Assembly (NCBI GenBank): GCA_903830945.1
Contig: CAIKVT010000021.1
Location: 68,519-103,482 of the forward strand
Direction of reading: 5' to 3'
Length of the DNA: 34,964 nt
From: an uncultured Elusimicrobia bacterium
Lineage (GTDB): Bacteria > Elusimicrobiota > Elusimicrobia > UBA1565 > UBA9628
Position numbers and translations under genes: made by a program
In this document: positions 1 to 34,964 of the stretch, piece by piece
Position numbering within the stretch: the stretch's first letter is position 1
Layout: each line of letters starts with the position of its first letter
The notes under the pieces: generated by a model
Seen by the model: the letters and a program-made list of their open reading frames with translations, nothing else
What the model was told of the DNA's origin: nothing
Database searches by the model: none

Positions 1-2
1 AG

Positions 3-1160
3 ACGGCCCCCGCACTCCAAGGAAAGCCCGTGGTCGTGGTCGGTGATCTCAAGCGCCGGAGCATCGTCCTCACCGCATCCTACGAGGCCCGAGCCTACGG
101 GATAAAGACCGGAAACCTGTACTGGGACGCCAAGAGGATCTGCCCGCATGTCATCCCCGTTATCGCCGGTCATCAGAAATACATGGCCCAGACCGATGAG
201 ATCGTGGCTGTCTTGGAACAGTTCTCCAGCCAGGTGGAGATGACCTCTATCGATGAGGGCTACCTGGATGTGACCGGCAGCCTGAGTCTTTTCAAGACCG
301 ACGGAGCGGGCCTCGCTTGGATGATTCAGAAGAGGATCAAGGATGAGCTGAAGCTGCCCTGCTCCGTGGGAGTCGCGCCTAATAAACTCCTGGCCAAGCT
401 CGCTTCTGGGATGAGAAAGCCGATGGGGATCACCGTGATCACTCCGGAGGCGGTCAATGATTTGCTTTTCAACCTTCCGGTCGAGGAGCTCTCCGGGATC
501 GGCCCGCACCTCAAGGTGAGCCTACACAAAATGGGGATCAAGACCTGCGGCCAACTCGCCGGAGCGCCGCTGGAACAGCTGCAGGCTGAGTTCGGGGTCA
601 CCGGCCAGTGGCTCAAGAAGTGCGCCCGAGGAGAGGATGATGCTCCCGTCAAGGATTCAGGTGATGAGGATGAGGCCAAGAGCATCGGGCACTCGACGAC
701 GCTGCCCGCGGACACGACGGACCGTAAGGTCATCGAGTCATTTATCTTGCTTCTGGCTGAGAAGGTGGGCATCAGGCTGCGTCATGGGAAGCTCCTGGGG
801 CGCACGATAACCACGACCGTCCGCTACCATGACTTCAAGACCGTGTCCAAGAGTCACACGGTCGACGAGCCCATGGATGACGGGCTGGCCATCTCGCAGG
901 CAGCGCTGAAGATATTCGACCAAATGTATGCAAGCCAGCCGATCCGGCTTCTCGGCGTTACCGTATCCGGCTTGACTCCCTCCGATAGCACTCCGTTCCT
1001 ATTCGAGTCTCTTGAGAAGGGACGCAAAGTCTCCCGTGCCATGGATGAGATCAATGAAAAATTCGGGAAAGGCAAGATCCGGCGGGCTAAGGTCCTGGAG
1101 GCGGAGAGGTTCGGGGTGTTGGGATCTCTTCCTCCACCACGGAGACCCCGCTTTTCTTAA
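3..1160 (+). CDS. dinB: DNA polymerase IV (Y-family), 5' partial
   Basis: This is an error-prone Y-family polymerase for translesion synthesis in the cytoplasm. The reading frame is open to the left edge, where it reads TAPALQGKPVVVVG. That segment lies inside the N-terminal palm of DinB, so the true start is outside the window and the GTG at 30 is internal. The palm motif TSIDEGYLDVTG (bases 243-278) carries the catalytic Asp-Glu pair. VGVAPNKLLAKLASGMRKP is the conserved fingers/palm segment, and a helix-hairpin-helix thumb (LSGIGPHLKVSLHKMGIKT) and a little-finger domain follow. About 385 residues are visible, against about 350 for the whole E. coli protein. The C-terminus ends in a Pro/Arg-rich tail, and I see no clear beta-clamp peptide of the QLxLGL type there. 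The family assignment is secure. Confidence 0.95.
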   Translation, partial: TAPALQGKPVVVVGDLKRRSIVLTASYEARAYGIKTGNLYWDAKRICPHVIPVIAGHQKYMAQTDEIVAVLEQFSSQVEMTSIDEGYLDVTGSLSLFKTDGAGLAWMIQKRIKDELKLPCSVGVAPNKLLAKLASGMRKPMGITVITPEAVNDLLFNLPVEELSGIGPHLKVSLHKMGIKTCGQLAGAPLEQLQAEFGVTGQWLKKCARGEDDAPVKDSGDEDEAKSIGHSTTLPADTTDRKVIESFILLLAEKVGIRLRHGKLLGRTITTTVRYHDFKTVSKSHTVDEPMDDGLAISQAALKIFDQMYASQPIRLLGVTVSGLTPSDSTPFLFESLEKGRKVSRAMDEINEKFGKGKIRRAKVLEAERFGVLGSLPPPRRPRFS

Positions 1161-1172
1161 ATGAGAAAAGCG
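1149..1172 (+). terminator. Hairpin spanning the dinB stop codon
   Basis: A perfect 9-bp inverted repeat (CGCTTTTCT / AGAAAAGCG) with a 6-nt loop covers the dinB stop codon. No T-run follows. It sits 22 nt upstream of the -10 of the next gene. It may be a 3'-end hairpin or a factor-assisted terminator; the repeat itself is directly visible. Confidence 0.45.
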
Positions 1173-1194
1173 ACCGCAACGGCCTTGCTATCGC

Positions 1195-1200
1195 TATAAT
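1195..1200 (+). promoter_or_regulatory. -10 element for the EamA transporter gene
   Basis: A TATAAT hexamer ends 10 nt before the ATG at 1211. I see no convincing -35 box 16-18 nt upstream and no Shine-Dalgarno sequence between it and the ATG. The predicted leader is only about 4 nt. Confidence 0.6.
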
Positions 1201-1210
1201 CCTTCAAGCC

Positions 1211-2080
1211 ATGGGATCTTTCTTCGCTTTGCTGACCGCGCTGATCTGGGCCGCAGCCGTCATCCTGCTCAAGCGGTCGGGGGAAAGCGTTTCGCCATTC
1301 GCGCTCAATGTTTTTCGCGTCGTGGTTTCCACCGCGCTCCTGGTGCCGACGCTGGCCTTGGCCGGCCAGGCGCGCTGGCAGGGATCGTCGCGCGACGTGC
1401 TCATCCTCTTCGCGAGCGGGATCATCGCCATCGCCATCTCGGACACCTTGTTCCATATGAGCCTCAACATGGTCGGAGCCGGCATCTCGTCCGTCATCGA
1501 CTGCCTCTATGCCCCTCTGACCGTGCTGTTTGCCGCGGTCATTTTAGGCGAGCGTCTCCGAGCCCTTCAGTTTCTTGGCATGGCCTTGGTGGTCGCGGGC
1601 GTGCTCACCGCCGCGAAACATGAGCCTCCCCACGGGGTCACGCCGCGTCAGTTGGCCCTCGGTGTCGTCTGGGGGGTATTAGCCATGATCACCCTGGCGC
1701 TGGGCATCGTGATAGCCAAGCCGGTGCTGGACCACTCTCCCGTGCTGTGGGCCACCGCGATGCGCCAGGTCGGCTGCCTGTGCGTGATGGGGCCGGTCGC
1801 TCTGCTTTCCCCGCGGCGCCGCGAGAGCCTGGCTGTCTTGCGGCCTTCGCGGGCCTGGCGATTCACCCTGCCGGCGGCGGTGTTGGGATCTTATTTCGCC
1901 CTGCTTTGCTGGATCGCGGGAATGAAGTACACCCAGGTCGGGGTCGCTGCGACACTTAACCAGTCGAGCACGATCTACGTCCTGATACTGGCCGCGGTCT
2001 TCCTCAAGGAGCCATTCACCCGCCGCAAGCTGCTGGCTTCCTCGCTGGCGGTCACCGGTATCGTTCTTGTGATCATTTAG
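1211..2080 (+). CDS. EamA/DMT-superfamily transporter
   Basis: This is an inner-membrane permease of the drug/metabolite transporter superfamily; its substrate cannot be read from sequence. The 289 residues form about ten hydrophobic segments in two EamA repeats. The first repeat starts with SFFALLTALIWAAAVILLKR and the second with LALGVVWGVLAMITLALGI. Repeat ends carry the usual short motifs (AVILGERLRALQFLGMALV and AAVFLKEPFTRRKLLASSLA). The length is typical of the family. The ATG at 1211 directly follows a TATAAT, so the gene probably has its own promoter and a near-leaderless message. It stands alone: dinB ends 50 bp upstream and a separate promoter follows. Metabolite or amino-acid export is the usual guess. 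Confidence 0.9.
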   Translation: MGSFFALLTALIWAAAVILLKRSGESVSPFALNVFRVVVSTALLVPTLALAGQARWQGSSRDVLILFASGIIAIAISDTLFHMSLNMVGAGISSVIDCLYAPLTVLFAAVILGERLRALQFLGMALVVAGVLTAAKHEPPHGVTPRQLALGVVWGVLAMITLALGIVIAKPVLDHSPVLWATAMRQVGCLCVMGPVALLSPRRRESLAVLRPSRAWRFTLPAAVLGSYFALLCWIAGMKYTQVGVAATLNQSSTIYVLILAAVFLKEPFTRRKLLASSLAVTGIVLVII

Positions 2081-2084
2081 GGAA

Positions 2085-2113
2085 TTTGCATGGGCTCCAC
2101 AAAGAGCTAAAAT
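2085..2113 (+). promoter_or_regulatory. Predicted promoter of the Ehr operon
   Basis: TTTGCA (2085-2090), a 17-nt spacer, then TAAAAT (2108-2113). The -10 is preceded by GC as in several other promoters of this window. It would give a leader of about 70 nt before the ATG at 2190, unlike the leaderless genes elsewhere. No clear operator repeat is visible in the leader. Confidence 0.5.
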
Positions 2114-2189
2114 ACTCCTACCATAAACCGTCAGGCAAGTTCTCAGCGCCCCGCCTGGCCCGACTTCAGCCGCAAGCCGCACCCAAATC

Positions 2190-2867
2190 ATGCAACTCGG
2201 AGTCAAGGACGCCGCCCGCCTCTTGGAAGTCCCGGAGAAGACCATCTATCTCTGGATCGAGGAGGGCAAGCTTCCCGCCAATCGCGTCAGCGACCAGTAT
2301 CGCTTCAACCGCGCGGAACTCCTGGAATGGGCGACCACGCAGAAGGTCAGGGTCTCGCCGGACATCTATCGCGAGGTCGACGAGGGCCTGCCCATGCTCT
2401 GGGAAGCGCTTGCGGCCGGCGGTGTGCATGGCGTGATCAACGTCAAGGACAAGACTGAAGCGCTCAAGGCCATGGTCGGGCTCATGCGTCTTCCGGAAGA
2501 TGTGGACCGCGGCTTCTTGCTCGAGATGCTCGTTTCGCGGGAAGCTCATGCCTCGACCGGCATAGGCGGGGGGGTGGCCATGCCGCACGTGCGCAACCCT
2601 ATGGTCCTGCCGGTGGATCGGCCCATGGTTTCGTTGTGCTATCTGGACCCGGCCGTGGATTTCGGCGCGGTCGACGGCCAGTTCGTGCATGCTATTTTCA
2701 CCGTCGTGAGCACGAGCATCCGTGGGCACCTGCACCTGCTCTCGCGCCTGGCCTTCGCCTTGCGTTCGGAGTCATGCCAAGCCTTGTTGAGGAAGCGCGC
2801 GGGCGAGGCGGAGTTGATCGCCGAGCTGCGCAGGATCGAAGAGCGTCTCGTGAAGAAGGGCTCCTAG
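2190..2867 (+). CDS. HTH DNA-binding / PTS EIIA (PtsN-like) fusion regulator
   Basis: This 225-residue protein joins a DNA-binding domain to a phosphotransfer domain. Residues 1-55 match the excisionase/MerR-like HTH_17 pattern (LGVKDAARLLEVPEKTIYLW, then a basic wing). Residues about 80-220 match the type-2 PTS EIIA fold, with the phospho-acceptor motif STGIGGGVAMPH; the acceptor would be His133. No sugar permease (EIIB/EIIC) is nearby, so the domain is likely a sensor of PTS phosphorylation state, as in the nitrogen PTS. The gene is first in a tightly packed operon: hyfB starts 2 nt after its stop. I infer that it tunes expression or activity of the downstream complex to energy or carbon state. 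The domain calls are good; the regulatory role is inference. Confidence 0.85.
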   Translation: MQLGVKDAARLLEVPEKTIYLWIEEGKLPANRVSDQYRFNRAELLEWATTQKVRVSPDIYREVDEGLPMLWEALAAGGVHGVINVKDKTEALKAMVGLMRLPEDVDRGFLLEMLVSREAHASTGIGGGVAMPHVRNPMVLPVDRPMVSLCYLDPAVDFGAVDGQFVHAIFTVVSTSIRGHLHLLSRLAFALRSESCQALLRKRAGEAELIAELRRIEERLVKKGS

Positions 2868-2868
2868 G

Positions 2869-4845
2869 ATGGGGAATATACTCATCGCCGCAGGCCTCTT
2901 GGTTCTGGGTGGGGCGGCGGCGCTGTTCTCGGGGAAGAACGCTCGAAGGGCGAACTTTTTTGGCGCCGGCGGCGCGCTTCTGGGCGCCTGCGTCGGGCTC
3001 ATCCCTGCCGTCGCCGCCCTGGCGGGCAGACCAGTCCATCCTCTGCGCTTGGCCTGGGGTCTGCCTATTGGTTCGTTCTCCCTGGCTTTGGACCCGCTCT
3101 CTGCGTTTTTCGTCGTGCCAATTTTGGGACTTTGCGCCTTGGCCGCGCTTTACGGAACCGAGTACCTCCTGCCCTATGCCTCCCGCAAGTCGCTGGGAGT
3201 CCCCTGGTTCTTCTTCGATCTGCTCGCCGCGAGCATGCTCATGGTGGTCGTGGCGCGCGACAGCGTTCTCTTTCTCATCGTCTGGGAGGTCATGGCGCTT
3301 TCTTCCTACTTCCTGGTGACTTTCGAGGATGAGAGAGAAAGCGTCCGGCAGGCCGGCTGGACTTATCTCGTGGCCACGCATCTGGGCACGGCCTTTCTAA
3401 TCCTCTTTTTCATGCTATTGGCCAGGGAGAGCGGCATGACGGACTTATCCGTGGCCCCCGCAATGTCCGCCCGGCTGGCTTCGGCCGCTTTTGTTCTGGC
3501 GCTCATCGGTTTCGGGACCAAGGCGGGATTGATCCCCATGCACGTATGGCTTCCGGAGGCCCATCCGGCCGCCCCCAGTCATGTCTCGGCGGTCATGTCC
3601 GGGGTGATGATCAAGACCGGCATCTACGGGCTCATGCGCGCGTTGACGCTGCTGGGCGCGCCGCCGGCCTGGTGGGGCTGGTCCTTGGTCGGCGTCGGGG
3701 CGGTATCAGGTATCCTGGGCGTACTCTTCGCTTTGGCTCAGCATGACCTCAAGCGCCTTCTGGCTTATCACAGTGTGGAGAATGTCGGCATCATCGCTCT
3801 GGGGCTGGGCGTGGGGATGCTGGGACGGACGCACGGCCTTCCGCTGGTGGCCATGCTCGGTTTCGGCGGCGCTCTGCTGCACGTGCTCAACCATGCGCTC
3901 TTCAAAGGCTTGCTCTTCTTTGGCGCCGGCTCCGTCCTGCACGGGGCCGGGACGCGCGACATGGAGCATCTGGGCGGGCTGCTCAAGCGCATGCCGTGGA
4001 CCGGGACCTGTTTTTTGATCGGATCGGCCGCTATTTGCGGCCTGCCCCCGCTCAACGGTTTCGTCAGCGAATTCCTGATCTATCTGGCCGCGTTTTTGGC
4101 TGTGGTCCAAGGGCAGGCTGCCTGGGGCTCTGTCGTGATCGCGGCTTTGGCGCTCATTGGTGGCCTGGCTCTGGCTTGCTTCACTAAGGCGTTCGGCGTG
4201 GTGTTTTTGGGAGAGCCGCGCGGGAATGATGCCGCGCAGGCGCATGAATGCGGAGCCGCCATGCGTCTGAGCATGGCGGTCTTGGCGGCCGGTTGTCTGT
4301 TCGTCGGCCTTTTGGGGCCAGTCGTGCTGTCCTGGTCTGCCGGGGCCGTGGGTCAGCTGGCAGCTCTGCCGTCGGCGGAGTCCTTCGATTCATGGCAGAT
4401 CGCCATCATGCCGATGTATTCCGTCTCGGCTGGGGCCGCCGTGCTCCTGAGCTTGTTGCTCTTGACTGCGGTTCTGCGCGCCTGGCTGTTGCGCGGCCGC
4501 GAGATAGGACGCAGCCTCACCTGGGACTGCGGCTATGTAGCACCCGGCGCGCGCATGCAGTACTCGGCCTCTTCCTTCGCTCAGCCAATCACCGGATTGT
4601 TCTCTGTGTTCCTACGCACGCGTAAGCGCGCCGCCGGCCCTGAGGGGTATTTTCCCGGGCCCGCGACCTACGCGACCGAGACGCCGGACGTGTTTCGCGA
4701 AGGGCTCTACCGGCCGGTCTTCGAGGGTGCTTTGAAGGCCGCGTTGCGGCTGCGCTGGATCCAGCACGGCCGCATCCAGTTCTATGTCCTCTATATTGCT
4801 CTGACTTTGCTCTTCTTGTTGGTCTGGAGGCTCGGATGCGGCTAA
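2869..4845 (+). CDS. hyfB: Hydrogenase-4 component B-like antiporter subunit (Ehr complex)
   Basis: This is a membrane subunit of the Mrp-antiporter/NuoL-type family, 658 residues and about 15 hydrophobic segments. It is expected to move ions as part of a complex I-like machine. Family landmarks include VWEVMALSSYFLVTF, carrying the conserved membrane Glu, and HVWLPEAHPAAPSHVSAVMS followed by GVMIKTGIYG with the conserved Lys. The C-terminal WDCGYVAPGARMQYSASSFA is characteristic of HyfB/HycC rather than NuoL. The ATG at 2869 lies 2 nt after the regulator stop, with AGAAGG upstream. The gene overlaps hyfC by 10 nt. The family is certain; its placement in an Ehr-type complex and not a hydrogenase comes from the large subunit downstream. 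Confidence 0.92.
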   Translation: MGNILIAAGLLVLGGAAALFSGKNARRANFFGAGGALLGACVGLIPAVAALAGRPVHPLRLAWGLPIGSFSLALDPLSAFFVVPILGLCALAALYGTEYLLPYASRKSLGVPWFFFDLLAASMLMVVVARDSVLFLIVWEVMALSSYFLVTFEDERESVRQAGWTYLVATHLGTAFLILFFMLLARESGMTDLSVAPAMSARLASAAFVLALIGFGTKAGLIPMHVWLPEAHPAAPSHVSAVMSGVMIKTGIYGLMRALTLLGAPPAWWGWSLVGVGAVSGILGVLFALAQHDLKRLLAYHSVENVGIIALGLGVGMLGRTHGLPLVAMLGFGGALLHVLNHALFKGLLFFGAGSVLHGAGTRDMEHLGGLLKRMPWTGTCFLIGSAAICGLPPLNGFVSEFLIYLAAFLAVVQGQAAWGSVVIAALALIGGLALACFTKAFGVVFLGEPRGNDAAQAHECGAAMRLSMAVLAAGCLFVGLLGPVVLSWSAGAVGQLAALPSAESFDSWQIAIMPMYSVSAGAAVLLSLLLLTAVLRAWLLRGREIGRSLTWDCGYVAPGARMQYSASSFAQPITGLFSVFLRTRKRAAGPEGYFPGPATYATETPDVFREGLYRPVFEGALKAALRLRWIQHGRIQFYVLYIALTLLFLLVWRLGCG

Positions 4846-5753
4846 GCGCTTTGCACCTGCCTCTGGCCCTGTTGTGTGCGCCCTTGCTGCCGGGGATAAT
4901 CAACAAGGTCAAGGCCTTTTTCGCTGGGCGTACGGGGCCTAGCGTTTTCCAGCCCTATCTGGATCTGCTCAAGCTCCTGCAGAAAGGCGCGGTGTACAGC
5001 CGTACAACGACCTGGGTGTTCCGCGCCGGGCCTATCGTCGCCTTGGCCTCAACGACGGCGGCTCTTGTGCTCTTGCCTTTGGGCGGCCTGCCCGCGTTGC
5101 TGGCCTTCCCCGGAGATCTCGTGCTCTTCGCCTACGTTCTGGCCTTGGGGCGCTTCTTCACGGTCGCGGCCGCCCTGGACACAGGCTCGGCCTTCGAAGG
5201 GATGGGCGCCAGCCGCGAGGTGTGGTTTGCAGCCCTCTCCGAGCCGGCCTTGCTCTTGGGGCTGGCTGCCATGGCCAAGCAGGCAGGGAAGCTCTCGTTG
5301 ACCAGCCTTTATGCGGCGTTGGGGCCGGCGGTCCTGTTGAAGCCCGGCGGGCCGGCCCTTCTGCTGGTCGCGGCGGCGCTGCTGATCATCTTCCTAGCGG
5401 AGAACTCGCGCATTCCCTTCGATGACCCGAACACGCATCTGGAGCTTACCATGATCCATGAGGTCATGGTCCTCGACCATAGCGGCCCGGAATTCGGCCT
5501 TATCCAATACGCCGCGTCGCTTAAGTTGTGGGCTCTGGGGGCCTTGGCGTCCGGCCTCTTGCTGCCTGTGCGCACGGGAGTGCCTTGGTTGGATCTATTT
5601 GCCGGGTTCTGCGGTCTGTTTGTGGTGGCGATGTTCACCGGTGTGGTGGAGTCCGTGATGGCCCGCCTGCGCCTGACCCGGGTCTCCCAGCTGCTGGCCG
5701 CGGCCGCCGCTTTTTCGGTGCTGGCGCTGATGCTCGTGAGGAGTGCGCCATGA
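4836..5753 (+). CDS. hyfC: Hydrogenase-4 component C / NuoH-like membrane subunit
   Basis: This NuoH/HycD-family subunit (305 residues, about eight membrane segments) links the soluble redox arm to the ion-pumping subunits. It shows PGIINKVKAFFAGRTGPSVFQPYLDLLKLL near its N-terminus; the stretch around FAGRTGPSVFQPY is typical of the family. The acidic loop segment SRIPFDDPNTHLELTMIHEV carries conserved Asp/Glu residues. The start at 4836 has a textbook Shine-Dalgarno (GGAGG at 4826-4830, 5 nt away) and overlaps hyfB, so translation is probably coupled. It overlaps hyfE by 4 nt (ATGA). The length matches HyfC (about 315 residues). Confidence 0.92.
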   Translation: MRLSALHLPLALLCAPLLPGIINKVKAFFAGRTGPSVFQPYLDLLKLLQKGAVYSRTTTWVFRAGPIVALASTTAALVLLPLGGLPALLAFPGDLVLFAYVLALGRFFTVAAALDTGSAFEGMGASREVWFAALSEPALLLGLAAMAKQAGKLSLTSLYAALGPAVLLKPGGPALLLVAAALLIIFLAENSRIPFDDPNTHLELTMIHEVMVLDHSGPEFGLIQYAASLKLWALGALASGLLLPVRTGVPWLDLFAGFCGLFVVAMFTGVVESVMARLRLTRVSQLLAAAAAFSVLALMLVRSAP

Positions 5754-6394
5754 GTTTTTGGGTGGAGATCCTCGTCATCCTGGTGGTCCTTTCCAACCTG
5801 CGAGTGCTGGGCGCCAGCCGGCTTTCCGCCTGCATCCAGACCGTGGCCTTCCAGGGCGCCCTGCTTGGCCTTCTGCCCGTGTTGGCCAATCTTGACGCCC
5901 TGACCGTGCGCCTGCTCCTGCAGGCCGGGTCGAGCACTTTCCTTAAGGCCATGGTGTTCCCGTGGCTGTTGGGCCGGGCTCTGCGCCAAGCCGGCCTGCA
6001 GAGGGAAGTGGAGCCTTTCGTGGGGTTCACCGCCTCGCTGGCGGCAGGGGTCTTGTTCCTGGGTGCGGCGCTATGGCTCGGAGCGCGCTTGCCCCAGGCC
6101 GGGCCCGAGGGACTGGGGCGGCTGGTTCCCACGGCTCTTTTCACCATCTTCGTCGGGCTTTTTGTCATCGTGAGCCGGCGTCAGGCCGTGACCCAGGTCT
6201 TGGGCTACCTGATCCTTGAGAACGGCATCTACGCATTCGGCATGGCCTTCGCCGAGCATCAGCCGCTCCTGGTGGAGTTGGGCATCCTGCTCGACGTGTT
6301 CATGGCGGTCTTCGTGATGGGCATCACTCTTTTCCATATTCACCGGGAGTTCGACCACCTCGACACGGACCGGCTGACGGCTTTGAAACACTGA
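5750..6394 (+). CDS. hyfE: Hydrogenase-4 component E-like membrane subunit (NuoK-like)
   Basis: A small integral membrane protein of 214 residues with six to seven hydrophobic segments, matching HyfE, whose C-terminal part is NuoK-like. Acidic residues buried in late helices are visible (LGYLILENGIYAFGMAFAEH and LVELGILLDVFMAVFVMGI), as expected for ion-conducting subunits. I place the start at the ATG at 5750, which overlaps the hyfC stop as ATGA and has GAGGAG 6 nt upstream. A longer open frame reaches back to 5528 but lies inside hyfC. The gene overlaps hyfF by one base. No hyfD homologue lies between hyfC and hyfE, a simplification common in shorter group 4 relatives. Confidence 0.92.
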   Translation: MSFWVEILVILVVLSNLRVLGASRLSACIQTVAFQGALLGLLPVLANLDALTVRLLLQAGSSTFLKAMVFPWLLGRALRQAGLQREVEPFVGFTASLAAGVLFLGAALWLGARLPQAGPEGLGRLVPTALFTIFVGLFVIVSRRQAVTQVLGYLILENGIYAFGMAFAEHQPLLVELGILLDVFMAVFVMGITLFHIHREFDHLDTDRLTALKH

Positions 6395-7860
6395 TGATCT
6401 GGGCATTGTTGGGTGTACCCACGGCGGCGGGCGCGGCGGCTTTCTTTATCCGGCCGGACGGTCCCCGGCGATTCCTGTTGCTGGCCGCGGCTTTGGCCCA
6501 CGCGGCTCTGACCGCCGCGTGTTGGGGGGCGCTGCCGGGGCCGGTCTTGGGAGGCTACCTTGAGCTTGACGCGGCGGGGCGGCTCTTCTTGAGCCTGACC
6601 AGCGTTCTGTTCTTGGCCACGGCGGCTTACGCGAAGGGTTTTTTAAAGTCGGCGGGCCACTCGAAAGAGGAAGAAGACGCCGAGGGCTTTCTCTTTGACA
6701 ACGCGCCGGAAGCGGTGTTTATCGGCTGCCTGCTTTTATTTTTGGGCACCATGACTTTGGCCGCGCTCAGCCAGCATTTCGGTCTCTTGTGGGTGGGCAT
6801 CGAGGCCACCACCTTGGTCAGCGCGCCGCTCATCCACTTCCATCGGCAGAGGAGCTCTCTCGAGGCCACATGGAAGTACCTGCTCATCTGCTCGGTAGGT
6901 ATCGCCTTGGCCCTTCTGGGAAACTTCTTCTTGGCCGTGGCCGCGCGCCATCACCAAGATCTGCTTATGACCGGCCGGGAATTGGCGGCGCACGCGGCTG
7001 AGCTGGACCAGCCATGGCTTAAGGCGGCATTTTTGCTCTTCTTGGTAGGCTACGGGACTAAGATGGGGCTGGCACCGTTGCACACATGGCTGCCGGACGC
7101 ACACAGCGAAGCGCCCTCCGTGGTTTCGGCTTTGCTCTCCGGAGCCTTGCTTAATTGCGCTTTCCTGGCTTTGATGCGCGTCAACGCAGTGCTCTGCGCC
7201 GCAGGCCTGGCGGATTTCACCGGGGGCCTGCTCATGGGATTCGGGCTGTTATCCATGGCCGTGGCCGCGGCATTCATTATCGGGCAGACGGATTTCAAGC
7301 GCATGCTCGCCTATTCCAGCGTGGAGCATATGGGCGTGCTGGCCTTCGGCGTGGGCTTGGGAGCCGCAGCTCCGGCCGCCATGCTCCATGCGGTCAACCA
7401 CTCTTTGACCAAGGCGCTGTTGTTCTTGACGGCCGGCAACCTTCTGGCCGCCGGACGCACCAAGTCCGTGGGCGAGGTGCGCGGCCTTCTGCGCGCTTTG
7501 CCCTTCTCGGGCTTCTTGTGGTTGATAGGGTTTCTGGCCATCACGGGCTCCCCGCCTTTCGGACCATTCATCAGCGAGTTGTGGATATTGCAGGGCGCGC
7601 TCGGCCGGCACCACGGCGCGCTGGCCGCGCTCTATCTGGCTTTGCTGGCGGTCGTGTTCGTGGGCATGGCCACCATCGTGCTCAAGATGTGTCATGGTGA
7701 GCCCTCGGAGAGATTCAAGGTCGTGCCTGCCGAGGACGACCCCTGGCGGTTGTGGCCTCCGGCCCTGCTGGCAGCGGCCGTTCTGGTCCTGGGGCTTTGG
7801 GTGCCCCGGCCGCTGCTCGACGCCGTCAAGGAAGCGGCGGTCGTGCTGGGGGCGCGCTGA
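6394..7860 (+). CDS. hyfF: Hydrogenase-4 component F-like antiporter subunit
   Basis: This is the second antiporter-type subunit of the complex, 488 residues and about thirteen to fourteen membrane segments. Landmarks are LLWVGIEATTLVSAPLIHFH with the conserved Glu, GLAPLHTWLPDAHSEAPSVV, and KRMLAYSSVEHMGVLAFGVG, which is typical of HyfF/NuoN-like proteins. The start ATG overlaps the hyfE stop (TGATG), and the stop overlaps the next start in the same way, so translation is likely coupled along the operon. Two antiporter-like subunits (HyfB and HyfF) suggest two ion channels besides the NuoH-like one. The family is certain; the ion used (proton or sodium) is not visible. Confidence 0.92.
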   Translation: MIWALLGVPTAAGAAAFFIRPDGPRRFLLLAAALAHAALTAACWGALPGPVLGGYLELDAAGRLFLSLTSVLFLATAAYAKGFLKSAGHSKEEEDAEGFLFDNAPEAVFIGCLLLFLGTMTLAALSQHFGLLWVGIEATTLVSAPLIHFHRQRSSLEATWKYLLICSVGIALALLGNFFLAVAARHHQDLLMTGRELAAHAAELDQPWLKAAFLLFLVGYGTKMGLAPLHTWLPDAHSEAPSVVSALLSGALLNCAFLALMRVNAVLCAAGLADFTGGLLMGFGLLSMAVAAAFIIGQTDFKRMLAYSSVEHMGVLAFGVGLGAAAPAAMLHAVNHSLTKALLFLTAGNLLAAGRTKSVGEVRGLLRALPFSGFLWLIGFLAITGSPPFGPFISELWILQGALGRHHGALAALYLALLAVVFVGMATIVLKMCHGEPSERFKVVPAEDDPWRLWPPALLAAAVLVLGLWVPRPLLDAVKEAAVVLGAR

Positions 7861-9338
7861 TGGCTCAGGGATTGGTCCTGCGCAATGGCCAAGCGGCCCC
7901 GCTTTCCAAGGTTCCGATCCTGGCCGCGGCGGAGTTCCGCCACGCCGTCCTGGAGGCCGTGGGCGCGGGCTCGCGCTTAAGCGCTTTCTTCGGCCGCAGG
8001 CTGGCCTCTGGTGGGTTCGGTCTGCTGGCTGTTCTGGCCGATGATACCGAAGGCGTACTGTCTTTGCTGGGCGCGCAGCCAACGGAAAGCTATCACGCGC
8101 TGACTCCGGACTGCCCTCAGGCCCACCTTTTTGAACGAGAGATCTTCGAGCAGTGCGCGGTCATCCCATCGGGGCATCCCTGGCTGAAGCCGGTGCGCTT
8201 CCCGCCGCCGAGCAGCGCGGCTTGCGGGACCATGGATTTCTACCGGGTGGAGGGGGAAGAGGTTCATGAGGTGGCGGTGGGGCCGGTGCACGCGGGGGTC
8301 ATCGAGCCCGGACATTTCCGCTTTCAATGCCACGGGGAGGTGGTCCAGCACCTGGAGATCTCCTTAGGCTATCAGCATCGCGGCGTGGAGCGCGCGCTGT
8401 CGGGCGGGCCGAACCGGCTCAGCGTGCATCTGGCTGAAACACTCGCCGGAGACACAACCGTGGGCCACGGATGGGCCTACTGTCAAGCGGTGGAGGCCTT
8501 GGGTAGGGCCGAGGCGCCGCCGCGGGCTTTGGCATTGCGCGCCGTGGCGTTGGAGCTGGAGCGCGTCGCCAACCATATCGGCGATCTGGGGGCCCTTGCC
8601 GGAGACGTTGGGTTTTTGCCCACGCAATCCTATTGCGGCCGTTTGCGCGGCGACGCGCTCAATATCACGGCCATGCTCTGCGGCAGCCGTTTCGGGCGCA
8701 ATCTCCTGCGGCCGGGCGGGGTGGCGCATGACGTAGACGCTCAGCTGGTGGAAGAGATGTCGGCGCGCCTGGAGACGCTCGGGCGGGAGGCGGCCTCGGC
8801 TGTGAACCTGCTTTGGGACTCTCCTTCCGTGACCGGGCGCTTCGAGGAGACCGGGATGGTCTCCCTGGAGGATTGCCGTCGGCTCGGCTTGGTTGGACCT
8901 GCAGCGCGGGCCTGCGGGCTCAATTTGGACGTGCGCCGGGATCTGCCATTCGGCATCTATCGCTACGCCATGATCCCGGTCTCCAGCTGGCACGCGGGCG
9001 ACGTGTTTGGCCGAGCCCAGGTCCGCTGGCTGGAGGTCCAGCGCTCGCTGCAGTTCGTTCGCGAGCTTCTGGGGTCTTTGCCTGGCGGGTTCTTGCGCCG
9101 AGAAGTTCCCAAGCTGCGAACTGAGCATGTGGCGGTCTCATTGACCGAGGGTTGGCGCGGCGAGATATGCCATGTGGCCGTGACCGACGCTGAAGGACGG
9201 TTCTCCGCGTATAAGGTCGTGGATCCCTCGTTTCATAACTGGTTCGGACTCGCTCTGGCTTTGCGCGGCCAGCAGATCTCTGACTTCCCCTTGTGTAACA
9301 AGAGTTTTGACCTTTCATACTGTGGTTTCGACCTGTGA
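7860..9338 (+). CDS. Ehr large subunit: NuoCD/HyfG-like protein lacking NiFe ligands
   Basis: This 492-residue protein has an N-terminal NuoC-like part (about 1-140) and a NuoD/hydrogenase-large-subunit part (about 150-492, starting near HFRFQCHGEVVQHLEISLGY). In true group 4 hydrogenases two CxxC pairs bind Ni and Fe. At the first site this protein reads ETLAGDTTVGHGWAYCQAVE, where the CGxC is gone and only Cys208 remains. At the C-terminus it reads FPLCNKSFDLSYCGFDL, so no DPCxxC; Cys479 and Cys488 are nine residues apart. This is the state described for energy-converting hydrogenase-related (Ehr) complexes and for NuoD. It therefore should not make H2; the true substrate is unknown. The start at 7860 overlaps the hyfF stop (TGATG) with GGGGG upstream. 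A longer frame back to 7752 lies inside hyfF. Confidence 0.9.
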   Translation: MAQGLVLRNGQAAPLSKVPILAAAEFRHAVLEAVGAGSRLSAFFGRRLASGGFGLLAVLADDTEGVLSLLGAQPTESYHALTPDCPQAHLFEREIFEQCAVIPSGHPWLKPVRFPPPSSAACGTMDFYRVEGEEVHEVAVGPVHAGVIEPGHFRFQCHGEVVQHLEISLGYQHRGVERALSGGPNRLSVHLAETLAGDTTVGHGWAYCQAVEALGRAEAPPRALALRAVALELERVANHIGDLGALAGDVGFLPTQSYCGRLRGDALNITAMLCGSRFGRNLLRPGGVAHDVDAQLVEEMSARLETLGREAASAVNLLWDSPSVTGRFEETGMVSLEDCRRLGLVGPAARACGLNLDVRRDLPFGIYRYAMIPVSSWHAGDVFGRAQVRWLEVQRSLQFVRELLGSLPGGFLRREVPKLRTEHVAVSLTEGWRGEICHVAVTDAEGRFSAYKVVDPSFHNWFGLALALRGQQISDFPLCNKSFDLSYCGFDL

Positions 9339-9342
9339 CCTT

Positions 9343-10092
9343 ATGTTGAAAGTGCTTTGGACGAGATTTAAACAGGGGCACCGGACCATGGAGTATCCCG
9401 CTGGTCCGGCGCCGGAACTGCCCCGGCGTTTTTTGGGCCGACCAAAGCTTGATGCCTCCCTCTGCATGGTAGGCTGCCCTGGTTGTTCCTCGGTCTGCCC
9501 TACAGGGGCGCTCGGCGGGGGGAAGCTGGATCTGGGGAAATGCATTTTCTGTGGAGCCTGCGCGGCCGCGTGCCCTGAGCAAGCGGTGGAGTTCACGCGT
9601 GAATATCGGATGGCCGCCAGAAGACGCGAGGACTTGGTGGCCCAGGGCGACGGTTATCGGCTGGCTGAGGCTTTGGAAGCGAAGTCCCGCCAGCTCTTCG
9701 GCCGCAGTCTCAAGCTCCGTCAGGTGAGCGCGGGGGGGTGCAACGCCTGCGAGGCCGACGTCAACGTGCTCAACACCATCGGTTGGGATTTGGGTCGCTT
9801 CGGCGTGCAGTTCGTGGCCTCGCCCCGGCACGCTGACGGCCTTCTAGTTACAGGCCCGGTGTCTGAGAACATGCGTCCGGCCTTGCTCAAGACCTGGGAG
9901 GCGGTGCCTTCACCTAAGCTGGTCATCGCGGTCGGCTCCTGCGCCATCGCGGGCGGGCCGTACCGCGGCCATCCCGAGGCCCATGACGGCTGCGGCAAGT
10001 TCCTGCCGGTGGATCTTTTTATTCCGGGGTGCCCGCCGCATCCCTTGACCACCCTCGACGGGATCCTGCGCCTGCTGGGACGGATCGGATGA
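9343..10092 (+). CDS. Fused dicluster ferredoxin / NuoB-like small subunit (HyfH-HyfI fusion)
   Basis: This is the electron-transfer subunit of the complex, 249 residues. The N-terminus (MLKVLWTRFKQGHRTMEYP) resembles NuoI/HycF proteins. Two [4Fe-4S] motifs follow: Cys41-45-48-52, with a 3-residue first gap, and Cys67-70-73-77. The C-terminal half is NuoB/HycG-like and keeps four ligands for the proximal cluster (Cys133, Cys136, Cys200, Cys230), so electrons can still reach the large subunit. I chose ATG 9343, 4 nt after the previous stop, because the NuoI-like N-terminus begins there; a TTG at 9307 and an ATG at 9388 are alternatives. It is the last gene of the operon. No dehydrogenase module is encoded here, so the electron partner is probably a soluble ferredoxin. 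Confidence 0.9.
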   Translation: MLKVLWTRFKQGHRTMEYPAGPAPELPRRFLGRPKLDASLCMVGCPGCSSVCPTGALGGGKLDLGKCIFCGACAAACPEQAVEFTREYRMAARRREDLVAQGDGYRLAEALEAKSRQLFGRSLKLRQVSAGGCNACEADVNVLNTIGWDLGRFGVQFVASPRHADGLLVTGPVSENMRPALLKTWEAVPSPKLVIAVGSCAIAGGPYRGHPEAHDGCGKFLPVDLFIPGCPPHPLTTLDGILRLLGRIG

Positions 10093-10105
10093 CCTCGGGC
10101 GGGAC

Positions 10106-11890
10106 TCAGCGGCCCACGATGCGTCTGGAGCTCTGGAGCATGCCGCGCGCGGCCCTCTGAAACTTCTGCAGCCAGCGGCGGGGAGCCTGGCGCATCTGCT
10201 CCGCTTCAGGGAAACCGTGGGCCTGGGCGTACCAGTAGGTCAGGAGGCAGCCTAGAGGCATGGTCGCCAGGAATATGATCGTGCCCCCGGGCACGTGGAT
10301 GAGGTCGGCCAGCCGCAAAGTCCAATTGATCATGTAGAATAATTGATTGATCGCGCCGGAGCGTGAAACACCTCCAAGCAGCGGCGCGGTGAACTGCCTG
10401 TGCTGATCGCCGATCCTGGGGATCTGCGTCCAGATGGACTTGCCTACGTTGTTGAGCGCTACGTTGCTGAACACATGGATATGCATGGCCGCCGAACACA
10501 GCGCTGATAATCCCAGGGTGCTGGCGACTACGGGATAGGCGAAAATGATGCTGATCAAGGCCTGCTTCAGAAATTGCCGCGACCAAGGCCCGCGATAAGT
10601 CCAATTCTTGTACGTGCTGATGAACCCTCCGATGAGCGCCCCGAAAGTGAAAGTGTAAAATACGGGCGTTAAGCTCAGGGCCGCCCCGGCGGATAGGAAG
10701 CCCAGCCCCAGTGCCAATAGTCCCTGCACAGCTCCCATGAGCAGTCCGAACCAGATGTCGGTGCTGGCAGGTTTCTTGTAGGTGGCGTACCAGAAGGCTT
10801 TCCACCAGGCGAGACTCAGGCGAGCCGGCCTCTCATGGAATTCCTTGGCCACGATGACGCCATCCCGCTCCCAGGCGATGACCACATTTCGTCCCGTCTT
10901 GCCGTCCTTGCGATGCGCGCCGGCGTCCATGACTTGACGGCTCAGGATCTGCCGCAGATGCGGGGAATCTTTCGGCACCGCCGCTTGGTCCAAGAAATAG
11001 ATCGCTAACTCGGTCGGAGCGTGCGTCACGCGAATGAACCAAATTCTTTCGCCGCTTACTCGGAGCGAGTTGACCTCACCGCGGCCCAATAGTGGATCTT
11101 CCAAGACGATCCCACCTTTGTCAATCTCTCTCTCAAAACGATCCGAACCCCATTCGGCCAGATCCCTGCGCGCTAAGGCATCCACGCGTGTCCGAAGCAT
11201 TTGCGCCTCTGCCAGGATAGCGGCTTGATCCGCCGTCCAGGCCCGTCGGCTGTCTCTTGGGACGTCAGGGAGGATAGGTGACGGAAGCGGGGTTGCTTGT
11301 CTTGCCCGTGTGCCCTGGTCGGACGCCTTGGCGGCCGAGAGCCACCCGCCTGTATGAGTCTGCTGATCCGTGAGAAAGGCGGCGGCATCATCCTCCAGGC
11401 CGGCCGTGATTCGAGGGATTTCGAAGAACTGGGCGGCAAAGTCTTTGGACTTTTCAGCCGGACCCATTTTGGGGATCGCGATGAGCTGTGAGGAGAGGCT
11501 TTGGTACTGGGTCCGACGCTCCGTGGAGAGGACCGGAGCCATTGTCGCCTCAGGGGCTGAGGGGGAGACGGCTTCCGGGATCTTAGGTGCCTGGAGAGCG
11601 GCGGCGGGGGCGGATAAGCTGACGGAGATCGGCATCGGAGCGATGGAGATGGCTGGGGAGGCGGAGACGGGGCGATCGGATATGAGGCTGGGAGTCTGCA
11701 AGGCCCCCGCCAGAAGGCTGGCTGTCGGAGTGATGACCGCGCCTGCGTAGCTCAGACCGGGGGCCGAGGTTGCGCCGCCATTGGGGACCATCGTGCCGCG
11801 GCTGACGGCAGCGGCCGCGGCAGGGGCCGCGGCGAGGAATGCCGAAAGGATGAGCCCAGCGCGGCGCTGTGCAATCTGGAGGTCCATCAT
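10106..11890 (-). CDS. Exported/membrane orphan protein, Ala/Pro-rich N-terminus
   Basis: I do not recognise a family. The 594-residue protein starts with a signal peptide (MMDLQIAQRRAGLILSAFLA, then AAAPAAAAAVS). A low-complexity Ala/Pro/Ser region to about residue 125 and a mixed soluble region of about 240 residues follow, the latter ending near WWKAFWYATYKK. The C-terminal third has about four to five hydrophobic segments (for example FGLLMGAVQGLLALGLGFLS and LKQALISIIFAYPVVASTLG), and the tail is basic. I chose the ATG at 11890 and not 11965, because TACAAT lies exactly 6 nt upstream as in other genes here and the signal peptide starts there. A similar N-terminal design occurs in the protein at 12440-14926. 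It converges with the Ehr operon. Probably an envelope protein; function unknown. Confidence 0.75.
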   Translation of the reverse strand: MMDLQIAQRRAGLILSAFLAAAPAAAAAVSRGTMVPNGGATSAPGLSYAGAVITPTASLLAGALQTPSLISDRPVSASPAISIAPMPISVSLSAPAAALQAPKIPEAVSPSAPEATMAPVLSTERRTQYQSLSSQLIAIPKMGPAEKSKDFAAQFFEIPRITAGLEDDAAAFLTDQQTHTGGWLSAAKASDQGTRARQATPLPSPILPDVPRDSRRAWTADQAAILAEAQMLRTRVDALARRDLAEWGSDRFEREIDKGGIVLEDPLLGRGEVNSLRVSGERIWFIRVTHAPTELAIYFLDQAAVPKDSPHLRQILSRQVMDAGAHRKDGKTGRNVVIAWERDGVIVAKEFHERPARLSLAWWKAFWYATYKKPASTDIWFGLLMGAVQGLLALGLGFLSAGAALSLTPVFYTFTFGALIGGFISTYKNWTYRGPWSRQFLKQALISIIFAYPVVASTLGLSALCSAAMHIHVFSNVALNNVGKSIWTQIPRIGDQHRQFTAPLLGGVSRSGAINQLFYMINWTLRLADLIHVPGGTIIFLATMPLGCLLTYWYAQAHGFPEAEQMRQAPRRWLQKFQRAARGMLQSSRRIVGR

Positions 11891-11896
11891 AATATG

Positions 11897-11902
11897 ATTG
11901 TA
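11897..11902 (-). promoter_or_regulatory. -10 element, leaderless start of the 10106-11890 gene
   Basis: On the minus strand TACAAT is followed by exactly 6 nt and then the ATG at 11890. There is no Shine-Dalgarno sequence. It matches the fixed spacing seen at six other genes of the window. Confidence 0.55.
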
Positions 11903-12015
11903 AACGGATAATCGTCTTGGAGCCACGGTCCAAGGACCCAGCACGCGTTTCCCTTTTGGACCCACGGCTAACTCTCGTAAGTCAAACCTATGGTCAAAGA
12001 TCGCGGCAACTTTGT

Positions 12016-12021
12016 TAGAAT
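12016..12021 (+). promoter_or_regulatory. -10 element, leaderless start of the TSUP gene
   Basis: TTTGTTAGAATCC: the TAGAAT hexamer ends 6 nt before the ATG at 12028. The expected start of transcription, about 7 nt after the hexamer, coincides with the A of the ATG. No -35 or Shine-Dalgarno sequence is evident. Confidence 0.65.
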
Positions 12022-12027
12022 CCAGAT

Positions 12028-12390
12028 ATGCAGAATGTCATCCTCTGTCTGGCTCTGGGTCTCTTCGCGGGCGTCGTCAGCGGTCTCGTCGGCATCGGCG
12101 GGGGCATAGTCATCGTCCCTGCTTTTGTCCTATTTTGGGGGATGTCCCAGCACCTGGCGCAGGGCACGACTTTGGCTCTTATGGTCCCGCCTATCGGGAT
12201 CCTGGCTGCTTGGACTTACTACAAGCAAGGCTATGTAGACGTCAGGATCGCGGTCTTGGTCTGCGTGGGGTTTGTCTTGGGGGGCCTTCTGGGCGCGAAG
12301 TTCGCGGTGGGGCTGTCCAATAAGGTCCTGCAGAAGGTCTTCGGCTCGATTCTGCTGTTGGTGTCGATGAAGATGATCTTCTCCAAGTGA
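12028..12390 (+). CDS. Half-size TSUP (TauE/SafE) permease
   Basis: A small membrane protein of 120 residues with about four hydrophobic segments. The N-terminal half of TSUP permeases is clear: FAGVVSGLVGIGGGIVIVPA is the family's glycine-rich signature, followed by SQHLAQGTTLALMVPPIG. Full-length members have about 240-280 residues in two repeats, so this is a single-repeat form that would have to pair with itself. It ends in a normal stop, and I see no second repeat downstream in any frame, so it looks like a genuine short form and not a frameshift. It lies alone between two minus-strand genes. Sulfite or other anion export is typical of the family; the substrate is unknown here. Confidence 0.85.
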   Translation: MQNVILCLALGLFAGVVSGLVGIGGGIVIVPAFVLFWGMSQHLAQGTTLALMVPPIGILAAWTYYKQGYVDVRIAVLVCVGFVLGGLLGAKFAVGLSNKVLQKVFGSILLLVSMKMIFSK

Positions 12391-12439
12391 TTGCGGCTCA
12401 GGGGAGGCGGCTTACGGCGGCCGGCGATGGATTCTGCGC

Positions 12440-14926
12440 TTAATCATGCCCGTCAGATTCGCGCAGGAGCCGGTCTAGCGCCGCGGAGTAGCCCGAGTCC
12501 GTGGTGGCGCCTGAATGAAAGCCGACTTTGGCGCGGGTCTTGTCCGCCCGGGAGTCCAGGTGCTGCCGGATGGCCTCGGTGACAAGGTCCTCATCCGGGG
12601 TCAGCGAGCCCGCTCCGGAGAGCTGCACCAAATGCTGCAGGCTCGCGGTCAGTCCCGGGTCCATCCCCACATAGGCGGGCATGGTGAGGGGTGCGGCGAG
12701 CTTGCCTGCTTCACCGAACGATGGGTAGTCGACGGAGGCGTAGCTCTCGATCTTCGGGTCGATGAATATGGCGCTGGGCCAGATGATGCGCTCCTTGGGA
12801 TTGATGATCTCGGTGCCCGGCATCCCCAGTTTCTTGAGCAGCAGGATGAGGGGGTTCCAATGGTCGGGCCTGTCTTGTATCTCGAATTCCGCGCCCATGT
12901 GGTACGCGAGCATGACCGTGGAGCTGCAGTAGCCGCGCCACATCTCGTTGACGAAGTCGTAGGCGAAGCCCATTCCGAAGCGCCAGAGCATTTCCTCGAT
13001 TGTCGTGGCCGCGCGGCGGGCGACTTCGGCCGCGAGCTTGCCGGCCTCACGGCGCGGGATTGCCAAAAGCGCCGCATAGTCCGCTCGGCTGATGTTCGGA
13101 GTCCAGAGGTCTTTGCCTGAGCGGTAAATCGCGTTCTGATATCCCGCGGACTGGTGCTGAGCGTGGAAGTCGTCCCAGACGCGCTGGGCGTTGTAATGTC
13201 CCGCGCCGAACCTCATGAACTCTCCGGGCAGGGCGAAATTCTCGGCGATGCCGATTTTACGGATGCCTCCCTCCTCGGCGTTGGGATAGTTGTCCATGGC
13301 CCAGACCATGGACAGTCCGTCTGATTCTTCCACCACGGCCATGCCTAAATGGGAGTAGCCGTGCTGCAGGATGGGCTGCTTGGAGAGCCAAGCCTTGAAG
13401 GCCCGCAGGATCTGCTTGAGGCGGTTGCGCACCGGCTGTCCCGGGATCATGACCGGCTCCTTCTTCGGCTCGGCCCATAGGCCCAGCAAAGGGCCGAGCA
13501 GTTTCGCCCGATAAGCCTTGAGCCACAGTTTTGGCTGGGGCCTCACGGAGAATCCGATCTCCGAGGCTTCCCTGCCGGCGCTGCGCTCGCCGATGAAATC
13601 TCCAGTATGGAGTTTGATGCGTACCGGCCGGGAGGAGTCGCGGTCGGGCAGGATCACGGTGTCGCCTATGAAGTTTTCGAGATGCAGCCCGCGTCGGGCC
13701 AGCTTTTCCCGGAGTTCTTTGGCGATCTCCGGCCGGCCCGAATTCCTGGAAAATCTGACCAACGAGGCGGCCAGTGCGCGGCCCGCATAGCGAGTCTGGC
13801 CGATCGTGGCATCGGTATAGCTGACGACCAGGCCAGTTTCCGCCAGGGCCTTGAGGCGCTCTAGGCGGGCGGTCAAGTCGAGCGCCGCAGGGGCGCCTTT
13901 GTTTCCTTGGTCGAGCGCCGCAAGGCCCGCGCTGCGGAGCTGCGGCGGGACGGCGGCTTTGGCGACATCAGAAACCACCTGTATGAGCTGGCCGGAAAGT
14001 TTTTGGATCGTGACCGCGATGAGCCAGTCGCGGATGGCATCCTGATTCCCGCTGGCCACCTCGGCCGGCAGGCTCGATGGGGGATCTAAAGGCTGGAGGC
14101 TCAAGAGGCGTGCGGCCAGTTCGGTTGCGATGCTCATGGCCTCGGCGCTGTAGCCTTGTTCCGAGAGACCGGCCATGATTTCAGCGGCAAGATCCCGGGC
14201 CGCGGGGATGGTGCGGTAGCGCCGCGCGTTGAGCTGTAGGACCTTCTTTTGAAGATCGGTCAGGCCGCTTTGCTCTAAAGTGCCCGCGATGGCTGCCGGA
14301 TAGTCCCGGAATCCCAGGTCTGCAAGGAAGAGGGTGTAGTCTTTTCGGACTTCATCCGGCCTCTGCGCCATTCTTGCGAAAAGCCGCGCCGCAGGAGAAA
14401 TGAGGCTGGGGGCCAGGTCCGGAGCTTCCATCCCTGCGACCGGAGCGGCCGAGGTCGGATCCGTGGAATGGTCATAGAAATGGGGCAGGATCGATTCGAG
14501 ACGGTCGGCTGCGTCAGCCTTACGCAGGATTTCGGCGGCTTGCAGGCCCGACCCCGCTCCAGGGATTGCGATGACTCCGTCGGTCGGCGAGGCGTCAAGT
14601 CCGGCGGGGCCGCCGTGCTGGATGCCTTCAGGAATGGCGATAGCGGCTGGCGCGATGGCGGATGCCGCGGCAGCGGGGAAAACGGACATGACCGACGGAG
14701 GAGATGTCGGGATGGGTGCCGGCTGGGATGGTGACGGAGTCTTGATGGAAACGATTCCATTCAGGCTTAAACGATCAGAGAGAGTCCTGGAGTCTTGGCG
14801 CGGCAGGCTTAGATCGACGCCAGGATGAGTCAGGTTGAGACGCGGTATGACTTTGCTTGGGCCGGAAACATTCGCGGCCTGGGCTGCCAGCGACGCAAAA
14901 ATAATTGGAAAAATGATTCGGACCAT
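12440..14926 (-). CDS. Large secreted protein with C-terminal YiiX-like (permuted NlpC/P60) domain
   Basis: An 828-residue protein with a signal peptide (MVRIIFPIIFASLAAQAANV), then an Ala/Pro-rich linker to about residue 130 and a long helical region of about 300 residues. The C-terminal part shows, in order, HTGDFIGERS (about residue 442), YSHLGMAVVEE with His526, and GYCSSTVMLAYH with Cys667. A GD-F segment, then His in S/G-H-x-G, then a late Cys is the order found in circularly permuted papain-like enzymes (YiiX/LRAT type), so I infer a cysteine hydrolase or acyltransferase acting outside the cytoplasm on peptidoglycan, peptides or lipids. No other family is recognisable. The ATG at 14926 is supported by TAAAAT 6 nt upstream. 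The gap between His and Cys is longer than in YiiX, so this assignment is tentative. Confidence 0.75.
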   Translation of the reverse strand: MVRIIFPIIFASLAAQAANVSGPSKVIPRLNLTHPGVDLSLPRQDSRTLSDRLSLNGIVSIKTPSPSQPAPIPTSPPSVMSVFPAAAASAIAPAAIAIPEGIQHGGPAGLDASPTDGVIAIPGAGSGLQAAEILRKADAADRLESILPHFYDHSTDPTSAAPVAGMEAPDLAPSLISPAARLFARMAQRPDEVRKDYTLFLADLGFRDYPAAIAGTLEQSGLTDLQKKVLQLNARRYRTIPAARDLAAEIMAGLSEQGYSAEAMSIATELAARLLSLQPLDPPSSLPAEVASGNQDAIRDWLIAVTIQKLSGQLIQVVSDVAKAAVPPQLRSAGLAALDQGNKGAPAALDLTARLERLKALAETGLVVSYTDATIGQTRYAGRALAASLVRFSRNSGRPEIAKELREKLARRGLHLENFIGDTVILPDRDSSRPVRIKLHTGDFIGERSAGREASEIGFSVRPQPKLWLKAYRAKLLGPLLGLWAEPKKEPVMIPGQPVRNRLKQILRAFKAWLSKQPILQHGYSHLGMAVVEESDGLSMVWAMDNYPNAEEGGIRKIGIAENFALPGEFMRFGAGHYNAQRVWDDFHAQHQSAGYQNAIYRSGKDLWTPNISRADYAALLAIPRREAGKLAAEVARRAATTIEEMLWRFGMGFAYDFVNEMWRGYCSSTVMLAYHMGAEFEIQDRPDHWNPLILLLKKLGMPGTEIINPKERIIWPSAIFIDPKIESYASVDYPSFGEAGKLAAPLTMPAYVGMDPGLTASLQHLVQLSGAGSLTPDEDLVTEAIRQHLDSRADKTRAKVGFHSGATTDSGYSAALDRLLRESDGHD

Positions 14927-14932
14927 GCAACC

Positions 14933-14938
14933 ATTTTA
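14933..14938 (-). promoter_or_regulatory. -10 element, leaderless start of the 12440-14926 gene
   Basis: On the minus strand TGATAAAATGG: TAAAAT is followed by exactly 6 nt and the ATG at 14926. No Shine-Dalgarno sequence and no good -35 box are visible. Confidence 0.6.
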
Positions 14939-14984
14939 TCAGACTGCAGTGAGGGATCTATAGGCCATACGGTCCAGCCTGATG

Positions 14985-15004
14985 CGGCAATTGACCTATT
15001 GCCG
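14985..15004 (-). terminator. Hairpin downstream of the cupin gene
   Basis: A perfect 7-bp inverted repeat (CGGCAAT / ATTGCCG) with a 6-nt loop begins about 9 nt past the cupin stop on the minus strand. No T-run follows. It resembles the other U-tract-free hairpins after stop codons here. Confidence 0.4.
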
Positions 15005-15013
15005 GGGCGCGGT

Positions 15014-15355
15014 TTAGGACCGGATCATCACCAGCGCCATTTTAAAGGGCTGTACTGCCTGCAGGGCGTGGGGCTGTTCGGCGGGCATGATGATCATTTG
15101 CCCCGCCTTGACCCGGTGCGGCGTGCCGGAGATGCGGATTTCGGCTTCCCCATCAAGCACGAGGACCAGGGCGTCGAAGGGCGCGGTGTGCTCGCTCAAG
15201 CCCTGGCCTTTGTCGAAGGAAAAGAGGGTCACGGTCCCGGTCGGCTTCTGGATCAGCGCGCGGCTGACCACGGCCCCGGCCTGGTAGTCCGTGAGGCTTG
15301 AGGTGTCGAGCACCCGTCCCTTGATCTCCTGAGGTTGGGATGCTTCGTGTGTCAT
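15014..15355 (-). CDS. Small cupin-domain protein
   Basis: A single-domain cupin of 113 residues. The core reads SEHTAPFDALVLVLDGEAEI, then SGTPHRVKAGQMIIMPAEQP ending in H; the beta-barrel and conserved His/Gly/Pro positions of cupin_2 are visible. It starts with ATG at 15355, overlapping the stop of the response-regulator gene as ATGA, so the two are translationally coupled and probably work together. A longer frame upstream (to 15694) lies inside the regulator gene and is not used. Small cupins of this kind may bind a metal and a small ligand, or serve as sensors; no enzyme activity can be assigned. It ends with TAA and is followed by a hairpin. Confidence 0.85.
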   Translation of the reverse strand: MTHEASQPQEIKGRVLDTSSLTDYQAGAVVSRALIQKPTGTVTLFSFDKGQGLSEHTAPFDALVLVLDGEAEIRISGTPHRVKAGQMIIMPAEQPHALQAVQPFKMALVMIRS

Positions 15356-16635
15356 ATCCCTATCTTGAGCGCCTCGCGCGCCATGCTGACCTTGAGTTTG
15401 TAGCCCTTTTGCGCGACGATCTCCTGGGCGTCGGCGGCGATGCGGTCGAGGACGGCGTCGGGATAGGCGTCGTCGTGGTGGAAGAGGATCAGATGCTTGA
15501 CCCCGCTGCGCGCGGCGAGGTGCAGGGCGTTGGCCCAGCTCGAATGGCCGTTGTTCTTGCGCGTCTGGTAGTCGGAGTCGAGGTAGCGGCCGTCGTGGAT
15601 GAGCACGTCGGCATCCTGGACGAGGCGGCCTAGCCGTTCGTCGTAGTCCTGCATGGCCGTGCCCTGCTCCCCGTATATCTCGGAATCCGGGCAATACACG
15701 AAGCGGCGTCCTCCGTGCTCGATGATGAAGCCGAGTGTCGTGCCGGGATGGTTGGCGAAGAACGGCGAGACCTGTACTCCGGGAAGGACCTCGTAGGTTT
15801 CCTCCCGCATCTCAAAAAGCTGCAGCTCTGTTTGCAGGGCGCCGAGCTCCGGCGGTGCGGCCTCGAAGATGCGCTGGATGCGGTCCTGGAGCGCCTGGTC
15901 CGGATCGTTGGCGCCGGAGATGTTGAGCTTGTAGCCCGTCGCATAGGCCGGGGCGAAGTTGGCCAGGCCTTCGATATGGTCCTGGTCGAAGTGGGTCAGG
16001 AAGAGCCATAGGTTCCGGAAGCGGCCGTTTTTTATGATCTCGCGTCCCAGGGGCACGATGCCGGAGCCTGCGTCGAAGATGAGGATGTCGCTGGCGGTCT
16101 CAAGGGAGACGCAGGCCGTCTGCCGTCCGTAGCGGGATGGCTCGCCTCCCTTAAACGGGGAGAGACTGCGGCAGCCCCAGATCGTCATGTGGAGTTTGGC
16201 GTCGGCGGTCCCCTGCGGCTGGGGTCCCAGCCGAGCCTCTGCGGTCAGAGCCGGCGGCGGCGGGGCCTGGCCGGCGATCAATTCGCCGACTTGCTTGGCG
16301 AAGGTGTCGACGTTGTAGGGTTTCTCGATGAAGAGCGCGGCTCCGTAGTCCAAGGCGCGCTTGCGGTCCGCGTGGAAGGCCTTGCCCGAGACCATGGCGA
16401 CCTGTACGTTCTTGGTGGCGGGATCGCTCTTGATGCGGTGGCAGAGGGTCAAGCCATCGAGGCCTGGCATAAGGATGTCAAGGATGGCGACGGCCGGCGG
16501 CTGAGTTTTGATGATATCGAGAGCCTTGAAGCTGTCGTTGATGAGTTCGACCTCATAACCCGCGTCTCGGAGCAGGGAGGATGAAAGCTCGCCCACGAGG
16601 GGGTCGTCGTCCACTACGATGATGCGTGTAGCCAT
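15352..16635 (-). CDS. Response regulator receiver fused to metallo-beta-lactamase-fold domain
   Basis: Residues 1-125 are a CheY-like receiver: acidic triad VVDDDP, phospho-acceptor Asp53 in AILDILMPGLDG, switch residue in AMVSGKAF, and Lys in IEKPYN. After a Pro/Ala linker, residues about 150-427 are an MBL-fold hydrolase. Its metal motif is THFDQDHIEG (His215, Asp217, Asp219, His220). The second His of the usual HxHxDH is Asp, the HxDxDH variant also found in ComEC-type MBL domains. Later ligands appear in FFANHPGT, CPDSEIYGE and LILFHHDDAY. The output is thus a hydrolase, perhaps on a phosphodiester, and not DNA binding. No histidine kinase is adjacent. TAGAAT lies 8 nt before the ATG; the downstream cupin is coupled through ATGA. 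Confidence 0.88.
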   Translation of the reverse strand: MATRIIVVDDDPLVGELSSSLLRDAGYEVELINDSFKALDIIKTQPPAVAILDILMPGLDGLTLCHRIKSDPATKNVQVAMVSGKAFHADRKRALDYGAALFIEKPYNVDTFAKQVGELIAGQAPPPPALTAEARLGPQPQGTADAKLHMTIWGCRSLSPFKGGEPSRYGRQTACVSLETASDILIFDAGSGIVPLGREIIKNGRFRNLWLFLTHFDQDHIEGLANFAPAYATGYKLNISGANDPDQALQDRIQRIFEAAPPELGALQTELQLFEMREETYEVLPGVQVSPFFANHPGTTLGFIIEHGGRRFVYCPDSEIYGEQGTAMQDYDERLGRLVQDADVLIHDGRYLDSDYQTRKNNGHSSWANALHLAARSGVKHLILFHHDDAYPDAVLDRIAADAQEIVAQKGYKLKVSMAREALKIGI

Positions 16636-16643
16636 GCGCCGCT

Positions 16644-16649
16644 ATTCTA
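16644..16649 (-). promoter_or_regulatory. -10 element of the response regulator-MBL gene
   Basis: On the minus strand TTTGCTAGAATAGC: TAGAAT ends 8 nt before the ATG at 16635. The sequence around it is nearly the same as at 16695 and 24110 on the plus strand. Confidence 0.55.
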
Positions 16650-16694
16650 GCAAATGCGGAGAGCCTGCCAAGGACGAGGCCGCTCCCGCTTTGC

Positions 16695-16700
16695 TAGAAT
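16695..16700 (+). promoter_or_regulatory. -10 element, leaderless start of rsmD
   Basis: TTTGCTAGAATC: TAGAAT ends exactly 6 nt before the ATG at 16707. It diverges from the promoter at 16644-16649, only 45 bp away. No Shine-Dalgarno sequence lies between it and the ATG. Confidence 0.65.
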
Positions 16701-16706
16701 CTTGTC

Positions 16707-17327
16707 ATGCGCATCATCGCGGGCTCTCTGCGCGGCCGCCACATCAAGGGTGCGGGCCTGGACTGGGGAGTGCGCCCCATCTCGGGGCGCATCAAGCAGT
16801 CGCTCTTCGATATCATCTCCGGGCTGGTGCCAGGGGCGCGGCTCCTGGATCTCTTCGCGGGGACCGGGGCCGTGGGCATCGAGGCACTATCGCGGGGCGC
16901 GGCTTTCGTCTTCTTCGTGGACCTGGAACGCCACTGCACCGAGCTCGTCGCCCGAAATCTGGCCGCGGCGGGCTTTGTGGATCGGGGCAAGGTCCATTTC
17001 GGCAACGCTTTGAGCGACCTGTCCTGGGTCCCGTTCCGTTCCGGGACTTCGCAGTACGACCTTATATTCATGGGACCGCCGTACAAGGACGAGCAGAAAC
17101 GGCCGTTATCCTATTCGACGCCGGCTCTGGCCCGCGTGGCTGAGGCTGGATTGCTGGCGCCTAAGGGTTGGGCTATGTGCCAGCACCACGTCAAGGAGGA
17201 TGTGAAGGCGCCTGTCGGCTGGGTCATGGTTCGCCGCGAGAAGTATGGCGACACTCATCTGGACTTCTTCCGTCATGTCGCTGCGCAGGAGGCCCAGGCT
17301 CCTGCGACCGACGGGCAGGCCGGTTAG
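16707..17327 (+). CDS. rsmD: 16S rRNA (guanine(966)-N2)-methyltransferase RsmD
   Basis: A SAM-dependent methyltransferase expected to modify G966 of 16S rRNA during 30S assembly. It shows the RsmD N-terminus MRIIAGSLRGRHIK, the VRPISGRIKQSLFDII segment, and motif I (LLDLFAGTGAVGIEALSRGA) that binds SAM. Motif IV, normally (D/N)PPY/F and catalytically important, reads GPPY here (FMGPPYKDE), so the acidic or amide residue is Gly. The protein has 206 residues, close to the E. coli length (198), with a slightly long C-terminal tail. The start is fixed by the leaderless promoter. A nuclease gene starts 2 nt after the stop. The family is secure; the substitution raises a question about activity. 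Confidence 0.92.
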   Translation: MRIIAGSLRGRHIKGAGLDWGVRPISGRIKQSLFDIISGLVPGARLLDLFAGTGAVGIEALSRGAAFVFFVDLERHCTELVARNLAAAGFVDRGKVHFGNALSDLSWVPFRSGTSQYDLIFMGPPYKDEQKRPLSYSTPALARVAEAGLLAPKGWAMCQHHVKEDVKAPVGWVMVRREKYGDTHLDFFRHVAAQEAQAPATDGQAG

Positions 17328-17328
17328 T

Positions 17329-18036
17329 GTGGAAATCAGCTTCACCAAGCTGCGGGTCTATCGCGAGTGCCCCTGGAAATACCAGCTGCAGTTTGTGGCG
17401 GGCTGGCGCATCCCGCTGACGCCGGCGGGTTCTTTGGGGCTCTCTTTGCATCGGGCTTTGGAGTGTTTCCACCGCAAGGGATCTCCTTCCGAGGAAGATT
17501 TATGGGCCTGTTATGAGAGCCGGTGGCTGAGCGCGGGTTATGTGGACGAGAAGGTCCGGGAGTCTTGGCGCGGTAAGGGCAAGCGCATCCTGGAGCGCTA
17601 TCTGGCCGACGAGCGGGATCGGCGCACGGTGATCGAGGCCGTAGAGCGGGAGTTCGTCTATCCATTGGGCCGCCATGAGGTGCGGGGCATGATCGACCGC
17701 ATCGACCGGCATCCGGACGGCAAGCTCGAAGTGATCGATTATAAGACATCGGGCGACGGCGAGAGGTTGGCGCCGAGGGATGAGCTGCAGCTGCGTTTTT
17801 ACGGCTTGGGCTGCCGAGAGGCTTTGGCCAAGGAGCCGGACCTGCTGACGTTGTGCTTCGTGGCTGCGGGGCGGCGGGTGACGGCCCCTTACGACCCGTC
17901 TGGCGAGGCAGAGCTCAAGACCATGATCGTGGCGGCGGCGGATCGCATCGAGGCAGCAAAATTCCCGCCGGAGACGAGCTTCTGTCCGAATTGCGATTTC
18001 CGCAAGTGTTGCGCTTACTCGGTCGCCAAGGATTGA
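17329..18036 (+). CDS. RecB/Cas4-like PD-(D/E)XK nuclease
   Basis: A stand-alone nuclease domain of 235 residues from the PDDEXK_1 (RecB/AddB/Cas4) group. The N-terminus VEISFTKLRVYRECPWKYQL is the typical opening, with Cys14. Catalytic residues are visible in GMIDRIDRHPDG (Asp123/Asp126) and EVIDYKTSG (Asp137, Lys139). The C-terminal FCPNCDFRKCCAYS (Cys219, 222, 227/228), together with Cys14, could bind a [4Fe-4S] cluster as in Cas4 and AddB. I chose GTG 17329, 2 nt after the rsmD stop, because family members begin at this point; ATG 17245 would add 28 residues that overlap rsmD. There is no CRISPR locus in the window. A repair role is likely. Confidence 0.85.
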   Translation: MEISFTKLRVYRECPWKYQLQFVAGWRIPLTPAGSLGLSLHRALECFHRKGSPSEEDLWACYESRWLSAGYVDEKVRESWRGKGKRILERYLADERDRRTVIEAVEREFVYPLGRHEVRGMIDRIDRHPDGKLEVIDYKTSGDGERLAPRDELQLRFYGLGCREALAKEPDLLTLCFVAAGRRVTAPYDPSGEAELKTMIVAAADRIEAAKFPPETSFCPNCDFRKCCAYSVAKD

Positions 18037-18052
18037 GCGGCGGCCCGGTCCC

Positions 18053-18898
18053 TCAGGGCTCCTGGGGCGGGGGGGGCGTCGGGGCCGCCTTGTTGCCGGC
18101 GCAGACCCGGTTCTTGCCGTCGCGCTTGGCCTGGTAGAGATTGAGGTCGGCCCGGTGCAGCACGTCTGCAGCCGAGACCTTTTCGTTGCCCGACAACGAG
18201 GCTACCCCGATGCTCACCGTGGCCATGTGGTGGTTCTTGGCGAAGGAGGTGCAGATGCGCCGGGCTACTATGCCGGCCATGTCGTGGTCCGCGCAGGGCA
18301 TGATGACCAGGAACTCGTCTCCGCCCATTCGGCCGAAGATATCGTCGGTGCGCACGCTGGCCGCGATGGTCTCGGCCGTTTCTTTGATGACGCGGTCGCC
18401 GAAGAGGTGGCCGTGGAGGTCGTTGACCTTTTTGAAGTCGTCTATGTCGATGATTAAAATCGAGAGAGGGAGGCGGCCGGTCAGGGAATGCTGCATCTCC
18501 AACTCCAGGATCTCATGGAGGTATCCGTGGGTGTATGAGCCCGTCAGGCCGTCGGTGACGGACTTGAGGTGGAGTTCGTCGATGCGGGCCCGGAGGATGC
18601 GGTTGTTGACGCGCTGCTCCTCGCTGCGCAGGCCCAGGATATAGCCGAAGACCATGAAGCTCAGGATGGTCCCGATGCCCATGATCGCGTAGAAATTCGC
18701 ATTGTATTGGAGTTCGTAGCGGATCCACTGGGTCGTCAAAAGGGGACCAGCCAGCAGGTAGCGCATGAGGAAGGCCCCTACGGGCGTGCACAGGCCGATG
18801 GCAAATCCCAGCGCCGAGTAGAGGGTGGTGTGGGGCAGGGAGAGTAGGAACGCTCGGCCCTTCTCCAGGTCGCTCCTGCGCCGCCGGACTGTCTTCAT
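18053..18898 (-). CDS. Membrane-anchored diguanylate cyclase (GGDEF)
   Basis: A 281-residue protein predicted to make cyclic di-GMP from GTP. Two hydrophobic segments (TTLYSALGFAIGLCTPVGAF and FYAIMGIGTILSFMVFGYIL) anchor it in the membrane. A short helical linker leads into the GGDEF domain (LTGSYTHGYLHEILELEM onward). The signature GRMGGDEFLVIM is intact (GGDEF at residues 192-196), and RTDD five residues before it is the RxxD inhibitory site, so product feedback is likely. No sensory domain beyond the membrane part is seen. The C-terminus ends in a Pro-rich tail. TATAAT lies 6 nt before the ATG at 18898, indicating a leaderless message. It converges with the nuclease gene, with 16 bp between stops. 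Confidence 0.93.
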   Translation of the reverse strand: MKTVRRRRSDLEKGRAFLLSLPHTTLYSALGFAIGLCTPVGAFLMRYLLAGPLLTTQWIRYELQYNANFYAIMGIGTILSFMVFGYILGLRSEEQRVNNRILRARIDELHLKSVTDGLTGSYTHGYLHEILELEMQHSLTGRLPLSILIIDIDDFKKVNDLHGHLFGDRVIKETAETIAASVRTDDIFGRMGGDEFLVIMPCADHDMAGIVARRICTSFAKNHHMATVSIGVASLSGNEKVSAADVLHRADLNLYQAKRDGKNRVCAGNKAAPTPPPPQEP

Positions 18899-18904
18899 CG
18901 TGAG

Positions 18905-18910
18905 ATTATA
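18905..18910 (-). promoter_or_regulatory. -10 element, leaderless start of the GGDEF gene
   Basis: A perfect TATAAT on the minus strand ends 6 nt before the ATG at 18898. It sits in the 30-bp gap downstream of the SixA gene. Confidence 0.65.
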
Positions 18911-18928
18911 CCGCCTGGCGCCGGGGCA

Positions 18929-19405
18929 TTAATCCGGGAGTTCTTCCGGATTGACGGCCCACAGGAAGGAAGCCGACCCGTCGTCTTTGAGCTCGAGCGC
19001 CACCAAGCCGGCCGGCTTGAGGTTGAAGAGCGCCTGGGAGAGGACCGCGACCAACTCTCCCAATTGCGGCTGGTGTCCGACTGCCAAGACTTCGGAGAGG
19101 TCATGGCAGCGCTGCCGCAGGCGTCCGGCCAGATCTTCGGCGGAGAGTTTGTTGGCCAGGGGCGCGAAGGCTTCCAGCTCTGGGGCTGGCTTGATCGCGG
19201 AGGCGGCTTCCCTTGCTGTTTCAAAGGCGCGCTGGAGCGGGCTGTGCAGGATGAGGACCGGTCGGGCGCCACGCTCGCCGAGGTGTCGTGCGGCCTTGCG
19301 CACATCGGCGCGTCCGAGGTCGGACAGGGGCCGGTCGAAGTCCTTGGCCACGCCCGCTTCCGCGGCGCTCGGTGATCGTCCGTGGCGCAGGAGATAGAGT
19401 CTCAT
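18929..19405 (-). CDS. sixA: SixA-type phosphohistidine phosphatase
   Basis: A histidine-phosphatase-superfamily protein of 158 residues, the size of E. coli SixA (161). The catalytic LRHGRSP (Arg7-His8-Gly9) is at the very N-terminus. SPLQRAFETA supplies the next conserved Arg, and AVGHQPQLGELV the second catalytic His. SixA removes phosphate from phosphohistidine proteins such as ArcB and nitrogen-PTS components. The latter makes a link to the EIIA-domain regulator at 2190 possible, but that is speculation. I chose ATG 19405, which places RHG where the family has it; a longer frame to 19717 overlaps the divergent TldD gene and is not coding. The gene is divergent from the TldD pair. Confidence 0.88.
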   Translation of the reverse strand: MRLYLLRHGRSPSAAEAGVAKDFDRPLSDLGRADVRKAARHLGERGARPVLILHSPLQRAFETAREAASAIKPAPELEAFAPLANKLSAEDLAGRLRQRCHDLSEVLAVGHQPQLGELVAVLSQALFNLKPAGLVALELKDDGSASFLWAVNPEELPD

Positions 19406-19442
19406 CAGCGTAGAGAGCCTATCAAATCTTGCGGGAGAAATA

Positions 19443-19448
19443 TATAAT
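19443..19448 (+). promoter_or_regulatory. -10 element of the TldD/TldE-like operon
   Basis: TATATAATTG contains a perfect TATAAT that ends 20 nt before the ATG at 19469. The predicted leader of about 13-14 nt contains GGGGAA, a usable Shine-Dalgarno sequence. It lies in the 63-bp divergent region with sixA. Confidence 0.6.
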
Positions 19449-19468
19449 TGCCGCTTGTGGGGAACCCA

Positions 19469-21166
19469 ATGAAGACACGTCACGGCGTCTCCGTTTTCGC
19501 AGCGGCTTGTTTTCTGTGTCCGCAGACGGCCCGCTGCGTCCCCGATCCCGTGCTCGCCGCAATGCAGGAGGAACTCTCCCGGTCCTTCTCCCAGTTGGGC
19601 CGCTCCGATACCGCGCCGCTCTATTACCTTGATTACGAGGTGACGGATTCGACGGGTCTGTGGCTCGGGGCGAGTCTGGGGGCTCTGGAGGCGGATGTGC
19701 AGAATTCGAGCCGCCACCTAGATACGGATGTCCGCGTCGGCTCTCCGCAACTCGACAACACACATGAGATCAAGGGCCGGGACTCTTGGATGGACAGTTC
19801 GCAGCGCGCCAAGGTGCGCATCCCGATCGAGGGTGACGTCCCCGCTCTGCGCGCCGCGATGTGGCAGCAGACGGACGCCGGTTTCAAGTCCGCCTTGGAG
19901 CGCTACACCAAGGTCAAGACCAATCGGGCCGTGACCGCGGCGGAGGAGGACCGTTCCCCGGATTTCTCCCAGGAAGGCGTCCCGGCCCGGCATTCCGACG
20001 TCGTAGAGTACCCCCAGATCGACCAGAAGCTCTGGGCGAGCAGGGTCAAGGTGTATTCGGCCCGGTTCAAAGACCTTCCCTTCGTCTTCGACTCCGGCGC
20101 GGGGATGGAGGTCAACCTCGTCGACCGGCGCTTCGTCTCCAGCGAAGGCGCCGCGTTGCGCACGGGGAACCTCTACATTCGTCTTTCCTACCGGCTGAGC
20201 AGCCGCACCATGGACGGCATGGACCTCTACCGCTTCAAGGGCTACGACGTGGACCGTCTCTCGGATTTGCCTTCGGACGAGACCATCCGGCGTGACATGG
20301 GCCAGTCCATCGCTGAACTCAAGGCCCTGCGGGACGCGCCGCTCATAGAGCCTTACGCGGGCCCGGTCATCCTGAAGAACCGCGCTGCCGCAGTTTTTTT
20401 TCACGAGATCTTCGGGCACCGGGTCGAGGGGCAGCGCCAGAAGAAGGAGAGTGAAGGTCAGACCTTCACTAAGAAGCTCGGCCAGCCCGTGGTCTCGAGT
20501 TTTATCTCGGTCTACGACGACCCGACGCTGGAGCGTTTCCGGGGGACCTTCCTGCGCGGCGCCTACCGCTACGACGACGAAGGCATCCCGGCACAGCGGG
20601 TGGCTTTGGTCGAGGGCGGCATTCTGCGCAATTTCCTTATGAACCGTATGCCTATCAGGGGATTCCCCAGATCCAACGGCCACGGTCGCCGCGAGCCGGG
20701 CCACGCCACCGTGGCGCGGATGGGCAGCATCATCGTGGAGGCCTCCCAGGCCGTGCCCTATGCGCAGCTGCGGCGGATGTTGGTCGAGGAGTTGGCCCGT
20801 CAGAAGAAGTCTTACGGCCTGGTCTTCGACGATATTTCCGGCGGCTACACTATGACTGGCCGGGGATCGGCGCAGGCATTCAAGGTGCAGCCGTTGTTGG
20901 TCTATAAAGTCTACGCGGACGGACGCCCCGACGAGGTGGTGCGGGGCGTGGATATCGTGGGTACGCCGATCGCTGGTTTCATGAAGATCCTGGCCGCGGG
21001 CGACGATCCGGCCGTGTTCAACGGGACCTGCGGGGCGGAGTCGGGCGGGGTGCCGGTCTCGGCGGTGTCTCCCAGCCTGCTCATCTCCGAGATGGAGGTC
21101 GAGAAGGTGGCCAAATCGCAATCCAAGCCGCCCATCCTGCCGCCGCCCTATGGGGACAAGCCATGA
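19469..21166 (+). CDS. Exported TldD-family metalloprotease, zinc site intact
   Basis: A 565-residue member of the TldD/PmbA (U62) family. The N-terminus MKTRHGVSVFAAACFLCPQT looks like a signal peptide, whereas E. coli TldD is cytoplasmic and about 481 residues long. The zinc motif HExxxH is intact (HEIFGH, His312, Glu313, His317). Cys521 in GTCGAESGG sits where TldD has its third ligand. Other landmarks are YDDEGIPAQRVALVEGGIL and NGHGRREPGHA. TldD works as a heterodimer with a zinc-less partner to cleave unfolded peptides, and the next gene looks like that partner. I chose ATG 19469 because GGGGAA precedes it and the signal peptide follows; TTG 19448 is an alternative. The family is certain; export is inferred. 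Confidence 0.88.
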   Translation: MKTRHGVSVFAAACFLCPQTARCVPDPVLAAMQEELSRSFSQLGRSDTAPLYYLDYEVTDSTGLWLGASLGALEADVQNSSRHLDTDVRVGSPQLDNTHEIKGRDSWMDSSQRAKVRIPIEGDVPALRAAMWQQTDAGFKSALERYTKVKTNRAVTAAEEDRSPDFSQEGVPARHSDVVEYPQIDQKLWASRVKVYSARFKDLPFVFDSGAGMEVNLVDRRFVSSEGAALRTGNLYIRLSYRLSSRTMDGMDLYRFKGYDVDRLSDLPSDETIRRDMGQSIAELKALRDAPLIEPYAGPVILKNRAAAVFFHEIFGHRVEGQRQKKESEGQTFTKKLGQPVVSSFISVYDDPTLERFRGTFLRGAYRYDDEGIPAQRVALVEGGILRNFLMNRMPIRGFPRSNGHGRREPGHATVARMGSIIVEASQAVPYAQLRRMLVEELARQKKSYGLVFDDISGGYTMTGRGSAQAFKVQPLLVYKVYADGRPDEVVRGVDIVGTPIAGFMKILAAGDDPAVFNGTCGAESGGVPVSAVSPSLLISEMEVEKVAKSQSKPPILPPPYGDKP

Positions 21167-21180
21167 GGGGGGAGAATGTC

Positions 21181-22884
21181 ATGCGCCGGTTCCGTTGGGG
21201 GATGATCGCCGTTTATGCGCTCTGGCTGGGCTCGGCGTTCCCGGCGCGAGCCGCTCTGCCCTCCGACGACGTCGTCTTCAGGTCAATGAGGGACGAGATG
21301 GGCCGGAATATGCGTCGGTTGCGCATGGACGACCTGCCTGGGCCGTATTACCTGGCCTACACGGTCAGGGAAGGGACGCAAGCCTTCATCACCGCGAGTT
21401 TCGGCGCGTTGGAGGGCAGCCAGGCCAGTCCTTTCCTTGAAGCGCGGGTGCAGGTGCGGGTGGGAGATGATTCCTTTGACAACACGAATTTCGTCCCGGC
21501 CGGCTTCGGCTCAGGCGGCCCGGGTCTGGGTAGCGCTTCTTTTGAGGACGATTACGACAATCTGCGCTTCTCCCTGTGGTCCCTGACCGACGATACATAC
21601 AAGAACGCCCTGGAGGCCTTCGCCAAGAAAAAGGCCTTCCGGGAGAGGCACCGGATCATGGAATCGCCCGGAGATTTCTCCCGTGAACAGCCTGTGGAGC
21701 GGTATGAGCCGTCGGCCTGGGTGCCGATTGACCGCGGGTTATGGGAGCGGCGCGTGCGGGAGCTTTCCGCGGTCTTCCGTGATTACCCGGACATCCAGGA
21801 CTCGCGCGTGGAGTTGAGCTTTGTGAGCGGAACCAGGAGGTTTATCAGCAGCGAAGGCTCCGTCGTTCGCGGCTCGGACGCGCAAATCAGCATCGGGGTC
21901 ACCGCTAACACGCAGGGTAAAGATGGCCTGCGCTTCGGCGACTCGGAGGGACTGCATTATCCGTCTTGGGCCGACGTCCCGGCGCAGGGGGCCCTGCTCG
22001 CCGAGGTGCGCCGCTTCGCACGGGGAGTGGTGGATGTGGTGCACGGCTCGACCGTGGAGGCTTATGTGGGGCCGGTGATCTTTGAAGGCGAGGCCGCGGC
22101 GGAGTTCTTCGACGTGCAGCTGGTGGATAACATTTCCAATCCGCGCGGCAGCTGGGACGAGGATGAGAATAGTCATGTCTTCGATCCGCCGCCTTTCGTC
22201 AGCCGGCTGGGCATGCGTGTGGCCGTGCCCTGGCTGAGCTTCGTTGACGACCCGCTCCTGGAACGCTATGACGGCGTGCCGCTCTTCGGCCATTACATGA
22301 TCGACGATGAGGGTGTGCCGGCCCAGCGCCTGGAACTGGTGCGCAAGGGCAAGCTCGTCGGCCTCTACATGAGCCGCGCTCCTATCCGCGAGTTCAAGCA
22401 TTCCAACGGGCATGGACGTTCCGCTTTCGTCGGTGAGCCGTCAGGCCGGATGGGCAATCTCATTGTGACTCCAGAAAAGCCCGTGCCGCTCTCCGAGCTC
22501 AAGGACCGGATGCGCGCGATGTGCCGGGAGCTGGAACTCGATTACGGCATCGTGGTGCGCGAGATGGGAGGCTTGACTCCGGTCCGGGCCTATAAGGTGT
22601 ACGCGGCTGACGGCCGCGAGGAGCCGCTGGCAGGGGTGGAGTTCGTGGGCGCGGGGTTCCGGCCTTTGCGCGACATCGTGGCCGCCTCAAAGGAAAGGTA
22701 CGTGTTCAACTTCCTGCACGGCTCCAACGGCCGCACCGTGGTGCCGGCCTCGATCGTGGCGCCGGCGATCCTGGTCCAGGAGATGGAGCTGCGCAAGACC
22801 GAGCGCAAGCCGGAGCGCATGCCCTACCTCGAGCACCCTTACTTCGTGGAGAAGGGGAGGGACCAGCGCATCCCCGTGCGCTAG
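21181..22884 (+). CDS. Exported TldD/PmbA-family paralogue lacking the zinc ligands
   Basis: A 567-residue paralogue of the preceding protein, with a signal peptide (MRRFRWGMIAVYALWLGSAF, then PARAALP). The shared framework is visible: RFISSEGSVVRGSDAQISIG, IDDEGVPAQRLELVRKGKLV and HSNGHGRSAFVGEP. Where the active paralogue has HEIFGH this one reads FFDVQLVD, and the C-terminal Cys is replaced (FLHGSNGRTVVPAS). All three zinc ligands are therefore missing. That is the relation of TldE (PmbA) to TldD, so I infer a secreted TldD/TldE-like heterodimer. The ATG at 21181 has a strong Shine-Dalgarno (GGGGGGAG); an ATG at 21163 overlapping the upstream stop as ATGA is possible. The stop overlaps the convergent phospholipase stop within CTAG. 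Confidence 0.86.
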   Translation: MRRFRWGMIAVYALWLGSAFPARAALPSDDVVFRSMRDEMGRNMRRLRMDDLPGPYYLAYTVREGTQAFITASFGALEGSQASPFLEARVQVRVGDDSFDNTNFVPAGFGSGGPGLGSASFEDDYDNLRFSLWSLTDDTYKNALEAFAKKKAFRERHRIMESPGDFSREQPVERYEPSAWVPIDRGLWERRVRELSAVFRDYPDIQDSRVELSFVSGTRRFISSEGSVVRGSDAQISIGVTANTQGKDGLRFGDSEGLHYPSWADVPAQGALLAEVRRFARGVVDVVHGSTVEAYVGPVIFEGEAAAEFFDVQLVDNISNPRGSWDEDENSHVFDPPPFVSRLGMRVAVPWLSFVDDPLLERYDGVPLFGHYMIDDEGVPAQRLELVRKGKLVGLYMSRAPIREFKHSNGHGRSAFVGEPSGRMGNLIVTPEKPVPLSELKDRMRAMCRELELDYGIVVREMGGLTPVRAYKVYAADGREEPLAGVEFVGAGFRPLRDIVAASKERYVFNFLHGSNGRTVVPASIVAPAILVQEMELRKTERKPERMPYLEHPYFVEKGRDQRIPVR

Positions 22885-24056
22885 AAGAAGTGCCGGAATT
22901 GATACCAGAACCGCTCACGGAGCTTGTCTATCAAAGGCCTGCGGCGCCACTCTGGCAGTTTTATCTCCCGCGCCGAACCAAGGTCGCCTTCGAACTTTTT
23001 CTGCATTTGCGCGGCTAGCTCTGTATCGAGGACGTGCAGGTTTACTTCCAGGTTATGCCGCAGGCTGCGGTGGTCCATGTTGTAGGATCCTACCGCGCAC
23101 CAGGCTCCGTCGATGACCGCCATTTTCGCATGCAGGATGGACTGCTCCCACGTGAAGAGCCGCACGCCGTTGCGCAGAAGGAGGTCATAGGTGCGCCGAC
23201 CCGCGCGCCACACCGCGGGGTGGTCGCAGCGGCCCGGCACGAGTATGCGCACCGAGACCCCATGCCGTGCCGCCCCTGCCAGCGCCTGAGCGATTCCGTG
23301 GTCCGGGAGGAAATAGGCGTTGGCAATACACACCCCGCGGCGCGCCGCGTGTAAGGCGTTCAAATAAGCGCGGCGGATACGGTGGCGGTGCAGGAACTCC
23401 TGGTTGGCTGCCACCCAGGCCCAGGAATCCCCGGGTAGGGACTTCTCTATGTCCTCCAAGGAGAACCATTTCTTGGTTTCTTTGAACCAGACCGTGCGGA
23501 AGAGCCGGTTTAGTTCGTGCACAGCCGGCCCTTCGATGCGCACATGCGCGTCGTTCCAGCCTTGGCCGCCATCTTCGCACGGGATTTGGTCTTGCGAGAT
23601 GTTCATTCCGCCGGTGAAAGCCACGCGGCCGTCCACTACCAGGATCTTTCGGTGGTCGCGCCGGGACCAAGCCCAGCGGGCGCGCCAGGGCGCCAGGGGA
23701 TGGTATTCCAGGAGGAGTACCCCGGCTCTGCGCAGTCGGTCGAGGAACGCGGGGGCGATGTCAAGCGAGCCAGCCGAGTCGAAGATGAGGCGGACGCTTA
23801 CGCCCTGGCGCGCCTTCTCCATGAGTCGGCGGCCGAATTCCAGGCCTGTCGCGTCGCTGTTGAGGATGTAAGTCTCGAGGTGGATCGACTGGCGCGCCGA
23901 GTCTATGGCCTCCCACATGGATCGGTAGGCTTCTCCTCCGTTGCTGAGCCAGGTGATGCGGTTGCCGGGTAGGAACTTGTCGAGGTTCTGGTTGAAGTCG
24001 CCGGAGCCCGGCGGCAGGCGGTGGAGATAACGTCGCAGGAATTGGGACCAGCGCAT
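22881..24056 (-). CDS. Phospholipase D-family protein, ClsB-like cardiolipin synthase
   Basis: A 391-residue protein with two HKD motifs: HRKILVVDGRVAFTGGMNIS (His135, Lys137, Asp142) and HAKMAVIDGAWCAVGSYNMD (His309, Lys311, Asp316). Both catalytic halves are intact. There are no N-terminal membrane helices, and the length is close to E. coli ClsB (about 413), not ClsA (about 486). ClsB-type enzymes make cardiolipin or exchange phospholipid head groups at the inner membrane; other PLD-type transphosphatidylases cannot be ruled out. The ATG at 24056 is supported by TATACT exactly 6 nt upstream. The gene is divergent from the cyclase and convergent, with overlapping stop codons, with the TldE-like gene. 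Confidence 0.9.
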   Translation of the reverse strand: MRWSQFLRRYLHRLPPGSGDFNQNLDKFLPGNRITWLSNGGEAYRSMWEAIDSARQSIHLETYILNSDATGLEFGRRLMEKARQGVSVRLIFDSAGSLDIAPAFLDRLRRAGVLLLEYHPLAPWRARWAWSRRDHRKILVVDGRVAFTGGMNISQDQIPCEDGGQGWNDAHVRIEGPAVHELNRLFRTVWFKETKKWFSLEDIEKSLPGDSWAWVAANQEFLHRHRIRRAYLNALHAARRGVCIANAYFLPDHGIAQALAGAARHGVSVRILVPGRCDHPAVWRAGRRTYDLLLRNGVRLFTWEQSILHAKMAVIDGAWCAVGSYNMDHRSLRHNLEVNLHVLDTELAAQMQKKFEGDLGSAREIKLPEWRRRPLIDKLRERFWYQFRHFF

Positions 24057-24062
24057 CGGCCA

Positions 24063-24068
24063 AGTATA
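24063..24068 (-). promoter_or_regulatory. -10 element, leaderless start of the phospholipase D gene
   Basis: On the minus strand TATATACT: TATACT ends 6 nt before the ATG at 24056. It pairs with the divergent promoter at 24110-24115 in a 65-bp intergenic region. Confidence 0.6.
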
Positions 24069-24109
24069 TAAAAGAAATCGACGCCGGAATGGATGAATGG
24101 TTCTTTTGC

Positions 24110-24115
24110 TAGAAT
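24110..24115 (+). promoter_or_regulatory. -10 element, leaderless start of the cyclase gene
   Basis: TTTTGCTAGAATCC: TAGAAT ends 6 nt before the ATG at 24122, nearly identical in sequence and spacing to the rsmD promoter. Confidence 0.65.
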
Positions 24116-24121
24116 CCCGGC

Positions 24122-24964
24122 ATGAGCGCGCCGATCTCCCGCAACCTGACCATTCTGCTCACGGACATCAAGGGCTTCACGGACAAGACCTCCCATAAGA
24201 GCCGAGTCGAGATCCAGGAGATGCTCGACCAGCACAAGACGATCGTCCTGCCCATCCTGCTGGCCAAGGGCGGCAAGCTCGTCAAGACCATCGGCGACGC
24301 CTTCCTCATGACCTTCGAGAGCCCCACCGACGCGGTGCTGGCCGGGGTCCAGGTCCAGGAGGCGCTGCGTCAGCATAATGCGGACAAGGGTCATGAGGAC
24401 CGCATCGAGATCCGCATCGCCATCAATCAGGGCGAGGTCAACCTTTCCGACAATGACGTCTTCGGCGAGCCGGTCAACATCACGGCGCGCATCGAAGCTA
24501 TCGCGGAAGCTGGCGAGGTTTTCTTCACCGACGCCGTTTATCTGGCGATGAACAAGAATGAGGTGCCCTCCAGTGAGGTCGGGTTGCTCCAGCTCAAGGG
24601 GATCCCGGAGAAGGTTCGCGTCTACAAGGTCAGACGCGAAAATCCTGTCGGGGGGCTCCGTCGGCAGCGGGCCCGCGCCGGCCCGCAAGGTGTGGGACGT
24701 GTTCAGGCCCGCCGCAACGGGGGCCGCGACGGCAGTCAGCGCAGGAGTTCAACCGTCGAAGCCATCCCGGCTCAAGCGCGCCGCGGCCGTGATCATCGAC
24801 TGCTGCCTGTGCGGGATCATCATCAGCATGCTGGTCCCCGGAGACAGGGCCGAGGTTCATATCAAAAGGAACGTTCACGGGAGCCAATCCGCGATCACGG
24901 ACCACGTGGACAAGAACAGCTCACAGAACGCCGAGCAGGATGTCGCCGTGAATCTGAGCCTTGA
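24122..24964 (+). CDS. Class III adenylate/guanylate cyclase domain, probably frameshifted after residue ~175
   Basis: Residues 1 to about 175 are a class III nucleotide cyclase catalytic domain. LTILLTDIKGFT holds metal-binding Asp15 and KTIGDAFLMTF holds Asp59, with Lys55 at the position linked to ATP preference. RIAINQGEV and FGEPVNITARIEAIA complete the fold. After VRVYKVRREN the frame turns into an Arg/Gly/Gln-rich sequence that looks like off-frame GC-rich DNA, while the next frame continues with a linker and an RDD domain. The switch lies near the G6 run at 24650-24655; with five Gs the two frames join. So this is probably the first part of a cyclase-RDD fusion broken by a sequencing error or a real indel. 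The start is fixed by the leaderless promoter. The 24964 end is that of the shifted frame. Confidence 0.85.
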   Translation: MSAPISRNLTILLTDIKGFTDKTSHKSRVEIQEMLDQHKTIVLPILLAKGGKLVKTIGDAFLMTFESPTDAVLAGVQVQEALRQHNADKGHEDRIEIRIAINQGEVNLSDNDVFGEPVNITARIEAIAEAGEVFFTDAVYLAMNKNEVPSSEVGLLQLKGIPEKVRVYKVRRENPVGGLRRQRARAGPQGVGRVQARRNGGRDGSQRRSSTVEAIPAQARRGRDHRLLPVRDHHQHAGPRRQGRGSYQKERSREPIRDHGPRGQEQLTERRAGCRRESEP

Positions 24965-25322
24965 CGGGCTCACTGTCGGTCAGAAATCGAAGGACGAAGA
25001 TTCCGACGATGACGGCCGCTGGAAAGTGTGCGTGCACAACAGCGGGAAGAGGTTCCCCTGGTTCGCCCTGTGTTGGTTCGTCTATTCGCTGCTCTTCCTC
25101 AAGCGCCTGGGGACCACGCCGGGCGGCAAGATCTGCAAGCTCGCGGTCGTCCCCATGGCGGGCTCGGGCCCGCTAGAGAGGGGACAGTACCTTATGCGTG
25201 CCTTCTTCTCGCTCATCTCCGGCTACTGTCTGCTGCTGGGCTACCTTTGGGCCTTCTGGGAGAAAGATGGCCGGGGCTGGCATGACCTTATGGCCGGCAC
25301 GCGCGTGGTGGACGCGTCGTAG
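24690..25322 (+). CDS. RDD-family membrane domain, probably the C-terminal half of the cyclase gene
   Basis: An RDD domain with three hydrophobic segments: RLKRAAAVIIDCCLCGIIIS, then after a hydrophilic loop of about 90 residues FALCWFVYSLLFLKR followed by LGTTPGGKICKLAVV, and AFFSLISGYCLLLGYLWAFW. The end GRGWHDLMAGTRVVDA is the RDD family's C-terminal signature. The open frame reaches back to 24558, overlapping the cyclase in another frame. GTG 24690 is the first plausible start if it is a separate gene, but no Shine-Dalgarno precedes it. The alternative, which I prefer, is that it continues the cyclase through the G6 run, giving a membrane-anchored cyclase of about 400 residues. RDD proteins are putative transporters or anchors. 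The domain is clear; the gene boundary is not. Confidence 0.75.
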   Translation: MWDVFRPAATGAATAVSAGVQPSKPSRLKRAAAVIIDCCLCGIIISMLVPGDRAEVHIKRNVHGSQSAITDHVDKNSSQNAEQDVAVNLSLDGLTVGQKSKDEDSDDDGRWKVCVHNSGKRFPWFALCWFVYSLLFLKRLGTTPGGKICKLAVVPMAGSGPLERGQYLMRAFFSLISGYCLLLGYLWAFWEKDGRGWHDLMAGTRVVDAS

Positions 25323-25411
25323 CGGCGTCCGGAGAATCACTTGGAGTGCCAGCGTGCGGCGGGAGGCTTGATGCAGATGTTCGGCCGAGGCGGCGCGGGT
25401 CGCCATCTCCC

Positions 25412-26014
25412 GTGAGGCCCCCCGGATTGTTCGCAGCCAAATCTGAATTCATTGGGGAGGCATTCGCAGGGGGAGACTGGTCAGCACAGGAGATCGTCGG
25501 CGTGGAGTTCGATTCATGCACCTTCCGGCACTGCGTATTTGCCAAGGCGTCACTCTCCGGGTGCCGTTTCCTTGATTGCGCTTTCGAGAGTTGCGACTTT
25601 AGCCTGCTTAAAGTGAGGAACGCCAGATTCCGCGATGTGCGGTTCAAGGACTGTAAGATGATCGGCATCAATTGGACTCCGATCGGCGGCGCGCTGGATC
25701 TGGCCTTTGAGCATTGCTTGCTTGACTATTCCATTTTCACAGGCCTTGACCTGCGTCGGATCAAGCTGATCCGTTGTTCTGCCCGCGAGACGGACTTTTC
25801 TGATTCCAACCTCAAGGAAGCCGTCTGTACAGGGACAGATTTCCAGGCGGCACGATTTTCCAACACCGATCTCAGTAAGGCCGACCTGCGCGGGGCTGAT
25901 AATTATCAGATCGATCCCTCCGCGAATCGGCTCCGCAAGGCAAGGTTCTCTTTGCCTGAAGCCATCTCCCTGCTTCAGGGCCTCGATATCGTTATTGAGG
26001 AACCGTCGGAGTGA
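25412..26014 (+). CDS. Pentapeptide-repeat protein
   Basis: About 200 residues dominated by tandem five-residue repeats of the A(D/N)Lxx kind. Examples are CTFRHCVFAKASLSGCRFLD, CAFESCDFSLL and ATFSNTDLSKADLRGADN-like stretches towards the end (exactly RFSNTDLSKADLRGAD). They should fold as a right-handed quadrilateral beta helix. The family includes Qnr and McbG, which mimic DNA and protect gyrase, but most members have no known role and nothing here points to gyrase. The start is uncertain: GTG 25412 leaves a compact protein, and GTG 25346 would add 22 residues of unconvincing sequence. A 14-codon frame with ATG 25371 and a GGGAGG upstream ends across GTG 25412. GC content seems lower than in neighbouring genes. 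Confidence 0.8.
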   Translation: MRPPGLFAAKSEFIGEAFAGGDWSAQEIVGVEFDSCTFRHCVFAKASLSGCRFLDCAFESCDFSLLKVRNARFRDVRFKDCKMIGINWTPIGGALDLAFEHCLLDYSIFTGLDLRRIKLIRCSARETDFSDSNLKEAVCTGTDFQAARFSNTDLSKADLRGADNYQIDPSANRLRKARFSLPEAISLLQGLDIVIEEPSE

Positions 26015-26015
26015 A

Positions 26016-26042
26016 TGGCGCCGGGTCCAAATCCCGGTGCCA
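26016..26042 (+). terminator. Hairpin just after the pentapeptide-repeat gene
   Basis: A 10-bp stem (TGGCGCCGGG / CCCGGTGCCA, one G-U pair) with a 7-nt loop begins 2 nt after the stop codon. No T-run follows. It probably marks the 3' end of the message. Confidence 0.5.
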
Positions 26043-26069
26043 AGGACCGCGGGTTCTCTTGGCAAATGC

Positions 26070-26075
26070 TAAGAT
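26070..26075 (+). promoter_or_regulatory. -10 element of the helicase gene
   Basis: AATGCTAAGATAG: TAAGAT ends 9 nt before the ATG at 26085. It keeps the GCTA context of the other promoters here. No Shine-Dalgarno sequence is visible. Confidence 0.5.
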
Positions 26076-26084
26076 AGATTTCTC

Positions 26085-27989
26085 ATGGCCGGCAAAGAAC
26101 ACTTCGATAAGCTCCTGAAGCTCCTGGAGATGGAGCGCCTTGCGGAAAAGGCGGAGAACCTCCGAGAGCTCAAGCGTTTTCCTTTGTCCACGCGCGAGGC
26201 CTTGGGCAAGACCGTCACCGGTCTTCTCATCGACAGCATCGGCACGGGTTTGGGCGGCATGCCCTTGGTCACTCTTTCGCGTCAGCCCAGAGGCGAGGAC
26301 CTCGCCCCCTTTCACGCCATGAGCGCGGGTGACAACGCCTTGCTCACCTTCCCGCCGGGCAGCCAGCCCGAGACCTGCGAGGGGACCTTTTATAAGGTGG
26401 ACGAATACCAGGCCACCATTGCCTTGAACGGGCCGGAGCCGGCACAGCTCGGCCGCGGGCTATGCCAGGTGGACAGGCTCGGCTCCGACGCCACCTATCG
26501 CCGCATGAAGAAAGCTCTGGCTACAGTCTCGGACGCGCGCAAGAATCGCACCGCGGTGCTGCGTGAAGTCTTTCTGGGCGAGGCGGTGCCGGACCGCCGC
26601 CGAGCGCGTAAGCTCCGGCTTTTTAATGAGGCTTTAAACGAGTTCCAGCAGGACGCGGTCAAGCGCTGCATGGCCGCGACGGACGCGGCTCTTGTCCACG
26701 GTCCGCCCGGCACGGGCAAGACCACGGTCTTAGTCGAGATCATCCGCCAGGCCGTAGCTGAAGGCTCTCGCGTCCTGGCTACGGCTCCGTCCAACATCGC
26801 GGTGGACAATATTCTTGAAAAGCTTCAGGATTCGGGTCTGCGCTTGGTGCGCATGGGCCACCCGGCGCGTACTTTGGAGTCCCTGCGTCACGCCAATCTG
26901 TCCGCCCTGGTGGAAGCGGATCCGTCCTACGGGGAAGTCAAGGAGCTCGACGCCTGGCGGGAACGGCTCGTCAAGCGCCGTTCCCGTTTTGGGCGCGGCC
27001 AACTTGGCTATGAGGAGCGCCAACAGAGAGACCGCGAGATCGCCAGGCTCTGGCGCCAAGCCCGCGACATCGAATCCGACATCTCCCGGCGCATCATCGC
27101 TGCCGCGCAGGTCGTGCTCTCCACGCACGGCGGCCTTTCGCGCGGCTTGGTCAAGGGCACTTTTGACTTGGTGGCCCTCGATGAGGCCTCACAGGCTACC
27201 GAGCCTCTCTCCTGGGTCCCCCTGACCATGGGCGAGCGAGCTGTGTTCGCCGGAGATTCCATGCAGCTGCCGCCGACCATCTATTCGAAGGAGGCTGCCG
27301 AGCAGGGGCTTTCTATCACGCTCTTCGATCGATTGAAGGACATCTTGCCTGGGACTTTGCAGACCCTCTTGCGCGTGCAGTACCGCATGCATGAAACCAT
27401 CATGCGCTTCTCCTCGGATCAGTTCTATGAGGGCAAGCTCATCGCTCACGAGTCTGTGGCCGCGCATACTGCGGCGGAATTGCCTCAGGTCGAGGCCACT
27501 GACTTGACATCCACGCCTCTGACCTTCGTCGATACCGCCGGCGCGGGATACTCGGAGTCCTGGAATGAACTCCTGGAGAGCCGCGAGAACCTGGGAGAAG
27601 CCAAGCTCGTCCTGCGCCTGTTGGAGAAGATCTTGGGCGCTGGCATCGACCCCAGGCAGCTGGCGCTCATCACGCCTTACGTCGCGCAGGTCAAGCTCCT
27701 TAAATCCCTGGTCAGAGTCCCGGGCCTTGAGATTGGATCGGTGGATGGTTTTCAGGGTCGCGAGAAGGAAGTGACCATCGTGTCGCTGGTGCGCAATAAC
27801 GATGCCGGAGAGGTGGGCTTTTTGTCCGACATCCGGCGCATGAACGTGGCTATGACCCGTGCCCGGCGGCTGCTTATCGTGATCGGCGATTCCGCCACTA
27901 TCGGCAGGCACCCTTTTTACGCAAAATTCCTCGACTATACCGATGCCTGCGGCGCGCACCGCTCGTCTTACGAGTGGCCTGAAGCATAG
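26085..27989 (+). CDS. UPF1/IGHMBP2-like superfamily 1 helicase
   Basis: A 634-residue SF1B helicase of the UPF1/SMUBP-2 type, expected to unwind DNA or RNA 5' to 3'. Walker A is GPPGTGKTT (residues 206-214) and Walker B DLVALDEASQATE. Motif III reads VFAGDSMQLPPT. The C-terminal motifs are LLRVQYRMHETIM, IGSVDGFQGREKEVTIVSLV and RMNVAMTRARRLLIVIGD. The N-terminal 150 residues form the OB-like 1B region of this family, starting with a helical segment. The length is typical of bacterial members (about 600-700). It stands alone behind its own promoter. The biochemical class is certain; the cellular role of bacterial members is poorly known. Confidence 0.93.
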   Translation: MAGKEHFDKLLKLLEMERLAEKAENLRELKRFPLSTREALGKTVTGLLIDSIGTGLGGMPLVTLSRQPRGEDLAPFHAMSAGDNALLTFPPGSQPETCEGTFYKVDEYQATIALNGPEPAQLGRGLCQVDRLGSDATYRRMKKALATVSDARKNRTAVLREVFLGEAVPDRRRARKLRLFNEALNEFQQDAVKRCMAATDAALVHGPPGTGKTTVLVEIIRQAVAEGSRVLATAPSNIAVDNILEKLQDSGLRLVRMGHPARTLESLRHANLSALVEADPSYGEVKELDAWRERLVKRRSRFGRGQLGYEERQQRDREIARLWRQARDIESDISRRIIAAAQVVLSTHGGLSRGLVKGTFDLVALDEASQATEPLSWVPLTMGERAVFAGDSMQLPPTIYSKEAAEQGLSITLFDRLKDILPGTLQTLLRVQYRMHETIMRFSSDQFYEGKLIAHESVAAHTAAELPQVEATDLTSTPLTFVDTAGAGYSESWNELLESRENLGEAKLVLRLLEKILGAGIDPRQLALITPYVAQVKLLKSLVRVPGLEIGSVDGFQGREKEVTIVSLVRNNDAGEVGFLSDIRRMNVAMTRARRLLIVIGDSATIGRHPFYAKFLDYTDACGAHRSSYEWPEA

Positions 27990-28076
27990 ACGCTCTCCCC
28001 GCGCGAATGGAACTTTTTTGCCCCCAGCTCGTATGTTGTATATGGACGCGTCAAACTCAGGACGCAGGGAGGGGCA

Positions 28077-28409
28077 ATGGGTGAACAGAAGGAGACGCCT
28101 GATCTGGAGCCGCGAGTCAAGGTCTGCCGGCAGCCGCTGGCTTACGGCAGCGCGCAGCTTCTGGGTTTTGCGGAGCTGGTCATCGGAGGCTCGTTCGTTA
28201 TCCGGGACATCCGCATACTGAAGGTGGCCAAGGAGGGGACGGAGTCGGTCTTCGTCGCCTTTCCAAGCCGGCGCTGGAACGGGAGCGGCAACGGAGACGG
28301 GGAGGAGCGGAAGTATTATGACGTGGCTTTCCCGATAACCTCGCAATCCTACCGCGAGGCCACGGGAGCCATCCTTAAGGCCTTCGAGGAGGCCGCGGCC
28401 AAGGCGTAA
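28077..28409 (+). CDS. SpoVG-like nucleic-acid-binding protein
   Basis: A 110-residue protein whose central part matches SpoVG: LLGFAELVIGGSFVIRDIRI, then SVFVAFPSRRW, and later YYDVAFPITSQSYREATGAI. SpoVG proteins are small DNA/RNA-binding regulators, best known in Firmicutes and spirochaetes. Compared with the about 97-residue B. subtilis protein this has an extra N-terminal stretch and a glycine-rich insert (NGSGNGDGEE) in the loop after the PSRR motif. The ATG at 28077 has a strong Shine-Dalgarno (GGAGGGG, 2-3 nt away). A weak promoter may lie at 28015-28044 (TTTTTG, then TATATG). A strong hairpin follows the stop. The family call is fairly sure; the role here is unknown. Confidence 0.8.
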   Translation: MGEQKETPDLEPRVKVCRQPLAYGSAQLLGFAELVIGGSFVIRDIRILKVAKEGTESVFVAFPSRRWNGSGNGDGEERKYYDVAFPITSQSYREATGAILKAFEEAAAKA

Positions 28410-28418
28410 GCCGCAGGC

Positions 28419-28460
28419 GGCCGGGTCTCCGGTTAACCGACGCTGACCGGGGACCCGGCC
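28419..28460 (+). terminator. Strong GC-rich hairpin after the SpoVG-like gene
   Basis: A 15-bp stem (GGCCGGGTCTCCGGT / ACCGGGGACCCGGCC, one G-U pair) with a 12-nt loop starts 9 nt after the stop. It is the most stable hairpin I see in the window. No T-run follows, and the next promoter begins 11 nt downstream. Confidence 0.6.
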
Positions 28461-28471
28461 CGGGCCAATGT

Positions 28472-28477
28472 GATAAC
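28472..28477 (+). promoter_or_regulatory. -10-like element of the GT-C membrane protein gene
   Basis: TGTGATAAC has an extended -10 (TG, one base, then GATAAC) ending 7 nt before the ATG at 28485. It is a weaker match than the others. Confidence 0.4.
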
Positions 28478-28484
28478 ATTCATC

Positions 28485-30527
28485 ATGGCCCAAGACCATC
28501 GGCCTAAGGCCGTCGTGAAGGTCGCGGCTTATTGGGCGTGGCTCTGCGCCGGTGTTTTTCTGCTCCTGCGCTCCCAGGGTGTCGTTTCGTATCTGGTCTC
28601 GGATCCAGGCGCTTTTTCTCTTCGGAGTCTAGGCTTGTGCCTTGGGCATCTGCTGGATTGCGGATTCGTCCTGGTTCTTTTCGCCGGCTTCTATCATTGG
28701 GGCGCCAAGTTCTGCCGCCGGCTGGCTCCTGCCGGTCCCTGGAGCTCTCTTGAGGGAGGCCTCTGCGCCTGCGTTATGGGTGAGGCTCTAGTTGCGACTC
28801 TGCTCATGGCTTTGGGCCTGTTGGGGCTATATCGAAATTGGATATTGGCACTGCCTTTCCTGGCTCTGGCCTACGGCGCGCTCCAAGAGCGGGCGGCTCT
28901 GGGATGCTGTTGCGAACGGCTTTGGGTTTCCTTTTCCCAGAAGGTCTCATTCCTGGACTTTTTTTTCCTGACAGTGCTTTGGTCCGCGTTACTCTGTTCC
29001 GTGACTGCCGCCGGATCTCCGGTGACGGAGTGGGATACCTTGGGCTATCATCTGGCCCTGCCTAAGATATATCTGGCCCAAGGCGCGTTGCGGCGGTTGG
29101 CCTGGAGCGCCTTCGCCCACTCGCCGCAGAACTCGGAGATGATATACCTGTTGGCCCTGGCCTTGCGGCGCGGCATCGCCGCGCAGTGGGTCAACTTAGC
29201 GCACGGCGTCATGTTCGTGCTCTCGGCGTACGTCCTCTGCAGGAGGCATGTCTCCCGCAGGGCGGGCCTGCTAGCCGCGGCCATCCTGGCCGTTCAGCCG
29301 GTTGTCCAGCGGGTTGCAGACGGCGCCATGAATGATTTCGCCGCGGCCTCCTGCGCCCTCCTGGCCTTGGTCGTCTTTCTAAGAGGCCGGCAAGAGCGGG
29401 AGCAGGCTGACGGTCGTCGTCTCTATCTGCTTTGCGGCTGCCTCAGCGGCATAGTCTTGAGTCAAAAATTCAACGGTCTTTGGGCTGCGGGGTCCATGTT
29501 CGTATTGATCGGCGCCGAGTCCATATTCCGGCGGGAGAGGGGATCGCTGGCTGGACTCGTCGCGTTCTTGGGGGGGGTGGCCTGCTTCGGATCGCCTTGG
29601 TATCTTAGAAACCTGATCATTACCGGCAATCCGGTGTGGCCCTATTACGGGGAATGGTTCCATGCCTCGGCTGCGGATCTGGCCGTCTGGCATCGTCACT
29701 GGCAGTCCTATACCACCGGGCTGGCCAGAACCTGGCCAAACTATTTTTCCTTGCCTTGGCATCTGATCTTTTCGCCGGAGAAGTTCAACTATTCGCCGCA
29801 ATATTTGGTGGCCGCTTTCTTGCCGCTGGCGCTCTGGCGCTGCTGGGCCGGCCGCTGGAGGCCCGTGGAGACGCGGGCCTCCGCGTTTTTGGCGATCTTC
29901 GGCTCAGTGTGGTTTCTCAGCGTCCAGGAGTGGCGCTTCATGCTCGTCGCCTCGGCGGTCATGGCGGTCTTGATCGCGGGGTGGTCGTGCCGAGCTTCGC
30001 GGGATGGCCGGCCGCAAGTCAGGATCCTTGCCGTAGCAGCGCTCTTCGCCTTGCTGCCCTGTAAAGACTTCAGCGTCAATAACCATCTTTTCGCCTTCCT
30101 CAACCTGGAGTCCAAGACCGCGCCCGGAACGCCTCCCCCGGAGAGATATTTAGAGATGACGCTAGGCGCTCCCTACGTGGTCCTGCGCGCCGCCAATAAG
30201 GTCTTACCGCCTGATGCCAAGGTCCTTTTTTTCCGAGACGCCCGGGGGTATTACCTGGACAGGGCTTACGCCTACGGAGATCCTCTCAATGCAGGCACGT
30301 TCTCCTATGCGCAGATTTGCGCCCCGGTCGAACTCCGGCAGACTCTGGCCCGGCTCGGCTTCTCGCATGTTTTCTACAATCCGACCATCGGCGGCTATAA
30401 GGGCGACCAGGACTACTACGCTCGCTGTAGCCGGTTGATGGAGGAGATGCTCCGCGTTTATGGCGAGTCGCTGGTCGCGGCCGGCCCGATCGTGCTCTAT
30501 CGCCTCCGTGTATTGGATTTGAAGTAA
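28485..30527 (+). CDS. Polytopic membrane protein, GT-C (ArnT/PMT-like) glycosyltransferase fold
   Basis: A 680-residue protein with about 12-13 hydrophobic segments and a soluble C-terminal domain of about 140 residues. After the fourth to fifth segment comes SPVTEWDTLGYHLALPKIYL. An acidic residue in the first large loop followed by YHL-P-K is typical of GT-C enzymes that use polyprenyl-phosphate sugars. SPWYLRNLIITGNPVWPYYG is another landmark of this group. Likely role: transfer of a sugar to a lipid or protein on the periplasmic side; acceptor and donor cannot be read. I chose ATG 28485 over the in-frame GTG 28470, because the latter overlaps the predicted -10. The 3' end contains the -35 of the pfaD promoter. 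Confidence 0.75.
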   Translation: MAQDHRPKAVVKVAAYWAWLCAGVFLLLRSQGVVSYLVSDPGAFSLRSLGLCLGHLLDCGFVLVLFAGFYHWGAKFCRRLAPAGPWSSLEGGLCACVMGEALVATLLMALGLLGLYRNWILALPFLALAYGALQERAALGCCCERLWVSFSQKVSFLDFFFLTVLWSALLCSVTAAGSPVTEWDTLGYHLALPKIYLAQGALRRLAWSAFAHSPQNSEMIYLLALALRRGIAAQWVNLAHGVMFVLSAYVLCRRHVSRRAGLLAAAILAVQPVVQRVADGAMNDFAAASCALLALVVFLRGRQEREQADGRRLYLLCGCLSGIVLSQKFNGLWAAGSMFVLIGAESIFRRERGSLAGLVAFLGGVACFGSPWYLRNLIITGNPVWPYYGEWFHASAADLAVWHRHWQSYTTGLARTWPNYFSLPWHLIFSPEKFNYSPQYLVAAFLPLALWRCWAGRWRPVETRASAFLAIFGSVWFLSVQEWRFMLVASAVMAVLIAGWSCRASRDGRPQVRILAVAALFALLPCKDFSVNNHLFAFLNLESKTAPGTPPPERYLEMTLGAPYVVLRAANKVLPPDAKVLFFRDARGYYLDRAYAYGDPLNAGTFSYAQICAPVELRQTLARLGFSHVFYNPTIGGYKGDQDYYARCSRLMEEMLRVYGESLVAAGPIVLYRLRVLDLK

Positions 30528-30548
30528 ACCTGCCTTAACGAGTATAAT
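30519..30548 (+). promoter_or_regulatory. Predicted promoter of the pfaD-pfaA operon
   Basis: TTGAAG (30519-30524), an 18-nt spacer, then TATAAT (30543-30548). The -35 overlaps the end of the upstream gene. It implies a leader of about 60 nt before GTG 30614 and is one of only two promoters here with a clear -35. Confidence 0.6.
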
Positions 30549-30613
30549 CTTTACTCTCGATAGGAATAAAAGATCTTTCTCTGTTCCTATTCCCAAATGA
30601 ACTCCATCGCCGA

Positions 30614-32131
30614 GTGGAGCCGGCATTGACTCATCCAGCCGGCACAGAGACTCTCCAGGATTCACTCCTCTGTCTGGGCGAGACCTTTCACATCGGCGAC
30701 GCCGTGGTCCCGCCCTGCCGGCTCCGGAACCTGGGCGATCCCGAGTTCATCCGCAGTCACGGCCTGAAGTACGCCTATGTCGGTGGGTCCATGGCTAATG
30801 GCATCTCCTCTTTGCGGATGGTCGAGGCCTTGGCGCGCGAGGGCATGTTGGGCTTCTTCGGCGCGGCCGGACTTCAGCCTGAATATATCGAGAAGGTCAT
30901 CGACCAGGCGAAATCCTCTTTAGATGGCTTGCCCTACGGCTTCAACATCATCAACAGCCCCAATGAGCCCAACCTGGAAGCCGCGGTCGTTGACCTCTAC
31001 CTGCGCCGCGAGGTCCGCCTCATCGAGGCTTCCGCTTACTTGGACCTTTCCTTGCCTTTGGTCCGTTACCGGGTCCAAGGTCTGGCGCGTAAGCCTTCAG
31101 GCGAGGTCGTCAGCCGTAACTGCTTGGCGGCCAAGGTCTCGCGCGTGGAGGTCGCCGCGCGCTTCATGTCCCCGCCGCCCGAGCCCATGCTGCGTGAGTT
31201 GGTCAGTCGCGGCGAGATCTCCCAGGAGACCGCGCGCATGGCCGAGGCTTTGCCCATGGCCGACGACGTGACGGCTGAGGCGGACAGCGGCGGGCACACG
31301 GACAACCGGCCGGCCATCACTCTGCTGCCCACGCTCATCGCTTTGCGCGACCGCCTGCAGGAACAATATCGTTTCGCCCGGCCCGTGCGTGTGGGCGCGG
31401 CCGGCGGCATCGCGACGCCGGCGTCCGCGTCCGCGGCCTTCGCCATGGGCGCTGCTTATGTCATGACCGGCTCGGTCAACCAGGCCTGTCAGGAGTCGGG
31501 CACTTCTGACTCGGTGCGCCTCATGCTGGCCCAGGCCGGGCAGGCCGACGTGGCCATGGCCCCGGCCGCGGACATGTTCGAGCTGGGCGTCAAGGTCCAA
31601 GTCTTGAAGCGCGGCACCATGTTCGCCATGCGCGCGGGCAAGCTCTACGACCTTTACAAGACGCACGAGAGTCTGGAAGCCATCCCGCCGGCGGCGCGCG
31701 CCGCGTTGGAGCGGGACTATTTCCGCGCGCCTTGCGAGGAGATCTGGCGCCAGACCCGCGAATATTTCCTCAGGCGCGACCCGGTCCAGGCCGAGCGGGG
31801 CGATCATGACCCCAAGCACAAGATGGCCTTGGTGTTCCGCTGGTATCTGGGCCAGGCTTCCCGCTGGGCCAACGCGGGCGAGCCCACGCGCCAGGTGGAT
31901 TACCAGGTCTGGTGCGGGCCGGCCATGGGCGCTTTCAATGAGTGGGCCAAGGGCAGCTTCCTGGAGGACCCCGCAGAGCGCCGCGCCGCAGTTATCGGCT
32001 TGAACCTGCTCGCAGGCGCCGCCTACTTGACCCGGGTACACAGCCTGCGCTGTCAGGGCGTCGCTGTCACGTCCGCCGCGGCGCGCTTCGCGCCGCGACG
32101 CGGCGAAGAACTGCGAAGACTTTTTGGTTAG
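30614..32131 (+). CDS. pfaD: PfaD-family trans-acting enoyl reductase
   Basis: A flavin-dependent enoyl reductase of the PfaD family, 505 residues, which reduces enoyl intermediates on a partner PUFA or polyketide synthase. Family landmarks run through the protein: HGLKYAYVGGSMANGISSLR, LGFFGAAGLQPEYIEKVI, NIINSPNEPNLEAAVVDLYL, EADSGGHTDNRPAITLLPTL, VGAAGGIATPASASAAFAMG, and FRWYLGQASRWANAGE near the end. It has a TIM-barrel nitronate-monooxygenase-like core. GTG 30614 is the first plausible start in frame, without a good Shine-Dalgarno. A 10-codon frame from ATG 30597 overlaps it. pfaA starts 7 nt after the stop, so the two form an operon. The family is certain; the start less so. Confidence 0.93.
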   Translation: MEPALTHPAGTETLQDSLLCLGETFHIGDAVVPPCRLRNLGDPEFIRSHGLKYAYVGGSMANGISSLRMVEALAREGMLGFFGAAGLQPEYIEKVIDQAKSSLDGLPYGFNIINSPNEPNLEAAVVDLYLRREVRLIEASAYLDLSLPLVRYRVQGLARKPSGEVVSRNCLAAKVSRVEVAARFMSPPPEPMLRELVSRGEISQETARMAEALPMADDVTAEADSGGHTDNRPAITLLPTLIALRDRLQEQYRFARPVRVGAAGGIATPASASAAFAMGAAYVMTGSVNQACQESGTSDSVRLMLAQAGQADVAMAPAADMFELGVKVQVLKRGTMFAMRAGKLYDLYKTHESLEAIPPAARAALERDYFRAPCEEIWRQTREYFLRRDPVQAERGDHDPKHKMALVFRWYLGQASRWANAGEPTRQVDYQVWCGPAMGAFNEWAKGSFLEDPAERRAAVIGLNLLAGAAYLTRVHSLRCQGVAVTSAAARFAPRRGEELRRLFG

Positions 32132-32138
32132 AGGTTTC

Positions 32139-34964
32139 ATGAGAAAAGAAGATCCCAAGAGCGTTCCCCTCGCCATCATTGGCCTGGGATGCCTTTTCCC
32201 AAAGGCGGCCGGCCGCGACGAATATTGGGCCAACATCAAGAACGGTGTGGATGCCATCATTGACATCCCGTCGAGCCACTGGGCCGCCGCGGACTACTTC
32301 GACTCCGACCCCAAGAGGCCGGACCTCACCTACGCCAAGCGGGGCGGGTTCCTCAAGCCCGTGGACTTCGACCCGGGCGAGTTCGGCATAGCGCCCAACG
32401 CGATCGAGGCCACGGACAGCGCCCAGCTCTTGGGGCTCGTGACGGCCGGCATGGCACTGCGCGACGCGGGCTATGGCCCGGAGAAGGATTTCGACCGCTC
32501 CCGCGTGAGCGTCATCCTGGGCGTGACCGGGAGTTTGGAGCTCGTCATTCCTTTGGGCGCGCGTTTGGGCCATCCCATCTGGCGCAAGGCTCTGGCCGAG
32601 GCCGGCATCCCGCCCGAGCAAGCGGAGTGGATCGTCGAGCGCATCCAGTCAGGCTACGTGCCTTGGCAGGAGAGCTCCTTTCCGGGACTGCTGGGAAATG
32701 TGGTCGCAGGCCGCATCGCCAACCGCTATAACCTAGGCGGCACCAACTGCGTGGTCGACGCCGCTTGCGCCAGCTCCCTGTCCGCGCTCAACCTGGCCGC
32801 GCTCGAGCTCGCGGCCCATCGCTCCTCCATGGTGGTCACGGGCGGTGTGGACTGCTTCAACGATATCTTCATGTTCATGTGCTTCAGCAAGACTCCGGCC
32901 CTCTCAGCGACCGGCGACATCCGGCCCTTTGATGCCAAGGGCGATGGCACCATGTTGGGAGAAGGCCTGGGCATGCTGGTCCTCAAGCGCCTCGACGATG
33001 CCGAGCGCGACGGCGACAAGATCTACGCGGTGCTCAAGGGCGTAGGCTCCTCTTCTGACGGCCGGGGCAAGTCCATCTACGCGCCCAGCGCCGAGGGCCA
33101 GGCCAAGGCTCTGGCCGCCGCCTACGAGTATGCGGGCTGTGGGCCGGAGACCGTGGAGCTCGTTGAGGCCCATGGTACGGGCACCACGGTGGGGGATGCC
33201 ATCGAGGTAGAGGCCCTGACCGAGGTCTTCGGCAAAGGTGCGCCGGGACGCTCGCGCTGGTGCGCTTTGGGCTCGGTCAAGTCCATGATCGGGCATACCA
33301 AGGCTTCGGCCGGCGCGGCCGGACTCATTAAGACGGCCTTGGCCTTGCATCATAAGGTCCTGCCTCCGACCATCAAGGTCCAGTCGCCGATCAAGCCCCT
33401 GACTTCTCCGGAAACCCCATTCTACCTCAACACCGAGAAGCGCCCCTGGCTCAAGGGCGCGCATCCGCGCCGCGCCGCGGTTAGCGCGCTGGGCTTCGGC
33501 GGCAGCAACTTCCATGCCGTTCTCGAAGAGTACCAGCCGGACAAGACCGCGGTGGATTGGGACGGCGCCGTCGAGATCGCGGCCTTATCCGGAGAGGACC
33601 AACAGGTCGTGGCGCAGGCGCTCTCCGGCTGGGACGGGCTCTCCTGGGAAGATGCGCGGGTCAAGGCCGCGCGTTCGCGCGCCCAGTTCGATCCGTCCGC
33701 CCCCGTTAGGTTGTGCCTGCTTTTTGAATCGGGGACGGACCTCAAGAAGCTCATGGTCGCGGCGCGAGATGCGTTGGGCCGTCCTGGAGGCGGTCCTCTG
33801 CTCGACGGGGTCTTTCTCGGGACAGGCAAGCCCGGCAAGCTCGCCATGCTATTCCCCGGACAAGGCTCACAGTATGTGGGCATGGGCCGTGACTTGGTCT
33901 GCCAGTTCCCCAAGGCCTTCGATACCCTGGCCGCGGCGGACGAGGCTTTCGAGAGAGGCCGCTTGAGCGACATCATCTATCCGCAGCCGGGCTTCACACC
34001 TGAGGAGAAGATGCGTCATGAAGCGGCCTTGCGCGATACTCGCGCGGCCCAGCCCGCTTTGGGCGCGGTGAGTTACGGCGCTTACCGTGTCCTCTCGGAT
34101 TTCGGCCTGGTTCCGGACGCGGTGGCCGGGCACTCCTACGGAGAGCTCGTGGCCCTCTGCGTCGCGGGACGCTACGATGAGAAGACTTTGCACCAGCTTT
34201 CGGCCCTGCGGGGCAAGGTCATGGCCGAGGTGGCGGGTGACGGCGGCAGCATGCTCGCGGTCTCCGCGCCCTTGGCCGACATCGAACGCTGTCTGGCGGA
34301 AGACCAGCTCGACCTCGTTGTGGCCAACAAGAACACGCCGGCCCAGTCGGTGCTCTCCGGCCGCAAAGAGGAGATCCGCCGCGCGGCCGAGGCTCTCGGC
34401 AAGCGCGGGCTGCGCTGTGTGGAGTTGCAGGTCTCGGCCGCTTTCCATAGCCCGCTCGTGGAAGGCGCGCAGAAAGCTTTCCGCACGGCCTTAAAGAAGC
34501 TTGGCCTGCGCAAAGCCGACATCCCGGTCTACGCCAACAAGACGGCCGCGCTTTACCCGGAGTCTTCTCAAGCTGCCTGCGATACTTTGGCAGGCCAGCT
34601 CGTTTCACCGGTGGAATTCGTTTCTCTCATAGAAAATATGCACGCCGCGGGCGTGCGCACGTTCCTGGAGGTCGGTCCGAGCAGCAAGGTGATGGGTTTG
34701 GTCAGCGTCATCCTTAAAGGCAAAGGGCACGTGGCTCTGGCCTTCGATTTGTCGTCTGGAAGGCGCAGTGCGAGCGTTGACTTGGGCCGCTTACTGGCAC
34801 AGCTCGCGGCTGCGGGCTACCCGGTGAGGCTTGCGCAGTGGCAGGGCGGCGAAGAGGCTGTCCGGCATCTCGCGGAGAAGAAGAAGCCTAAATTCGCGGT
34901 GAAGCTGACGGGGGCGAATTATAGGTCTTCCACGGCCTCGGCTCTTAAGCCATGTCCAACTCGA
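32139..34964 (+). CDS. pfaA: PfaA-type polyketide/PUFA synthase, KS-AT visible, 3' partial
   Basis: A multidomain synthase, open for 942 codons to the right edge. Residues about 8-440 are a ketosynthase: VDAACASSLSALNLA with nucleophile Cys210, EAHGTGTTVGD with His345, and SVKSMIGHTKASAG with His386. GGFLKPVDFDPGEFGIAPNA resembles PfaA more than ordinary modular PKS. Residues about 565-870 are an acyltransferase: MLFPGQGSQYVGMG, GHSYGELVAL with Ser666, and VSAAFHSPLVEG with His770. The remaining 70 residues look like a linker. Tandem ACPs and a ketoreductase would be expected beyond the edge. AGAGG lies 5 nt before the ATG. With pfaD it should make a polyunsaturated or other special fatty acid, or a heterocyst-glycolipid-like lipid; the product is unknown. 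Confidence 0.92.
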   Translation, partial: MRKEDPKSVPLAIIGLGCLFPKAAGRDEYWANIKNGVDAIIDIPSSHWAAADYFDSDPKRPDLTYAKRGGFLKPVDFDPGEFGIAPNAIEATDSAQLLGLVTAGMALRDAGYGPEKDFDRSRVSVILGVTGSLELVIPLGARLGHPIWRKALAEAGIPPEQAEWIVERIQSGYVPWQESSFPGLLGNVVAGRIANRYNLGGTNCVVDAACASSLSALNLAALELAAHRSSMVVTGGVDCFNDIFMFMCFSKTPALSATGDIRPFDAKGDGTMLGEGLGMLVLKRLDDAERDGDKIYAVLKGVGSSSDGRGKSIYAPSAEGQAKALAAAYEYAGCGPETVELVEAHGTGTTVGDAIEVEALTEVFGKGAPGRSRWCALGSVKSMIGHTKASAGAAGLIKTALALHHKVLPPTIKVQSPIKPLTSPETPFYLNTEKRPWLKGAHPRRAAVSALGFGGSNFHAVLEEYQPDKTAVDWDGAVEIAALSGEDQQVVAQALSGWDGLSWEDARVKAARSRAQFDPSAPVRLCLLFESGTDLKKLMVAARDALGRPGGGPLLDGVFLGTGKPGKLAMLFPGQGSQYVGMGRDLVCQFPKAFDTLAAADEAFERGRLSDIIYPQPGFTPEEKMRHEAALRDTRAAQPALGAVSYGAYRVLSDFGLVPDAVAGHSYGELVALCVAGRYDEKTLHQLSALRGKVMAEVAGDGGSMLAVSAPLADIERCLAEDQLDLVVANKNTPAQSVLSGRKEEIRRAAEALGKRGLRCVELQVSAAFHSPLVEGAQKAFRTALKKLGLRKADIPVYANKTAALYPESSQAACDTLAGQLVSPVEFVSLIENMHAAGVRTFLEVGPSSKVMGLVSVILKGKGHVALAFDLSSGRRSASVDLGRLLAQLAAAGYPVRLAQWQGGEEAVRHLAEKKKPKFAVKLTGANYRSSTASALKPCPTR

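Follow-up and report, generated by a model that had tools for sequence, protein, structure and literature searches.

An operon of an uncultured Elusimicrobia bacterium predicted to encode an Ehr complex whose former NiFe site looks rebuilt

The window analysed here, a stretch of 34,964 nucleotides from an uncultured Elusimicrobia bacterium (contig CAIKVT010000021.1, positions 68,519 to 103,482), carries an operon which, judged by its predicted gene products, is a full Ehr (Ech-hydrogenase-related) complex composed of HyfB-, HyfC-, HyfE-, HyfF- and HyfG-like subunits and a fused ferredoxin/small subunit. The four cysteines that bind NiFe in hydrogenases of this type are all replaced in its large subunit. 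The former NiFe site looks rebuilt rather than decayed, and the complex very likely still performs some other electron-transfer reaction. Ehr is the established name for relatives of group 4 hydrogenases without NiFe, and the available portions of the Ehr literature assign them no function; they are known from Geobacter sulfurreducens (GSU0739-0745), comammox Nitrospira, CPR and AOA. The window operon has the same group-4-like set of HyfB/C/E/F/G and small subunit, likewise without the NiFe cysteines, and shows no difference from known Ehr that would exclude its membership. It is an addition to the Ehr complexes already known.

All genes of the operon lie on the forward strand. The first (2190-2867) encodes a PtsN-like regulator with HTH_17 (PF12728) and PTS EIIA-2 (PF00359) domains. 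It is followed by genes for a HyfB-like antiporter subunit of 658 aa (2869-4845; NF005086, 632.8 bits against a cut-off of 667), a HyfC/NuoH-like membrane anchor of 305 aa (4836-5753; Pfam NADHdh, with HycD 7z0s_D and MbhM 6cfw_M as best PDB matches), a HyfE/NuoK-like membrane subunit of 214 aa (5750-6394; NF008556, PF00420) and a HyfF-like antiporter subunit of 488 aa (6394-7860; NF005044). Next is the large subunit (G), EhrL (7860-9338; PF00346, 132 bits), in which a NuoC-like N-terminal domain is joined to a NuoD/HycE-like domain, and finally a fused protein with a HyfH-like ferredoxin domain for two [4Fe-4S] clusters and a HyfI/NuoB-like small subunit (Fer4, PF01058). The latter occupies the open frame 9307-10092, within which its real start may fall. 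Antiporter-like, NuoH-like, HyfE-like, large and small subunits, the set by which Ehr is recognised, are thus found in one operon, and no NuoEFG (the NADH-oxidising module) was found in the window by Pfam. Elsewhere in the window there are two ORFs of 619 and 828 aa on the reverse strand (10106-11965 and 12440-14926) without a Pfam match, and two TldD/PmbA-type metallopeptidase-like genes side by side (19448-22884).

The translation of EhrL gives 492 aa with no internal stops. Its best solved relative by sequence is E. coli HycE (7z0s_E, 1e-39), and this is also the best PDB fold for the AF2 model (pLDDT 87.4; TM 0.88 normalised by query length). The initial annotation had read AGDTTVGH in place of the first CGxC, Cys208 as the only cysteine left nearby, and Cys479 and Cys488 as lying nine apart, all of which proved exact in the translation. 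Aligned to HycE, HyfG and MbhL, the former N-terminal CGxC is now A196-G197-D198-T199 (8445-8456), and the former C-terminal CxxC is S486-Y487-C488-G489 (9315-9326), so that A196, T199, S486 and G489 stand where HycE and HyfG have the four cysteines. The alignment revealed no CxxC pair hidden elsewhere in the protein. Group 4 NiFe hydrogenases need both pairs, while EhrL has a cysteine at none of the four positions, in agreement with the reading of an Ehr complex lacking the NiFe ligands. It had also been expected that a simple homology annotation would call this protein a hydrogenase. This is not necessarily so, as NuoD is the nearest family in both NCBIfam and Pfam and most equivalog cut-offs are not reached (190.8 bits against a cut-off of 360 for NF004739 in the case of EhrL), and HydDB leaves out Ehr on purpose (PMC5037454).

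Across many phyla, 111 homologues taken from independent assemblies show these replacements too, and with these alignments an assembly error or a concealed CxxC could be rejected as an explanation. None of the four cysteines is kept in 98 of these homologues and one in the other 13, always at position 196, which is A in 85, C in 13 and S in 13. Position 199 is mostly T or S, and S486 and G489 are found throughout. The protein ends in DL or DR in every homologue, with no C-terminal extension. HycE and HyfG, the closest solved fold, share with Ehr the proximal CxxC and the Glu and His proton relays and differ in having NiFe and an extension past the CxxC. E149 and H203, invariant in all 111, align to Glu21 and His75 of MbhL, both of which lie in proton pathways (PMC11228991). 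D198 and D249 are likewise present in 111 of 111, D249 aligning to Asp139 of Nqo4 and Asp121 of MbhL, and W432 occupies the place of the canopy Pro in 106 of 111. The MbhL residues aligned to positions 198 and 432 (Ile70 and Pro319) are included in a published model of the first and second spheres around the NiFe site. Since the AF2 model is poor in the pocket loops (residues 139-154 and 488-492, pLDDT < 50), the pocket described here is derived from alignment.

A search with HycE of 50 Ehr genomes, together with the genome of the window itself, yielded three Ehr-like loci in which all four NiFe cysteines are present (L147, L151 and L152, with larger regions L176-L178, from Acidobacteria, Deltaproteobacteria and Lentisphaerae). 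These share with Ehr the HyfB-C-E-F-G-HI order, the fused ferredoxin/small subunit, the IIEPGHFRF and NKSF motifs and the absence of a C-terminal extension. They differ in two motifs, CG[AV]C close to the N-terminus and a terminal NKSFELCY[AS]CTDR, and in lacking D198, D249 and W432; at positions 198, 249, 486 and 489 they have A/V, G, C and C, respectively. Residues N480, K481, I148 and Y487 are common to both groups, and N480 and K481 were on this account rejected as Ehr-specific active-site residues. It is because a set of residues is invariant in Ehr yet absent from the NiFe-bearing sister that the site appears to have been rebuilt rather than left to decay.

In a tree of 51 rows the NiFe-bearing trio groups with Ehr with 100% SH-aLRT support. 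EhrL of the window falls within the large cysteine-less clade, outside the NiFe hydrogenases, and clusters with proteins of Geobacter argillaceus, Pelobacter and other cysteine-less homologues (the G. sulfurreducens EhrL not being part of this tree); its nearest NiFe relatives form the separate small sister. A first quick tree had placed the trio inside Ehr, which would imply two losses or a regain. This placement was not upheld: a tree constrained to one Ehr clade, a clade defined after a tree had been seen, has a log-likelihood 23.9 above that of the free quick tree and a p-AU of 0.854. As the tree with Ehr together is more likely and not rejected, the simplest reading is that Ehr probably lost the NiFe site a single time, long ago, from a hydrogen-making ancestor, of which the three loci are possible living relatives. 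A search for the exact pattern gave no further NiFe-bearing sister among 341 genomes of the window's phylum.

The claim that the ion-pumping subunits and an electron path had been kept was borne out by the alignments. In the fused subunit the ligands of the proximal cluster (C145 and C148 of a CxxC, C212 and C242) and the eight ferredoxin cysteines are conserved, the ligands of all three [4Fe-4S] clusters being found in about 95-100% of 102 homologues. With MbhJ and HycG, its closest PDB matches, the fused subunit aligns gap-free at the proximal CxxC, which does not align to the tandem CC of NuoB. Residues of ion translocation are retained in HyfB (E140, K218, K295, H338, H342, K346 and E401, in 119-122 of about 122 homologues), HyfC (E136, D196, H201, E203, H208 and E209, invariant in 104), HyfE (E157, E176 and D182, in 102-104 of 104) and HyfF (E137, K223, K302 and K340, in 105-108 of 108). 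Residues 196-215 of HyfC (encoded within 4836-5753) form the loop THLELTMIHEVMVLDHSG, in which H201 and H208 are invariant; this loop, which links the redox site to the pump, is about 3 residues longer than in HycD.

The lack of nickel maturation genes had also been raised in support of a NiFe-free complex. No Pfam match in the window indeed points to such genes; however, the genome (99.3% complete) has, at other places, a HypD gene as well as two large subunits of the NiFe type with CGxC motifs, and the local lack is therefore no evidence and was rejected as an argument. HypD is missing from 16 of 50 other Ehr genomes, including that of the isolate Geothrix paludis (G093); these genomes are mostly drafts whose completeness was not given, so that single absences are weak and the pattern alone counts. 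This pattern indicates that Ehr needs no NiFe. In N. moscoviensis, H2 did not raise the expression of Ehr, a finding cited in PMC12342949.

Some match was obtained in 56 of 57 searched relatives, with a close homologue in 31 genomes, and a scan of genome contigs yielded at least 568 related stretches. The best 80 of these come from Planctomycetota, Verrucomicrobiota, Geobacter and other delta groups, Acidobacteriota, Elusimicrobia, Omnitrophota, Spirochaetota, Chloroflexota and others, and the homologues of Geobacter argillaceus and Geomonas align with the window Ehr from end to end. Gene order is kept wherever it could be read, and many relatives have an additional HyfB upstream of the regulator. 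Two adjacent Ehr operons, one of them divergent, were seen in some genomes (L040, L044 and L112/L180), the second copy of L112/L180 ending in DR. The HTH-PtsN-like regulator is found near 65 of 108 EhrL loci in many phyla, and its putative phospho-histidine H133, which resembles a phospho-acceptor, is kept in 65 of 67; its presence suggests control of the operon by a PTS-type phosphorelay. An ArsR-type regulator occurs near about 19 Ehr loci. Clustering of the examined flanks of about 108 loci gave no conserved catalytic partner gene, the recurring genes being regulators, unspecific sensor genes and, in one lineage, a PEPCK-like gene, so that these flanks give no hint of the acceptor.

We consider it an even chance that Ehr is an ion-pumping oxidoreductase which passes electrons from a ferredoxin-type donor to a small acceptor held in the rebuilt pocket. 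For this mechanism we infer that a low-potential carrier, most likely ferredoxin, would feed electrons into the fused ferredoxin domain, from where they would cross the two [4Fe-4S] clusters to the hydrogenase-type four-cysteine proximal cluster. A small acceptor would then be reduced in a metal-free pocket at the former NiFe position, lined by A/S/C196, D198, T/S199, S486 and G489 and surrounded by E149, H203, R433 and W432, with protons delivered by the retained Glu and His relays. Movements of the loops would reach the antiporter-like HyfB and HyfF by way of HyfC and HyfE and drive the transport of H+ or Na+, and the complex may also operate in reverse. Another metal or cofactor may occupy the pocket. 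A broader proposal, offered tentatively, is that Ehr forms an enzyme class of its own within the complex I superfamily, derived by one ancient conversion and characterised by a metal-free or differently metallated site (for which D198, E149, H203 and D249 are the proposed residues), a small non-quinone acceptor and ion pumping, and often controlled by the HTH-PtsN sensor, which would link it to the phosphorelay or nitrogen status.

The acceptor could instead be menaquinone or another quinone, reached through the NuoH-like chamber and bound by head-group ligands unlike those of complex I, making Ehr a ferredoxin:quinone oxidoreductase. Ehr shares with complex I the homology of fold and subunits (NuoB/C/D/H/I), the lack of NiFe cysteines and the Asp at Nqo4 position 139, which we take to pair with His38 there; it has a CxxC where complex I has the tandem CC, and Pfam found no NuoEFG in its operon. 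The alignment of D249 to this Asp favours a quinone, as do the detection of a menaquinone pathway in 32 of 50 Ehr genomes (futalosine-pathway genes in 27, and MenD over the cut-off in 5 of the other 23) and the two antiporter-like subunits, which by inference suggest a larger energy drop than that of H2 evolution. Against this, the quinone ligands His38 and Tyr87 of Nqo4 are I148 and G197 in all 111 Ehr homologues, and the remaining 18 genomes have neither menaquinone route; in 6 of them (G065, G074, G075, G077, G089 and G097) the HycE search found the Ehr large subunit only, and G077 and G089 are also without any UbiA, with the caveat that these are draft genomes and that quinones of unknown or imported origin are possible. 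In the genome of the window itself there are two NuoD carrying the quinone ligands (C25, C81), although neither futalosine genes nor a MenD over the cut-off were detected, which means that pathway detection can miss quinones. On balance a quinone acceptor appears unlikely.

It has also been proposed for Riflemargulisbacteria and Saganbacteria that Ehr works with formate dehydrogenase as FDH-Ehr (PMC6349859), and in G. sulfurreducens the Ehr (GSU0739-45) is more abundant on formate (PMC7894505). Ehr would then be a formate-linked respiratory module, supplied with electrons by a separate formate dehydrogenase that oxidises formate. No such enzyme is present in the window by Pfam, just as the initial annotation had stated, nor did a conserved partner emerge from the flanks of about 108 loci, and the proposal concerns the donor only and leaves the acceptor aside; as an account of Ehr it is rated quite unlikely.

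A further precedent is MBS, the sulfane sulfur reductase of P. furiosus, a pumping relative of Mbh which, like Ehr, has lost the NiFe ligands and which has gained another acceptor (PMC7684303). If Ehr worked in the same manner, polysulfide would be reduced by the proximal [4Fe-4S] cluster itself. MBS, however, relies on a proximal motif three residues shorter, with three cysteine ligands and one non-cysteine Fe, lacks the Glu21 of MbhL and has two remaining cysteines (PMC7684303), whereas Ehr has the full-length four-cysteine CxxC, aligning gap-free to MbhJ, and retains the Glu, making this mode of action improbable. The idea that Ehr is a functionless hydrogenase, already dead or in decay, as suggested by the Ehr of G. 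sulfurreducens KN400, termed nonfunctional and under relaxed selection (PMC13194489), is scarcely credible given new residues that are invariant in 111 sequences, dN/dS values that, in comparison with L031 as the nearest relative, lie at 0.07-0.16 for the six subunits (and at 0.22 for the regulator), six-subunit operons unbroken across many phyla and the induction of the Ehr protein on formate. The dN/dS values and the conserved ligands and pumping residues contradict the claim of nonfunctionality, at least for this lineage, and it is the uniform rebuilding of the site that makes continued electron transfer by Ehr very likely.

The NiFe-bearing sister and the HTH-PtsN regulator find no mention for known Ehr in the accessible parts of that literature, and, within a literature search that was not exhaustive, the sister, the set of residues linked to the loss and the connection with the regulator appear to be undescribed. 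Ehr is widespread, occurring in bacteria as different as Geobacter and comammox Nitrospira. A sister that shares its operon layout and still has the NiFe ligands, together with a short list of changed residues, would permit a testable before/after comparison. The HypD-less isolate Geothrix paludis offers a clean NiFe-free background. The results also speak against the published view of Ehr as simply nonfunctional.
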